This document shows positions 1-64,000 of a DNA stretch of 64,000 nt, piece after piece (the first letter of the stretch is position 1; the number at the start of each line of letters is the position of its first letter). The DNA lies in contig JALHNT010000037.1 of assembly GCA_022843385.1 (NCBI GenBank), positions 1-64,000 on the forward strand, given 5' to 3'. This DNA is from Anaerolineae bacterium. Its GTDB lineage: Bacteria; Chloroflexota; Anaerolineae; Aggregatilineales; Phototrophicaceae. Below the pieces are notes generated by a model, which did no database searches, had not been told where the DNA came from, and saw nothing but the letters and a program-made list of their open reading frames with translations. The translations under genes and the position numbers were made by a program.

Positions 1-74
1 TTCGGATGAAAATGCTTGCTCAGCCAGACCACGCTTATCTCTTCGTCCAGTAGATCAATGATTGGAAAGTCCAT
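1..74 (-). CDS. Transposase-like protein, N-terminal fragment truncated by window edge
   Basis: Reverse strand reads MDFPIIDLLDEEISVVWLSKHFHP..., resembling the N-terminus of zinc-ribbon IS1595/ISXO2-like transposases; only 24 codons visible. Confidence 0.4.
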   Translation of the reverse strand, partial: MDFPIIDLLDEEISVVWLSKHFHP

Positions 75-179
75 GCCCTCAGTTTACTGCATTCCACTAC
101 TTTTACCCATGAGCCAAAATGATTTGAATCAACATTGTTCATAAAGGGCTGTGCGAACGACAACGACGTAGGACTCAGT

Positions 180-674
180 TCATTCAACCATAACAGCCCA
201 TGAATATTCCACCTCACGTCCTGATAGAGTAGAGCTGGTAATGGTCATCAGATGAATACCGCTATCGAATTTGGTCGTTAGGCAGAATTCTAGGTCGACG
301 TACTCAGTCAATCTACGTTGTCGAATAAAGCCAGGGCTGTGAAGCATAGAAATACTTTCAGGATGAGCAAGATGACCATCTAACCCAAAGCGTGTTTTCT
401 GAACGATATGAATTTCTACAGCATCAGCATCATTTCCTGATTCGCGCAAAGCGTCCTGCACAATATCAGCACATACCCAGGATGAGGGGGTTATCGGTTC
501 GCCAAGCGGTGGACGAATCGAGCTGATGAAGTCCGGCAGCGGCAAGGGATTCTGATGTAAGTCCCGCGCTATTTGGGCAATTGCAGCGCTTTTTTGCGCA
601 TAGATGGCGATGGGAATCGCGAGTATCAGAGCGAGCAAGAAGCCGCGGAACCGATACGCTTTCCAGATGTTCAT
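180..674 (-). CDS. Hypothetical protein with N-terminal hydrophobic signal/TM segment
   Basis: Internal start MNIWKAYRFRGFLLALILAIPIAIYAQ within the longer 180..1355 ORF; the upstream part of that ORF is a shadow of the ABC-2 permease. Confidence 0.6.
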   Translation of the reverse strand: MNIWKAYRFRGFLLALILAIPIAIYAQKSAAIAQIARDLHQNPLPLPDFISSIRPPLGEPITPSSWVCADIVQDALRESGNDADAVEIHIVQKTRFGLDGHLAHPESISMLHSPGFIRQRRLTEYVDLEFCLTTKFDSGIHLMTITSSTLSGREVEYSWAVMVE

Positions 675-772
675 ATTACAAAAGCTCTCACCGCGCCTAA
701 CGCCGATAATGCATGTTACTCGGAAGCTGATGAACGGAGGTTGTCCAACGCCGAATAACGACCTCAAACGGG

Positions 773-1582
773 TCAGCCGCCAATGTCTCGCCGCTGGAAA
801 CCCCAGAGTCCACCCGCGACCATGACGAGCGCCACTACAACGAGCAGCGCAGCATTCCCCCATTGCAGCCCGTGCAGCATGACCCCATTGGCATCGTAGT
901 AGCGGAAGAACGAGATCACCCGCAGTTGGTCGAAGAACGATCCGCTGACCATCCCACCCAGCGTATCGAGGAAGTAGCTGCCGATCAGGAACAGGGCGGC
1001 TGCCGCCGTCACCAATGCCTTGTTGCGAAAGACCCCGCCGACCAGCGCGGTGAAGGCCAGCACCAGCAGCGCTGCGGGCAGCATATTGATCGTCGCTTGC
1101 AGCAGCAGCCCGATGTCCATATCCTGCCCGGTCGCCTGAATGCCGACCAGAATACCGATGAATGAGAGCGCGATGATGCCGGTCAGCAGCAGGGCATAGG
1201 CGGCCCATTTCTCGACGATCACCCGACCACGCGCCACTGGCAGGGTCAACACCAGGTCGAGGATACCGGCTTCTTCCTCGTTGGCGCTGATGTTGAGGCC
1301 GGCGATGATGGCATAGATGCAGACGAGAATGATGGCGAAGCCGAAGTAGCGCCAACCGAGGAAGCCGGTGGGGGTCACCTGTTGCAGCATCTCTTCGCTA
1401 GCCCCCAACGCCTGGAGCAATCCCAGGGGGAGCTGCTGCGCCAGTTCACCAAATTGCTTCAGCAGGTCGGCGTCCTGCACCAGACTGACGGTGATGAGGG
1501 CGTAAAGCGCCATGCCCGCGCCCCAGTAGAGCATGCCGCGCCAGCCCCGGCGCAGCGTTTCCATGAAGATAGTCCCTGGCAT
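773..1582 (-). CDS. ABC-2 type transporter permease
   Basis: Six hydrophobic segments and an NEEEAGILDLVLTLPVARGRVIVEKW motif typical of ABC-2 permeases. Confidence 0.8.
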   Translation of the reverse strand: MPGTIFMETLRRGWRGMLYWGAGMALYALITVSLVQDADLLKQFGELAQQLPLGLLQALGASEEMLQQVTPTGFLGWRYFGFAIILVCIYAIIAGLNISANEEEAGILDLVLTLPVARGRVIVEKWAAYALLLTGIIALSFIGILVGIQATGQDMDIGLLLQATINMLPAALLVLAFTALVGGVFRNKALVTAAAALFLIGSYFLDTLGGMVSGSFFDQLRVISFFRYYDANGVMLHGLQWGNAALLVVVALVMVAGGLWGFQRRDIGG

Positions 1583-1707
1583 GATTACATCCCCCTGTCA
1601 GCAGTGTGTGGCTGCACCTAAAGCGCTGCCTGTCAGCCACATGACCGGCGAACCGGAATGGAGTGAGGCGAAGGACAACAACCATTCGCCCCACTGCTGA
1701 TGTTCGT

Positions 1708-3519
1708 TTACTTCAGTTCCAGCGAATGACTCGCGATCAGGCGCGTCGCCATGCTGATGAAATCGGCCAGCGGCATCGCCCCCAGGTCTTCATCGGTGCG
1801 GAGGCGGACGCTGACGGCCCCGGCTTCGATGTCTTTGTCGCCCACCACCAGCATGTAGGGGATGAGCTTCTCGCGATTCTCACGAATCTTGCCACCGATG
1901 CGCGACTTGCCCTTATCGATCTCGACCCGCATGCCCAGCGCCCGCAGTTGGCCCGCCACCTGGTCAGCATAATCGAAGTGCCGGTCAGCCACCGGGATCA
2001 GCACGACCTGCACCGGTGCCAACCAGACCGGGAAGGCCCCGGCGAAGTGTTCGATCAGGATGCCGGTAAAGCGCTCCATGCTGCCGAAGGGGGCGCGGTG
2101 GATCATCACCGGGCGCTGGCGATCATTCTCCGCCGAGACATATTCCAGTTCAAAGCGTGATGGCAGGTTATAATCGACCTGCACCGTCCCCAACTGCCAT
2201 TCGCGCTTCAGCACATCGCGCACCAGGAAGTCGAGCTTCGGGCCATAGAAGGCGGCCTCGCCGGCTTCGACATGATAATTCAGCTTCAGCTCTTCACAGG
2301 CCTGGATGATGGCCGCCGTCGCGGCTTCCCACAGATCATCATCGCCGACATACTTATCGCTCTCCGGGTCGCGCGTGCCGACGCGGGCGCGGAAGTCCGT
2401 CAACCCCAGCGAGGTGAAGATGTTCTGGATCAGGCTGACGACCTTCTTGAACTCCTCCAGAATCTGATCCGGCGTGACGAAGAGGTGAGCATCATCCACC
2501 GTGAAGCCGCGCACCCGCGTCAAGCCGTTGAGTTCGCCGGATTGTTCGTAGCGGTAGACCGTGCCGAACTCAGCCAGCCGCAGCGGCAGATCACGATAGG
2601 AGCGCAGTTCGCTCTTGTAGATCATGATGTGATGCGGGCAGTTCATCGGCCGCAGCAGATACTTTTCCTCATCGACTTCAATCGGCGTATACTGGCTGTC
2701 CTTGTAATACGGATAGTGACCGGACGTTTCGTAGAGCTTGATGTTGCCGATGTGCGGCGTCACCACCGGCAGATAGCCGTTGTCGATCTGCGTCTGCCGC
2801 AACCAGCGTTCCAGCGTATCGCGCAGCACAGCGCCGTTGGGTTTCCACAGCGGCAGACCCTTGCCGACCAGCGGGCTGATGATGAACAGCCCCAGCTTCT
2901 CGCCCAGCACGCGGTGATCGCGCCGCTTGGCCTCTTCCAGCAGGTCGAGATATTCCTTCAGTTGCTCCGGCGTCTCGAAAGCCGTGCCATAGATGCGCGT
3001 CAGTTGTTCGCGGTTCTCATCGCCGCGCCAGTATGCGCCCGCCGGTGGCTTGAAGGTGATGCTGATGGCCTCCGGGTTGATCTCGCTGGTATTGGCGACA
3101 TGCGGCCCGCGGCACAGATCCGTGAACGTATCCTGCGTGTAGAACGTGATTTTGCTGGCGGGGGCGGCAATCGGGTTGCCGTTCTCGTCCTCGCGCCCGT
3201 TGACCAGATCATTTATCAGTTCGACCTTATACGGCTGATCCTTGAAGAAGGCCAGCGCTTCATCCGGCGAGACTTCGCGCATCGAGAAGGCATGTTTGCC
3301 GCGCAGGATGGCCTTCATGCGGTTCTCGACCCACTTCAGATCGTCTTCACCGATGGGGCGCGGCAGCTTAAAATCGTAGTAGAAGCCATCCTCAATCGGC
3401 GGGCCGATGGCGATCTGGGCTTCGGGGAAGCGTTCGAGCATGGCCTCGGCCATCACATGCGCCGTTGAGTGGCGGATGCGGAACAGGTGGCTGTTCAGAT
3501 AATCCTGCTTGCTGGACAT
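1708..3519 (-). CDS. thrS: Threonine--tRNA ligase (no N-terminal TGS domain)
   Basis: RHSTAHVMAEAM editing motif, DLCRGPHV, RPMNCPHHIMIYKS, anticodon-binding C-terminus; the protein begins at the editing domain. Confidence 0.96.
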   Translation of the reverse strand: MSSKQDYLNSHLFRIRHSTAHVMAEAMLERFPEAQIAIGPPIEDGFYYDFKLPRPIGEDDLKWVENRMKAILRGKHAFSMREVSPDEALAFFKDQPYKVELINDLVNGREDENGNPIAAPASKITFYTQDTFTDLCRGPHVANTSEINPEAISITFKPPAGAYWRGDENREQLTRIYGTAFETPEQLKEYLDLLEEAKRRDHRVLGEKLGLFIISPLVGKGLPLWKPNGAVLRDTLERWLRQTQIDNGYLPVVTPHIGNIKLYETSGHYPYYKDSQYTPIEVDEEKYLLRPMNCPHHIMIYKSELRSYRDLPLRLAEFGTVYRYEQSGELNGLTRVRGFTVDDAHLFVTPDQILEEFKKVVSLIQNIFTSLGLTDFRARVGTRDPESDKYVGDDDLWEAATAAIIQACEELKLNYHVEAGEAAFYGPKLDFLVRDVLKREWQLGTVQVDYNLPSRFELEYVSAENDRQRPVMIHRAPFGSMERFTGILIEHFAGAFPVWLAPVQVVLIPVADRHFDYADQVAGQLRALGMRVEIDKGKSRIGGKIRENREKLIPYMLVVGDKDIEAGAVSVRLRTDEDLGAMPLADFISMATRLIASHSLELK

Positions 3520-3622
3520 GAGTAAACTCCAAGTTCAAAGTGCTGAGTTCAAAGTACAACGTGTCTGATAGCCGGTGGACACCGGATGGCTGAAAGTTAA
3601 GCGCTGTCGGCGGCAAACAAAA

Positions 3623-3646
3623 ACGCCAGGGTGGTTGCCCCGGCGT
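3623..3646 (-). terminator. Rho-independent terminator (minus strand), downstream of the 3683..4093 gene
   Basis: Reverse strand ACGCCGGGG-CAACCA-CCCTGGCGT followed by TTTTGTTT. Confidence 0.7.
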
Positions 3647-3682
3647 ATTATAGACGTGTTCGATGGGATTGGCAGGTAGCTT

Positions 3683-4093
3683 TTACCGGTCCATCACCAG
3701 GACTTCCGTCAACACAACCGCAGCGACCTCGGTAGTGGCGCGTTTGCCAGTGCCAGTAGTTCGAGTTGGCTCATCATCCGAGTCATTGACCAGCGTGAAG
3801 ACGCTCTCAAACACATCCTGAGCGATGAGGTTGTCGACCGTATCTTCAATCGTGTCGCGTTCCAGATTCTCGACGACCACATGCGGCGTGTCGAGCGTGG
3901 CATACTTCACCGGCACATTATCGGGGAGCTGCTTGCACACAGCATAACTGAGCTGCATCTGACGCTGGAGGAAGGGTATCGTGATGAAGGGGGCAGTATA
4001 GATCTGGCCGTTCTCCATTTCGACGATCACATCACAGGCGTCGTCGGCCTCGCGATTCGGCTCGATCCAGATATTCTTGGGCATGTCGATCAT
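3683..4093 (-). CDS. Conserved hypothetical protein
   Basis: 136-aa ORF with an upstream gap and a downstream terminator; no recognised domain. Confidence 0.65.
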   Translation of the reverse strand: MIDMPKNIWIEPNREADDACDVIVEMENGQIYTAPFITIPFLQRQMQLSYAVCKQLPDNVPVKYATLDTPHVVVENLERDTIEDTVDNLIAQDVFESVFTLVNDSDDEPTRTTGTGKRATTEVAAVVLTEVLVMDR

Positions 4094-4317
4094 AATCTAT
4101 TGTCACCTGACTAAAAAGCCATCCAGCAGGCAAGAAGTCATTTTTTCTGAGGCAAATGTAATAGTCTGTGTCACTCGCAAGTCAGCATATGACAATTTGA
4201 GTCCGTTTGTCAAGCGGATTAACCCGTCGCTAAGAGTCACCGCCGTCTGGGGGCAGGCACGGCAGAAACGGGTGCCGGAACGGGAACTTTTAACGCCTAT
4301 CGCGGTGGCATCTCTGT

Positions 4318-4346
4318 TTGACAGAGTAGGCCAAAAGGGGTATTCT
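4318..4346 (+). promoter_or_regulatory. Sigma70-type promoter (TTGACA-17-TATTCT) upstream of the LacI gene
   Basis: TTGACA at 4318-4323, TATTCT at 4341-4346, 17 bp spacer. Confidence 0.65.
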
Positions 4347-4352
4347 CAAAAG

Positions 4353-4376
4353 GTAATCGTTTACGTAATCGTTTAC
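4353..4376. promoter_or_regulatory. Tandem LacI-family operators (2 x GTAATCGTTTAC)
   Basis: Perfect 12-bp direct duplication with near-palindromic half sites, just downstream of the -10. Confidence 0.65.
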
Positions 4377-4499
4377 AAAGAATGATGTTATTGAGCAAGG
4401 TGCATTCATGACCCCTGTGGCACAGCCCACTCTGCTGTCCTTCCCTGTTCATGGTGACTTCAATCATTTCTCCAATGTCCGGATGGTCGCGAAATCGCT

Positions 4500-5507
4500 A
4501 TGACGACGATCAAGCAGGTGGCTGAACATGCCGGTGTCTCCGTTGCGACAGTGTCACGCGTCATCAACAAGACCGGATTCGTCAGTCCCGATCTGGAGGA
4601 ACGTGTGGTTGAGGCCATGCGATTGCTCAATTACCAGCCGAGCGCACTGGCGCGTGGGCTGCGCGCCCAGCGAACCCAGACCATCGGCGTCCTCATTCCT
4701 CAGTTAGATCAACCCTTCTTCAGCGCCCTGACCTATGCCATCGAGCAGTTTATGTTCACCCAGGATTATCGGACGCTGATATGCAGCGCAGAAGAAATCC
4801 CGGAAAAAGAAACCAGTTACGTTGATATGCTGCTGCGGCAACGCATTGATGGTGCCATGATCGTGCCAATGGGACACAGCGGCGAGAACGTACAGCGCCT
4901 GCTGGAACGACAGGTGCCGGTTGTCATGCTGGATCGTGACCTGCCTGGACTGGACGGCGTGCATCGGGTGCTGGTCAACAATGAGAGCGGTGCCTATGAA
5001 GCCGTGCGCTACCTGATCAGCCAGGGGCATCGCCGCATCGGCCTGGTCGGATCACCGGAATACAGCGAGCCGGTCAACCACAGGTTTCGTGGGGCCAGGC
5101 GCGCCTTAGCCGATGCCGGAATTGAGATTGATCAGCGTCTGATTATCAATGGCGATCTGAAGCAGTTTGAAATGGGCTCGGTCGCTGGACGCAAACTGCT
5201 GCGGCTGGAAAAACCGCCGACGGCTATCTTTGCCCTGACGGATGTGATGGCCGTTGGGGTCATCCATGCTGCACTTCAACTGGGTCTCAAGCTGCCACAG
5301 GATTGTTCGGTGATCGGCTTCGATAACATCCCGCTGGCATCGTATATCACGCCAGAATTGACCACCGTCGCCCAGCCGATTTATGAGTTGGGTGAAACCG
5401 CCAGCCGTCTGCTGCTGGATGCCATGCGCGAGACAACCCCTACCCAGCGGGTGTACATGGATACCCGGCTGGTTCTCCGCCAGTCGGTGACCTCGATAAA
5501 GCCTTAG
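4500..5507 (+). CDS. LacI family transcriptional regulator
   Basis: N-terminal TTIKQVAEHAGVSVATVSRVINKTGFVSPDLEERV helix-turn-helix plus periplasmic-binding-like domain. Confidence 0.95.
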   Translation: MTTIKQVAEHAGVSVATVSRVINKTGFVSPDLEERVVEAMRLLNYQPSALARGLRAQRTQTIGVLIPQLDQPFFSALTYAIEQFMFTQDYRTLICSAEEIPEKETSYVDMLLRQRIDGAMIVPMGHSGENVQRLLERQVPVVMLDRDLPGLDGVHRVLVNNESGAYEAVRYLISQGHRRIGLVGSPEYSEPVNHRFRGARRALADAGIEIDQRLIINGDLKQFEMGSVAGRKLLRLEKPPTAIFALTDVMAVGVIHAALQLGLKLPQDCSVIGFDNIPLASYITPELTTVAQPIYELGETASRLLLDAMRETTPTQRVYMDTRLVLRQSVTSIKP

Positions 5508-5667
5508 ACCCTGTTATGCACTTTTTAGCCCTCATCCCCCTGCTCCTTCTCCCGCTGGGCGAAGAGGAGATGTGGTGAATGTGGTGCTTTTAAGCCCCCG
5601 CCCCGTGGTCGAGGACGGCGTAGGGGGCTGGGGGCAATACAAGACCGAAGTTCATAACACGCTCTAG
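5505..5667 (+). repeat. MITE-like palindromic repeat, family 1 copy A
   Basis: Terminal inverted repeats TAGACCCTGTTATGCAC ... GTTCATAACACGCTCTA; related to 7487-7652 and 60322-60473. Its first bases form the LacI gene stop codon. Confidence 0.75.
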
Positions 5668-5751
5668 TCTATTCCAGAGTCTTAACTACCGTAGCATAAC
5701 CCGTCCACAAAAGCCTGAGAATTTCAAATAGTGAAACGTCACTTGAGAGAA

Positions 5752-5789
5752 TGTAATCGTTTGCAGGATTATGCAAGTCTCGGTATAAT
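5752..5789 (+). promoter_or_regulatory. SBP operon promoter with overlapping LacI operator
   Basis: TGTAATCGTTTGCA (5752-5765) overlaps -35 TTGCAG (5761-5766), 17 bp spacer, -10 TATAAT (5784-5789); same core as the sites at 4353-4376. Confidence 0.7.
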
Positions 5790-5929
5790 GAGCATCTGAT
5801 GCAGGTGTGAGCATTTGCTCAATCCTGTTATATCAGCATAAATAGTTCTATCGCGAGGAGGTGAGCGTCATTCACAATTGTCGTCCCTTCGCCTTTCGCA
5901 CTTCTTTCAAATAGTCTGTGGAGGAAATC

Positions 5930-7363
5930 ATGAAGAAGTTTGCTCTGTTGTTGTCTGTCCTCGCCGTTCTAACCATCGGCTTCAGCGCGGTCAGCGCGCA
6001 GGACACCGCCTGGTGGACTGAAGCTGGTAAGCCGTATGCGGGCGTCGTCCTGCGCGGCGTTTCGGAAAGCACCCCGCCCTCGAACTATGTGAAAGATGTC
6101 CTGGCTCCGGCGTTCGAAGCCGCCACGGGCATCAAGGTCGAACTCGAAACCACCTCGTGGGATCAGATGTACGACAAAGCCATCAAGGACATGGAAGCCG
6201 GCACCGGCCTCTATGACTTCGTCTATATTGAACAGGACATCATCTACAGCTATCTGGCACGTGACTTCCTGGTCAATATGACTCAGGGGCTGGCCGACAA
6301 TCCGCAGCTCGTCGCCCCTGGCTTCAGCGTCGATAACTTCACCAGCTTCATCGACAACTTCAAGAATGCCGATGGCGATGTCTTCGGCGTCCCGATGGAA
6401 GCCTTCATCAAGGTTTACCTGTATCGCCTCGACCTGTTCAATAACCCGGACATCCAGGCCGCCTTCAAGGAACAATACGGTTACGACCTGGCCCCGGCGA
6501 CCACCCACGAACAGTACACCCAGATCGCCGAATTCTTCACCGCTTACGGCGAAGCCAATGACATGGAACTGTGGGGCAGCACGGTGCAGGCCGCCAGCGG
6601 TCACCCGTCGTCCTTCTATGAATTCTTTGAATCAGTGGCCCCGACCTTCGGCGTCTACAACTGGGGCATCAGCATGGATAACTGGAAAGCCACCAGCGCC
6701 AATGGCGGCGCGATGGACAGCGATGCCGCCAAAGCTGCGCTCTCCTGGTGGTTGAACCTGCTGCAATTCGCCCCGCCGGAAGCCACCAGCAGCACCTGGG
6801 ACGAAGTGGCTGCCAGCTTCGCCGCCGGTCGCGCGGCTCAGGGTCTGGTGTATGGCGAGAACGCTGCCTGGATCGCCACCAATGCTGAACGCTCGAATGT
6901 CGTCGGCAACGTCGGCGTGGCGCTGCCGCCGCTGGCTGAAGGTGTCCTGGATCAGGCCGCTGCTGACGAAGGCTACATCGGCTACTATGATGGTGGCGCG
7001 TTCGGTATTCCGATCACCTCCAAGAATCAGGAAGCCGCCATGCTGTGGCTGCAATATGTGGGTCTGCCCGAAATTCAGGCCGACTGGGCCGTGGCTGCCT
7101 CCCGCGTGACGCACAATGCGACCTTCTCCGATCCCAAGATTGTGGAAGCCAACACACTGGTCGATAACTATTACGCCAAGATGGAAGAGTGGGGCCCCTG
7201 GTTCGGTGGCGCGCCGGCCTTCCCCTTCCACGCTCAGGTGCGTGAAGTGATCGCTCCGTTCATCTATCGTGCCATCGCTGGCGAAATCACCGCCGCCGAA
7301 GCGCTCGATCAGGCCGCCGTCGCGGTTGATGCTGAACTGGTCAACCTCGGCTACGGGCAGTAA
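5930..7363 (+). CDS. Extracellular solute-binding protein, sugar/polyol ABC transporter
   Basis: [24 protein letters not shown] signal peptide; family-1-like SBP; two permeases follow. Confidence 0.92.
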
Positions 7364-7486
7364 CGAATCGACTGCGTTACACTGTTGCCGTAACGACTTT
7401 GCTGGGGTGCACTCGTTTGCGCCCCTGCAAATGACGCCGACGATGAGAACAAACGGCTTTTGATGCCACATCATATTGGTCGCCTC

Positions 7487-7652
7487 AAGAGCCTGTTATG
7501 CACGTTTTTGCCCTCATCCCCCCACCTCTTCTCCCAGTGGGAGAAGGGGAGATGTTGTGAACGTAGTGCTTTTGAGCCCCTCACCCCGTGGGAGAGGGCT
7601 GCGTAGCGTGGGGTAAGGGCAAGACGAGAGCGAAGTGCATAACACCTTCTAG
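7487..7652 (+). repeat. MITE-like palindromic repeat, family 1 copy B
   Basis: GAGCCTGTTATGCAC...AAGTGCATAACACCTTCTAG, with CTTCTCCCAGTGGGAGAAG hairpin. Confidence 0.78.
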
Positions 7653-7736
7653 CGGTCATCGTCACCAGGCGGCAGGTCGCTACCATCCACATCACGCCCC
7701 GGTTGCGCGCCGGTAAAACAGGGTCAGGGGGATCGT

Positions 7737-8614
7737 GTGCGCGATAAACGAATCGGTTGGCTACTCCTCGCGCCAACACTCATCATTCTCTTTATGGTCG
7801 GCGTTGTGCCATTCATCTATGTCCTGTGGGTCGGCTTCCACGACTGGAATGTGTTCTCGGCGGAAGCGGGCATGGTCTACGCCGGGGCGAACAATTACCG
7901 CCGGCTGGTATTTGACCAGGACTTTCTGGATGCGGTCTGGCGCACCGCCCGTTTCGCCGTGTTCGCTGTCGGCAGCGAGATCGTGCTGGGCTATCTGCTG
8001 GCACAGCTCCTCACCCGTGACTTCCCCGGCAAGACGCTCTTCCGCATCGTCCACACCCTGCCGCTGATGATCGCCCCGATTGTGGTGGGCGCGGTCTGGC
8101 GGCTGCTGACCATCCCCGGTCTGGGGCCGGTGCCGTTCTTTCTTGATCGCTGGTTCGACATCGATTACCGCATCGGACAATTCGCTGATCAGGCTTTCCT
8201 GACGGTGGTACTGATGGACATCTGGCACTGGACGCCCTTCGTCACGCTGACGATGCTGGCCGGTCTGACCTCGCTGCCCAAAGAGCCGCTGGAAAGCGCG
8301 ATGGTCGATGGCGCCAATCGTTTTCAGGTGTTCTGGTATGTCACGCTGCCGCTGCTGCGTCCGGTGATTCTGACGACCGTGTTCATTCGCATCATGGACG
8401 CCCTGCGTACCGTCGATGAGGTGTGGATGCTCACCGGCGGCGGCCCCGGCACGGCGACGCGCTTCGTCGGCATTCATATCTGGCGCATCGTCTTCCCCAA
8501 AACCGATTATGGCTACGGCTCGGCCATGTCGATCCTGACGCTGTATTTCACCATCGTCGTCTGCTGGCTGCTGTACGTATCGATCATGCAAAAACGCGAA
8601 AGACGCCCGGCACC

Positions 8615-8618
<4 letters not shown>
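7737..8618 (+). CDS. Sugar ABC transporter permease
   Basis: MalF-like permease with EAA motif ([27 protein letters not shown]). Confidence 0.92.
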
Positions 8619-9457
<839 letters not shown>

Positions 9458-9460
9458 GCG

Positions 9461-10006
9461 ATGAATGAACTGCTGGTGATGGCGGTCTCGGTGATCGTCA
9501 GCGGTCTGGTGGCTTATGCGGTGGCGCAGGCGCAAACCCGGCGCGAGGCGAGCAGCCAGTTGGACAGCGAACTGCGCGAGGCGCGGCTGAACGCCTACCC
9601 CTGGCTGTGGAAGATGACCGAGCTGCTGCCGCTCTGGCCGCCAGACGAGGTGCGCTACGAACAGTTGGTTGACCTGAGCTACCGGATGCGGAACTGGTAT
9701 TTCAACCAGGGTGGGATTTATCTCTCGCGTCCGGCACAGTTCGCCTATCTGCGGGCACAGCAGGCTATCGGCGCGGCGCTGGTCGGCCAGAAAATCTGGG
9801 GCAGCGAGACGCTGAATGGCAAGACTGTCGGCGTCTATCGTGACCCGGCGACGGTGCCGCAGGCCACGCTCAAAGCCGTCATCAGCGTTCAGGATTATCA
9901 GGCTATTCGTCAGGGGTTAAGCGATCTGCGGTATCACCTGACCCAGGATTTGCTGGGGCGGCGTGCGCCGGCGGCTGAAATCGCCGACCCGTCCAGCACG
10001 AGCTAG
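9461..10006 (+). CDS. Hypothetical membrane-anchored protein
   Basis: N-terminal TM segment; 3 bp after the permease gene on the same strand. Confidence 0.65.
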   Translation: MNELLVMAVSVIVSGLVAYAVAQAQTRREASSQLDSELREARLNAYPWLWKMTELLPLWPPDEVRYEQLVDLSYRMRNWYFNQGGIYLSRPAQFAYLRAQQAIGAALVGQKIWGSETLNGKTVGVYRDPATVPQATLKAVISVQDYQAIRQGLSDLRYHLTQDLLGRRAPAAEIADPSSTS

Positions 10007-10016
10007 GGGAATTGCA

Positions 10017-10060
10017 AGTTGTTAGTTCCTAGTTGTGAGTTCCTGGTTGTGAGTTTTTAG
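10017..10060. repeat. 7-bp period degenerate array (AGTTGTT AGTTCCT AGTTGTG AGTTCCT GGTTGTG AGTTTTT)
   Basis: Read directly; consecutive heptads beginning with (A/G)GTT. Confidence 0.75.
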
Positions 10061-10194
10061 GGAGCTGTTCAGGAAAAACGAATTCGACCGAAGGGATGAA
10101 AATAGGCTGCGGACGATGCCGCTGGGGGCTGAAGCCGCCCAGCTAGGGGAATACGGTAAGCGCACTAAAGGCGCTGAAGAAGGCAGTCCGGGAT

Positions 10195-10311
10195 GCTAGT
10201 GCAGCAAGGCCTAAATGACCCCATTGTTTGCCCTCACCCCCAACCCTTCTCCCACAGGGCGAGGGGAGAAAGCAACTTTGGGTGCAATTGAGTCTCGATG
10301 TACCAGCCCCT
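10195..10311 (+). repeat. Palindromic repeat family 2, copy 1
   Basis: CAAGGCCTAAATGACCCCATTGTTTGCCCTCACCCCCAACCCTTCTCCCACAGGGCGAGGGGAGAAAGCAACTTTGGGTGCA matches 33178-33295. Confidence 0.75.
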
Positions 10312-10379
10312 TCAGTGGGCTTTGCATCTCCTGGTAGCAGAGAGGTTATGCAGTTTAAGAATTAAATCAGATAATGTTC

Positions 10380-10442
10380 GGACGTGCCGTTGCACGTCCC
10401 TACACCAACCGGTTCGTTTGTAGAGACACCCAACGGGGTGTC
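10380..10442. repeat. Two adjacent hairpins
   Basis: GGACGTGC-CGTT-GCACGTCC (10380-10399) and GACACCC-AACG-GGGTGTC (10425-10442). Confidence 0.7.
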
Positions 10443-10653
10443 CGGGTAAATCGTTATCTGGATATTTTCTTAACCTGCATAACCCCTCTGCGGCGGACAC
10501 CGGGTTGCGAGGCCTATTTTCAGAGGAATGGCCTAAAATGTCGTTTTGGCATGTCCAAGTATTCCCGGCGGGTCTGAACCGACTCAAGTCGGCTTCCCGT
10601 CGCAACCGGTCATAACAAACGCGAGCAATCGTAAGCAGACCGGACTTGTACTA

Positions 10654-10680
10654 AGAACTAACAACTAGAAACTAGAAACG
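10654..10680. repeat. 7-bp period degenerate array (ACTAAGA ACTAACA ACTAGAA ACTAGAA ACG), inverted relative to 10017-10060
   Basis: Read directly. Confidence 0.72.
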
Positions 10681-10708
10681 ATATCTGGTTAGCGGAAAGG
10701 CATCACCG

Positions 10709-10915
10709 ATGGCACCCGAAAACAAACCCACCCGAACGCCGCGCAAGGGCTTTCTGCCGATTGATACCAACACCTTTGACCGCTTCTTCATCAGCGTGGT
10801 CATCTTGGTGGCGGTGCATCTCATCTGGTTCCGCTTCATCGAGCAGTTCGCCTCGATCAACATCGCCACCATCCTGTGCCTGATCGCGTCGTTCATCATC
10901 ATCCGCTGGGGGTGA
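10709..10915 (+). CDS. Small integral membrane protein, DUF2160-like
   Basis: 68 aa; pattern GFLPI-T-DRFFI-HLIW-RWG resembles the DUF2160 C-terminus found with glycerol/polyol ABC transporters. Confidence 0.65.
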   Translation: MAPENKPTRTPRKGFLPIDTNTFDRFFISVVILVAVHLIWFRFIEQFASINIATILCLIASFIIIRWG

Positions 10916-10963
10916 CTGACCGGCAGGCCGCTTGTCCGTGTCGTATCCAATAGAGGTGTTATC

Positions 10964-12001
<1,038 letters not shown>

Positions 12002-12012
12002 TGAAAACCTTT

Positions 12013-12083
12013 ACCTCACCCCCGCCTCGCTTCGCTCGACTCCCCCTCTCCAATGGATTGGAGAGGGGGCTGGGGGGTGAGGT
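12013..12083. repeat. Hairpin repeat family 3, copy 1
   Basis: ACCTCACCCCC...CCCCCTCTCCAATGGATTGGAGAGGGGGCTGGGGGGTGAGGT; about 67/71 identical to 39923-39993 by eye. Confidence 0.8.
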
Positions 12084-12108
12084 TAATCGATACAAAGGAT
12101 AAACCCTC

Positions 12109-12918
12109 ATGACAACAGACCCGGTACTCAGCGCAAAACCCATCCTCGAACGCTTCAGCCTCAAAGGGCGTGTGGCACTGGTCACCGGCGGCGGGCAGGG
12201 CATTGGCCGCGCCTTCGCTCATGGACTGGCCGAAGCCGGAGCCGCCGTCGCTGTCTGTGACATCAACCTGAAGACGGCCGAAGCGGTGGCCTCTGAATTG
12301 CAGGCCAAAGGGGCCGAGGCGATGGCGCTGCAAGTCGATGTCACCAACGAGACCCAGGTGCAGGCGATGGTGCAGGCCATCGTCAGGAAGTGGGATAAGC
12401 TGACCATCAGCATCAACAACGCCGGCATCGGTCAGTGGATTGCGGCTGAGGAGATGAAAGAGTCAGACTGGGATCGGATGATGGATCTCAACCTGAAGGG
12501 CGTGTTCCTGTGCTGCAAGGCTGAGGCGCAGGTCATGCTGCCGGCGGGCTACGGTAAGATCATCAACACGGCGTCGATGTCGGCCAGCATCTCCAACACG
12601 CCACAGAACCAGGCGCATTATAACGCTTCCAAAGCCGGCGTGCTGCACCTCACCCGCAGCCTGGGGGCGGAGTGGGCCACACGTGGTGTGCGAGTCAACA
12701 GCGTCAGCCCCGGCTATACCCGCACCCAACTGGTGCAGGATTTGCTGGATACACCTGAAGGTCAGAAGGTGCTGCCGACCTGGATGGGCATGACGCCGAT
12801 GCATCGCATGGCTGAAGTCACCGATCTGCAAGGGGCGGTGGTCTTCCTGGCCTCGGAAGTCTCCGACTTCATGACGGGCAGCGACCTGATTATCGACGGT
12901 GGTTACTGTGCCTGGTGA
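12109..12918 (+). CDS. SDR family oxidoreductase
   Basis: [17 protein letters not shown] motifs. Confidence 0.92.
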
Positions 12919-12961
12919 TGGCGGTATAATGAGGGTGATGCAGCGGCAGTAAGGACGATCT

Positions 12962-13516
12962 ATGGACGTATCGACCCGTTTAATCACCCTTGAGGATTTC
13001 GAGCATTTCCTGAGCCTGCCGGAAAATCAGGAGCGCCACTTCGAGCTGATTGATGGCGAAATTGTGGAGAAGGCGATGCCAACCGAAGAACATGGCGTCA
13101 TCATCGGGCGCATCATCGGAGAGTTCTATATCATCCTCAAGCAGGTTCCGGGCGGGCGCATTGGCCCGGAAATTCGAACGCGGGCGCCGGGCGACGACCT
13201 GAATTCACGTCAGCCCGACATCGCCTATTTTGCTGATGCCTCCTGCCCGCTGGTGAAAAAAGGCGCGGTGCCACACCTGCCGGATCTGGTGGTGGAGGTG
13301 AAATCGCCGACGGATACCTACAAGGCGATGCAGGAGCACGCCGCCTACTATCTGGAGCATGGCACCCAGATCGTCTGGTTGGTGTACCCGGAGAAGCGGC
13401 TGATCGAAGTTCACGATGCGGATGGGCTCGATTATAAGGTCATCGGCGATTTTCTCGATGGCGGTCATTTGCTGCCTCAGCTTCGGATCGCCGTCAGCGA
13501 TTTGTTCGCGGATTAA
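12962..13516 (+). CDS. Uma2 family restriction-endonuclease-like protein
   Basis: LITLEDFEHFLSLPENQERHFELIDGEIVEK, PDIAYFA, VEVKSPTD, IVWLVYPEKR; own TATAAT at 12925-12930. Confidence 0.9.
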   Translation: MDVSTRLITLEDFEHFLSLPENQERHFELIDGEIVEKAMPTEEHGVIIGRIIGEFYIILKQVPGGRIGPEIRTRAPGDDLNSRQPDIAYFADASCPLVKKGAVPHLPDLVVEVKSPTDTYKAMQEHAAYYLEHGTQIVWLVYPEKRLIEVHDADGLDYKVIGDFLDGGHLLPQLRIAVSDLFAD

Positions 13517-13528
13517 AGGAAAGAGATC

Positions 13529-14536
13529 ATGAAAGCCGGGCAGATTACCCACCCGAATGAAGTCCATGTGGTGACGGCTGCAGTGCCGGAACCGGGGCCG
13601 GATGATGTGCTGATCCGCGTCCACGCCGCCGGCATCTGCGGCACGGATGTGCATATCCTGCGCGGCGAATACGAGGCGCATTACCCGTTAATCCCCGGCC
13701 ACGAGTTCAGCGGCGAAGTGGCTGGCGTGGGGGCGAATGTCACCCGCTTTCATGTCGGCGAACGGGTGACAGCCGACCCGAATATTCCGTGCAACCGCTG
13801 CTTGTTCTGCCAGCGCAATGAACCCAATCAGTGCCGCCATCTGCGGGCTGTCGGCGTGACCCGCGATGGCGCATTCGCCGAGTATGTGGTCGTCCACGAG
13901 GGCAATGTGTTCCCCATCGGTGACATCAGCTACAAGGCGGCGGCGCTGATCGAGCCGCTGGCCTGTGTCGTCTGGGGCTTAAAACAGGTCGAAGTACAGC
14001 CGGGCGACAGCGCCCTGATCTTCGGTGCCGGGCCGATGGGCTGCCTGCTACTGCAAGCAGTCAAACACGCCGGCGCGGCGCGGGTGGTGGCGGTCGATAC
14101 CGTCCCCTGGCGGCTGGAGATGGCGGAACACTTAGGCGCCACCGAGACGGTGCTGGCTGACCCCGATAGCCCGGCGATCCTCAACCAGTTGGAGCCTGAC
14201 GGCTTCGATCTGGTGACCGACGCGACCGGCATCCCGGCCGTGCTGGAAGGGGCTTTTCAGTACGCCCGCCCACGCGGCAAAATCTGGGTGTTCGGCGTCA
14301 CCCCGCGCGATGCCAGCGTCCGCTTCTCGCCTTATGAGGTGTTCCGCAAAGACCTGAAGATCATCGGCAGCTTCGCCGTCAACCGGACGTTTCCGCAGAG
14401 CATCGCCCTGATCCAGCAGGGGGCGGTGCAGGTCGAGCCGCTGGTGTCTCACGAGCTGGGCCTGGATGAATTTGAGCGCGGTTTCGAACTGGCGCAGACC
14501 GACCCGAAACGGATGAAGATTCAGTTCGTGGTGTGA
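13529..14536 (+). CDS. Zinc-dependent alcohol dehydrogenase (threonine/sorbitol dehydrogenase-like)
   Basis: GICGTDVHILRGEYEAHYPLIPGHEFSGEV plus structural zinc cysteines CNRCLFCQRNEPNQC. Confidence 0.9.
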   Translation: MKAGQITHPNEVHVVTAAVPEPGPDDVLIRVHAAGICGTDVHILRGEYEAHYPLIPGHEFSGEVAGVGANVTRFHVGERVTADPNIPCNRCLFCQRNEPNQCRHLRAVGVTRDGAFAEYVVVHEGNVFPIGDISYKAAALIEPLACVVWGLKQVEVQPGDSALIFGAGPMGCLLLQAVKHAGAARVVAVDTVPWRLEMAEHLGATETVLADPDSPAILNQLEPDGFDLVTDATGIPAVLEGAFQYARPRGKIWVFGVTPRDASVRFSPYEVFRKDLKIIGSFAVNRTFPQSIALIQQGAVQVEPLVSHELGLDEFERGFELAQTDPKRMKIQFVV

Positions 14537-14594
14537 GTGCTGCGAGTGACAAAGTCTAAGGTCGATCAGGCAGTATCGCGCAGGTAGAATCAAA

Positions 14595-14619
14595 AGGGCG
14601 AACCGGAATGGCTCGCCCT
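14595..14619 (-). terminator. Terminator-like hairpin between convergent genes
   Basis: Minus strand AGGGCGA-N11-TCGCCCT followed by TTTGATTC. Confidence 0.5.
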
Positions 14620-14641
14620 GTGTTGTTGGCGGGGAAACGGG

Positions 14642-15592
14642 CTACTTGGTGCTGCGCGGGTCGAAGGCGTCGCGTAGACCGTCGCCGATGAAGTTGATCG
14701 CCAGCACCGTCACGATCATGAACACGCCGGGGATCATCCACATCCAGGGATACTTTTCCATCTCATTGCTGACGCGGGTGAGGATGTTGCCCCAGGTCGA
14801 GGTCGGTGGCAGCACACCAAAGCCGAGGAAGCTGAGATAGGCCTCGGTGACGATGGCAGTGCCGATGCTCAGGGTCGCGGTGACGATGATCGGAGCCAGG
14901 CAGTTGGGCAGGATATGCCCGAACAGGAGTCGCGGCCAGGTCGCCCCCAGGGTACGCGCCGCCGTCACAAATTCCTGCTCTTTGAGCGCCAGCACCTGCG
15001 AGCGGACGATACGCGCCAGGCGCATCCAGCCCAGCAGACCGATGATCAACACGATGGCGACCACGCTGAAACTGATCGGCTCGCGCCCCGGTATCTGAAA
15101 GGTGGTGGTGTTGCCCACCAGTGCGCGTGAGAATAACAGCAGCAGCACCAACGCCGGGATCGCCAGCAGCGCCTCGGTGATGCGCATCAGGAGCGAGTCG
15201 ATCCAGCCGCCGAAGAAGCCGCTAATTAAACCGACCATGGTGCCGACGAAGATGGCGATGGCCGCCGCCAGCACGCCGATGACCAGCGAAATCTGCCCGC
15301 CATAGATCACGCGCGGCAGCAGATCGCGCCCGACATTATCGGTGCCGAAGGGAAACTGGGCGCTAGGGGGCTGAAATTTGTTGACCAGCGAAATCTGATT
15401 GGAGTAGGCCTCGCTGAAAAAGAAAGCCCCGCCAAAGCAGAACAGCAGGATGCCGACCATCAGGATTGTGCCGAACACGGCCATACGATGCTTGAAGTAG
15501 CGCCGCGCCGCCACGCGCCAGATGGTGTCGGGTTTCTTTCGCTCGTCAGCCAGTTGAACCACGCCGGTTGGTGAGGCGCTGATGCTTGCCAT
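14642..15592 (-). CDS. Peptide/nickel-type ABC transporter permease (DppC-like)
   Basis: FGTDNVGRDLLPRVIYGGQISLVIGVLAA; EAYLSFLGFGVLPPTSTWGNIL. Confidence 0.93.
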   Translation of the reverse strand: MASISASPTGVVQLADERKKPDTIWRVAARRYFKHRMAVFGTILMVGILLFCFGGAFFFSEAYSNQISLVNKFQPPSAQFPFGTDNVGRDLLPRVIYGGQISLVIGVLAAAIAIFVGTMVGLISGFFGGWIDSLLMRITEALLAIPALVLLLLFSRALVGNTTTFQIPGREPISFSVVAIVLIIGLLGWMRLARIVRSQVLALKEQEFVTAARTLGATWPRLLFGHILPNCLAPIIVTATLSIGTAIVTEAYLSFLGFGVLPPTSTWGNILTRVSNEMEKYPWMWMIPGVFMIVTVLAINFIGDGLRDAFDPRSTK

Positions 15593-15603
15593 AACCCACT
15601 CTC

Positions 15604-16656
15604 CTAACTATAGCGAATGCGCGGGTCAAGCACCGCGTAAATGACATCAACCACCAGTTGGGCGATGACTACCGCCACCGCGATCATCAGTACGAAGATC
15701 ATAATCACCGGCGGATCAATCGGTTCCAGGCTGGTGATATACAGGCGTCCCAGCCCAGGCCAGGCAAAGATGGTTTCGGTCACGACCGCCCCCGCCAGGA
15801 TGAACGGCAAATCCAGACCGATCAGTGTTACAATCGGCAGTGAGGCATTCTTCAATGCGTGGAGGTAGGTGATGCGGCGGTCGGCCAGACCTTTGGCTTT
15901 AGCCGTACGGATGTAATCGGAGCTGATGACTTCCAGCATGGTGGCGCGGATATAGCGGCTGTAACCGGCAATCTGGATCGAGGCCAGACAGAACACCGGC
16001 AGGATCAGATGGCGCACCAGTTCATCGAGCGACCGGTCACCGCGTACATCGTACATGCCCTGGGTTGGCAGGTAAGGCAGCCAGGTGGCCCCGGCCTCGT
16101 GCCAGGCTTTGAACTGCACCGCGAATATCTGGACGCTGAGGAGGGCGATGAAGAAGATGGGCATGGAGAACAGAACGAACGACACACCGGTGATAGCATT
16201 ATCGGCGAAGGAATACTGTCGCAGCGCGGCGAAGATGCCAATGCCCATCGAAATGATGACAGTGACGGTGAAAGCAGTGATGCCCAGGATGAGGGTGTTG
16301 GGCAGGAAGTCGCCAATGACTTCGGTGACGGGACGGCGGTAACGGATCGATTCGCCCAGGTCGCCGCGCAGGATGCCGCGCTGGGTGCCAAATTCATCGG
16401 GGACGCCGTCGCCGGTGATGTCACGCTGGCGGAAATCGTCGCCGATCAGCCAGGTGGCAAATTGTACCGGGATGGGATCGTTGAGACCCAGCCGCGCTTC
16501 GAGCATGAAGCGATCGGCTTCGGTGATGCGCGGATCGGCTGCCAGATAGGCCAGCGGGTCCGCCCCAGATAATTTCATACCAAAGAAGACGATGATCGTA
16601 ATAATGATGAGCAAAGGAATGGCAGCCAGCACCCGCCGCAGGATATATTTCCCCAT
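15604..16656 (-). CDS. Peptide/nickel-type ABC transporter permease (DppB-like)
   Basis: MGKYILRRVLAAIPLLIIITIIVF; DYIRTAKAKGLADRRITYLHALKNA; FAWPGLGRLYI. Confidence 0.93.
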   Translation of the reverse strand: MGKYILRRVLAAIPLLIIITIIVFFGMKLSGADPLAYLAADPRITEADRFMLEARLGLNDPIPVQFATWLIGDDFRQRDITGDGVPDEFGTQRGILRGDLGESIRYRRPVTEVIGDFLPNTLILGITAFTVTVIISMGIGIFAALRQYSFADNAITGVSFVLFSMPIFFIALLSVQIFAVQFKAWHEAGATWLPYLPTQGMYDVRGDRSLDELVRHLILPVFCLASIQIAGYSRYIRATMLEVISSDYIRTAKAKGLADRRITYLHALKNASLPIVTLIGLDLPFILAGAVVTETIFAWPGLGRLYITSLEPIDPPVIMIFVLMIAVAVVIAQLVVDVIYAVLDPRIRYS

Positions 16657-16682
16657 GCCTCACACCCTTTTCTACAGACAAC

Positions 16683-16708
16683 AGGGGCGCAGAACTCGCT
16701 GCGCCCCT
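16683..16708. promoter_or_regulatory. Intercistronic hairpin between SBP and permease genes
   Basis: AGGGGCGCAG-AACTCG-CTGCGCCCCT, perfect 10-bp arms. Confidence 0.7.
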
Positions 16709-16732
16709 ATCTTTCAGAAGACGAACACTCGA

Positions 16733-18427
16733 TTAGCCGGCGGGCTGCCAGTATTCGATGTGGTTGAACCAGTTAGCAGCCAGTACACCAATATCAACCA
16801 GTTCCGGCGGGGTCACCCGCTCGGTGGCGATGGCGTAGTGGGTGTTGCGCGGATACAGACCGGCATAGAAGGTGGCCTCATTGAAAATGTTGACCGCTTC
16901 ATGCTTCTGTTCCAGGCGCGAGACCGGGTCGGTGTTGACCTTGATCGAGGCGACCAGTTCATCGAAGGCCGGGTCGCAGAAGTGCGAGAAGTTGCTGCCA
17001 CCAGGATTCTCAGCCGAGGGCAGACCGGCGCAGGTGAAGGTATCGGGATCGTAGTTGGGGGTGATGGGGTCGTTGCTGTTGGCATAGATGGCGATGTCGT
17101 AGTCGCTGGTCGCCATGATACCACGATTGGTGAAGCTGGCGAACAGCACGGCCGGGCCAGGAACCGCGAACAACTGGGTGCCAATCCCCACAGCTTGGAG
17201 GTCGGCCTGGATGGTGAGCTGGTAGTCCATGCGCACCTGACGGGTGGTGGTGAAGAAGCGCAGGATCATTTCCACGCCATCCTTGTCACGGATGTTGTTG
17301 CCGTTCGTGTCCACCCAACCCGCTGCGTCGAGCATGGCTGCCGCGCCTTCGGGGTCGTACTGGAGAACGTTCAGACCTTCCGGCCACCAGTTCCTGGCGT
17401 CGTAGGCTTCAGGGATGGGCGCGCCTTCGTAGACCAGGGCGTCGTTGTTGGCACGGCGGTTGATCGCCATGACAATCGCCTTGCGGACGTTGACATCCTT
17501 CAGCGCCGGGTTCTGGGTGCCGTCGGCATCAATGTTGAACCACAGGGCATCGGCATAGACGCTGGGGGTGGTGACCACTGTGCCACCTTCCACGCCCATG
17601 TAGTCGGCCATCAGGTTGTCGGCCCAGTTGAAGGCCACATCAATTTCGCCAGTCTCGAAGGCGTTGACCATCTGGGCGGTTTCGGTGATGAAACGCACTT
17701 CCACGCGGTCAAAGCCGGGGGCGGTGCCAACGAAGTTTTCGTTGCGGACGAAGGTCATGCCTTCACCCTTGCGCCATTCGGTCATCACATACGGGCCGTA
17801 ACCGACCACGCCTTCACCATTGGTGAAGAAAGGCAGGCCATCGACTGTGCCGCCGTTGGCTTCCATCAGCGGGGCGACCACATGTTCCGGAATATCGCAG
17901 TGCAGATACACCGTGTCCGACTGATAGTCGGGGAACGGGGTGTTGAAGGTCTGGATGACGGTGAAATCGTCCACTTTTTCAACGCTGGCGACGACGTTCG
18001 GATAGTCGCTGCGGAAGATAGTACCGGTGGTGGTGTCGGTCCACAGACGATGCCCAAAGACGCAGTCATCGGCCGTAACCGCTTCACCATCCGACCACTT
18101 CAGGTCCTGGCGCAGCTTGTAGGTGACAACCGTGTTGCCATCGGCATTGGTGGTCACGCCACCGTTCTCGATGGTGGGAAGCTCTTCGACCATGACCGGG
18201 AACGGATTGTTGTTGCCGTCCCAATCCCAGACGTTGCGCATATAGAAGCCCTTCAGCAGTTGGCCGAAGGTGGAGGTGGTCAGCGGGTAGAGGATTTCCG
18301 GTTCCTGTTCCCAGCCGATGACGATAACCGACTCATCCTGCGCCTGAACGGCACCGACGAGGAGGGATAGCACTGTGACCAGCACCAGGCTGAGCCCCAG
18401 CATACGCGAAGTCTTTTTCGCAAACAT
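16733..18427 (-). CDS. Peptide ABC transporter substrate-binding protein (SBP family 5)
   Basis: Signal peptide; LKWSDGEAVTADDCVFGHRLW; VRKAIVMAINRRANN. Confidence 0.93.
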   Translation of the reverse strand: MFAKKTSRMLGLSLVLVTVLSLLVGAVQAQDESVIVIGWEQEPEILYPLTTSTFGQLLKGFYMRNVWDWDGNNNPFPVMVEELPTIENGGVTTNADGNTVVTYKLRQDLKWSDGEAVTADDCVFGHRLWTDTTTGTIFRSDYPNVVASVEKVDDFTVIQTFNTPFPDYQSDTVYLHCDIPEHVVAPLMEANGGTVDGLPFFTNGEGVVGYGPYVMTEWRKGEGMTFVRNENFVGTAPGFDRVEVRFITETAQMVNAFETGEIDVAFNWADNLMADYMGVEGGTVVTTPSVYADALWFNIDADGTQNPALKDVNVRKAIVMAINRRANNDALVYEGAPIPEAYDARNWWPEGLNVLQYDPEGAAAMLDAAGWVDTNGNNIRDKDGVEMILRFFTTTRQVRMDYQLTIQADLQAVGIGTQLFAVPGPAVLFASFTNRGIMATSDYDIAIYANSNDPITPNYDPDTFTCAGLPSAENPGGSNFSHFCDPAFDELVASIKVNTDPVSRLEQKHEAVNIFNEATFYAGLYPRNTHYAIATERVTPPELVDIGVLAANWFNHIEYWQPAG

Positions 18428-18697
18428 CTACTGCTTTCTCCTTCAAACACTATTACAGATGTAGAACCAGATGAAAAATCTGGCAACAATGGAGACTGAG
18501 CGGGAGATTACCATTCGCTTATTAAAAAATCAAGAATGGCGCGACTAAGGTTTTAATGAGTTTCTCATCACATCTGACCATTGGACTGGTTTGGATGGGT
18601 TGACCTGGTCGCCCTCAAGTCTCCATTGTTCTGTTCACTTATACCCGACAGCGGAGGCAAAGGTTCAGCGGTGCGGGCGCAAATGCAGTAGAATGGG

Positions 18698-19462
18698 GTG
18701 GAACAGGAGAGCATCATGCGCGAAACGCAGGCCATCATTGACCGGGTCAGTCTGTTGAACGAACATTTTCAGCGGCTGCACCTGAGCGTAGAGAATCTGG
18801 CGGGGGAGATCAAGCCGGGGCATTCGCTGCTGGCGCGGCGCGATACCCGTGAATGGGAACCGTATTTACGCCCGCGCTGGTGGCCCTCCAGCATCAACCC
18901 GGCGACCAACAGCTTCAGCGTCGATCTGCCGACCAGCACAACCTATCAGCAGGGCGAGATCATTGGCCTGCTGGGACTGGTGGGCGAACCGTTTCGGCAT
19001 CGCCGGACGCTGCGCCATGTGCTGCTGCTGGCGGTTGATACACCGCCCCTGCCGCTGCTGCTCTCGATCCCCTTCCTGTTGAGCAATAGCATCAATGTGA
19101 CACTGGTCATCAGCGGATCGGGATTGGACTATCCCACCAAGCTGCTACCACCGGAGGTCGAAGTCATTCAGGCCGATGACCAGTTGAACTGGTCGAACCA
19201 GGTGATGACGGTGGGGCTGGCCGATCAGGTGTTTGTGACGGTCAACCCGGATCGGGAGCTGGAACGGATGGAGACGGTGTGGAAGGTGTTTCATGAACGG
19301 CGGGCTGAAGTCCCCAAACTGTACCTCTTCGGCGTGATGCAGTCACCGATTCCGTGTGGCGTGGGCGCGTGCCAGGCCTGTCTGCTGGCGCTCAAAGAGG
19401 GGCTGACGACGTTGTGTATCGAGGGGCCGGCGGTTGATCTGACGATGATGGGATGGGGGTGA
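18698..19462 (+). CDS. Dihydroorotate dehydrogenase electron-transfer subunit-like protein (PyrK-like)
   Basis: C-terminal CGVGACQACLLALKEGLTTLCIEGPAVDL matches the PyrK [2Fe-2S] motif; followed by a PyrD-like gene. Confidence 0.75.
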   Translation: MEQESIMRETQAIIDRVSLLNEHFQRLHLSVENLAGEIKPGHSLLARRDTREWEPYLRPRWWPSSINPATNSFSVDLPTSTTYQQGEIIGLLGLVGEPFRHRRTLRHVLLLAVDTPPLPLLLSIPFLLSNSINVTLVISGSGLDYPTKLLPPEVEVIQADDQLNWSNQVMTVGLADQVFVTVNPDRELERMETVWKVFHERRAEVPKLYLFGVMQSPIPCGVGACQACLLALKEGLTTLCIEGPAVDLTMMGWG

Positions 19463-19465
19463 GCG

Positions 19466-20422
19466 ATGACGATTGAACTGACACGACCGGCCAAGCAGGT
19501 GCTGACGGTCGATATTCCGGTGATGGCGGCCTCCGGCATCCTGGGCTTCGGCGATCACTACCGCGATCTGATCGACTTCAAAAAACTGGGGGCGTTCGTC
19601 ACCAATGCCGTGACCTACGAGCCGCGCCGCCCGGCCAACGGGCGACGGGTGCAGCCGATCCCCACCGGCACGCTGATTCATACCGGGCTGCCCAACCCCG
19701 GCATCAGCAAGATCATGGCGAAGTACCGCCAGCTCTGGGAGACACTCCCGCTGCCGGTCATCCTGCACATCGCCGTCACCAGCCTGGAACACGCCCGCAA
19801 GTGTGCCAGCCGCGCCGAGGCCGAGAGCGCCATCGACGCTATCGAACTGGGCTTTGATGATGAGCAGCCCTGGCAGGAAACGGAAGAGGTGGTAGCGGCA
19901 GTCGTCAAGAATACCGAGAAGCCGGTGCTGGTGCGTGTGCCGTTCATCGATCCGCTCAATCATGCGCGGGCGGCCGCCGACGCCGGGGCCGGGGGCGTGG
20001 TGGTGTGTGCGCCGCCGCGTGGCACGGTGATGCCGATTCTGGAGGTTGACCCCACCGGCATGAGCATCTATGACCGGCCGATCAGCGGGCGCATCTACGG
20101 GCCGTTAACCAAGCCGATTGTGCTGCGCTTTGTCGAGCAGGTGGTGCAGCAGGTGAAAATCCCGGTCATCGCTTGCGGCGGCATCCACCGGGAGCAGGAT
20201 GCGCGGGACTTCCTGCAAGCCGGGGCGCGGGCGGTGCAGGTGGACAGCGTGGTGTGGGTCAAGCCGACGGTGCTGGAATTGATCGCCCGTGATCTGGGCG
20301 GGCTGGTGCTGACCCGTCCGATGGGGGCGCTGGCCGATGAGTGGCATCGCGGTTATGGACAGACCGAACAGATCGCCCGCGAGGAGTCGCAGCGCCGGCG
20401 CCATGCGCAGAATAAGTCGTAG
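19466..20422 (+). CDS. Dihydroorotate dehydrogenase-like FMN-barrel protein (divergent active site)
   Basis: VMAASGILGFGDHYRDL; FVTNAVTYEPR; GLPNPG; IPVIACGGIHREQDARDFLQAGARAVQV. Confidence 0.78.
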   Translation: MTIELTRPAKQVLTVDIPVMAASGILGFGDHYRDLIDFKKLGAFVTNAVTYEPRRPANGRRVQPIPTGTLIHTGLPNPGISKIMAKYRQLWETLPLPVILHIAVTSLEHARKCASRAEAESAIDAIELGFDDEQPWQETEEVVAAVVKNTEKPVLVRVPFIDPLNHARAAADAGAGGVVVCAPPRGTVMPILEVDPTGMSIYDRPISGRIYGPLTKPIVLRFVEQVVQQVKIPVIACGGIHREQDARDFLQAGARAVQVDSVVWVKPTVLELIARDLGGLVLTRPMGALADEWHRGYGQTEQIAREESQRRRHAQNKS

Positions 20423-20437
20423 CAGGTGTTGATGGAT

Positions 20438-20514
20438 GGCATGCCCTCGCCCTTCAGGAGAGAACTGCATAGCGTCACCTGAGGGCAATACGAGGACGAA
20501 GTTCATAACACATT
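20438..20514 (+). repeat. Decayed fragment of repeat family 1
   Basis: GAGGGCAATACGAGGACGAAGTTCATAACAC resembles the 3' half of copy A (GGGCAATACAAGACCGAAGTTCATAACAC). Confidence 0.55.
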
Positions 20515-20592
20515 TCAGATCCATGATTCGTTTCAGACAGGTACGTTCTGCCATGTTCCGCCGCCGCCCGCCCCACGATCCCCCTTCGGACG

Positions 20593-20640
20593 GATAACAA
20601 ACGGCGAAATCGTCCTATAATGAGGTCATCGTTTGTTATC
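20593..20640 (+). promoter_or_regulatory. Promoter -10 (TATAAT) enclosed by 11-bp inverted repeats
   Basis: GATAACAAACG (20593-20603) / CGTTTGTTATC (20630-20640), TATAAT at 20616-20621, 15 bp before the L,D-transpeptidase start. Confidence 0.65.
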
Positions 20641-20654
20641 ACCAAAGCACAATC

Positions 20655-22265
20655 ATGAATCGATCAGGCCGCCGTCCGGCTCAACCGCCTGCCCCTCATC
20701 CCACTGCGCCGCGCTGGAATGCCCCGGCTTACCCGCCGCGCACACCGGCTGCCCCGCCACAACCCCGCCGCCCGGAGGCCAAACGTCGCGCCCCGCGCCT
20801 GTGGCTCTGGCTGGCCGCCGCGCTGATCGGCATGACGCTGCTGACCTGTGGCGGGTTGAGCCTGTGGGTGGGCCTGATCTATATGGATGGCATCCTGCCG
20901 GGTGTACAGGCCGGCGGGGTGGCGCTGGGCGGGCTGCGCGTCAATCAGGCCGAGCGTGAGATGGCTGAAGCCTGGTCAACAATTATCGTGCGCGACGAAC
21001 AGCGGGTCTGGCGTTTGCCACCGGCTGAACTGGGCATCACGCTGGATGTTGCGGCGACAGTTGAAAAAGCCAACGCGGTCGGGCGCAGCGATCTGAGCCG
21101 GACGCTGGCCGGACTGCTGGGGCGGGTGACGATTGAGCCGGTCATCACGGTGGATCGCGCTGCGTTGGAAGCCGCGCTGAACGCCAATGCCGAGCCATTC
21201 GCGCTGGAGCCGGTCAATGCCGGGGTGGCCTTTGCGGACGGCGAGCTGACCCCCACCGCGCCGCAGAATGGACGAGTGCTGGATGTGGGCGCGACGCTGG
21301 CGCAGGTCGAGCGCGACCCGATGACAGCGCTGGCGGATGGTCAGCTTGAACTGGTGATGCAGGCCATCGCTCCGGCGGTGACCGATGCCACGCCGATGCT
21401 GGAGCAGGCGCGGGCGCTGCTGGCGAATCCGCTGGACATCCGCATCTACGATCCGCTGACCGGCGATTCGGTGTACTGGTCGGTGCCGCCCGATCAATGG
21501 GCGAGCTGGTTGAGCGCGGTGTCTGACCCGGCCAGCCCCACCGGCCTGGCGCTGACGGCCAATGCTGCGCCGGTCGAAGCCTATCTGCAACAACAGTCGG
21601 CGGTGCTGGATGCCTCACGCTATCTCAAGCTGGAAGAAGCGGTTGCGAATGTTCAAGCCACCGTCGCGCAGGGGCGCACCACCCCCTGGACGCGGGTGTA
21701 TCATCGGGATCGCTCGTATGTGGTGCAGGCGGGCGAGACCATCACCAGCATCGCCTGGAATGTCGGCGTGCCGTATCTCTACATCGTCCAGGCCAACGGC
21801 GGACTGGAAGCCGTCTCGCCGGGGCAGACCATCACCATCCCGTCGCCCGACACCTTCCTGCCCTATGCCGTCAACCCGGACAAGCGCATCGTCGTCAGCA
21901 TCAGCCAGCAGCGGGTGTGGGTATACGAGAACGGGCAGGTCAAATGGGAGTGGCTCGCCAGCACCGGCATCGCCGACAGCCCGACCTGGCCGGGGCTGTA
22001 CCAGATCATCTCGCACGAGCCGAACGCCTACGCTGGCAACTGGGATTTATACATGCCCTACTTCATGGGCGTGTATCAACCGATCCCCGGCGCGGATTTC
22101 ACCAATGGCTTTCACGGCTTCCCCACGCGCGGCGGCTGGCAGTTGCTCTGGACCAACAGCCTGGGGACACGGGTGACGTATGGCTGTATCCTGTTGAGCG
22201 ACACCAACATCAAGCTGCTCTACGACTGGGCCGAAACAGGTGTGGTCGTCGAGATTCAGGCGTAA
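20655..22265 (+). CDS. L,D-transpeptidase with TM anchor, peptidoglycan-binding-like region and LysM
   Basis: LysM YVVQAGETITSIAWNVGVPYLYIVQANGG; YkuD catalytic HGFPTRGGWQLLWTNSLGTRVTYGCILLS. Confidence 0.9.
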   Translation: MNRSGRRPAQPPAPHPTAPRWNAPAYPPRTPAAPPQPRRPEAKRRAPRLWLWLAAALIGMTLLTCGGLSLWVGLIYMDGILPGVQAGGVALGGLRVNQAEREMAEAWSTIIVRDEQRVWRLPPAELGITLDVAATVEKANAVGRSDLSRTLAGLLGRVTIEPVITVDRAALEAALNANAEPFALEPVNAGVAFADGELTPTAPQNGRVLDVGATLAQVERDPMTALADGQLELVMQAIAPAVTDATPMLEQARALLANPLDIRIYDPLTGDSVYWSVPPDQWASWLSAVSDPASPTGLALTANAAPVEAYLQQQSAVLDASRYLKLEEAVANVQATVAQGRTTPWTRVYHRDRSYVVQAGETITSIAWNVGVPYLYIVQANGGLEAVSPGQTITIPSPDTFLPYAVNPDKRIVVSISQQRVWVYENGQVKWEWLASTGIADSPTWPGLYQIISHEPNAYAGNWDLYMPYFMGVYQPIPGADFTNGFHGFPTRGGWQLLWTNSLGTRVTYGCILLSDTNIKLLYDWAETGVVVEIQA

Positions 22266-22314
22266 AGCTCTGGCAACTTCGTTTTGTGTCGTCGGATAGA
22301 CAAAGACATAAAAC

Positions 22315-22335
22315 GAACACAGAGGACACAGAGTG
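22315..22335. repeat. ACACAGAG module, copy 1
   Basis: AACACAGAGGACACAGAG. Confidence 0.7.
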
Positions 22336-22462
22336 AAGACAGAGTCTTTCACTTTCAGGTTCGCATTTTGAACTTCTCAACCCATCTGCCGCCGGCGGAT
22401 CGGATTTGCGGTGGCGGAACGACGGGAGCGATCCGCCGCTAGGAACGGACAAGAAGAATTGA

Positions 22463-22600
22463 ACCACAGAGGGCACAGAGGACACAGAGAGGAATCAGAG
22501 GTCTTTTGCTTTCACCTTTGTACTCAGCACTTTCAACTCTCTGTCCTTGATTCACAACATTCGTCAGATTCGTCAGATTCGCATCAGTCCTTTTTGCGAT
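22463..22600. repeat. ACACAGAG module copy 2 followed by heptad and 9-bp period arrays
   Basis: CCACAGAGGGCACAGAGGACACAGAG; TTGTACT CAGCACT TTCAACT; ATTCGTCAG ATTCGTCAG ATTCG. Confidence 0.75.
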
Positions 22601-22629
22601 TCGTGAATCTTGTGCCGCCGTTTTCCCTC

Positions 22630-22670
22630 AAGTGTTGCAAAAGTTAGAACTGTTGCAAGTGTTGCAAGTC
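22630..22670. repeat. 9-bp period array
   Basis: GTTGCAAAA GTTAGAACT GTTGCAAGT GTTGCAAGT. Confidence 0.75.
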
Positions 22671-22729
22671 CACTTTTCTGCAACTCTATTTTTTGTCGTC
22701 GTCGTCGTCGGACGACACAGACAGAAAGA

Positions 22730-22830
22730 CCAACACAGAGAACGCAGAGGACACAGAGAGAAAGCGGAGCAAACCTGCGTCAAATTCTGCAAATTCGTCA
22801 AATTCTGCAACTGCAAAAGCTCCTTTTTTG
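22730..22830. repeat. ACACAGAG module copy 3 followed by 9-bp period array
   Basis: AACACAGAGAACGCAGAGGACACAGAG; GTCAAATTC TGCAAATTC GTCAAATTC TGCAACTGC. Confidence 0.78.
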
Positions 22831-22854
22831 CAGTTTGTGCAGAATAGCTTTCAG

Positions 22855-22965
22855 CCATCAGCCGTCAGCCGTCAGCAAAAGATCAACACAGAGTACACAG
22901 AGGACACAGAGAGCAAAGCCTTTATCTACCGACTATTGACTATCGACTAACGACTGACGACTACC
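22855..22965. repeat. ACACAGAG module copy 4 flanked by two 7-bp period arrays
   Basis: CATCAGC CGTCAGC CGTCAGC; AACACAGAGTACACAGAGGACACAGAG; CGACTAT TGACTAT CGACTAA CGACTGA CGACTAC. Confidence 0.8.
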
Positions 22966-23203
22966 CTGTGGCGGCGGCAGTCCCGATTGTGTGGCAGCAC
23001 TGCCAGTGGGCGATCCCACCTGACCCAGACGAGCGCACAGTATTGCACTCCTATGAGAAGCATACCCCCAATCCCCTGCTTACGGGTGAACTTTTGGTAA
23101 ACTTTTTGGTACGACTTAACGCGAGTCGGCGTTAACCGTTTTGCGGGAGCGGAAGAGTTAAGGGTGTCGGCGTGGGGTTAGAGAACGGTTGGGAAAAATC
23201 GGG

Positions 23204-23226
23204 GTTGAGGGAGCGTGTTTCGTGCC
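23204..23226. repeat. 23-bp direct repeat flanking the VapBC-like pair (left)
   Basis: GTTGAGGGAGCGTGTTTCGTGCC, 20/23 identical to 23960-23982. Confidence 0.65.
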
Positions 23227-23292
23227 TAAAGGCGACTGTCCTGCGTGCTATAATTGTGAGCAGATAATGTTGAGGGGAGCAGCGACAACATC

Positions 23293-23580
23293 ATGGTTCT
23301 TGTGCGATTGAAGGGACAGATTACGCCAGAGGGTCAACTGGTGTTTGATTTGCCAGACAACCTCCCTCCCGGCGAGGTCGAGATCACGCTGGAAACTGTC
23401 GATCAGAGTCAAGCCTTTAGCGAAAGCGAGATTGAAGAGCTGTTGACATTCACGCCGACCAGCGGTGCCGAGGTCGTGGCTGCTGGATTGGTTGGTGGTT
23501 GGGAACACCGAGGAATCAGTGATCCGGTGGCTTTTGTTGATGAATTGCGTCGCCAGCAACGGGAACGGCGGTCGTGGTAA
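23293..23580 (+). CDS. Putative antitoxin (VapB-like) of a type II TA pair
   Basis: 95 aa; stop overlaps the start of a downstream PIN-domain gene. Confidence 0.6.
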   Translation: MVLVRLKGQITPEGQLVFDLPDNLPPGEVEITLETVDQSQAFSESEIEELLTFTPTSGAEVVAAGLVGGWEHRGISDPVAFVDELRRQQRERRSW

Positions 23581-23957
23581 ACGCGATCATTGAAACCAGT
23601 GTGCTGGTTGATCTGCTGCGCGCCCATCCGCCGGCGCTGGCCTGGTATCAGGCGCAAACCCAACCGACACTAGGGATCACACCGATCATCTGGATGGAAG
23701 TCATCAGCGGTGGGATGAATAAGCCTGAACGACTGTACGCGGCGCGGCTGCTGAAACAATTCGTCATGATTTACCCGACCTCATCGGACTTCGATTGGGC
23801 GATGCAGGCACAGATGCGTTATGAACTCAGTCACGGTGTGGGCATGATGGATTGCCTGATTGCCTCAACCAGTCATCGATTACAGATACCGCTTTATAGC
23901 CACAACCTGAAGCATTTCGCTCCGCTGCTTGGCCCATTGGCGCAGAAGCCTTACTGA
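23574..23957 (+). CDS. PIN-domain toxin (VapC-like)
   Basis: IIETSVLVDLL ... YELSHGVGMMDCLIASTSHRLQIPLYSHNLKHF. Confidence 0.82.
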   Translation: MVNAIIETSVLVDLLRAHPPALAWYQAQTQPTLGITPIIWMEVISGGMNKPERLYAARLLKQFVMIYPTSSDFDWAMQAQMRYELSHGVGMMDCLIASTSHRLQIPLYSHNLKHFAPLLGPLAQKPY

Positions 23958-24078
23958 TAGTTGAGGGAGCGCGATTCGTACCCATTGGGTGGCGTTCGCG
24001 CCGACGATCTGCTGCACCCGGCGGCCTGCGCCGTCGTACTTGTAGCTGGCGCTGCCCAGCGACAGTATTTCGAGGTTT
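23958..24078 (-). pseudogene. RHS/YD-repeat protein fragment
   Basis: Reverse strand reads EILSLGSASYKYDGAGRRVQQIVGANATQWVRIALPQL. Confidence 0.75.
23960..23982. repeat. 23-bp direct repeat flanking the VapBC-like pair (right)
   Basis: GTTGAGGGAGCGCGATTCGTACC. Confidence 0.65.
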
Positions 24079-24148
24079 TTTAGACTGGTCTAAGCCTCAT
24101 GTCGTTTACACCAATAGGTCTGAGAAGCGCGAAATGAGAGAAGAATAA

Positions 24149-24655
24149 CTAGATTCTTGAGGATGAAGCTATTATCTCTAAGTCTGACTCAAAATTGGGT
24201 GTACTTTGAATATAATCAGCAATTCCTCCATCTAAAGAAGTAGCGATCTCACCTATGTCTTTTACATTTCCAACGTAAAATTCTATTTTTTGTGCGATCA
24301 CTTGCATTTTCCCGTCCATAAATGGTAGCAGAAACTCAACCCCCTGTTCGGTTTGGCTAACACGGGAATCGCCGATTGTCCAGACATAAGGTACAGGGAG
24401 TGGCTGATAGAAATTATCGTCAAACACAATCCTGTTTACTCTACGAAAAACAATTAATCCCGTATTTCCTTTGTCAAAGGAGAGTGATGTCCTTAAGTCC
24501 AGCAATAGCGCTGTTGTAGAATACAGTGCGTAGTACATCAAATTTAGCAATGTTGCCTCAGTTAATGCGTCATCTTCGTAAAGCGCATTAGGTGAAGGTA
24601 CAGTACTCGAGAGATGTTCATCGTTTTCTGTAATGACTAGATCGAATATTTTCAT
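24149..24655 (-). CDS. Hypothetical protein, candidate RHS-associated immunity protein
   Basis: 168 aa, relatively AT-rich, same strand as and bracketed by two RHS remnants. Confidence 0.65.
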   Translation of the reverse strand: MKIFDLVITENDEHLSSTVPSPNALYEDDALTEATLLNLMYYALYSTTALLLDLRTSLSFDKGNTGLIVFRRVNRIVFDDNFYQPLPVPYVWTIGDSRVSQTEQGVEFLLPFMDGKMQVIAQKIEFYVGNVKDIGEIATSLDGGIADYIQSTPNFESDLEIIASSSRI

Positions 24656-24718
24656 TGCAACTCCTAATTAAGGTGGACTTAAAGACGTTTCCATCCTAGA
24701 GCAGCCACTCCGAGTTGT

Positions 24719-24903
24719 TGCTGGCATCCCTCTGTGCCAGCGATCCGTGCGCCGCTTGTCCGGTGCTCCCGGCGGCCTGCGCCGTCGTACTTGTGACTCG
24801 CCCCGACCAGCGACAGCATCCGGTTGGCGTGATCTCAGGTGGTGACGTTCGTCCCGTCGTGGGTCAGGTTGCTGCTGGGGTCATAGGTTGGCATTCGCGT
24901 CGG
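24719..24903 (-). pseudogene. RHS/YD-repeat protein fragment with in-frame stop
   Basis: Reverse strand reads YDPSSNLTHDGTNVTT*DHANRMLSLVGASHKYDGAGRREHR; TGA sits where YD repeats usually have TGG (W). Confidence 0.82.
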
Positions 24904-25042
24904 GGGTTATAGATTGCCGGAGATACCGCGAAGGGGCAACGCGCTGAACCCGACCCTTATGATTTCTGGCTGCTGCTGTCGTATCCTGAAGCTCAGAACC
25001 CCATCTCGATGCGCTGGTCGTTCACCTGAATGACTTTGTTGG

Positions 25043-25110
25043 GCGACACCCACATCAAGCTGCTTTACGACTGGGCCGAAGAAGGCGTGGTCGTCGAGAT
25101 TCAAGCGTAG
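25043..25110 (+). pseudogene. Duplicated 3' terminal fragment of the L,D-transpeptidase gene
   Basis: GDTHIKLLYDWAEEGVVVEIQA* versus SDTNIKLLYDWAETGVVVEIQA* at 22199-22265. Confidence 0.85.
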
Positions 25111-25269
25111 CTGAAGAAGATCCCATCTTCAATGGCTGAGCAGTGATGAAGAGCGTCTCCATGCCCGGGCTTGGTACAAGGTTGATGCCGCTCCGTCCAG
25201 CAGACCCAGATATTCCCCTACCAATCACTTGACAAGATCGAAAAAAAGCAATAAATTATGTCAACTGTC

Positions 25270-25283
25270 AAATGTTAACATTT
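25270..25283. promoter_or_regulatory. Perfect 14-bp palindrome AAATGTTAACATTT upstream of the GntR gene
   Basis: Located in an AT-rich patch about 200 bp before the regulator. Confidence 0.4.
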
Positions 25284-25472
25284 TGCATTTTGACTATAAA
25301 GGTTTTTTCAAATGATAGTCCTTTTCTTGTCTTCTGTACCGCAGCCCAGAACCCTGTCTGAACCTTTTCTCCCAATGGCTTTCCATCCAGCATGCACATT
25401 CATATGACAAGTAAGGGAATCCGTATATAGTTTTTCCCTTCAGTGATCGTTAGTGGATGGGAAAGGTTACGG

Positions 25473-26234
25473 ATGAAAAGCAGGAATAAAGACAACAACC
25501 CCGTACTGACCAGTGATTTTGCTGCCGCTATCCAGAGTGGCGAGGACAACGAGTCGCTCTTCGGCGATGAAGGCGGGGCGCTGCCATCGCTCAAGGTTTC
25601 GTTGGCGGATCGGGTGGCGGATTATCTGCGGCAGGCCATCTTCCGTGGCAAGATCGCGCCGGGCGAGCAACTGCGCGAAGTGCCGCTGTCACAAATCCTC
25701 GGCATCAGTCGTGGACCCATTCGAGATGCCCTGCAACAACTGGAACGCGAGGGCTTGGTCACCATCCCCCGTAACGGACGCACCATCGTGGCGCGGCTGA
25801 CACGGGAAGACTTCGATGAAGTCTACAGCCTGCGGGTAGGGTTGGAACGGGTGGCAATGTTGTATGCCATCCGTAATGCGACGCCCGCCGATCTGGAAGA
25901 GATGCAGCGAGTCGTCAACACAATGGTCGAACGGGTTAACCAGGGTATTGATGAGAAGGATGCCGCCGATCTCGACCTGCAATTCCATGATGTGGTGTAC
26001 CAGGCCAGCCGCCACAAACGCCTTCAGGCCGTGTGGGCGGATCTGCGCCCGCAGATATACATCTTTCTGTTGAGCCGCAATGTGGCCGACTCGGATTTCC
26101 GGGTTCAGATGGCGCGGCATCAGGAGCTGGTCGATGTCATCCGCGAGCGGGATGAACCCAGAGCGTTGGAATGCATCGAGACTCACCTTCGGGTGGCCTA
26201 TACGCGGATCATCAAGACCTATGAGAGTGGCTGA
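25473..26234 (+). CDS. GntR family transcriptional regulator (FCD/FadR subfamily)
   Basis: LRQAIFRGKIAPGEQLREVPLSQILGISRGPIRDALQQLEREGLV wHTH plus FCD-like C-terminus. Confidence 0.93.
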   Translation: MKSRNKDNNPVLTSDFAAAIQSGEDNESLFGDEGGALPSLKVSLADRVADYLRQAIFRGKIAPGEQLREVPLSQILGISRGPIRDALQQLEREGLVTIPRNGRTIVARLTREDFDEVYSLRVGLERVAMLYAIRNATPADLEEMQRVVNTMVERVNQGIDEKDAADLDLQFHDVVYQASRHKRLQAVWADLRPQIYIFLLSRNVADSDFRVQMARHQELVDVIRERDEPRALECIETHLRVAYTRIIKTYESG

Positions 26235-26238
26235 AGAG

Positions 26239-27330
26239 ATGAACAGCGCCCGCGTATTCCCCAGTGACCTCGAATCTTTTGTCATCGAAGCCATGCGACG
26301 CTATGGTCTGCGGGACGAAGACGCTCAGTTATCAGCCCGGATTCTGGTGATGACCGATAGCTGGGGTGTGCACACGCACGGGACGCGCCAGCTCCGTCCG
26401 CTGCTGAAGAACTTCCCGCTGGGTCGGTTGAAAGCCGATGCCACGGCCGAGGTCATCCGCGAGGGTGTGGCCTGGGCGCTGATGGATGGACATCATGCGG
26501 TGCCATTTGTCACGGCTTACAGCGCCATGCAACTGGCGATTCAGAAAGCCAGGACGGCCGGCATTGGCTATGTCAGCGTCATCCACACCAGTCATTTCGG
26601 CGCCGCTGGCTATTACGCCACGCTGGCCGCCGAGCAGAAGATGATCGGCATGGCGATGTGCAACGCCGATCCGCAGATGACGATCCCAGGGGCGCGCGGC
26701 AAGGTGCTGGGGACAAACCCCATCGCTTATGCCATACCGGGGGGGCATAACCGCCCCATCTTTCTCGATATTGCCACCAGCGCGGTGGCCGCCAACAAAA
26801 TCATCCGCGCCAAACTGCTGGGGCAGCCCATTCCCGAAGGCTGGCTGACCGACAGCGAAGGCCGGCCAACCACTGATCCCGGCGGCTTTCCCGAAAGCGG
26901 GGCGCTGATGCCGATGGCGGCGCATAAAGGCTATGGCTTCGCCCTGCTGGTCGAGGTGCTGGCGGGTGTGATGAGCGGCGCGGCACTGACGAAAGAGCAG
27001 CCCAGTTGGGTCACCGGCGTGGCAGGTAATCCGCCGGGGCCGGCCAATCAGGGGCAGACCTTCATCGCCATCGACGCCGGCATGATGCTCTCGGCTGACG
27101 GTTTTCAGGAGCGCATCGAATGGCTGGCCGACTATATCCATGAGTCACCCAAAGCCAGCGGCAGCGAACGCATCTATCTCCCCGGCGAGATGGAATGGGA
27201 ACGGCGCGACCGGGCGCTGGTCGAAGGCATGATCCTGCCGCCCGATGTGGTAGACAGCCTGATGGGGCTGGCGCAGGATGTGGGCATCGAAACCTTACCT
27301 TTTGTAGCCTTGACTGAAAACGGAAAGTGA
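26239..27330 (+). CDS. Ldh family oxidoreductase (malate/lactate/2,3-diketogulonate reductase-like)
   Basis: DSWGVHTHGTRQL; HTSHFGAAGYY; MAAHKGYGFALLVEVLAG. Confidence 0.92.
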   Translation: MNSARVFPSDLESFVIEAMRRYGLRDEDAQLSARILVMTDSWGVHTHGTRQLRPLLKNFPLGRLKADATAEVIREGVAWALMDGHHAVPFVTAYSAMQLAIQKARTAGIGYVSVIHTSHFGAAGYYATLAAEQKMIGMAMCNADPQMTIPGARGKVLGTNPIAYAIPGGHNRPIFLDIATSAVAANKIIRAKLLGQPIPEGWLTDSEGRPTTDPGGFPESGALMPMAAHKGYGFALLVEVLAGVMSGAALTKEQPSWVTGVAGNPPGPANQGQTFIAIDAGMMLSADGFQERIEWLADYIHESPKASGSERIYLPGEMEWERRDRALVEGMILPPDVVDSLMGLAQDVGIETLPFVALTENGK

Positions 27331-27334
27331 GTGA

Positions 27335-28144
27335 GTGCAGGTGACGCATCCATTATTCGACCTGACCGGACGAGTGGCGCTGGTAACCGGAGCCGCCCAG
27401 GGCATGGGGCGCTCGATGGCAATCGCCCTTGCCGAGGCCGGGGCTGATGTGATGATCTGTGATCTGAATGAAAGTAGTCTCCAGGCGACAGCCGCCCATA
27501 TTCAAGGGCTTGGACGACGGGCTGTTCCGGTGGTCTGCGACATCACCGTTGTTGAACAGATCCGCGCCATGTTCGCACAACTGGATCGCGAATTCGGGCG
27601 TATTGACATCCTGGGGAATGTGGCCGGGCCAGGCAAACTCGCCATGCCGGAAGACCTTGACCTGAAAGATATGGAAGCGGTGCTTTATGGTTTGCTGGTC
27701 GCCCGTTTCTGTAGCTGTCAGGAAGCCGGGCGGCGGATGCTGGCAGCCGGCAAAGGCAGCATCATCAATATTTCCTCGATTGGTGGGGTGACAGCGCTGG
27801 GACGGGGCAACTTTCCCTATAGCGTCGGTATGGGTGGCGTGGCGCAGATGACGCGCGAACTCAGCACCGAGTGGAGCGGGCGCGGGGTACGGGTCAACGC
27901 CATTCTGCCAGCGCAGGTAATGAACCCCGGTCTGGAAGACCGAATCAAGGCAGACCCCGGTCTGGAGGCCATGTTCCTGCGCGGCATTCCCATTGGTCGT
28001 CTGGGGCGTCCGGATGACATCAAGGGGTTGGCAATTTTTCTGGCATCGGATGCCTCGGCCTGGATCACCGGCGCGATCATTCCGATGGATGGTGGCAATC
28101 TGGCACAGAATGCCGGTGGTACCGCCGGTCCGCGCAAAGCGTGA
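27335..28144 (+). CDS. SDR family oxidoreductase
   Basis: TGAAQGMGRSMAIALAEAGADV; NVAG; YSVGMGG in place of YxxxK. Confidence 0.9.
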   Translation: MQVTHPLFDLTGRVALVTGAAQGMGRSMAIALAEAGADVMICDLNESSLQATAAHIQGLGRRAVPVVCDITVVEQIRAMFAQLDREFGRIDILGNVAGPGKLAMPEDLDLKDMEAVLYGLLVARFCSCQEAGRRMLAAGKGSIINISSIGGVTALGRGNFPYSVGMGGVAQMTRELSTEWSGRGVRVNAILPAQVMNPGLEDRIKADPGLEAMFLRGIPIGRLGRPDDIKGLAIFLASDASAWITGAIIPMDGGNLAQNAGGTAGPRKA

Positions 28145-28244
28145 ACCGAGTCATGAACACAGCGGCAATTATCAGGAACACAAGAAAGGAGACGTGTGGT
28201 TCAAAGCGGCCTTCAAGCGCGGGCTGATTGACCACACACCACTT

Positions 28245-29243
28245 ATGGCAGAGTTCAAAGTCGTCATCACCGATTTTGGTTCACCCGAAAACGAACTTGA
28301 GGCGGCGGAATTCCGCCACTCTGGTCTGGATGTAGAACTGATTCGCCTGAATGCCAAAACTGCACCGGAACTGCTGCCTACGGTGGTCGATGCGGATGCC
28401 CTGATCGTTCAGTGGACTCCCATCCCGCGTGATGTGATCGCGCAATTACGCCAATGTCGCGTCATTTCCCGCTATGGGATTGGCGTAGATATGATCGATT
28501 TAGCCGCCGCTGGTGAACACGGCATACCGGTGTGCAACACACCCGATTACTGCATTGATGAAGTGAGCACCCATACCCTCAGCTTCATTCTGATGCTCAA
28601 CCGCCAGATCATGCCGCAGGATCAGCATGTTCGGGCCGGTAAATGGGGGCCGCCGACCCCGACGCCACCAGCGCGCCTTTCGACCCAAACCCTGGGCGTG
28701 GTCGGGATGGGCAACATCGGGCGTGTTGTGGTACAGAAAGCCGCTGCCTTTGGCCTGAAAGTGCTGGTCTACGATCCTTATCTCAGCGCGGATACAGCCG
28801 CCCAGGCGGGCGTGGAACGGGTTGAGCTGGAAACGCTGCTGCAGCGCGCTGATTACGTCACGCTGCACTGCCCGCTGACCGAAGAAACCCGCCACCTCAT
28901 CAGCACCGCCCAATTGCAGCAGATGAAGCCGACGGCCTATCTCATCAACATGGCGCGTGGCCCGATTGTCGATCAGCCGGCGCTGGTTGAAGCGCTGGTC
29001 AGCAAAACCATTGCCGGGGCTGCGCTCGACGTGTTTGAGAAAGAACCGCCGCCTGCCGATGAACCGTTGCTGAAGCTGGAGAATGTCATCTTCACGCCGC
29101 ACCTGTCCAGTTGGTCAGCCGAGTCCTTCGTGCAGTTGCGCCGTGAAGTGGTGCAGAACGTGGTGACGGTCTTCCAGGGGCAGCAGCCCCGTTCGATTGT
29201 GAACCGCAAATTCCTGGTCGCACCGACCCGGCAGCAGGCCTGA
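28245..29243 (+). CDS. D-2-hydroxyacid dehydrogenase (CtBP-like)
   Basis: GVVGMGNIGRVV; YLINMARGPIVDQPALVEAL. Confidence 0.92.
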   Translation: MAEFKVVITDFGSPENELEAAEFRHSGLDVELIRLNAKTAPELLPTVVDADALIVQWTPIPRDVIAQLRQCRVISRYGIGVDMIDLAAAGEHGIPVCNTPDYCIDEVSTHTLSFILMLNRQIMPQDQHVRAGKWGPPTPTPPARLSTQTLGVVGMGNIGRVVVQKAAAFGLKVLVYDPYLSADTAAQAGVERVELETLLQRADYVTLHCPLTEETRHLISTAQLQQMKPTAYLINMARGPIVDQPALVEALVSKTIAGAALDVFEKEPPPADEPLLKLENVIFTPHLSSWSAESFVQLRREVVQNVVTVFQGQQPRSIVNRKFLVAPTRQQA

Positions 29244-29252
29244 GGATTGAAC

Positions 29253-30206
29253 ATGAGCCAACGATTTTTAGTCACCGGCGCGTTAGGATGTATTGGTGCC
29301 TGGACGGTCAAACGACTGGTGGACGAAGGCACACCGGTCTGGACGTATGACCTGGGCAGCAGCCAGCACCGGCTTCAGCTCATCATGGACGACGCTGCGC
29401 TGGCAAAAGTCAATTTTGTGTCCGGCGACATCACCGACTTCGATGCGTTTGATCGTGTGGTTGCTGAAAATGGCATCACCCATATTGTTCACCTGGCGGC
29501 TTTTCAGGTGCCGTTCGTGCGCGCCGAGCCGGTTCTGGGGGCGAAAGTCAACCTGATCGGCATGTCGGTCGTGCTCGAATCGGCCAAACGCCACCTCGAT
29601 CACGTGCAGGGTCTGGCCTATGCCAGCTCGGCAGCGGTGTATGGGCCGCCGGGCAAGGGCTTTCAGACGGCGACGCTCTACGGCATCCATAAGCAGGCCA
29701 AAGAGGGCATGGCCCGTATCTATTCGCAGGATTACGGCCTACACGCCGTCGGCCTCCGCCCCCATACCGTCTATGGGCCGGGGCGCGACCAGGGGATGAC
29801 CTCGACGCCGACCAAAGCGATGCTGGCTGCCGCCGTTGGCCGACCGTATCAGATCACGTTTGGCGGCACCATTGTGATGGAACACGCCGACGACATGGCG
29901 CACATCTTCATCGATGCGGCGCGCGCCCGCCCCACCCAGGCCGGGGCGTATGACGTAGGCGGCAGCACCGTCACGGTCGAGGCGATTGTGGCGGCCATCA
30001 ACTCGGTTGCGCCTGAAATGGCGGGTCAGATCACTTACAACCCAACACCGCTGCCCGTCACTTCTGACCAGAATACCGAAGGGCTACAGGCGCTGCTGGG
30101 ACCGCTGGCCTGGCGACCGCTGGCGACCGGTGTGCAGCAAACGATTGAGCATTTCCGGTTGGCGGCGCAAACCGGACGCATCGATGTTGAGAAGGCGATT
30201 GCCTGA
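29253..30206 (+). CDS. NAD-dependent epimerase/dehydratase
   Basis: VTGALGCIGAWTVKRL; YGIHKQAKEG. Confidence 0.9.
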   Translation: MSQRFLVTGALGCIGAWTVKRLVDEGTPVWTYDLGSSQHRLQLIMDDAALAKVNFVSGDITDFDAFDRVVAENGITHIVHLAAFQVPFVRAEPVLGAKVNLIGMSVVLESAKRHLDHVQGLAYASSAAVYGPPGKGFQTATLYGIHKQAKEGMARIYSQDYGLHAVGLRPHTVYGPGRDQGMTSTPTKAMLAAAVGRPYQITFGGTIVMEHADDMAHIFIDAARARPTQAGAYDVGGSTVTVEAIVAAINSVAPEMAGQITYNPTPLPVTSDQNTEGLQALLGPLAWRPLATGVQQTIEHFRLAAQTGRIDVEKAIA

Positions 30207-30230
30207 CCGCTTGAAACGGGGATAGTTGAC

Positions 30231-31622
30231 GTGGCATTGATCGGGATTGATCTGGGGACATCATTCATCAAAGCGGGCGTTCTGGATCTCGACAGTCTGC
30301 AATTGCAGGCGATCCAGCGCGTTCCGTTTCCGGATGCGCTGCCCGGTCGCCCTTCGCTTTACCGCGAATATGATCCTGCTGCGGTGATGACGGCCGTCCG
30401 CTGGCTGCTGGAGCAACTCGCGCCGGAGATCGATGATTGTCAGGGGATTGTCCTGTGTACCCAGATGCACGGCGTGGTCTGGACAACCGATCAGGGGGAA
30501 GCCCATTCCACGCTGACGACCTGGCAGGATCAGCGCGTTCTGGAGCCGCACCCTGCTGGCAATGGCACGTATTTTGATGTGTTGAAAGCCCGCTTAACGC
30601 CTGATGAGGTGCGCCAACTGGGCAATGAACTGCGTCCTGGTTTGCCTGTGGGCTTGTTCTTCTGGCTGGCGGAACAGGGACGGCTGCCGCAAGCCGATCT
30701 CATCCCGGCGGCGCTGTCGGATTTTGTGGTGGCGAACCTGTGCGGATCGAGGCCAATGACCGATGTCAGCAACGCGATGGCACATGGACTGCTCAACCTG
30801 GAAACGCTGCGCTGGCACGATGCCGTCATCCATAAGCTCGGCCTGGGACCGATCCGCCTGCCGGAAGTCTGCGCTCATGGTACGGTGGTGGGGCGGCTGA
30901 AGTGGGGAGAGCGAACCATCCCCTGTTACACGCCGATTGGCGATTATCAGTGCGCCATTCTGGGAGCGCTGCTTCAGCCCGACGAATTGTCACTGAATAT
31001 CTCCACCGGGTCGCAGGTCAGCCTGCTCAGACCCGAAACGGAATTTGGCAACTTCCAGACTCGCCCGTTCTTCGATGACCGCTTCGCCATCACGGTCACC
31101 CATATCCCGGCCGGGCGGGCGCTGAATGCCCTGGTTCGGCTCTTCTCCGAACTGGCCGACGCTCAGGGTCTGACGCTGGACGATCCCTGGTCAACCATCG
31201 TGACAGCAGCGTCGCAGGTCAATCCACCGCGGATGCGCGCCCATCTGGCCTTTTACAACAGCGCCAGCGGGGATCACGGTGCTTTCACCGACATTCGTGA
31301 GGATGAACTGACAGTCGGTCATGTGTTCCGCGCCGCTTTTCAGAGCATGGCGGACAGCTACTATGCTTTTGCCCGGCAGCTTTCCCCCGATCAGAGATGG
31401 GATGGATTGGTGTTTTCCGGCGGATTGGTGCAGAAGATCGACCTGCTGCGCCAGATGATCTGCGATCAGTTTCAGGTTCGTTATCGCCTGTCCCCAACGG
31501 CTGAAGATACCTTGCTGGGATTGATGGCGCTGGGACTGGCATTTACCGGACGGACTGCTTCGATCTCCGAGGCGACAGCCGTCCTGACGAACGCTTACGC
31601 GGTGGACTCAGCTTTGGTCTGA
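30231..31622 (+). CDS. FGGY family carbohydrate kinase
   Basis: IGIDLGTSFIKAGVLD; TQMHGVVW; TGSQVSLL; VFSGGLVQK. Confidence 0.88.
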   Translation: MALIGIDLGTSFIKAGVLDLDSLQLQAIQRVPFPDALPGRPSLYREYDPAAVMTAVRWLLEQLAPEIDDCQGIVLCTQMHGVVWTTDQGEAHSTLTTWQDQRVLEPHPAGNGTYFDVLKARLTPDEVRQLGNELRPGLPVGLFFWLAEQGRLPQADLIPAALSDFVVANLCGSRPMTDVSNAMAHGLLNLETLRWHDAVIHKLGLGPIRLPEVCAHGTVVGRLKWGERTIPCYTPIGDYQCAILGALLQPDELSLNISTGSQVSLLRPETEFGNFQTRPFFDDRFAITVTHIPAGRALNALVRLFSELADAQGLTLDDPWSTIVTAASQVNPPRMRAHLAFYNSASGDHGAFTDIREDELTVGHVFRAAFQSMADSYYAFARQLSPDQRWDGLVFSGGLVQKIDLLRQMICDQFQVRYRLSPTAEDTLLGLMALGLAFTGRTASISEATAVLTNAYAVDSALV

Positions 31623-31756
31623 TCCACATGACACAGGCATGATGGCGGCTGCAACGCCAGAAAATCACGATGAAGGAGGTGATGTTCTGATCAGTATTCG
31701 AGCCTTGAGAAACCCATTTCGTAAGATTATCACTTTTGCGGATAGAGAGGATTGAC

Positions 31757-33091
31757 ATGACCGAGCCAACCAACACCAAAAAGACTTCTGCGAAACAGGC
31801 CATTAGCCGCCGTGACTTCCTGAAAATCGGCGCGACCACAGCGGCAGCCTCGGCGGTAGCGCTGCCCACCAGCAAAATCGGCTTCCCCAACTTCATTCGC
31901 CAGACCAAGATGGAACTCAACCTGCTGACCTGGTTCTGGACCGAGCCGGGGCGTGGCGATGCCTGGCGTGCCATGATCCAGAAGTTCCATGAATCGCAGT
32001 CCGACATCCAGGTCAACGAGAGTGGTTACGGCGAGAACGACTACTTCCAGCAGATCCTGATCCAGGCGCGGTCAGGCCGCATCGATGGCGATATGTTCAC
32101 CCAGACGCCAGATGGCTTCCTGCGCCTGATGAACGCCGGTCACACCATTTCGCTGGAAGATGTGGTCGAGCGCGCTGGTGTCAAACTGAGCCAGGCGCAG
32201 GATATGCTCCGCAAGGATGGCGAAGTCAACGGTCTCGACATCGTGACGGTGCGTTTCGGTCTGGTCTACAACAAGGCGCTGTTCGATGCCGCCGGCATTG
32301 GCGAACCGACAGACATCGAAAGCTGGGTCGCCGGAGCCACCGCCCTGACGGATCGCCCGAATCAATTCGGCATTTACTCGCCGCACCTGGCATCTGAACC
32401 CTTCACCGTCTGGTTCACCCTGGCGCAGTGGCCCGTCCTCTTTGGTGGTGTTCTGGCTGAAGGCAAGACACCGACGTTGACCTCCGAACCGGTCATCAAC
32501 GGTATCAAGCTGTTCAAGCAGATGTACGATGCCGCCATGCCACAGGGCACCGATCTCGGTACGGCCAACCAGATGTTCGCCAACTCGCAGATTGCCCAGT
32601 ATCTGATCGTGTCGGCGGCTGTCAATCAATGGAAGACTAACGCTGAAGACCCGGAACTGTACGGCAACCTGCGCAGCGCGGCACCCTTCTGGCCGAGCAA
32701 GAAGGGCATCACCCGCATTCACCCCATCTGCATCAATGCCAACACCGAACCGGAGAAGCAGGATGCCGCCAAGGAATTCCTGACCTGGCTCTACACCAAA
32801 GAGAATTATCAGGAATTGCTGGAGCGCTGCCTGGATGTGATCCCGGCCATCGAGGGCGGTATCCGTCCTGAATATCGTGAGACTCTCACCTGGGCTGATG
32901 GTTACGACGCCACTGAGGCGATCACGGTGCCGGAAGTGCTGGGCGACTTTGTCCTTTTCAACGACGAACTGGGCCAGGTGGTCACGCCTTACATCGAAGA
33001 AGTCTTGGCCGGTGCGAAATCGGTTGAAGATGCGCTCGGTGAAGCCCAGGTTGATGCTGAAGCGCTGGCTGAACGCGTCTTCGCCAGTTAA
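31757..33091 (+). CDS. Extracellular solute-binding protein with Tat signal
   Basis: SRRDFLKIGATTAAASAVALP twin-arginine signal; SBP family 1-like. Confidence 0.93.
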   Translation: MTEPTNTKKTSAKQAISRRDFLKIGATTAAASAVALPTSKIGFPNFIRQTKMELNLLTWFWTEPGRGDAWRAMIQKFHESQSDIQVNESGYGENDYFQQILIQARSGRIDGDMFTQTPDGFLRLMNAGHTISLEDVVERAGVKLSQAQDMLRKDGEVNGLDIVTVRFGLVYNKALFDAAGIGEPTDIESWVAGATALTDRPNQFGIYSPHLASEPFTVWFTLAQWPVLFGGVLAEGKTPTLTSEPVINGIKLFKQMYDAAMPQGTDLGTANQMFANSQIAQYLIVSAAVNQWKTNAEDPELYGNLRSAAPFWPSKKGITRIHPICINANTEPEKQDAAKEFLTWLYTKENYQELLERCLDVIPAIEGGIRPEYRETLTWADGYDATEAITVPEVLGDFVLFNDELGQVVTPYIEEVLAGAKSVEDALGEAQVDAEALAERVFAS

Positions 33092-33129
33092 GGCCACTCC
33101 AAGAAAATAATGCTCCCATAGATTGCCGT

Positions 33130-33157
33130 GTAGGGGCGCAATATATTGCGCCCCTAC
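33130..33157. repeat. 28-bp perfect palindrome GTAGGGGCGCAATATATTGCGCCCCTAC
   Basis: Read directly; 39 bp after the SBP stop. Confidence 0.9.
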
Positions 33158-33177
33158 GGAAGAAAACCTGCCGCTAT

Positions 33178-33295
33178 GGGCTAGTACATCAAGGCCTAAA
33201 CAACCCCAGTGTTTGCCCTCACCCCCAGCCCCTCTCCCACGGGGCGAGGGGAGAAAAACAACTCTGGGTGCATTTGAGCCTAAGTGAACTAGGCA
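33178..33295 (+). repeat. Palindromic repeat family 2, copy 2
   Basis: CAAGGCCTAAACAACCCCAGTGTTTGCCCTCACCCCCAGCCCCTCTCCCACGGGGCGAGGGGAG. Confidence 0.75.
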
Positions 33296-33325
33296 TTTTC
33301 CTGGAATAGCCTAAGTGAATTCACC

Positions 33326-33355
33326 GTAAGGACATGGGCGCACCCGTGTCCTTAC
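33326..33355. repeat. Hairpin GTAAGGACATGGG-CGCA-CCCGTGTCCTTAC
   Basis: Near-perfect 13-bp arms, 25 bp before the permease start. Confidence 0.75.
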
Positions 33356-33379
33356 CTGTAGTTTCACGAGGAACATGTT

Positions 33380-34300
33380 ATGGCTGTTCAAGCCGCTATC
33401 GCTGCACCCGTTGTTCACCGCCGTCGGCGTGATTATCTGCCTTACATGCTGGCGCTGCCCATCGTGCTCTACGAGGCAGTCTTCATACTCATTCCAATTG
33501 TTCAGCAGTTCTTTTCCAGTTTCACCAGTGACATCATTGGCATTGGGACGGTCAGGTGGGTCGGATTCGAGAATTACGAGCGCCTGTTCGCCGACAGAAA
33601 CTTCTGGAATTCAATGCGGGTGACGCTGTCCTTCATGGGCGGTACGGTCATCATCGCCGTCGGGGCAGGTTTGATCGCCGCCCTGCTGATGAATCAACAC
33701 TTTCGCGGTCGGTCGGCGGCGCGGGCCATCATGACCCTGCCCTGGGCTTTCCCCGATCTGCCCACCGTGATCATCTTTTACTGGATTCTCAACCCGAACT
33801 TCGGCATCATCAACGTCTTCGTTCGTTGGTTTCTGCCGTTGGAACAAAATCCCAAATGGCTGCTCGATATCAATCTGGCGCTGCCGCTGATTATCGCGAT
33901 TGCCGCCTGGAAAGCCTTCCCTTTTTACGGATTGGTGACGCTCTCAGTCCTGCAATCAATCCCCCATGAACTCTATGAAGCCGCCAAAGTCGATGGGGCG
34001 TCGCGGCTTGAGTCCTTCCGCTATGTCACCCTGCCGGAAATCATCCCGACGCTGATGCTGATGGGGGTGCTGGCCTGCATCTTCGCCTTCCGTCAGTTCG
34101 CCCTGATCTTTCTGCTCACTGGCGGCGGCCCGGCGCGAGTCACCGAAACGCTGGTGATCTCGGTGTATAAAGCGGCCTTTAATTCGTTCGATTTCTCCTA
34201 CGGCGCGACGATTGGCGTGGCCGGTTTCATCGCAGTGTTCGTTATCACGCTGTTGTTCGCCTTCCTGCAGCGTCGTCAGGAAGCGGAGGCGGCATCATGA
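33380..34300 (+). CDS. Sugar ABC transporter permease
   Basis: EAA motif HELYEAAKVDGASRLESFRYVTLPEI. Confidence 0.92.
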   Translation: MAVQAAIAAPVVHRRRRDYLPYMLALPIVLYEAVFILIPIVQQFFSSFTSDIIGIGTVRWVGFENYERLFADRNFWNSMRVTLSFMGGTVIIAVGAGLIAALLMNQHFRGRSAARAIMTLPWAFPDLPTVIIFYWILNPNFGIINVFVRWFLPLEQNPKWLLDINLALPLIIAIAAWKAFPFYGLVTLSVLQSIPHELYEAAKVDGASRLESFRYVTLPEIIPTLMLMGVLACIFAFRQFALIFLLTGGGPARVTETLVISVYKAAFNSFDFSYGATIGVAGFIAVFVITLLFAFLQRRQEAEAAS

Positions 34301-35193
34301 ATCAAGTGGAAACCACCCTGCCGGTACAGTCAGGCAGCCGCAGCCTCGCCAGCCCCCATCACTGGACGCGGCGCATCCCCCTCTACATCATGGTGCTGCT
34401 GTTCTGCATCACCACCGCCTTCCCGATCTACTGGATGCTGGTGGCTGTCTTTCAGCCTATCGAATACAGCCTGCAATATCCACCGCCGTTTTTCCCCCAG
34501 TCGATTGAATTCACCGTCTTCAACGAAATCTTTGGCGGTCAGGATACGGCTCAACGCATCGATGTCTGGATTTTTAACTCCATCATTCTCGCCAGCATGA
34601 CCACGCTCATCTGCACCGGGCTTTCCATCCTGGGGGCCTTTGCCCTCTCTGGACGGCGCTGGCGCGGGCAGGGTATGTTTGGCCTGCTGCTGCTGACCAC
34701 TCAGATGCTGCCGGAAGCGCTGATCGTCATCCCGCTGTATGCCACGATTGACCGGCTTGACATGAAAGATAGCCTGTTGACGCTGGCGCTGGTCGATACG
34801 GCCTTTGTCCTGCCGATCTGCATCTGGATTCTGAAGAATGTGTTCGACACCATCCCCACCGAAATCCGCGACGCCGCGCTGGTGGATGGCTGTACCCGGA
34901 TGGGGATGCTGTGGAAGATCATGCTGCCGATTTCCGCCCCTGGTCTGGTGGCGGTGGGCGTGGTCGCTTTCTTCCATGCCTGGAATGAGTATCTCTTCGC
35001 TGCCGCGCTGATTACCGACCGGCGCCTCTACACCGCTTCGGTGGGGCTGGGGTCGATGATCTCGATGATCGACACGCCGGTGGATCGGCTGATGGCGGGC
35101 GGCATGTTGTTTTCGATCTTCCCGGTGATCTTTTATCTGCTGGTGCAGCGCTATATCGTCGCCGGGCTGAGCGCGGGCGCGGTCAAAGGATAG
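34297..35193 (+). CDS. Carbohydrate ABC transporter permease
   Basis: EIRDAALVDGCTRMGMLWKIMLPISAPG; overlaps the upstream gene by 4 bp. Confidence 0.92.
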   Translation: MNQVETTLPVQSGSRSLASPHHWTRRIPLYIMVLLFCITTAFPIYWMLVAVFQPIEYSLQYPPPFFPQSIEFTVFNEIFGGQDTAQRIDVWIFNSIILASMTTLICTGLSILGAFALSGRRWRGQGMFGLLLLTTQMLPEALIVIPLYATIDRLDMKDSLLTLALVDTAFVLPICIWILKNVFDTIPTEIRDAALVDGCTRMGMLWKIMLPISAPGLVAVGVVAFFHAWNEYLFAAALITDRRLYTASVGLGSMISMIDTPVDRLMAGGMLFSIFPVIFYLLVQRYIVAGLSAGAVKG

Positions 35194-35201
35194 GTGAGAC
35201 G

Positions 35202-36362
35202 ATGAGCAATCATGAACTGGAACGGGCGCGGGCTGAACTGAAAACGCTGGGGGCTGATTTCGCCCTGCTGTCATCAGGCGATAATGTGACTTATGTCAGC
35301 CACTTTGAAGTGCCGGTGGAATTTGGCGCGCTGGCGACTCTCAGCTTCATCCCGCCGCTGGCGCTTATCGGCGTGCGGGGTGAGGCGGCGCTGGTGACAC
35401 CCAGTTTCTATGAAGCAGCCGCGAAGCAGCCGAGCAGCGGCTTTGAGGTGCGGGGTTACGAGCCGGTCAACTGGTTCACGCCGGTGGATGGTCGGCAGAA
35501 TTTTCTGGATGCGCTGCGCGACACGCTGGTTCAGGCCGGACTGGGCAGCGGAACCGTCAAACTGGCAATCGAGGAAAAGACCCTCCCGACGGCGGCGCTG
35601 CGGCTGGTGATGGATGAATTCCCAAACGTCACGCTGCTCGAAGCCGGGCCAGCGCTGGCCGCTGCCCGCCTCATCAAGACCAGCCGCGAATTGGAGCTGC
35701 TACGCTTCGCCGCAGAAGTCAATCAGATCGGTCATACCGAGCTGCTCAACCAGACGCGCGAGGCTAGCCGGAACGAATTTGCGATGTGGTCGGCGGTCAT
35801 TCAGGCGATGGAACGCAAAGCCGGTCATCCGCTGATGGTGTTCGGTGAGCTGGTCACTGGCACGCGCTGCAAGATGGTCAATTACCCCGGCGGCCCCAAA
35901 GATGTGACGACCCGCCCTGGTGATCTGACGCTGATGGATATGAGTCCGCGCGTCAATGGCTACTGGTCGGATACCACCAACACGATGGTGGTCGGCGGGG
36001 TGGCGGCGACGGCTAAACAGACGTTATACGGCGTGGCCGCGCGTGAAGCATTCTATGCTGCTGCCGAGATGCTCCGTCCAGGTCGCCGCGCCAAAGAGGC
36101 CTACTTCGCTGCTGAAGCCACGTTTGAGAAACATGGCCTGAAGATCGGTCATTACGCCGGACATCAGATCGGTGTCTCGGTCAACGAAGCGCCGCGCCTG
36201 GTGCCTTATGACGACACCCCGATTCAGGCGGGCATGGTCTTTTCAATTGAACCTGGCGCATATGAAGGGCCAGATGGCGAGGCCGGGGCGCGCATGGAGA
36301 AATCGGTCATCGTGCACGAGTCTGGCCCGGAGATCATCTGCAACTTTGAGTGGGGATTTTAA
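35202..36362 (+). CDS. M24 family (Xaa-Pro peptidase/creatinase-like) protein
   Basis: Five metal ligands retained: MDMSPRVNGYWSD, GHYAGHQIG, FSIEPGAYEG, ARMEKSV. Confidence 0.9.
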   Translation: MSNHELERARAELKTLGADFALLSSGDNVTYVSHFEVPVEFGALATLSFIPPLALIGVRGEAALVTPSFYEAAAKQPSSGFEVRGYEPVNWFTPVDGRQNFLDALRDTLVQAGLGSGTVKLAIEEKTLPTAALRLVMDEFPNVTLLEAGPALAAARLIKTSRELELLRFAAEVNQIGHTELLNQTREASRNEFAMWSAVIQAMERKAGHPLMVFGELVTGTRCKMVNYPGGPKDVTTRPGDLTLMDMSPRVNGYWSDTTNTMVVGGVAATAKQTLYGVAAREAFYAAAEMLRPGRRAKEAYFAAEATFEKHGLKIGHYAGHQIGVSVNEAPRLVPYDDTPIQAGMVFSIEPGAYEGPDGEAGARMEKSVIVHESGPEIICNFEWGF

Positions 36363-36386
36363 GCCGATAGGATAAGAAGCACTTTC

Positions 36387-37550
36387 ATGAAAATTACTGC
36401 AATAGAGACTTACACCGTCAGCGCGGGGTGGAAGAACTGGTTGTTCATCAAGGTTCTCACCGACACCGAGTGGTACGGCATTGGCGAGGCCACCATCAAC
36501 GGCTTCATCAGGACGACTGAAGCGGCGGTTCACGAGCTGAAGCATTTCGCCATTGGCCGAGATCCGCGTGAAGTCACGGCGATTGCACAGAAGATCATCA
36601 GCACGATTCAGGATGCCGGACACATTCACCGGTTGGTGATGGCGGCGGTAGAAGTGGCCTGCTGGGATATTCTGGGCAAGAGTCTGGGTGTGCCGGTCTA
36701 TCAACTGCTGGGCGGGAAAGTCCGCGACAGCATCGAAGCCTACGCCAACGGGTGGTATCGCGCTGAACGGACGCCCGATCACTTTGTGGCGGCGGCTCAG
36801 GATGTAGTGGACAAGGGCTTCAAGGCGCTCAAGATCGACCCCTTTGGCACGGCGCGCAACTTCATCAGCGAGAGCGATCTCAGGCTGGCTTATGACATTC
36901 TGCGGGCCATTCGGGATCGTTTTGGTTCCGAACTCAAAATTCTGATTGATGTTCACTGTCGCTTCACCCCGGCCGAGGCGGTGCGCGTCGCCCGTGTCAT
37001 GCAGGATCTCGATCTGTTCTGGTGGGAAGAACCGACCACGGCGGAACGCGAAATCCTGTCGAATGAGGTGGCGGCTCAAAGCCCGATTCGTGTCGCCACC
37101 GGCGAACAGTTCGACAAAATCGGCAAGTTCTTCACGCTGGCGGTGGGTGGCGGCATCAGCATCTGGCAGCCGGAACCGATGTCGCTGGGGGGCATCCGCA
37201 ATACGCTGGCGGTGGCGCATATCGCCGAAGCCAATGGTGCCTGGATCGCGCCCCATCAGAGCGGTGGGCCGGTGGCGACCGCCGTCTGCCTGCAACTGGC
37301 CGCCTGTGTGCCGAATTACCTGATTCAGGAATACTTCGATGCGTTCAACGAACCCTGGACGCGCGATCTGGTGACCTGGAACCCGACCATCAATCCGGCC
37401 AATGGTCACCTGTCGCTGCCGGAAGCGCCTGGCCTGGGGATTGATCTCAACCTGGAGATCATGGCAGCCCATCCTTACGATCCCGCTGCCTATCTGAACA
37501 TCTACCAGGAAGGCTGGGAGAAGCGGCTGGGGCAAGGGCAGAATGCCTGA
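36387..37550 (+). CDS. Mandelate racemase/muconate lactonizing enzyme family (sugar-acid dehydratase-like)
   Basis: ACWDILGKSLGVPVYQLLGGKVRD; ALKIDPFG; DLFWWEEPT; APHQSGG. Confidence 0.92.
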   Translation: MKITAIETYTVSAGWKNWLFIKVLTDTEWYGIGEATINGFIRTTEAAVHELKHFAIGRDPREVTAIAQKIISTIQDAGHIHRLVMAAVEVACWDILGKSLGVPVYQLLGGKVRDSIEAYANGWYRAERTPDHFVAAAQDVVDKGFKALKIDPFGTARNFISESDLRLAYDILRAIRDRFGSELKILIDVHCRFTPAEAVRVARVMQDLDLFWWEEPTTAEREILSNEVAAQSPIRVATGEQFDKIGKFFTLAVGGGISIWQPEPMSLGGIRNTLAVAHIAEANGAWIAPHQSGGPVATAVCLQLAACVPNYLIQEYFDAFNEPWTRDLVTWNPTINPANGHLSLPEAPGLGIDLNLEIMAAHPYDPAAYLNIYQEGWEKRLGQGQNA

Positions 37551-37578
37551 AATAGTTTTATGACAAAGGTGAGGAAAA

Positions 37579-38796
37579 ATGCAGATCACCCGAATTGAAA
37601 CAATCTGGATGGATGAGCAACCGAATACCACCTGGGTGCGCATCCACACCGATGATGGTCTGATTGGTCTGGGGGAGACCTTCTACGTCCCGCGCGCCAT
37701 CAGCGCTCTGATACACGATGTGTTCGCCGTCATCCTGCTGGGGCGTAACCCGCTGGACATCGAAAACCACTGGGCGAACATGATGGGGACGGTCAATTTC
37801 TTTGGCTTCGCCGGCAGCGAAATGCGGGCGATCAGCGCGGTCGATGTCGCCCTGTGGGACATCCTGGGGCAGCACACCGGCCAGCCGATCTATAACCTGC
37901 TCGGCGGGCGCAACCGTGACCGCATCATGATCTACAATACCTGCGTCAGCCACGGGCCGCATCAGGATTTCCACCGCTGGCGCGAGCAGGAACAAACCGG
38001 CGAACTGGCCGCTGAGCTGCTGAAGTCCGGCATCCGGGCGATGAAGATCTGGCCGTTCGACCAGTTCGGCGTCTCGCTTGGTGGCCCGGTCGGGCGGCGC
38101 GCCGGTGCCGAAGCCGTTGGGCCGGTGACGCATTTCATCAGCCGCGAGCAGATCAAGAAGGGATTATCCTACGTCGAAGACATCCGTCGTACCGTCGGCG
38201 ATCAGATGGAAATTGCCATCGAAGGTCATGCCCGCTGGAATCTGCCGGAAGCCACCAAGATCGCCCGCGCTCTCGAACCCTACGACATCCTGTGGCTGGA
38301 AGAGATCATGCCGCCGGATAACCCCGAATCGTATGCCCGCCTCAAACAGGACACGACCATCCCGCTGTGCGTCAGTGAGCGTCTTTTCACCCGCTTCGGC
38401 TTCCGCGCGGTGGTTGAACAGAATGCTGCTGACATCATCATGCCCGATATGGCGTGGACCGGCGGACTCAGTGAAACGCGCAAGATCTGCTCGCTGGCCG
38501 ATACTTATTATCTGCCCATCACCAGCCACGATACGATTGGGCCGGTGGCGCTGTGGTCAGCCGTCCACCTGATGCTGCATATCCCCAACGCCATGATCGT
38601 CGAAACCGTGCGCGCCTACTATGAGGGCTGGTACAACGATGTCATGACCGAGCGCATCCCCATCAGCGACGGCATGATCTCGCTGCCGGAAAAGCCCGGC
38701 TTAGGCACAGCGCTGCGCGAAGAAGTGTTGACTCGCCCGGATGTCCATATCGAAGTGTCGGACATCAGCGGCAAACGCGACTTCTCAAAAGGGTAG
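37579..38796 (+). CDS. Mandelate racemase/muconate lactonizing enzyme family (sugar-acid dehydratase-like)
   Basis: ALWDILGQHTGQPIYNLLGGRNRD; AMKIWPFD; ILWLEEIMPP; TSHDTIGP. Confidence 0.92.
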   Translation: MQITRIETIWMDEQPNTTWVRIHTDDGLIGLGETFYVPRAISALIHDVFAVILLGRNPLDIENHWANMMGTVNFFGFAGSEMRAISAVDVALWDILGQHTGQPIYNLLGGRNRDRIMIYNTCVSHGPHQDFHRWREQEQTGELAAELLKSGIRAMKIWPFDQFGVSLGGPVGRRAGAEAVGPVTHFISREQIKKGLSYVEDIRRTVGDQMEIAIEGHARWNLPEATKIARALEPYDILWLEEIMPPDNPESYARLKQDTTIPLCVSERLFTRFGFRAVVEQNAADIIMPDMAWTGGLSETRKICSLADTYYLPITSHDTIGPVALWSAVHLMLHIPNAMIVETVRAYYEGWYNDVMTERIPISDGMISLPEKPGLGTALREEVLTRPDVHIEVSDISGKRDFSKG

Positions 38797-38801
38797 CCGC
38801 G

Positions 38802-39893
38802 ATGCAGAAATTCCGACTGGCAATCACCGGCGACTTTCTCAACGAACACGGCCAGAGCGCCTATGGCGACCTGGGCTTCGGGGCGATTGAGTCCTGCCCC
38901 TTCATTGACCATCACTACATCGCCGATCATATCCCCAGAGCCGATGATCCGGCCTACTGGGATAACCTGTATTCGATGGAAGTGAAACCGGCTCATATCC
39001 GTCATGCAGATGGATTGGTGGTGCTGCGCCCGTATGTGCGTGCCAGCGTCTTCAGTGAAGGTGCTGATGACCTGACCATTATCGGGCGCTCCGGTGCGGG
39101 CTACGACAAGATTGATGTGCAGGCCTGCACCGACCGTGATGTGCTGCTGTTCAACCTGCCGAATGTGTTGAATCATTCGACAGCCTCTAGCGCGCTGATG
39201 TTCATCCTGGCGCTGGCGAAGAAACTGGTGCCTTCTGATCGCATCACCCGCGCCGGGCGCTGGGATTTGCAGCCACAGGTGATGGGGATGGAGATCGAAC
39301 ACAAAACGCTGGGGATCATTGGGCTGGGTGCCAGCGGGCGTGAACTGGTGCGGCTGATCGCCCCATTTCAGATGCGCGTCATCGCCTACTCGCCTCATGC
39401 TGACCCGGCACAGGCGGCGGCGCTGGGGGTCGAACTCACATCGCTGGAAACCCTCATGCGCGAGTCCGATGTCATCAGTGTGCATTCCAACCTGACGCCG
39501 GACAAATATCACATGATTAACGCCGGTCATCTGGCGCTGATGAAACCAACCGCCTACTTCGTCAATGTGGCGCGTGGCGCGCTGGTCGATCAGGCAGCGC
39601 TGACCGAAGCGCTGCGCGAACGCCGGATTGCCGGTGCCGGACTGGATGTGTTCGAGGTTGAACCGCTGCCCATCACCGATCCGCTGGTGACGCTGGATAA
39701 TGTGCTGCTGACACCGCACTTCGCCCCGGCCACATCCGACATCTGGACAGCGGGCGGTTTGCAGATGGCGCGTTGTTTCCTGCAAGCGGCGCGGGGTCAG
39801 GTGCCGGATAACACCATCAACCGGGTGGTGCTGGAACGTCCACGTTTCCAGGCCAAACTGGCGCGCTTTGCCGAAAATCAAGCGATTGACTGA
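38802..39893 (+). CDS. D-2-hydroxyacid dehydrogenase
   Basis: GIIGLGASGRELV; YFVNVARGALVDQAAL; TPHFAPAT. Confidence 0.9.
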   Translation: MQKFRLAITGDFLNEHGQSAYGDLGFGAIESCPFIDHHYIADHIPRADDPAYWDNLYSMEVKPAHIRHADGLVVLRPYVRASVFSEGADDLTIIGRSGAGYDKIDVQACTDRDVLLFNLPNVLNHSTASSALMFILALAKKLVPSDRITRAGRWDLQPQVMGMEIEHKTLGIIGLGASGRELVRLIAPFQMRVIAYSPHADPAQAAALGVELTSLETLMRESDVISVHSNLTPDKYHMINAGHLALMKPTAYFVNVARGALVDQAALTEALRERRIAGAGLDVFEVEPLPITDPLVTLDNVLLTPHFAPATSDIWTAGGLQMARCFLQAARGQVPDNTINRVVLERPRFQAKLARFAENQAID

Positions 39894-39922
39894 ACGAGGT
39901 GCATTTCAAAGTTCTGGGTATG

Positions 39923-39993
39923 ACCTCACCCCCGTCTCACTGCGTTCGACTCCCCCTCTCCAATGGATTGGAGAGGGGGCTGGGGGGTGAGGT
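39923..39993. repeat. Hairpin repeat family 3, copy 2
   Basis: Near-identical to 12013-12083. Confidence 0.8.
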
Positions 39994-40068
39994 TGCCTTT
40001 CTGGAAACTGGGTATCCAACAATTTGAAAAGCACTCGATGTACGACAACGATCACTCACACAAGGGTC

Positions 40069-41061
40069 ATGGATGCTATGGTGAAGAGTCCCGATCTATC
40101 GAAAGACCAATATCTCGCCCTCTACCGGCAGATGCTCGAAATCCGCCGCACCGAAGAACAACTGGCGAAGTCCCATCAGGCCGGCCTGATTCACGGTGCG
40201 TGTCATACTTACGTCGGTGAAGAAGCCATCGCCACCGGCGTCTGCGCTCATCTGACCCATCAGGATGCGGTGTTCAGCACGCATCGCGGTCACGGTCATG
40301 CCCTCGCCAAAGGCGTCCCGCCGCGAGAGGTGATGGCCGAATTGTTCGGACGGGTGACGGGCTGTTCGCGGGGGCGGGGTGGCAGTATGCACCTCTTCTC
40401 GCCCGAAGTCGGCATGATGGGCACCAGCGGCATTGTCGGCCCCTGTATCCTTCAGGCAACCGGAGCCGGGTACAGCGCCAAATTGTTGAATAACGGAACG
40501 GTTGGAGTGGCCTTCTTCGGCGATGGTGCCAGCAATAATGGCGCTTTCCACGAGGGGCTGAACCTGGCCGCCATCTGGGATCTACCGGTCATCTTCGTGT
40601 GCGAGAACAATATGTATGCCACCGAGGTCGCCTTTTCTTACGCCACGCGCAATACCAACATGGCAGAACGGGCCAGCACCTATGGCATGAACGCCGTTGC
40701 GGTGGATGGCAACGACGTGCTGGCAGTGTATCAGGCCGCAGCGGAAGCGGTCAGTCGGGCGCGCGCCGGTCAGGGGCCGACCTTCATCGAGGGCAAAACC
40801 TATCGCACCCGCGCCCACGCCGAGGGGATGCCCAGCCTGGGGACGTATCGCACGCAGGAAGAGGTCGATGCCTGGAAGCTGCGTGACCCGATCACGAACT
40901 ACAAAGCCTATCTCCTGCAGGAAAGCATCGCCGTCGCCAGCGACTTTGACGCGATTGATGCCGCTGTCCAGAAGCTGGTGGAGGAGAGTTTCGAGTTCGC
41001 CCGGAACAGCCCATTCCCGGATCCGGCTACGGTAACCGACCATATTTTCAGCCAGTCATGA
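40069..41061 (+). CDS. 2-oxoacid dehydrogenase E1 alpha (pyruvate/acetoin dehydrogenase-like)
   Basis: ThDP motif FFGDGASNNGAFHEGLNLAAIWDLPVIFVCENN. Confidence 0.94.
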   Translation: MDAMVKSPDLSKDQYLALYRQMLEIRRTEEQLAKSHQAGLIHGACHTYVGEEAIATGVCAHLTHQDAVFSTHRGHGHALAKGVPPREVMAELFGRVTGCSRGRGGSMHLFSPEVGMMGTSGIVGPCILQATGAGYSAKLLNNGTVGVAFFGDGASNNGAFHEGLNLAAIWDLPVIFVCENNMYATEVAFSYATRNTNMAERASTYGMNAVAVDGNDVLAVYQAAAEAVSRARAGQGPTFIEGKTYRTRAHAEGMPSLGTYRTQEEVDAWKLRDPITNYKAYLLQESIAVASDFDAIDAAVQKLVEESFEFARNSPFPDPATVTDHIFSQS

Positions 41062-41092
41062 GGCGGCATTCATCAGGTAGAGGATTATCATC

Positions 41093-42070
41093 ATGCGTGA
41101 ACTGACCTTTACAGCCGCCGCCCGTGAAGCGCTGGCGGAAGAAATGGCGCGCGACCCGTCGATCTTCGTCGTCGGCGAGGGGATTGGCCCGCGCGGCGGC
41201 AACTTCAACACCACCAGCGGCCTGTATGAGCTGTATGGGCCGATGCGGCTGCGCGATACGCCGATTGTCGAGCGTGGTTTCATCGGCATGTGCACTGGCG
41301 CGGCGATGACCGGCTCGCGGCCGGTGGTGGATTTTATGTTCATCGACTTCATTCTGGATGCGATGGGCGAGTTGATTAACCAGGTCGCCAAGATTCAGTA
41401 TATGAGCAGCGGGCGGCTGAAGATGTCGATGGTGCTGCGCGGGTCGATTGGCATCAGCGGCGCATCGGCCACCCATCACTCCGGCAGTTATTATCCACTG
41501 TTCGTCAATATCCCCGGCTTTCGCGTGGTCCTCCCCAGCAATGCCTACGACGCCAAAGGCCTGTTCAAGACGGCGCTGCGCGGCGATGATCCGGTGCTGT
41601 TTCTGGAACACAAGACGCTGCTCAACCACAAGAGTCTGGTTCCCGAAGACGAATACTTCATCCCGTTTGGGCAGGCGGCGGTTGTCCGCGAAGGCACGCA
41701 GGCCACGGTCGTTGCGCTCGGCTCAATGATCCGCAAAACCAGCGATGCCTGTGACCGGCTGGCGCAGGAGGGCATCAGCATCGAGATCATCGACCCGCGC
41801 ACGCTGGCTCCACTGGACATTGAGACCATCCTTCAGTCGGTGCACAAGACCGGACGTCTGCTCATCGTCGATGAAACTTTTGCGCCCTGCGGCGTCGGGG
41901 CGGAGATCGCGGCACAGGTCATGGCGCGCGGCTTTGATGATCTGGATGCGCCGATTCAACGGCTCAACGGCGTGCATACCCCGACGCCTTACAGCCCACC
42001 GTTGGAAGCGGCAGTCGTTCCCAATGTCGATCAGATTGGGCAATCCATCCGCGATCTGCTGGCTGAGTGA
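41093..42070 (+). CDS. 2-oxoacid dehydrogenase E1 beta
   Basis: GEGIGPRGGNFNTTSGLYELYGPMRLRDTPIVERGFIGMCTGAAMTG. Confidence 0.94.
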   Translation: MRELTFTAAAREALAEEMARDPSIFVVGEGIGPRGGNFNTTSGLYELYGPMRLRDTPIVERGFIGMCTGAAMTGSRPVVDFMFIDFILDAMGELINQVAKIQYMSSGRLKMSMVLRGSIGISGASATHHSGSYYPLFVNIPGFRVVLPSNAYDAKGLFKTALRGDDPVLFLEHKTLLNHKSLVPEDEYFIPFGQAAVVREGTQATVVALGSMIRKTSDACDRLAQEGISIEIIDPRTLAPLDIETILQSVHKTGRLLIVDETFAPCGVGAEIAAQVMARGFDDLDAPIQRLNGVHTPTPYSPPLEAAVVPNVDQIGQSIRDLLAE

Positions 42071-42079
42071 GGGACGTTT

Positions 42080-43450
42080 ATGGCTATCGAAGTTCTCATG
42101 CCCCGCCTCGGTTGGACGATGGAAGAAGGCACGCTGGTTGAATGGCTGAAGCATGATGGCGACCCGGTTCAACCAGGCGACATCCTGTTCACCATCGAAA
42201 GCGACAAGGCGCTGAACGAAGTCGAGTCGTTCGAATCCGGCATCTTCCGCATCCCGCCCGACAGCGATGTTGTTGGCAAGCTGCTGCCCGTTGGCACGCT
42301 GCTGGCCTATATTGTGCAGCCCGGCGAAACCCCGCCGTTTGAGTCCGTTCCAGCGGCTGCGACCGTGGCCGGCTCATCACCGGTGGTTGTTCCCGCCAAG
42401 CCTGATCCTATACCCTTATCATCTGCCCCTGCCAGCAATGGGACGACGCTGCTCCCCACCATCAGTCCGCGCGCCCGACGGGTAGCGCAGGAGCTAGGGG
42501 TGGAATGGGCTGCGCTGAAGGGGAGTGGGCGCACAGGACGAATCATCGAGCGCGATGTGCGGGCGGCTGCCGAGAGCGCAGCAGCACCAGCCGTACAGAT
42601 TTCCCCGGTTGCCCGGCGCGCAGCCGAGGGTCTGGGGGTGGATGTGGCGACGCTGGCGGCCCAGATGCCCGGTCAGCGCATCACCCGTGAACATGTTGAA
42701 CGGGCAGCGGCACAGACGACTCCGCCTGGGGCTGCTCCGATGAGTTCCGGCGAAACCCGGACGCCCATCCCCCGCGTGAGGCAGATCATCGCCGAGCGCA
42801 TGGCCGCCAGCGCACACACCAGCGCGCCGGTCACGCTGACCACCGAGGTTGACGCAACCGAACTGGTGAAGCTGCGCCAGGGACTCAAAGCCGCCAGCCA
42901 GTCCGATCCCCGCCCGGTGCCGAGCTATAACGATCTGCTGGCGAAGCTGGTGGCGGAAGCCCTGCGGGAGCATCCGCAACTGAATGCCCGGCTGGAAGGC
43001 GCGGACATCGTGACTTCGGCTGCGGTGCATATGGGGTTTGCCGTCGATACCGAGCGCGGCCTGCTGGTGCCAGTGGTTCGGGATGTGCATAGCAAGAGTC
43101 TTCGTCAGATTGCGGCTGAGGCAGCGCGGTTGGTGGAACAGACTCGTGAAGGAACGATTCGAGCAGATGATCTCAGCGGCGGCACCTTCACCATCACCAA
43201 CCTGGGCATGTACGACATTGACGCCTTCACGCCCATCATCAATCTACCGCAGTGCGCCATCCTGGGAGTGGGACGGATCGTCGCCAAACAGATTGTGGTG
43301 GATGTCGAGGCCGAGCGGCTGGCGATTCGCCACATGCTGTTCCTCAGTCTGACCTTCGATCACCGCCTGGTGGATGGTGCGCCAGCCGCGCGTTTCCTGC
43401 AACAGGTGAAGCGTTTTGTCGAACAACCTTACTTATGGCTCGTCAATTGA
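42080..43450 (+). CDS. 2-oxoacid dehydrogenase E2 (lipoyl acyltransferase)
   Basis: Lipoyl motif IESDKALNEVES; two peripheral-subunit-binding-like segments; catalytic FDHRLVDGAPAARFL. Confidence 0.94.
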   Translation: MAIEVLMPRLGWTMEEGTLVEWLKHDGDPVQPGDILFTIESDKALNEVESFESGIFRIPPDSDVVGKLLPVGTLLAYIVQPGETPPFESVPAAATVAGSSPVVVPAKPDPIPLSSAPASNGTTLLPTISPRARRVAQELGVEWAALKGSGRTGRIIERDVRAAAESAAAPAVQISPVARRAAEGLGVDVATLAAQMPGQRITREHVERAAAQTTPPGAAPMSSGETRTPIPRVRQIIAERMAASAHTSAPVTLTTEVDATELVKLRQGLKAASQSDPRPVPSYNDLLAKLVAEALREHPQLNARLEGADIVTSAAVHMGFAVDTERGLLVPVVRDVHSKSLRQIAAEAARLVEQTREGTIRADDLSGGTFTITNLGMYDIDAFTPIINLPQCAILGVGRIVAKQIVVDVEAERLAIRHMLFLSLTFDHRLVDGAPAARFLQQVKRFVEQPYLWLVN

Positions 43451-43465
43451 TGACTGGAGTGCTTC

Positions 43466-44338
43466 ATGAAACTGATCACCTTTGTTTATCGGAACCAGAG
43501 CCGTATCGGCGCACTCATCACCCGCGACGGGCAGGAACACGTCGTTGATTTCAGCCAGGCCGTTCCCGGTCTACCGGGGGATGTCATCGAGTTGCTGGAG
43601 GCTGGGGATGCCGGACTGGCAGCGGCGCGCGGGGCTATCGCCAGCGCCAGCGCCAGCGCGACCCTCCTGCTGGCCGATGTCAAACTGCTGGCACCCATTC
43701 CCCGCCCCGGCAAGATCATCTGCATCGGCCTGAATTACAGCGATCATGCCGCCGAGACCGGCCAGCCCATCCCCACCTACCCCATCGTGTTCTCGAAATA
43801 TGCCAACACCGTCATCGCCGCCGGCGAACCGATTGTGCTGCCGCGCGTCACCAATCAGGTGGATTACGAAGCCGAACTGGGTTTTGTCATCGGCAAGAAA
43901 GCCCGTTATGTACCGGCAGATCAGGCGCTGGAATATGTCGCCGGCTATCTGCCGATCAATGATGTCAGCGCCCGCGATTATCAGACTCGCATTAGCCAGT
44001 GGACGATGGGCAAGACCTTCGACACCTTTGCGCCGATGGGGCCGGCGCTGGTGACGAGCGATGAGATCGCTGATGCCGGCAATCTGGCGATTAGCCTGAG
44101 GATCAATGGGGAAACGCTTCAGGATTCCAACACCAACAAGCTGATTTTCGGTATCGCCCAACTGGTTGAAGCCTTGAGCGAGGTGATGACGCTCGAACCC
44201 GGTGATGTGGTCTCCACCGGCACCCCGCCCGGCGTGGGCATGGCGCGCAATCCCAAGCGTTACCTGCGCCTCGGCGATGTCGTCAGCATCACGATTGACG
44301 GACTCGGCACGCTCACCAATCCAGTCGTGGCTGAATAA
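43466..44338 (+). CDS. Fumarylacetoacetate hydrolase family protein
   Basis: IICIGLNYSDHAAETG; VDYEAELGFVIGKKAR; VSTGTPPGVG. Confidence 0.93.
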   Translation: MKLITFVYRNQSRIGALITRDGQEHVVDFSQAVPGLPGDVIELLEAGDAGLAAARGAIASASASATLLLADVKLLAPIPRPGKIICIGLNYSDHAAETGQPIPTYPIVFSKYANTVIAAGEPIVLPRVTNQVDYEAELGFVIGKKARYVPADQALEYVAGYLPINDVSARDYQTRISQWTMGKTFDTFAPMGPALVTSDEIADAGNLAISLRINGETLQDSNTNKLIFGIAQLVEALSEVMTLEPGDVVSTGTPPGVGMARNPKRYLRLGDVVSITIDGLGTLTNPVVAE

Positions 44339-44343
44339 TCCAT

Positions 44344-45339
44344 ATGACAAAGAAAGTTGTCCTCGTCACCGACTACACCTGGCCCAGCACTGCTGTCGAG
44401 GCAGCGGTGCTGCAAACCGTCCCGGCACGGCTCCTGATCGCGCAGGTTGGTGATGAGGATGAACTGCTGCGTCTGGTACCGCAGGCCGATGCCATCCTGA
44501 CCTGTTTCAAAAAGGTGTCGCCAGCCGTCGTCCGCGCTGGAGAGAAGTTGCAGGTGATCGGACGCTATGGCATCGGGGTGGATAACATCGCCGTCGATGA
44601 AGCGACACGGCTGGGCATCCCGGTCACCAACGTGCCGGCCTACTGCCTCGATGAAGTGGCAGAACACGCCCTGGCGCTGCTGCTGGCCTGCGCCAGAAAC
44701 ATCACCCATTATCATCAGGCCATCCGCGCCGCCGATTGGCGTCTGAATGCACAACGCCCGTTGTTCCGGCTGCGGGGTAAGGTGCTGGGGATCATCGGGC
44801 TGGGCAAAATCGGGCAGACGCTGGCGCTGAAAGCTCAGGGTTTGGGGCTGAAGGTGATCGCCCACAGCCCCTCGCTGGATAGACACATCGCCCAGCAGCT
44901 TCAGGTTGATTTGGTCCGTCTCGACGATCTGCTGGAACAGGCCGATTTCGTCAGCCTGCATGTGCCGCTCAATCCACAGACGCGCCATCTCATCAGTGCT
45001 GAGCGCCTGCGGCGGATGAAGCCCTCCGCTATCCTCATCAACACCGCCCGCGGGGGATTGGTCGACTCGGATGCGCTGGCGCAGGCCCTGGCCGAAGGCT
45101 GGATCGCCGGAGCCGGGCTGGATGTATTTGAAGCCGAGCCGCTCGATGCCCATCACCCGCTCTTGATGCAGCCCAATCTGATCGCTACCCCACACGTCGC
45201 CTTCTATTCTGAGGAGGCGCTGGTTGAGCTGCAAACCAAAGCCGCTGAAAATGTTGCGGCTGTGCTGCTCGGACGACGTCCCGCCGCGCTGGTCAACCCG
45301 GCTGTGCTGAACCTGCCGCGCTGGTCTCATCTCAAATGA
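44344..45339 (+). CDS. D-2-hydroxyacid dehydrogenase (CtBP-like)
   Basis: GIIGLGKIGQTL; ILINTARGGLVDSDALAQAL. Confidence 0.92.
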   Translation: MTKKVVLVTDYTWPSTAVEAAVLQTVPARLLIAQVGDEDELLRLVPQADAILTCFKKVSPAVVRAGEKLQVIGRYGIGVDNIAVDEATRLGIPVTNVPAYCLDEVAEHALALLLACARNITHYHQAIRAADWRLNAQRPLFRLRGKVLGIIGLGKIGQTLALKAQGLGLKVIAHSPSLDRHIAQQLQVDLVRLDDLLEQADFVSLHVPLNPQTRHLISAERLRRMKPSAILINTARGGLVDSDALAQALAEGWIAGAGLDVFEAEPLDAHHPLLMQPNLIATPHVAFYSEEALVELQTKAAENVAAVLLGRRPAALVNPAVLNLPRWSHLK

Positions 45340-45479
45340 GTTGCTCGGTCGCCGCTGAACTATTCTGCTGTAGCCGACACCAGCGAATTGGAAGACTCGG
45401 TTGAAGCAACCGGCCATGTTCCCGTTCGGGTTCACGGCCGGCAGCCGATTGTTCGCCCAGTGATGGTGATCTCAGTCCA

Positions 45480-46235
45480 TCAGGCGGTCGCGCTGCGGAA
45501 CAGGCGAGTCGCCCACCAGCTTGAGACGATGCTGATGACGATCATCAGGCCGAAGCCCAGCAGCACTACTGACTCATTCCACGACCCGGCGAAGAGCAGC
45601 CGCGCCGCCTCAACCGCGTGCGTCAGCGGGTTCAGGTTAGAGATCGTTTTGAGGATGGGCGGAGCGAAGGTCATCGGCAAGAAGATGCCCGACAGCAGCA
45701 GGATCGGCAGCATCACGGTGTTAACCGAGGACGCCAGCGCGTTCTCGTCCTTCAGCAACAGCGCCAGCCCATACGACAGCGCCGAGAGTCCGCCGCCGAT
45801 CAATGCCACCAGCAGCAGCGTCAGCGCCGCGCCCAGCCCATCGGCGCGTACCCCCATCAGCAAAGCCAGCGTCAGCAGAATCAGACACTGCGCCAGCAAA
45901 ATAGTCACATCGCGCAGCACCCGCCCCAGCAAGAGCGCCAGGCGGTGCGCCGGCGTCACGCGCAGCCGTTCGATCACGCCCTGGCGCAGATCATCCAGCA
46001 AGCCGAAGCCGGTGAAGAGCGAACCGGTCAGCGCCATCATCACCAGTAAGCCGGGGGTGAAAAGCTGCAAGGCATTCCCGCCCGGCACCATGCCCGTCAG
46101 CAGAGGTGCATACAGCAGCAGATACAGCGCTGGCTGGATCAACCCGAAAATCATCCATACCGGATTACGCAGCACATGCTTCAGACTGTGTTGATAGATC
46201 AGTGTCGTATCGCGCAACAATTTCATGATCCTCAT
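45480..46235 (-). CDS. ABC-2 permease, DrrB family
   Basis: LKHVLRNPVWMIFGLIQPALYLLLY typical DrrB start; next to a DrrA-like ATPase. Confidence 0.9.
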   Translation of the reverse strand: MRIMKLLRDTTLIYQHSLKHVLRNPVWMIFGLIQPALYLLLYAPLLTGMVPGGNALQLFTPGLLVMMALTGSLFTGFGLLDDLRQGVIERLRVTPAHRLALLLGRVLRDVTILLAQCLILLTLALLMGVRADGLGAALTLLLVALIGGGLSALSYGLALLLKDENALASSVNTVMLPILLLSGIFLPMTFAPPILKTISNLNPLTHAVEAARLLFAGSWNESVVLLGFGLMIVISIVSSWWATRLFRSATA

Positions 46236-46239
46236 CCCT

Positions 46240-47208
46240 TTATGCTTCCGTCTCACGCAGCGAACGCCCGGTCTGGCGCAGGAATACATCGTCGAGCGTC
46301 GGTCGATGGAGCGCGAGCCGGCTGACCGGTAGTCCAGCACCATCCATCAGGCGCAGCACGGCGGGCAGGGCTTCTTCGCCCTGTTCAACCGTCAGATGCA
46401 ATTGATCGTCCTCTTCGCGCAGGTCACGGACGTAAGGTTGGGCATGGAGCAGCGCCATCGCCTGGCTTTTCGCGCCGTTGACCCCCAGCACGATCACATC
46501 GCCACCGATCTGCCGCTTCAGGCTGTCGGGCGTCCCTTCGCTGACGATCTGCCCGCCATCAATAATTGCCAGCCGGTCGGCCAGCGCATCGGCCTCATCG
46601 AGATAATGCGTCGTCAGAAAGATGGTCGTCCCCTGTTCTCGCAACCGGCGCACTTCGTCCCATAGATGCGCCCGGCTCTGTGGATCGAGGCCAGTGGTCG
46701 GCTCGTCGAGAAACAGCAGCTTCGGTTGATTGACCATCCCCAGCGCAATATCCAGCCGGCGACGCTGACCGCCGGAATAGGTGCGCACCAGACGATCAGC
46801 AAACGATTCCAGTTGCAGACTGTCGATCAGCGCGGCTGTGCGCTGGCTGGCCTGGGCCCGGCTCAGACCGAACAACTGCGCCTGTAACATCAGGTTCTCG
46901 CGGGCGGTAGAGCTGCCTTCCGCCCCTCCAGTCTGACTGACATAGCCAATCTGCCGGCGTACCTGCTCCGGCTGGCGCAGCAGATCAGCCCCGACCACCC
47001 GTGCCTGTCCGCTGGTCGGTGGAATCAGGGTGGAGAGCATCCGCAGCGTGGTGCTTTTTCCGGCTCCGTTCGGCCCCAGAAAGCCGAAGATTTCCCCTTC
47101 GCGCACGGTCAGATCGACGCCCTTAACGGCTTCAACGGTCTGCGGCTTGTCTTTGGCGGCGCGGCTGTGGAAGGTCTTGCGCAGCCCCTGTGTTTCAATG
47201 ATGTTCAT
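46240..47208 (-). CDS. Daunorubicin-resistance (DrrA) family ABC transporter ATP-binding protein
   Basis: Walker A GPNGAGKST; signature YSGGQRRRLDIALG; Walker B LLFLDEPTTGLD. Confidence 0.95.
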   Translation of the reverse strand: MNIIETQGLRKTFHSRAAKDKPQTVEAVKGVDLTVREGEIFGFLGPNGAGKSTTLRMLSTLIPPTSGQARVVGADLLRQPEQVRRQIGYVSQTGGAEGSSTARENLMLQAQLFGLSRAQASQRTAALIDSLQLESFADRLVRTYSGGQRRRLDIALGMVNQPKLLFLDEPTTGLDPQSRAHLWDEVRRLREQGTTIFLTTHYLDEADALADRLAIIDGGQIVSEGTPDSLKRQIGGDVIVLGVNGAKSQAMALLHAQPYVRDLREEDDQLHLTVEQGEEALPAVLRLMDGAGLPVSRLALHRPTLDDVFLRQTGRSLRETEA

Positions 47209-47224
47209 TCGCTTTTACTCCTCA

Positions 47225-48589
47225 TCACTTATCACCCTGTACGGTTGAAGAGACCGGATTGTTCATGCGGCGCGCCACCAGATGATGACCGCCCCAATCC
47301 ATCTCGATGCGTTGGGCAGGCGATCCGGCTTCGCTCACGAAGGTCATCTCGACATCGCCCTTCGACCGGGTGTAGAAGGTGGTCGGTGACAGCGGCTTTA
47401 GAACCGAGCGCGTCCAGCCCAGGATTTCCATGTGCAGCGAACCTTCCGCCACCAGAAACCGCGCCATCCACTCCTGTCCGGCGAAGCTGAAACGGTAGTC
47501 GCCGACATACGGCGCATAGACTGCTGGGTCCAGTTCGATGAACTGGCGCGGATGCGGCAGAGCATAGGGCGCGTCGAACAGGATGGCCGTCAGGTCACGG
47601 GTGATCTCAGCATCCGGGATGCCGCTGAAATTGCTGAGGAAGATCACAACGGCATCATCTTCCGGGAAGCGCAGCAGGTGACCGATGAAGCCATACAATC
47701 CGCCGGAATGACCCACCGCCTGATGTCTGTGAAAGGTCTGGAGCGTCCAGCCATAGCCATAATGCAGCTCGCCGTGCGTCGTCACCGGCGTGGTCATCTG
47801 ACGCAGCGTCGCAGGGCTGACCAGCCGGTTGTCCCGTAGCGCCTGATCAAAGTGGTATAGATCCGTTACCGTCGAATGCAGCCCACCCGCGCCGTGCATG
47901 GCTGACGAGTCGGTGGGTTCGGCCTGTTGCAGCGCGGCGCCGCTGTTGTCGTAACCAGTGGCACGTTGTGGGATGAGGGCGTGTGTCCAATCGAATCCCG
48001 ATTGACTCATCCCGGCAGGCTGAAAGATGCGCTCGTCGATCACCTGCCCATAGGGTTTGCCTTCAAGCTGTTCCAGGATCGCCCCCAGCAGCACCCAGTT
48101 GGAATTGCTGTAATGGAACTCTGTTCCTGGCTCGAAGCGGGGCGGCTCATCGCGGAAACCAGCGATCAGTTCAGCCGTCGTCAGTGGCTGACGATGTCCG
48201 TTCAGGAATATCGGCAGCATGAGGTAGTTGGCGATCCCCGATGTGTTGCTCAACAGGTGATGGACGGTGATGCGCTCGCCGTTGGGGAAGTCTGGGAAAA
48301 AGCGGCTGATCGGGTCGGTGACATTCAGGTGTCCGGCTTCGACCTGCTGCATGATTGCCAGCGCCGTGAAGGGCTTGGTCATTGACCCGATGCGGAAGAC
48401 GGTCTGGGGCGTGTTCTTCGCCTGGTGTTCCAGATTAGCATAGCCATAACCCCGCTGGAACAGGATGCGTCCACCCTGCGCCACCAACACTGAGCCGCTG
48501 AACTGCTTCTGCCGGGCATAGACCGTCAGGAGCTGGTGGAACTGTCCGGCTTTTCCCCGGACTCTGGTCAGCAACTGGTCAATCAACAT
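47225..48589 (-). CDS. Serine hydrolase (beta-lactamase class C-like)
   Basis: IGSMTKPFTALAI SxxK; YSNSNWVLLG; HSGGLYGF. Confidence 0.92.
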   Translation of the reverse strand: MLIDQLLTRVRGKAGQFHQLLTVYARQKQFSGSVLVAQGGRILFQRGYGYANLEHQAKNTPQTVFRIGSMTKPFTALAIMQQVEAGHLNVTDPISRFFPDFPNGERITVHHLLSNTSGIANYLMLPIFLNGHRQPLTTAELIAGFRDEPPRFEPGTEFHYSNSNWVLLGAILEQLEGKPYGQVIDERIFQPAGMSQSGFDWTHALIPQRATGYDNSGAALQQAEPTDSSAMHGAGGLHSTVTDLYHFDQALRDNRLVSPATLRQMTTPVTTHGELHYGYGWTLQTFHRHQAVGHSGGLYGFIGHLLRFPEDDAVVIFLSNFSGIPDAEITRDLTAILFDAPYALPHPRQFIELDPAVYAPYVGDYRFSFAGQEWMARFLVAEGSLHMEILGWTRSVLKPLSPTTFYTRSKGDVEMTFVSEAGSPAQRIEMDWGGHHLVARRMNNPVSSTVQGDK

Positions 48590-48606
48590 GCTGCTTACTC
48601 CTTTTA

Positions 48607-48626
48607 TACATGCATGTTTGTATGTA
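48607..48626. promoter_or_regulatory. Putative TetR operator TACATGC-N6-GTATGTA
   Basis: Same arm spacing as 49375-49394; immediately upstream of the serine hydrolase/DrrAB genes. Confidence 0.65.
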
Positions 48627-48696
48627 AATCAAGCGCGATCCCAGGCCATTTTCGCCTGAGCCATTGATCGGACTCGCTCGGTCTGCTACAACTCCA

Positions 48697-48722
48697 TACA
48701 GATACGTATCTGTACGTATGTA
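48697..48722. promoter_or_regulatory. Putative compound TetR operator: 18-bp perfect palindrome TACAGATACGTATCTGTA extended by CGTATGTA
   Basis: Read directly. Confidence 0.65.
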
Positions 48723-48744
48723 AGTTGCAGAAAAAAAAGGAACG

Positions 48745-49356
48745 CTAGGCCGCCGCGATCCCCCGCACATATAACTCGGCCAGATGCGCCGCCCGATCTT
48801 TCAGTGAGAACACGGTCGGAGCCAGCAACCAGGTCATCATCAACCCGTTTTGCAGCGCGATGAAGCTCAGGGCCGCGTCACGCGGGTCAACATCGGCCCG
48901 CACCACACACTCGTCAATCCCCTGCTGTATCTGCTCGCCGATGAACGCCACTGCGCCGCGAATGCCTTCCTGTTTCCATTCCAGCCCCTCGCGCAGTTCC
49001 GGTGTGATGCCTGTCTTGAACAGGATTAATTCCTGCACCGCCCGATAATCGCGATCCACTTCGACCGTGGTCATCGACAGGATGAATATGCGCCGCAGGA
49101 TATCGATCACGCTGCCGCCCTGGCTGATGGCATCATGGATGAGCGACATGGTTTTGTCGCTCTGATGCAGCACCAACTGATTGTACAGCTCGGCCTTGCT
49201 GCCGAAGTGGTGATAGATCGCACCGCGCGTCACCTCGGCTTCGGTGGCGATGTCTTCCAGGCGGGTGTCGCTGTAGCCCTGTCGGCTGAACACAGCCAAC
49301 GCCGCCTGCAACAGCCTTTGCCGGGTAATGTCGGCTTCTTCTTTGGTTCGTCGCAT
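48745..49356 (-). CDS. TetR/AcrR family transcriptional regulator
   Basis: ITRQRLLQAALAVFSRQGYSDTRLEDIATEAEVTRGAIYHHFGSKAELYNQL. Confidence 0.95.
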   Translation of the reverse strand: MRRTKEEADITRQRLLQAALAVFSRQGYSDTRLEDIATEAEVTRGAIYHHFGSKAELYNQLVLHQSDKTMSLIHDAISQGGSVIDILRRIFILSMTTVEVDRDYRAVQELILFKTGITPELREGLEWKQEGIRGAVAFIGEQIQQGIDECVVRADVDPRDAALSFIALQNGLMMTWLLAPTVFSLKDRAAHLAELYVRGIAAA

Positions 49357-49374
49357 CGGTTCCTCGCTTATATT

Positions 49375-49394
49375 TACATACTATCGTGTATGTA
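49375..49394. promoter_or_regulatory. Putative TetR operator TACATAC-TATCGT-GTATGTA
   Basis: Perfect 7-bp inverted arms with 6-bp spacer, upstream of the TetR gene. Confidence 0.7.
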
Positions 49395-49547
49395 TATCGC
49401 TGTCAAGCGCGATCCATCCATCGTCCGACACCTCTCCGGCGAAAGTCCCAGACCGGAATGCACAGTCGGTTGGATGAAGGGGAGAGCGCTTCACCGTAGA
49501 GTAGTGCTTGTGTTACCTGACCCAACTAGCAAGGAAACAAACCCCAA

Positions 49548-50951
49548 ATGGACACCCTTTTCACCGCACCTGCAAACCGCATCCGTCCTGAGCGCGTGCT
49601 GGAGGCTGAACTCCAGGGCCGCGCCATTCTGCCCGGCGATGTGGATTATGATGCTGCCCGCGCTGCCTGGAACCTCACGGTTGACCAGTACCCGGCGCTG
49701 ATCGTGGTGGCCGAATCAGCCGATGACATCGCCGCAGCGGTGCGTTATGCCAACGAATACGACCTCTCCATCGCGGTGCAGGCCACCGGACACGGCGTCG
49801 CCCGCAATGCCGATGGCAGCCTGCTCATCATCACCGAGCGCCTGAATGAAGTCAGCGTGGATGCCACGACCCAGACGGCCTGGGTCGAAGCCGGCGTCAA
49901 ATGGGGCGCGGTGCTGGAAGCGGCACAGGCTGTCGGTCTGGCTCCGCTGCTGGGATCATCCCCCGGCGTGGGTGCGGTCGGCTATACCCTCGGTGGCGGC
50001 ATGGGCTGGCTGGCGCGTAAGTACGGCCTGTCCATCGACAGCGTTCTGCGCTTTGAGGTCGTCACCGCGGATGGCGATAGGCTGAACCTCAGCGCTGACC
50101 AGAACCCCGATCTGTTCTGGGCCATGCGCGGGGGCACGGGTGCCTTCGCCCTGGTCACTGGCATGGAAATCAAGCTGTATCCCGTGACCAACGTCTACGG
50201 TGGCACGCTGATCTACCCGGCAGCGGTCGCTCGTGAAGCGCTGCAATTCTTCCGCGAATGGAGCAGCTACCTGCCCGACGAATGGACGGTCTCGATTGCT
50301 CTGATGAACCTGCCACCGCTGCCCGAACTGCCGCCTTTCCTCAGCGGCCAATCAGTGGTGATGGTTCATGGGTGTTACACCGGCAATCCGACGATTGGCA
50401 TGATGATGGCGCAGGCCTGGTCGGAATGGAAAGCGCCCATCGCCAACACCTTCAACGTCATGCCCTTCACCCAGGTCGGCAGCATCAGCAATGACCCGCA
50501 GCAGCCGGTGCCAGGTCTGAGCAGTGGTGCCTGGCTGGACAGCCTGAGCGATGAGTTGATCGACACGGTAGTACAGTTTGCCCTGCCGAACGGTGGGCCA
50601 CCGGCGCTGGTCAAGACCGAAATTCGTCTGGCGGGTGGGGCGATGGCTCGTGTGCCAGCCGAGACCAATGCCTACAGCCACCGGCAGGAACGGTTCATTT
50701 TGCAGACGGTCGGCATCACGCCGTCGCCCGAAGCGCAGCAGCAGGTGAAAAGCCATACCGTCGCCTTCAAGTCGGCTCTGACCGCCCATATCACCGGTGT
50801 GTATCCCAACTTCCTCGAAGGACAGGAGAAGTACGAGGCGGCGCGGCAGGCGTTTGACGCGGCCAAGTTCAACCGGCTGCGCGCCATCAAGGCTATCTAT
50901 GACCCGGAAAATCGCTTCAGCCATGCCTTCGATCTGACGCCGAAAGCCTGA
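49548..50951 (+). CDS. FAD-binding oxidoreductase (BBE-type)
   Basis: YPALIVVAESADDIAAAVRYANEYDLSIAVQATGHGVARNADGSLLI; C-terminal KFNRLRAIKAIYDPENRFSHAFDL. Confidence 0.92.
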   Translation: MDTLFTAPANRIRPERVLEAELQGRAILPGDVDYDAARAAWNLTVDQYPALIVVAESADDIAAAVRYANEYDLSIAVQATGHGVARNADGSLLIITERLNEVSVDATTQTAWVEAGVKWGAVLEAAQAVGLAPLLGSSPGVGAVGYTLGGGMGWLARKYGLSIDSVLRFEVVTADGDRLNLSADQNPDLFWAMRGGTGAFALVTGMEIKLYPVTNVYGGTLIYPAAVAREALQFFREWSSYLPDEWTVSIALMNLPPLPELPPFLSGQSVVMVHGCYTGNPTIGMMMAQAWSEWKAPIANTFNVMPFTQVGSISNDPQQPVPGLSSGAWLDSLSDELIDTVVQFALPNGGPPALVKTEIRLAGGAMARVPAETNAYSHRQERFILQTVGITPSPEAQQQVKSHTVAFKSALTAHITGVYPNFLEGQEKYEAARQAFDAAKFNRLRAIKAIYDPENRFSHAFDLTPKA

Positions 50952-50966
50952 CGCTAGGCTGCAATG

Positions 50967-50990
50967 GGGGTGGTCATGTACCACCCCTTT
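50967..50990 (+). terminator. Rho-independent terminator-like hairpin
   Basis: GGGGTGGT-CATGT-ACCACCCC-TTT, 16 bp after the stop. Confidence 0.65.
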
Positions 50991-51139
50991 GCGCACCAGA
51001 GCATTATGCGCCGCAACAATCAGGCCATCGAATCCCGGTTTGGACCTGATAAACAGGCAGGAACAGGCAAAAGTTAGGGTTTACTAACCTTCACAGCACG
51101 CCATCGTTATCGTTGTAAACCGGGCGTTCATTTTGCGGG

Positions 51140-51508
51140 TTATTTCTGCACCATTCCCTCGTTCCGCAAAATCTTCTCCATCGCTTTACCCCTGGCTAAC
51201 TCATCGATCAATTTATCCAGGTAGCGAATTTCCCGCATGGTGGGTTCTTCGATGTCTTCTACTCGCACGCCACAAACCACACCTTTAATCAAAGCGCGCG
51301 AGGGATTCAGTTGCGGTGCTTCCGCGAGAAAGGTCTCAACATCGGTTTGTTTTTCCAGTTGCCCTTCCAATGATTCGTGGCTATAGCCGGTCAACCAGCG
51401 AATGATTTCATCGACTTCGGCTTTGGTGCGTCCTTTTCTCTCAGCCTTAGCGACATACTCAGGATAGACTCGGGCGAAACTCATCGTATAAATCCGATGT
51501 TTTGTCAT
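51140..51508 (-). CDS. DUF2200 family protein
   Basis: [40 protein letters not shown]. Confidence 0.85.
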
Positions 51509-51633
51509 AATTCCTTCTTCTCTTTCCAGGGTTTACGTATATTTTAACGCGAAAACACCGGGTCATGTTTGAAGTGCAGATGTGAACCGCATCGGGATCG
51601 CGCTGCGGTGGCGCGAACTTGGCACTCACAGAT

Positions 51634-51789
51634 ATGGCAGTTCGAGATATCTTCATCACCGGCTCTGATGTGATCATCGAAATGTTGCTGCCCGACGCTT
51701 ACAACAACGCATTCTGGAAGTGGCATTTGCAGGACGCCGTAATGTATTCGTCACCCAAAATCCGCAAGATTTTCCAGATGATCCCTTAA
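51634..51789 (+). CDS. Possible small protein (51 aa)
   Basis: MAVRDIFITGSDVIIEMLLPDAYNNAFWKWHLQDAVMYSSPKIRKIFQMIP; followed by a hairpin at 51818-51849. Confidence 0.3.
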   Translation: MAVRDIFITGSDVIIEMLLPDAYNNAFWKWHLQDAVMYSSPKIRKIFQMIP

Positions 51790-51817
51790 GGCTAGTAGTA
51801 TCAAAAGGGAGCATTCG

Positions 51818-51849
51818 GATGTTTTTTGGTTAACCATTTCAAAAACATC
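51818..51849. terminator. Hairpin GATGTTTTT ... AAAAACATC enclosing TGGTTAACCA
   Basis: 9-bp perfect arms; inner 10-bp palindrome. Confidence 0.45.
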
Positions 51850-52033
51850 TGACTAAGCTAAAATAGTTGCGTAGTTCAATCGGGAAAAAATGGACGGTGC
51901 TTGAACCTCTGACAATGGAAAACGGATGAAATGTTGTCACTCCATCCGAAACAGAGCAAGGTACTACCCGTGCCGAAAGCAAATGATGTTAACCTAAAAT
52001 ATCACATATAAGCAATTGATTGGGAGGGTTTAT

Positions 52034-53194
52034 ATGTCAACTGACTATTTTGATTTGGAGTTTCACACTGACGACCCGAAGTTGACAAAACTTTGCTCAG
52101 AGTATTGGAAGATAACCGAAGATGGGAAATTTGCGCGTACAGGTACTGATATAGCCAAAGAGTTTGGCATCTCAAGTGCAGGTCTAGGAAAACTTGTAGA
52201 ATGTTATTGTACTGCTTATTCAAAAGAGATATTCTGTAATAACTGTGGTAGACCTTATTTTTATGATAATCGCTCTGATTATCAATCAACACAACGCTAT
52301 CAATCTAAGACTTGGATTTGCAGAGAATGTCAAGAAATAGAGAGACAAAAGCAAGAACTTGAGCAACGAAGTAAAGAAGACGCTCAACGTAAAACGTTAC
52401 GTGAAGAATTTGATTTAAAGTTTAGACAACCCATTAAACTTAATAGCTTGAGTCTAGAAAATGCTGTTTATCTTTTGAGCTTGGTACGTAGTTGTGGCTC
52501 TGAGGATTTCAGTTACGCTAAGCCTACAGTGATGATCAAAGAGCCATTCGCGCCCTCAAAAGATTTCGAGATTAATGCTCTAAAGAATCTTTTTCGTGAA
52601 CGCTATATTTCTGTACATCCAGAATCGGATTTAGGTGCCTTCATTTTTGATACCCCTATTAGATTTTATGTTGATCGAGTCATGTGGGCTTTACCAATTG
52701 ATGAGAATGGAAGCCCTAAAAATGTGATTGCAGCGTTAGAGGAGAAATTTCGGGATATGGATTGGAACAAGCAGTGGGAAGATGAGCAACTTGAGTTATG
52801 GATGAAAATTGCTCATGAGGAATGTATTCAATATCTTGATGTGTGTATGAAAGATCATGGGTTTACGTTCAGTCCTGGCGATAAAACACATTTAGTAATC
52901 GACAGTTTGCTTAGAGAATATTCTGTAGGTCAAGTATATAGTTTTATATGGCGAGCAAGCAAGGATGCCGCCGCCTTCTATGTCCGAGAAAAGGTCAATA
53001 AACAGCATGCAGCAAACACAGTTGTTGGAAACCTGCAACGACAAGGGGAAAGAGCCAAAGCAGAAGGTTGGGAAGTAAAACCTTATCGACGGGATCGACG
53101 TTGTCCGGAATCTGTGATTAGTCAAGTGTTTTTTAACACAGCACTTCAGATTGGCGAAGCAGGATTTACACAAAAACCTTATCAAGCAATCTAA
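52034..53194 (+). CDS. Hypothetical protein with CxxC...CxxC zinc-ribbon-like region
   Basis: FCNNCGRPYFYD...TWICRECQE; strongly AT-rich codon usage compared with the rest of the window. Confidence 0.8.
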   Translation: MSTDYFDLEFHTDDPKLTKLCSEYWKITEDGKFARTGTDIAKEFGISSAGLGKLVECYCTAYSKEIFCNNCGRPYFYDNRSDYQSTQRYQSKTWICRECQEIERQKQELEQRSKEDAQRKTLREEFDLKFRQPIKLNSLSLENAVYLLSLVRSCGSEDFSYAKPTVMIKEPFAPSKDFEINALKNLFRERYISVHPESDLGAFIFDTPIRFYVDRVMWALPIDENGSPKNVIAALEEKFRDMDWNKQWEDEQLELWMKIAHEECIQYLDVCMKDHGFTFSPGDKTHLVIDSLLREYSVGQVYSFIWRASKDAAAFYVREKVNKQHAANTVVGNLQRQGERAKAEGWEVKPYRRDRRCPESVISQVFFNTALQIGEAGFTQKPYQAI

Positions 53195-53449
53195 TGGACG
53201 AATGAGAATAGAGCCATATAATGCCCTATAGAAAATCGATTTCAAAATGAGGTCATCTTCTGTAGTTATGCGCGACTGTGCTTCCCTACATTCCGCTCGT
53301 CTTGTTTTCGGCGATCATACTATTCCCGATTAAGTTTTGAACCTGTATCAGTCTCCAGCGGCATCGCACACAGCCTTTTTTCATGCTCTTCATAACATAC
53401 TATTGTACTGTAATGCTCGGTTGGCGGAGGCAGGAGTACGGTTTCTCGA

Positions 53450-53475
53450 TTTTCACTCAGCACTTTACACTTCGC
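53450..53475. repeat. 7-bp period degenerate array
   Basis: TTTTCAC TCAGCAC TTTACAC TTCGC; shares the CTCAGCACTTT core with the array in 22505-22535. Confidence 0.55.
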
Positions 53476-53571
53476 ATTGACAGCCCTTCCCCTCCGCATC
53501 AGACCACCATGTTTTTCTCGCATCACTTCCGCTATCCTCGTGGCATTCATTCTACCAAATGAGCGTCGGTT

Positions 53572-54543
53572 ATGTTTGAACTCGTGTTTCTGGGAACTTC
53601 GGCTTCCGCGCCCTCGATTCATCGCGGCCTGCCCTCGACCCTGCTGCTGGCCGGGGAGCATCGCTTCCTGCTCGACTGCGGCGAAGGCACCCAACGCCAG
53701 CTCCTGCGCAGCGGTATGGGCTTCAAGCGGCTCAACCGCATCCTGCTGACTCATGCCCACCTCGACCACATCCTGGGGCTGGGCGGGTTGATCTCGACCT
53801 TCGCCCGCTGGGAGGACATCGAGAACATCGAAATCTGGGGCGGCAAGGTGACGCTGGATCGGGTGCAGGCGCTGCTCTACGGCGTGGTGCTGGATTACGA
53901 ACGGCTGCCAGTCCAGATTCATCTGCTGGACATCAAGCCGGGGCAGTTGATGGAGAGCAAGGATTTCACTGTCTCGGCCTTCCCAGTGGTGCATCGCGGT
54001 CAGGGGAATTTCGGCTTCATCTTTCAGGAGAAGTCGCGCCGTCCGTTCCTGGTGGAAAAAGCCGAGGCGCTGGGCGTCCCCGCCGGGCCAGAACGGAGCA
54101 AGCTGGTCAAGGGCGAGCGCGTCACGCTCACGGATGGCCGGGTGATCGAGCCGGATGCCGTGTTGGGCGAGGTCATCCCCGGCGTGCGGCTGGTCTATGT
54201 CGGCGATACCGCCCGCACCGATAACCTGGCCGAGCACGTCAGCGGCGCGGATGTGCTGGTGATCGAAGCCACCTTCCTGCATGACAATGAAGAAGAGGCG
54301 CGGTCATTTGGTCATATCACTGCCCGTGAAGCAGCGCTGCTGGCGCGCGACAACGGCGTCAAAACCCTGCTGCTCAACCACGTCTCGCGCCGCTATCGTG
54401 AGCGCGACATCATCGACGAAGTGCAGCGCTACTTCCCCCAATCGTTCGTCGCCCGTGACCTCGATCACTTCGTCATCCGCCGCGATCAACCAGTCCAGAA
54501 GGGCACCGCGCACGGCGACGAGCGCGATGACACCGAGAATTGA
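53572..54543 (+). CDS. rnz: Ribonuclease Z
   Basis: FLGTSASAPSIHRGLPS; THAHLDHILGLGGL; YVGDTART; RSFGHITAREAA. Confidence 0.92.
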   Translation: MFELVFLGTSASAPSIHRGLPSTLLLAGEHRFLLDCGEGTQRQLLRSGMGFKRLNRILLTHAHLDHILGLGGLISTFARWEDIENIEIWGGKVTLDRVQALLYGVVLDYERLPVQIHLLDIKPGQLMESKDFTVSAFPVVHRGQGNFGFIFQEKSRRPFLVEKAEALGVPAGPERSKLVKGERVTLTDGRVIEPDAVLGEVIPGVRLVYVGDTARTDNLAEHVSGADVLVIEATFLHDNEEEARSFGHITAREAALLARDNGVKTLLLNHVSRRYRERDIIDEVQRYFPQSFVARDLDHFVIRRDQPVQKGTAHGDERDDTEN

Positions 54544-54577
54544 TCGCCTTGAAACCGACAGATAAGGGCAGTCCACC

Positions 54578-55462
54578 ATGCTGATGCGCCTGATGAAACG
54601 CGCCGAAGCCGATAGCGTGGCGCAGTGGGTCGCGGCCCTGCAAGCCGACCCGCAGCACCAGATCGCCTATTTTGGCACGACCGCCCCCGACATTCAGGAG
54701 ACGCTCCTCAATCTCGAAGGACTGCTGGATGTGCCGGTGGTGGTTGCCACCCAGGACAAGCAGATCTTCGGGCTGCTGGGGGTGGATTACAGCCCTGGAT
54801 TGGGGCGCGCCTGGCTCTATGGGCCGCTGGTCAGCGCAGGCAACTGGGACGCCACCGCCGATGCCCTGCTGGCGTATGCCCGGCAGCACCTCATCCCAGC
54901 CGAGACGCGCAGCCTGGAATGGTTCGTTGATGTCCGTCACAGCCGCATGACCGCGCTGGCGGCTCGGTATCACTTCGATCAGCTTCCGCCGGAGACCAGT
55001 TGGTCATTCCCCCGGCAACGCCTGTCAACGCTGCCACCGGGCAAGCTGCCAGCCCTGGACGTGGCGCATCAGTCCGCCTTCATCGCCCTGCACGACTCGC
55101 TCTTTCCCAATACCTACTATTCCGGGGCGGAGATCATCGCCCGGTTGGATGCGGCTAATCGCGTGCTGATGGCGCTGGAGGGCAGTCAGCTCGTCGGCTA
55201 CATCTATGGTCGGGTTGATGCCGGTGCCGATCACGGCTATATCGACTTCGTAGGGGTAGACCCGGCCCAGCGGCGGCGCGGGGTCGGACGGGCGCTGGTG
55301 AGCGCGATGACGCACAGCCTGTTACAGGATGAGTCGCTGAATTCGGTGAAGCTGACGGTCAGCGCGACCAACAGCGGCGCGATGGCGCTGTACCATCAAC
55401 TCGGTTTTGAACGGCTACAAACGCTGGTGGCGTATCGCCGGACACTCCCATCCCCCCCATAA
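54578..55462 (+). CDS. GNAT family N-acetyltransferase
   Basis: IDFVGVDPAQRRRGVGRALVSAMTHSL; NSGAMALYHQLGFER. Confidence 0.9.
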   Translation: MLMRLMKRAEADSVAQWVAALQADPQHQIAYFGTTAPDIQETLLNLEGLLDVPVVVATQDKQIFGLLGVDYSPGLGRAWLYGPLVSAGNWDATADALLAYARQHLIPAETRSLEWFVDVRHSRMTALAARYHFDQLPPETSWSFPRQRLSTLPPGKLPALDVAHQSAFIALHDSLFPNTYYSGAEIIARLDAANRVLMALEGSQLVGYIYGRVDAGADHGYIDFVGVDPAQRRRGVGRALVSAMTHSLLQDESLNSVKLTVSATNSGAMALYHQLGFERLQTLVAYRRTLPSPP

Positions 55463-55531
55463 TTCGGGCATGTCCTCACAGCTCAATTCAGTTACGATGG
55501 TAACAAGCATTGGTTCACCAAAGGTCTGGCT

Positions 55532-56569
55532 ATGTTTACTCTGCGCCTGCCCATCCTTGCCGACAACCCCATCAGCCAACTGGAAACCCGCACCCTGCTC
55601 CGGGCTGCTGAACGGCGATCTCGCTGGCGCTATTGGCTGAACTTCGCCACCCGCTATGTGCTGCTGGGATTGTCACTGCTCTATTTCGGCGGCCTGCTCA
55701 TCGGTTCGCTGACCGGGCGTGACCCGTTCCCGATTGCGGCACAGCTCGATCTGGTGACGACCTTCTTCCTCATCGGCATCGTCATCTGGCACTTTGGCCT
55801 GATGCTGGAAACCCTGATTCTGGGGGCGGTGAGCATCGCCGGCGAGCGCGAGAGCGGGCGCTGGGAACTGCTCCTGCTCACCGGAGTCTCAGCACAGCAG
55901 GTGGTGCGGGGCAAGTGGCTGGCGCTGGTCAAACGCCAGCTTCCGGCCTACCTCTGGCTGGCCGTCTTCCGCGTCGGAGCCATCGCCGCCTGGACGCTCG
56001 CCATCAACGATACCAGTTCCTTTAGCACGGTGTATCAGTACTTCAACACCAGCGTCTACTACACCCTGCCCAACCCGCTGCTGGTCATGCTGGCGGCGCT
56101 GCTAGTCGTCGCCATGACGCTGCTGAACCTGGTCTTCACGGCTGCGTGTGCGATGATGGCCTCTGCCGTCAGCCCCGGACGGGTGCGCGCCATCCTCAGC
56201 GCCATCGCTGCGCGGTTGGTGCTGACGGTGGGGATCGCCGCATTGGTTATGTTCACCCTACTGGTCGTCCTCCCTGGCAGCGTTGTCGGAAGTGGACAGT
56301 ATTTCTGGTCAACAGTGGGGTATCTGCTGATTGGTCTGGTCGATAATGGCTCTACGGTCGCTTCGACCTTTCAATCCCCGATCACGCATTACACCTCGCT
56401 GGACTACGACTCCTCGCTCACAGTTGGGCAGGCGGTCTCAATGCTGTTAGGCAGCCTGGGGACGCTCGGCCTCTACGCCCTGCTGACGCGCTTCAATCTG
56501 CGCCGCGCCGAACGCCGTCTGGTGGCTATCGGGGTCAGTCCAGAGCCGCTCGTCGAACCAAGCCAGTAG
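55532..56569 (+). CDS. ABC-2-like multi-pass membrane protein
   Basis: SIAGERESGRWELLLLTGVSAQQVVRGKWLALV is typical of ABC-2 permeases; several TM segments. Confidence 0.75.
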   Translation: MFTLRLPILADNPISQLETRTLLRAAERRSRWRYWLNFATRYVLLGLSLLYFGGLLIGSLTGRDPFPIAAQLDLVTTFFLIGIVIWHFGLMLETLILGAVSIAGERESGRWELLLLTGVSAQQVVRGKWLALVKRQLPAYLWLAVFRVGAIAAWTLAINDTSSFSTVYQYFNTSVYYTLPNPLLVMLAALLVVAMTLLNLVFTAACAMMASAVSPGRVRAILSAIAARLVLTVGIAALVMFTLLVVLPGSVVGSGQYFWSTVGYLLIGLVDNGSTVASTFQSPITHYTSLDYDSSLTVGQAVSMLLGSLGTLGLYALLTRFNLRRAERRLVAIGVSPEPLVEPSQ

Positions 56570-56662
56570 ACGACGATGCTGGCGAGGTGATCGTCCATGC
56601 GCCGCCTTTAGCCCCAATGCGATCAGACCGCTATGATGTAATCAACTTGCTCGGTCGTTTCA

Positions 56663-57805
56663 TTACAAATAGGCGCGCAGCGTGGCCGATGTCTCCTGCA
56701 CCATGCGTGAGAAGACGAACCGTTCCATGCCCAGCGCGACATTGGCGGCCAGTTGAGCGCGCTTGCCCGGCTGGAAGGCACTTTCCAGCGTGGCGGCCAG
56801 CGCCTCGACATCGACATAGGGCACCAGCAGACCATTGACGCCGTGCTGCACCACCTCCGGGTTGCCGCCTTTGTCGCTGGCGATCAACGGTGTCCCGGCC
56901 AACAGCCCCTCCAGCAGGGTGTGTGATAACCCCTCGTAGCCGGAATAGAGCGCCAGATAATCCGCCGCCTGCATATAGATCGCCAGTTGCTCCCGGCTCA
57001 CTTTACCGAGAAACGTCACCCGACCAGCCACGCCGCTGGTGGCCGCCTGCTGCCGCAGCGCTGGCAGAGTCTCGCCCTCGCCAGCCACGATCAGCCGCAC
57101 ACCCGGCACACGCGGCAAGGCGCTGATGAGATGATCGACGCCTTTCCAGGGGGTGAGGCGCGCCGCCGTCAACACGATGGGTTCATCAGGCGGCAGGCCA
57201 AGCCGGGCGCGAGCCGCCGGACGCGCATCACCGCTGGTCGGGATCAGGCTTTGTCCCAGTGGCAGGGCGTTGTAGACGACGTGGATGCGGTCTTCCGGCA
57301 CCCCCCAGCCCATCACCAGCCGCTTGAGATACTGGCTGGGGACGATCACGCCATCCATCGCCTGCATCTGCCGGGCGCGGGCGGCCTTCTGCGCCATCAC
57401 CACGCCGCCATAGCTGCACGTTTGAAAGGCGTCAATATCTTCGGTCGGGGGTATCCAGCCTTTGCGAATCGCCCGTTCCCAGGCCTGATCGCCCACCATC
57501 TTGACCACTCGTTTCGCCCGACCGCCGAACAAGGGCAGATCGAGCGTGTGAACATACACCAGATCAGCCCAGCGCAGCAGCGGCCAGGCCGCCAGCCCGT
57601 AATGCGCCCAGCGCAGCGGCAGCGCCCGACGCGGGATGCGCGTCAGCGGATAGGGGTAACCCGCCGTGTCGCCCGCGCCATAGGTGACGACGCGCACCTC
57701 CCAGTCATCGCGCTGGAACGCCGGCAGAACCTCATGCAGGTAGGTGGCTGGCCCGCCTGATTCGGGATGAAAGATGCCCGCAGCGATGAAGAGTTTATCC
57801 GGCAT
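56663..57805 (-). CDS. Glycosyltransferase family 4 protein
   Basis: FHPESGGPATYLHEVLPAF; YSGYEGLSHTLLEGLLAGTPLIASDKGGNPEVV. Confidence 0.93.
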   Translation of the reverse strand: MPDKLFIAAGIFHPESGGPATYLHEVLPAFQRDDWEVRVVTYGAGDTAGYPYPLTRIPRRALPLRWAHYGLAAWPLLRWADLVYVHTLDLPLFGGRAKRVVKMVGDQAWERAIRKGWIPPTEDIDAFQTCSYGGVVMAQKAARARQMQAMDGVIVPSQYLKRLVMGWGVPEDRIHVVYNALPLGQSLIPTSGDARPAARARLGLPPDEPIVLTAARLTPWKGVDHLISALPRVPGVRLIVAGEGETLPALRQQAATSGVAGRVTFLGKVSREQLAIYMQAADYLALYSGYEGLSHTLLEGLLAGTPLIASDKGGNPEVVQHGVNGLLVPYVDVEALAATLESAFQPGKRAQLAANVALGMERFVFSRMVQETSATLRAYL

Positions 57806-57808
57806 GAG

Positions 57809-58870
57809 TCAGCCTTGTTTGTTGGAAGGAGAGAGCGCGGCAGTGCTGTCGCGGATGGTCAGGGTCGGTTCCAGCAGGCGCTGTTCGACTGATGGGGCGT
57901 GGCTGCCCAGCAGCCTGACCAGCATCTGAGCTGCCTGATGACCGATTGAATCGCTGGGGAAGTTGACATGAGTTAGCGCTGGTGTCACCAGTTGGGCAAT
58001 CTTGTTGGTCGCCAGCGCGATCACCGAGGAGTCGCGCGGGACTTTGCGGCCTCGTTCGCGCAGGGCACGGATCGCTCCGCTGGCGCTGGCTCCATGTACA
58101 CAAACGAAGGCGGTCACTGTGGGATGCTCATCCAGCAGCTTCAATGTGGCGGCGTAACCATCCTGTACAGTCAGATGAGCCACTTCCTGGTAGATCGGCT
58201 GGAGATCGAAGTGCGCCCGCGCCTGTTGGTAGCCCTCCCATAGACGACAGGCCGGCCCCAACTGCGCCGCGCGCATCCAGGCCGGACGCCCAAGGAAAGC
58301 GATCTGACGATGCCCCAGGCTGACCAGCTCTTCACAGGCCATGAACATCGCCCGCTCAAAATCCATATCAACGTAACTGTAGCCATCATTTTCGGCACAG
58401 CGCCCGATCATGACGAAGGGAAAGCCATGTTCGCGCAGCAACGCCGGACGCCAGTCATCCAACCGAATCTGCATCAGAATGACCCCATCCGCCTGACCGC
58501 TGCGATAGAGGTTAAGCATGCCATTCGCGTCCAGCGGCTCAGTCAGCAGGTTGAAGAAGTAGTGGTTGCGGCTGGCGGCTGAGGCTGCGCCGATGAAGAA
58601 ATCGAGTTCGAACTGGGTGAACTCGGCGTGATCCATTGGGAAGAGCAGGGCGATGATATTGGTCTTGTTCCCTGCCAGCCGCTGCGCCCCGACGTGCGGA
58701 GTATAGCCGATCTGCTGGATTATGTCCTGCACACGCTGGCGCGTGCGTTCGGCGACATCCGGTTTGCCATTGAGGATGCGTGAAACGGTTGAGACGGAGA
58801 CACCAGCCAGGCGGGCAACATCTTCAATCGTGGCGGATTTGGCGGGTGCCGGGATATTTTTGGCAGACAT
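57809..58870 (-). CDS. LacI family transcriptional regulator
   Basis: ATIEDVARLAGVSVSTVSRILNGKPDVAERTRQRVQDIIQQIGY. Confidence 0.95.
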   Translation of the reverse strand: MSAKNIPAPAKSATIEDVARLAGVSVSTVSRILNGKPDVAERTRQRVQDIIQQIGYTPHVGAQRLAGNKTNIIALLFPMDHAEFTQFELDFFIGAASAASRNHYFFNLLTEPLDANGMLNLYRSGQADGVILMQIRLDDWRPALLREHGFPFVMIGRCAENDGYSYVDMDFERAMFMACEELVSLGHRQIAFLGRPAWMRAAQLGPACRLWEGYQQARAHFDLQPIYQEVAHLTVQDGYAATLKLLDEHPTVTAFVCVHGASASGAIRALRERGRKVPRDSSVIALATNKIAQLVTPALTHVNFPSDSIGHQAAQMLVRLLGSHAPSVEQRLLEPTLTIRDSTAALSPSNKQG

Positions 58871-59056
58871 GCCCTGTACTTCACCTGCGGTAAGCGCTGC
58901 GTGTAGCGGTATCGTAATGCGCTGGCAGCGTAGCGACAGTTAAAGGCTTTGTCAAGCACTGGCTGCCTGTCGGGAAGCCGTCCTGTACTGAACGTAATGA
59001 TTCGGCTGCTGCCCTCGTCTGAGCCATACGTGTGTTTCAAGCGAGAAATCCAACCC

Positions 59057-60142
59057 ATGACCCATTCTATCCCATCGGTGCCGCCTCCTTTCGAGATCGG
59101 CCTGTACTCCTTTGCTGAACTGACGGCAGAACCCGGTTCAACCTACAATCCGGCCCAGCGCATCCACGACCTGCTGGAAGAGATCGAATTGGCCGATCAG
59201 GTCGGACTGGATGTGTTCGGCCTGGGCGAACACCACCGCGTCGAATATGTCTCGTCCGCCCCGGAAGTGATTCTGGCGGCTGCCGCTGCCCGCACCCGTC
59301 GCATCCGCCTGAGCAGCGCCGTCACCGTCCTGAGTTCGGATGATCCGGTGCGCGTCTTTCAGCGCTTCGCCAGCCTCGATCTGGTATCGAATGGTCGCGC
59401 CGAGATCATGGCCGGGCGCGGCTCGTTCATCGAGTCTTTCCCCTTGTTCGGCTACGATCTGAACGACTACGACGAACTCTTCAGCGAGAAGCTCGATCTG
59501 CTGCTCCGGCTGCGTGAAGACAGGCCGATAAGCTGGCGCGGCAGTCATCGCCCACCGCTCGACAAACAAAGTGTGTATCCTCGCCCGGTGCAGAACCCGC
59601 TGCCGGTCTGGGTCGCCGTTGGTGGCACACCGGAGTCGGTGGTGCGGGCGGCGGGTCGCGGCCTGCCGATGGCGCTGGCGATCATCGGTGGGATGCCGGA
59701 ACGCTTCGCCCCCTATGTCAACCTGTATCGCCAGGTGTTGGCTGAAAACCGCCCGCACGATGCGGCGCTGCCCGTCAGCATCAATTCGCACGGCTTCATC
59801 GCCGATAGTCGTCAGCAGGCCATCGATGAGTCCTATCCGGCGGTAGCGCGTGTCATGAACAAGATCGGGCGCGAGCGCGGCTGGCCGCCCATGCAGCGCG
59901 AACAGTACGAAGCCTCGGCTCAACTGCGCGGGGCGAACTTTGTCGGCAGCCCGGATGATGTGATCGAGAAGATTCTGTTCCAGCACAGCATCTTCAATCA
60001 CCAGCGCTTCCTGCTGCAACTGAGCGTCGGCACACTGCCGCATGCCAAAGTGATGCGCGCCATCGAACTGTTCGGCACCAAAGTCGCGCCTGTCGTCCGT
60101 CAGGAGATCGCCCGCCGCGTGGCGACACCTGTGCCGCAGTAG
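59057..60142 (+). CDS. LLM class flavin-dependent oxidoreductase
   Basis: [78 protein letters not shown]. Confidence 0.93.
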
Positions 60143-60321
60143 GGGGCATTCAAGGTTGCGGTGACTTCATCTACGTCTCGCAAAATCACTGCATAAGTGA
60201 GCGATTTGCAAAGCGTGCCGATGTGCCGCCGACCAACGATCCATCTGAGCAGGCTTTGAGCAGGAGTGGCAGCGCGCCGCAAAGTCACTGGTGGTTTTCG
60301 CTCGGGTTGGGACGCAGGACT

Positions 60322-60473
60322 CTAGGCCAATCGGCTCTCTCTTCTCGAAACCGCTCGCAGCCCTCTCCCACGGGGCGAGGGGCTTAAAAGCACTACGTTC
60401 ACCACAGCTCCTCTTCTCCCAGTGGGAGAAGAGGCGGGGGGATGAGGGCTAAAAAGTGCATAACAGGCTCTAG
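60322..60473 (-). repeat. MITE-like palindromic repeat, family 1 copy C (inverted, one end decayed)
   Basis: GAGGGCTAAAAAGTGCATAACAGGCTCTAG is the reverse complement of the family-1 left end. Confidence 0.72.
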
Positions 60474-60677
60474 CTGAGGGGTTGGTCTTCATCGCCGACG
60501 AAGCCTGGGCTGTCTTTCTCAGTCATCAGGTCAACTTTTCCTTTGCTCCCTTGCCACATGTTCCCTGTCAACCTTTGCTTGCACCCACACTTCCGCTGAT
60601 CTGGCAATCATCGGTGGGCTATGCTACTCTTGGCTAATCGAATCTGGAGCAGTTGAGTTTTTCCACGCAACCCTATC

Positions 60678-61559
60678 ATGAGTGACGAGACTTATCAGCA
60701 GCAGCTTGCACAGGAAGCCGAACTCTGGGGTTCGGAGTCCGAGCGGATGGCTGAGGTTGTACCGCCGGAATGGACGCATCACCGTCATTTGCGCCATAAC
60801 GTCATCGTGCATGGCCCGGAAATTGAACGGTTGCTCCGGCTGGTGAAACCGGGCATGACGGCGCTGGAGCTGGGATGCGCTTCGGGTTGGCTGACGCTGG
60901 CGCTGGCCCAGCAAGGGGCGGATGCGACCGGCATGGATCTGGCGGAAAAGTCGCTGGCAGTGGCCCGTGCCTATTACGAAAAAGTGCAACCTTCAGTAAA
61001 AGGCCGGGTGACCTATGTCGCGGCCGACTTCAACCGGCTGGAATTACCGGCTGCAACTTACGACCTGATCGTGGTCAAGGCGGTGCTGCATCACCTCGTC
61101 AATCTGCCGAGTGTGGTGCAGGAGCTACGCAAAGCGCTGAAACCGGGTGGACTGCTGTGGATCGACGACACCAATGGTGACGAAGCGCCGTTGAGTGTGC
61201 TGATTGCCGGAGCGTTATGTCTGGTGCTGCCGACGCATACCCGCTACCGTGATAAGCTGCGGGCGCTGTGGAAGTTCGGCCTTCGTGCGCCAGGGCGGGT
61301 GAAAGCCAGCATTGAGGCAGAGGGGCTTTCGCCGTTTGAGGGTGCCGGGCGCGAGCATGACTGGCTGAAGCTGATTGATGACCATTTCACCATCGAACGG
61401 CGGGTCAGCCAGCCCGGCATCACCGGCTATGTCAGCGCCCAACTAAAGCTACCGGATGCGCTGGCAATCCCATTCCTGAAGGCGCTGCGGGCGCTCGAAC
61501 TGCTGCTGGTTCGTCTGCGCCTGGTTCGCAGCACTGGCGTGGTGTTGTATGCCCGCTGA
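60678..61559 (+). CDS. Class I SAM-dependent methyltransferase
   Basis: MTALELGCASGWLTLALAQQGADATGMDLAEKSLAVARAYY. Confidence 0.92.
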   Translation: MSDETYQQQLAQEAELWGSESERMAEVVPPEWTHHRHLRHNVIVHGPEIERLLRLVKPGMTALELGCASGWLTLALAQQGADATGMDLAEKSLAVARAYYEKVQPSVKGRVTYVAADFNRLELPAATYDLIVVKAVLHHLVNLPSVVQELRKALKPGGLLWIDDTNGDEAPLSVLIAGALCLVLPTHTRYRDKLRALWKFGLRAPGRVKASIEAEGLSPFEGAGREHDWLKLIDDHFTIERRVSQPGITGYVSAQLKLPDALAIPFLKALRALELLLVRLRLVRSTGVVLYAR

Positions 61560-61589
61560 GTGACGCCGGTTGATGCTTGTACCGGTTGT

Positions 61590-62132
61590 CTACCGTTTTT
61601 TCTTGTCTTCGTCGTCCAGATCATCCAGGTCGAGGGTGTTAAGGAAGTCGGCGAAAGCGCTCAGGCGTTTGTCATCGACCTTCTCTTCTGGCTCATCGCC
61701 ACCCTCTTCGACCGCCTGCTTCTCGATATCCTCGTCCGGTTCGCGGGCGGCCTTATCCATCACGCTCTCGGCGACAAAGATCGGTACGCTGACCCGCACC
61801 GCCAACGCAATCGCATCGCTGGGACGCGAATCGACTTCGAGCTGCTCCCCCGCTACTTCGATCACAATCCGGGCGTAATACACTTCCTGGCGCAGATCGC
61901 TGATGAGGACATGATTGACCTTACCGCCCAGTTCTCGGATCACCGACCGGATCAGGTCATGCGTCAGTGGACGCGGCGCGGGCATATCCTGAAGTTTCAT
62001 GGTGATGGCTTCCGCCTCGCACGGGCCAATCCAGATGGGCAGATAACGCTCGCGCTGCAAATCCTTCAGGACGACAACACGATGCTGCGACATCAGACTC
62101 ACCCGGATGCTATCAATCATTACTTCGATCAT
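61590..62132 (-). CDS. Bifunctional nuclease family protein (DUF151)
   Basis: [57 protein letters not shown]. Confidence 0.92.
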
Positions 62133-62226
62133 ATGGCCTCTAAAGCGCGTGGTTGACGACTTGGAAAGTCATTATACCCCTTGAATTCAGCGAGTAGCAA
62201 TATCGTTGGTCAAACTCTCATGCGTC

Positions 62227-63138
62227 TCAGTCGAACCAGCCCTGATAGCGCATCGCCGCCTGCACCTCCCCGCCAGCATCCACCCAGGCGATGGGCATGG
62301 CCGCCGTCGAGTGCATTGCCCCCAGCGACCCATCCACACCGACCATGATAATCCCGACATTCGGCTCAGGAATGCGCGTCGCCAGGAAGTTGAGCGCCGC
62401 CCGCGCCGCGGTCTGGGCCGGTGTGCCGCCGCGCATGCCATCGACCGCCAGCTTGCACAGGAAGAAGCGCATGATGTTTTCGCCCTTGCCGGTGGCGCTG
62501 GCTCCCCCCAGCACATCATCGGCATAGCCGCCCGCGCCGAAAATAGGCGTATCGCCGACCCGGCCTTTCTTCTTATCGGGGATACCACCGGTTGAGGTGG
62601 CGCTGACCATGTGACCACTCTGATCGAGCGCCACTGCACCGACCGTTCCAGTGCCGAGGCCAGGGCGTGGCGCGCGTTGGCCTTCCCGTTCGCGGAACAG
62701 AGCATACTCCTTCTCCGTCACCAGATCGATGTTCGGGATCAGCGGGACGCCTAACGAAGCCGCCAGTTGATCCGCGCCATCACCGACGAAGAAGCAATTA
62801 TCGGTCTTGGTCAGTACCAGCCGCGCCAGTGAGATGGCATACCGCACCCGCCGCACTGCCGCCACTGCGCCATAGCGGATGCTGCCATCGGCGAAGAGGG
62901 CATCCATTTCCACCTCGCCCTCCGAGTTCACGAAGCTGCCATATCCAGCATCGAACAGGGGATGATCTTCGAGGATATTCGTCGCCTTTTCACAGGCGTC
63001 TCCTGCCGAGCCACCCACTTTCAGAATATCCCAACCCGCCTGCGCCGCCGCCCGCACCCCGGCCAACACCTGATCTTCGTCAAAATTCAACCACTCGCCT
63101 GCACCGCCATGTACGATAAAGCGTGGAGATGTCGTCAT
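62227..63138 (-). CDS. Isoaspartyl peptidase/L-asparaginase (Ntn hydrolase)
   Basis: FIVHGGAGEW; catalytic GTVGAVALDQSGHMVSATSTGGIPDKKKGRVGDTPIFGAGGYAD. Confidence 0.94.
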   Translation of the reverse strand: MTTSPRFIVHGGAGEWLNFDEDQVLAGVRAAAQAGWDILKVGGSAGDACEKATNILEDHPLFDAGYGSFVNSEGEVEMDALFADGSIRYGAVAAVRRVRYAISLARLVLTKTDNCFFVGDGADQLAASLGVPLIPNIDLVTEKEYALFREREGQRAPRPGLGTGTVGAVALDQSGHMVSATSTGGIPDKKKGRVGDTPIFGAGGYADDVLGGASATGKGENIMRFFLCKLAVDGMRGGTPAQTAARAALNFLATRIPEPNVGIIMVGVDGSLGAMHSTAAMPIAWVDAGGEVQAAMRYQGWFD

Positions 63139-63261
63139 TGTTTTTCCCTGGAGATAGGTAATTAATCAGAACATTGCGTAATTTTAGCAGAGGGTTTTAT
63201 CTCAATGAAAGGTGGCTGGCGTTTACATTAAGATTGTGGAGGATAAGGAGATCAATAACTC

Positions 63262-64000
63262 ATGCTTGATGTGTCAATTGTAATTGTGAACTGGAATGGT
63301 CGTGACTTGTTGTCACGCTGCCTGCAATGTATCAAGCAGACAGTGAAACGATCCAGTTACGAAGTACTCGTGGTAGACAATAACTCCAGCGATGGCAGCC
63401 AGGATATGGTGCGCCGCGATTTCCCCGACGTGAAACTGATCGCGAATAAGGACAATGTGGGCTTCGCCCGCGCCAACAACCAGGCAATGAAAATCGCCCA
63501 GGGGCGCTACACGCTGCTGCTCAACAGTGATGCCTTTGTCAAGGACAATGCAGTTGACCACATGGTGGAATTCATGGATCATCATCCGGATGCTGCCATG
63601 TCGTCGTGCAAGCTGCTCTATGAAGATGGCCGGTTGCAGCCGTCCTGTGCCCGTTTTCCCACCCTGCTGAGCGAGATGGTCATCGCCTTTGGTCTGGATA
63701 AGCTCTTCGCCCGCAGCAAGTTCTTCGGCAGCTATATGATGACCGACTGGGATTACAACGACACCCGCGCCGTTGAAGTCATCATGGGCGCATTCATGCT
63801 GGTGCGCAGCGAACTCATTCACGAAGTCGGGATGATGGACGAGGACTTCTTCATGTATTCCGAAGAAGTCGATTGGTGTTATCGCTTTCATCGGGCTGGC
63901 TGGAAAGTCTATTTTGTCCCGGATGTCGAGACTATCCACATCTGGGGTGGCAGCAGCAAGGCTGTCAAGACTGAAACCCTGCTGCGCCTCTACCGGTCAC
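63262..64000 (+). CDS. Glycosyltransferase family 2 protein (truncated by window edge)
   Basis: LDVSIVIVNWNGRDLLSRCLQCIKQT...EVLVVDNNSSDGS; GAFMLVRSELIHEVGMMDEDFFMYSEEVDWCYR. Absent from the ORF track because it runs off the end. Confidence 0.93.
   Translation, partial: MLDVSIVIVNWNGRDLLSRCLQCIKQTVKRSSYEVLVVDNNSSDGSQDMVRRDFPDVKLIANKDNVGFARANNQAMKIAQGRYTLLLNSDAFVKDNAVDHMVEFMDHHPDAAMSSCKLLYEDGRLQPSCARFPTLLSEMVIAFGLDKLFARSKFFGSYMMTDWDYNDTRAVEVIMGAFMLVRSELIHEVGMMDEDFFMYSEEVDWCYRFHRAGWKVYFVPDVETIHIWGGSSKAVKTETLLRLYRS

What the first reader, a model, noticed from the sequence alone, without database searches (positions are those of the whole stretch)
22315..22965. Composite repeat cluster: four CACAGAG modules alternating with 7-bp or 9-bp period arrays
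Four copies of ACACAGAG-NN-(C)RCAGAGGACACAGAG (22315, 22463, 22730, 22884) sit in 650 bp. The later copies are accompanied by degenerate short-period arrays. 9-bp: ATTCGTCAG x2; GTTGCAAGT x2 plus variants; GTCAAATTC/TGCAAATTC. 7-bp: CGACTAT TGACTAT CGACTAA CGACTGA CGACTAC; CATCAGC CGTCAGC CGTCAGC. The strict period with drifting letters implies an unusual generating mechanism, not plain simple-sequence slippage. Established: heptanucleotide STRR repeats are described in cyanobacteria, and translated HRGHRGHRE-type repeats recur in databases. Function is unknown to me.
Basis: partly seen in the sequence, partly recalled or inferred. Interest (0 to 1): 0.7.

Follow-up and report, generated by a model that had tools for sequence, protein, structure and literature searches.

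The report
Patchwork repeat built from repeating hairpins
The stretch is one of about a hundred copies of a non-coding patchwork repeat in this bacterium, and its CACAGAG blocks belong to an apparently undescribed family of hairpin-forming DNA repeats that is scattered between genes in many bacterial phyla and can be gained, lost and flipped.

Summary
Modules, 9-bp arrays and 7-bp arrays lie at the stated places, far beyond chance, and are strongly associated genome-wide: period-9 arrays are about 90 times and period-7 arrays about 26 times denser within 700 bp of a module than elsewhere. The cluster is one copy of a dispersed intergenic mosaic, with cassettes in a fixed order (M-K-B-C-D-M-E-G/J-F-H-I) and a conserved ~140-bp tail. 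The tail occurs 94 times in this genome and in none of 60 relatives searched.

Most arrays are arms of hairpins. In many other phyla the CACAGAG array is one arm of a full hairpin whose other arm is the same array reversed. Spacer lengths match between arms in 50 of 52 loci, and the arms covary. In the window's own genome the CACAGAG module has lost its partner arm (0 of 35).

In Bacteroides the hairpin is present or absent at orthologous sites, is replaced there by another hairpin family, and was inverted in place between two species. I propose dispersed selfish hairpin repeats whose arms are kept alike by template switching, with unit slippage; this mechanism is inferred. The enzyme that disperses them is unknown, and REP/RAYT and a simple reverse-transcriptase link fail. 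New variant of a known kind.

The parts
22278..22317 (+). cassette D1: hairpin TTCGTTTTGTGTCGTC...GACATAAAACGAA
   Evidence: DNA fold z -4.2, no shuffle folds as well; D cassettes precede M in most clusters
22315..22333 (+). CACAGAG module M1 (two units of ACACAGAGG)
22338..22375 (+). degenerate 7-bp array K (CACTTT-type) after M1
   Evidence: sequence; K family follows M in other clusters
22446..22500 (+). module M2 with its 5' leader (AAGAAGAATTGAACCACAGAGGGCACAGAGGACACAGAG)
   Evidence: similar leader before the first module in other clusters
22501..22545 (+). 7-bp array K (TTTGCTTTCACCTTTGTACTCAGCACTTTCAACT)
   Evidence: sequence
22549..22609 (+). cassette B: GATTCAC-(GATTCGTCA)n-T-rich loop-GCGATTCGTGAATC, 9-bp array between the two arms of a hairpin
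   Evidence: 24 hits vs 0 control in 1.6 Mb; fold z only -1.4
22629..22685 (+). cassette C: GTTGCAA+NN array (9-bp) with TGCAAC 3' arm
   Evidence: fold z -2.5
22687..22729 (+). cassette D2: TTTTTTGTCGTCGTCG...GACAGAAA hairpin
   Evidence: 20 hits vs 0 control; fold z -2.1
22731..22758 (+). CACAGAG module M3 (three units)
22776..22844 (+). cassette E: AAATTCTGC/AAATTCGTC 9-bp array and hairpin TTCTGCAACTGCAAAA...TTTTTTGCAGTTTGTGCAGAA
   Evidence: fold z -3.8, no shuffle as good
22849..22876 (+). 7-bp array J (TCAGC+NN)
22884..22911 (+). CACAGAG module M4 (three units)
22926..22965 (+). 7-bp array I (GACTR+NN); in other clusters paired with its reverse complement, array G
23078..23216 (+). conserved tail T of the dispersed element (GGGTGAACTTTTGGTAAACTTTTTGGTACG...GGGTTGAGGGAGCG)
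   Evidence: alignment of copies; 94 copies in own genome, none in 60 relatives, none for control
20655..22265 (+). flanking gene (YkuD/LysM L,D-transpeptidase); its orthologs in same-genus genomes are not followed by such a cluster where this could be read

Best explanation
The 22.3-23.2 kb cluster is one copy of a species-specific, dispersed, non-coding mosaic repeat: an ordered set of short hairpin cassettes ending in a conserved ~140-bp tail. Most periodic arrays are, or appear to descend from, arms of hairpins. Units read best as a paired core plus a short linker: 7+2 for CACAGAG-NN and GTTGCAA-NN, 5+2 for GACTR-NN, TCAGC-NN and AACTA-NN. The CACAGAG module is the local, one-armed form of a hairpin family found in many phyla: (A/G)CCACAGAG-NN-CACAGAG...loop...CTCTGTG-NN-CTCTGTGG(T/C). 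Proposed mechanism: these are selfish DNA hairpins. (1) The arms serve as mutual templates during replication, so intrastrand template switching copies changes from one arm to the other and can invert the whole hairpin; unit slippage changes array length. This keeps period and pairing strict while letters drift. (2) Hairpins accumulate between genes and nest in one another's loops, building mosaics. (3) In this lineage one mosaic was then copied to about a hundred sites by an unidentified activity. Shown: anatomy, association, dispersal, hairpin covariation, presence/absence and in-place inversion (the last two in Bacteroides). Inferred: template switching as the cause of covariation and inversion. 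Unknown: what copies hairpins or mosaics to new sites.
For: Dispersed mosaic: same cassette order in the 29 module clusters of a 1.6-Mb sample; 94 tails in the genome, none in 60 relatives; clusters lie in intergenic regions of all gene orientations. Hairpins elsewhere: 63 of 115 loci of the exact 26-mer have an inverted array arm within 300 bp, and by a looser count 64 loci do against 1 for the reversed word. Covariation: outermost spacer length equal in both arms in 50 of 52 loci (28.1 +- 3.3 permuted); paired cells 414 vs 337.5 +- 9.2 outside the array, 155 vs 133.9 +- 3.8 in linkers, 1400 vs 1391.7 +- 1.9 in cores. Period-7 letter changes crowd into two adjacent positions: 266 vs 243.6 +- 6.7. 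Inversion: the B. finegoldii hairpin between fcl and gmd matches that of B. ovatus at 70/74 inverted and 58/74 direct, while flanks align directly and two further genomes keep the ovatus orientation. Turnover: G063 and G152 have a 6-bp gap there; another site carries a CACAGAG hairpin, a CGCAGATTAA hairpin or none in different species. Nesting.
Against: In the window's own genome no module keeps its inverted arm (0 of 35), so hairpin pairing cannot be what maintains M there now; M arrays may be carried passively. The folds of M2 with K, of 22843-22965 and of the tail are no better than shuffles. The 7+2 reading is not significant within this genome's own 9-bp arrays. Spacer and base covariation were tested by permutation that ignores relatedness. 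No clean empty site with a target-site duplication was found for the composite, because synteny downstream of the window's locus is not kept in relatives. No enzyme was linked to it.
Confidence: 0.6

Rival explanations
1. Arrays are DNA copies made by a telomerase-like reverse transcriptase that re-reads a short RNA template, as DRT10 does (9-nt repeats in Eco3DRT10), and that were integrated into the genome.
For: DRT10 makes precise 9-nt tandem repeats with variable motif (PMC12632851). In 61 relatives RT genes are commoner in module-rich genomes (14 of 20 vs 12 of 41, p 0.005); the own genome has RT hits.
Against: Six module-rich genomes, one with 84 modules, have no RT hit at all; modules and RTs both rise with genome size. 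A single RNA template does not predict matched inverted arms, variable linkers or in-place inversion. Integration of such cDNA is not reported in the passages read.
Confidence: 0.06
2. REP/REPIN-like elements mobilised by a RAYT (Y1 tyrosine transposase).
For: Intergenic, palindromic, high copy, patchy across phyla, like REPs (PMC3733652).
Against: The own genome has only a weak Y1 match inside an 863-aa frame, and a genome with 84 modules has none. No GTAG foot was seen in the hairpins inspected.
Confidence: 0.06
3. Functional regulatory RNA or protein-binding elements (terminator, mRNA stabiliser, translational operator such as proposed for TAACTGA repeats), kept by selection.
For: Arms covary across phyla; hairpins lie between genes, including between fcl and gmd of Bacteroides.
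Against: No orientation bias to neighbouring genes (16 vs 14) and no enriched neighbour family; not conserved at orthologous sites; orientation can flip; no Rfam family above threshold.
Confidence: 0.15
4. Ordinary DDE-type MITE: the composite moves by terminal inverted repeats recognised by a transposase.
For: High copy, non-coding, species-specific burst, mosaic order.
Against: By eye the 5' end (GAAGAATTGAACCACAGAGG) and 3' end (GGGTTGAGGGAGCG) are not inverted repeats of each other; no shared gene family near clusters; target-site duplications not established.
Confidence: 0.13

Closest known systems
GGGAATC / GGGGA(C/T)T heptamer repeats of Xanthomonas and Nostoc (PMC4692102)
   Same: Short-period (7-bp), heterogeneous, mostly few-unit intergenic arrays, often as two arrays in convergent orientation that can form a stem-loop (70 cases in Xcc)
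   Different: G-rich, G-quadruplex forming, described in Xanthomonas and Nostoc; no 9-bp CACAGAG hairpins and no ordered multi-family mosaic
TAACTGA direct repeats of Beggiatoaceae, cyanobacteria and Bacteroidetes (PMC4679880)
   Same: 7-bp intergenic arrays in distant phyla with no known transfer mechanism
   Different: Mostly oriented just upstream of start codons, one inverted repeat only; here no gene-orientation bias and hairpin architecture
REP elements / BIMEs / REPINs (PMC3733652, PMC3116915)
   Same: High-copy intergenic palindromes in several phyla, often downstream of genes, pairs in opposite orientation
   Different: 20-40 bp units with GTAG or CGTC foot and RAYT link; here arms are tandem 9- or 7-bp units, and no RAYT in the own genome
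BoxC/PIT intrastrand triplex motif CCCTCNCCC-N-GGGNGAGGG-NNN-GGGNGAGGG (PMC4666352)
   Different: Fixed short sequence, G/C-rich purine arm, one extra repeat only
BrickBuilt MITEs of Porphyromonas gingivalis (named in PMC5771137; details from memory)
   Same: Non-coding dispersed elements built of tandem repeats
   Different: Longer repeat unit and a single species; sequence relation not tested
STRR heptanucleotide repeats of heterocystous cyanobacteria (Calothrix heptanucleotides mentioned in PMC4692102; STRR named from memory)
   Same: Tandem heptamers, intergenic, dispersed
   Different: No 9-bp hairpin partner described; not compared by sequence here

Membership tests
REP/REPIN elements with RAYT | a RAYT (Y1 transposase) in genomes that carry many copies | tested here: not met
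   own genome has only a weak hit in an 863-aa frame; G032 with 84 modules has none
REP/REPIN elements with RAYT | GTAG or CGTC unpaired tetranucleotide at the hairpin foot | tested here: not met
   by inspection the feet are CCAC/GTGG with drifting outer bases; CGTC occurs inside arms, not at the foot
MITE | terminal inverted repeats | tested here: inconclusive
   single hairpins are themselves inverted repeats; the composite's two ends look unrelated by eye
MITE | target-site duplication at insertion sites | tested here: inconclusive
   empty sites found in Bacteroides relatives, but junctions too diverged to define a duplication
STRR / TAACTGA-type heptamer arrays | intergenic tandem 7-bp units, dispersed | tested here: met
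   61 intergenic period-7/14 arrays in 1.6 Mb; GACTR, AACTA, TCAGC cores
STRR / TAACTGA-type heptamer arrays | position and orientation just upstream of start codons (TAACTGA) | tested here: not met
   no orientation bias of clusters
BoxC/PIT triplex motif | CCCTCNCCC...GGGNGAGGG...GGGNGAGGG consensus | tested here: not met
   by inspection none of the cassette consensus sequences fits it
Known structured RNA family | match above Rfam gathering score | tested here: not met
   no match in window 21500-24000; only sub-threshold matches, nearly all generic microRNA hairpins, in eight other loci
DRT10 cDNA repeats | telomerase-like RT with an ncRNA whose template matches the repeat | not tested
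   only RT presence was tested; six module-rich genomes lack any RT

The most novel reading that the evidence does not exclude
A bacteria-wide superfamily of mobile DNA hairpins whose arms are tandem core-plus-linker units (7+2, 5+2), recognised by shape and spacing rather than sequence, is spread between species and moved and flipped by an enzyme not yet identified; mosaics like the one in the window arise when such hairpins insert into each other.
Probability: 0.3. Interest if true: 0.85.

Novelty: new variant of a known kind. Interest (0 to 1): 0.62.

Why it matters
The same 9-bp word, in the same hairpin layout, recurs in about ten phyla, including gut Bacteroides, yet no description was found in the literature library or Rfam. 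If the hairpins are mobile or self-correcting palindromes, they are a widespread, overlooked class of repeats with a testable life cycle (gain, loss, in-place inversion, nesting). The old question of why heptamer and nonamer repeats keep their period while letters drift gets a concrete answer to test: pairing between arms. They also create spurious ORFs and intergenic differences between species.

Tried and rejected
RAYT/IS200 transposase as the driver: does not track modules. A gene family shared by cluster neighbourhoods: none. Terminator, 3'-UTR or promoter role: no orientation bias. Plasmid or phage origin: no match of the window cluster in either collection; the generic hairpin matches some Bacteroides, Gemmatirosa, Pseudoalteromonas and cyanobacterial plasmid records and six faecal phage contigs, none in E. 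coli. Enrichment of 7/9-bp arrays next to modules in other phyla: slight only (7.6 vs 6.6 and 9.7 vs 6.8 per 100 kb), so the tight module-array association is a property of this genome's mosaic. A clean empty site for the window locus: not obtained because relatives are about 74% identical and downstream synteny is lost.

Full report
Observation. The window is part of contig 37 of a 7.85-Mb draft genome. Four CACAGAG groups lie at 22317-22333, 22464-22489, 22733-22758 and 22886-22911. The first has two units only. TRF finds the 9-bp arrays at 22559, 22629 and 22781 and the 7-bp arrays at 22851 and 22926. Dinucleotide shuffles give 0.11 modules per window, and 0.001 arrays of period 7 or 9 in the cluster against 8 observed.

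Association. The module occurs 257 times in the genome, the reversed control 7 times. In 1.6 Mb of the genome, arrays of period 9, 7 and 14 are about 90, 26 and 23 times denser within 700 bp of modules than elsewhere, while periods 12 and 15, typical of coding sequence, are not. Autocorrelation in clusters peaks at lag 9 (0.336 vs 0.267 in other intergenic DNA) and lag 7 (0.300 vs 0.257).

Anatomy. Reading the clusters side by side shows a small vocabulary of cassettes, each with its own sequence, in a fixed order with optional members: M, K, B, C, D, M, E, G or J, F, H, I and a conserved tail T. Reversed controls for most cassette probes give no or few hits. The tail (23078-23216 in the window) is about 140 bp, ends sharply after GGGTTGAGGGAGCG, and is present 94 times in this genome and in none of 60 relatives. 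The cluster is therefore one copy of a lineage-specific dispersed repeat. Orthologs of the upstream gene exist in same-genus genomes; in those whose downstream side could be read (G001, G004, G008, G009, G015) no such cluster follows, and G009 has one short 7-bp array there. Clusters are intergenic, in all gene orientations, with no common neighbour.

Hairpins. Several cassettes fold better than their shuffles as DNA: D1 z -4.2, E -3.8, C -2.5, D2 -2.1; B only -1.4; M2 with K, the J-M4-I stretch and the tail do not. The whole kilobase folds at z -3.6 (DNA) and -4.4 (RNA). Arrays G and I are reverse complements of each other, and in cluster C8:77260 a 7-bp hairpin sits in the loop of cassette C, so hairpins nest.

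Beyond this genome. There it is usually one arm of a hairpin: 63 of 115 loci have the inverted array within 300 bp; a looser count gives 64 loci for the true word and 1 for the reversed word. In 50 of 52 loci the outermost spacer has the same length in both arms, 1 nt or 2 nt, against 28.1 +- 3.3 after permutation. Base pairs outside the array, in the linkers and in the cores all exceed shuffled pairing (414 vs 337.5, 155 vs 133.9, 1400 vs 1391.7). These permutations do not correct for relatedness. In 301 sampled Chloroflexota genomes the three-unit module is patchy, present in 24.

Core plus linker. The 9-bp unit reads as a 7-nt core and a 2-nt linker and the 7-bp unit as 5+2. In the own genome, changes in period-7 arrays crowd into two adjacent positions (266 vs 243.6 +- 6.7); coding arrays do not show this, and for period 9 the test is not significant. 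So 5+2 is supported here, while 7+2 rests on the cross-phylum hairpins, where the core was part of the search.

Dynamics. Gut Bacteroides carry the same hairpins. Between fcl and gmd, B. ovatus, G257 and G224 share one hairpin (flanks 93-94% identical to B. ovatus). In B. finegoldii (flanks 90%) the hairpin matches the ovatus one at 70 of 74 positions when inverted and 58 of 74 when not, loop included. G063 and G152 have only 6 bp between the two genes and Phocaeicola massiliensis has no hairpin. At a second site different species carry a CACAGAG hairpin, a CACAGAG hairpin with 3-nt linkers, a CGCAGATTAA hairpin, decayed remains, or nothing. In G061 two copies of a 170-bp nested hairpin lie in unrelated flanks. 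Presence/absence, replacement, nesting and inversion are thus seen directly; their mechanism is not.

Mechanism. The simplest account I can give is this. An array arm and its inverted partner are templates for each other; replication template switching at the hairpin corrects one arm to the other and can invert the hairpin; slippage adds or removes units. Off-period changes break pairing in all registers and are lost; letter changes spread to both arms. That yields strict period with drifting letters. Template switching at inverted repeats is established bacterial biology (own knowledge); its role here is inferred. How hairpins and mosaics reach new sites is unknown. RAYT transposases and reverse transcriptases do not track the modules cleanly. 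In the window's own genome modules are one-armed (0 of 35 have a partner), so they are probably carried along by the copying of the mosaic.

Known relatives. Xanthomonas GGGAATC heptamers arranged as convergent arrays (PMC4692102), TAACTGA arrays (PMC4679880), BoxC/PIT triplex hairpins (PMC4666352), REPs (PMC3733652) and BrickBuilt MITEs (PMC5771137) are the nearest kinds. None covers the 9-bp hairpin family or the ordered mosaic, and Rfam has no match above threshold. I file it as a new variant of dispersed palindromic repeats.

Noticed in passing
window 23293-23957: Small gene pair just after the tail: a 95-aa protein without Pfam match followed by a PIN-domain protein (PF01850, E 3e-8); looks like a VapBC-type toxin-antitoxin pair.
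   Followed up: partly
window 23957-24060 and near 24757: The last ~20 bp of the tail (GTTGAGGGAGCGCGATTCG) recurs next to antisense fragments that look like RHS-repeat coding sequence; the same fragment follows the tail in at least two other clusters (C1:76690, C3:76650).
   Followed up: partly
window 10017-10055 and 10649-10680: Isolated 7-bp arrays of the AACTA/TAGTT type without CACAGAG modules; this family is spread through the genome away from clusters.
   Followed up: no
G407:C1:3267907-3268531: CACAGAG modules recur at about 101-bp spacing, six listed copies, a satellite-like array in another Chloroflexota genome.
   Followed up: no
L369 (986-1139) and L394 (882-1045): Two Bacteroides hairpins with a nested insert that match better inverted (141/165) than direct (119/168).
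   Followed up: partly
L373 and L390: Orthologous Bacteroides hairpins in which the inner spacer differs, 2 versus 3 nt, in both arms together.
   Followed up: partly
L136, L351: Other hairpin array families beside CACAGAG: CGCAAAT/CGCGAAT with 3-nt linkers, CGCAGATTAA.
   Followed up: no
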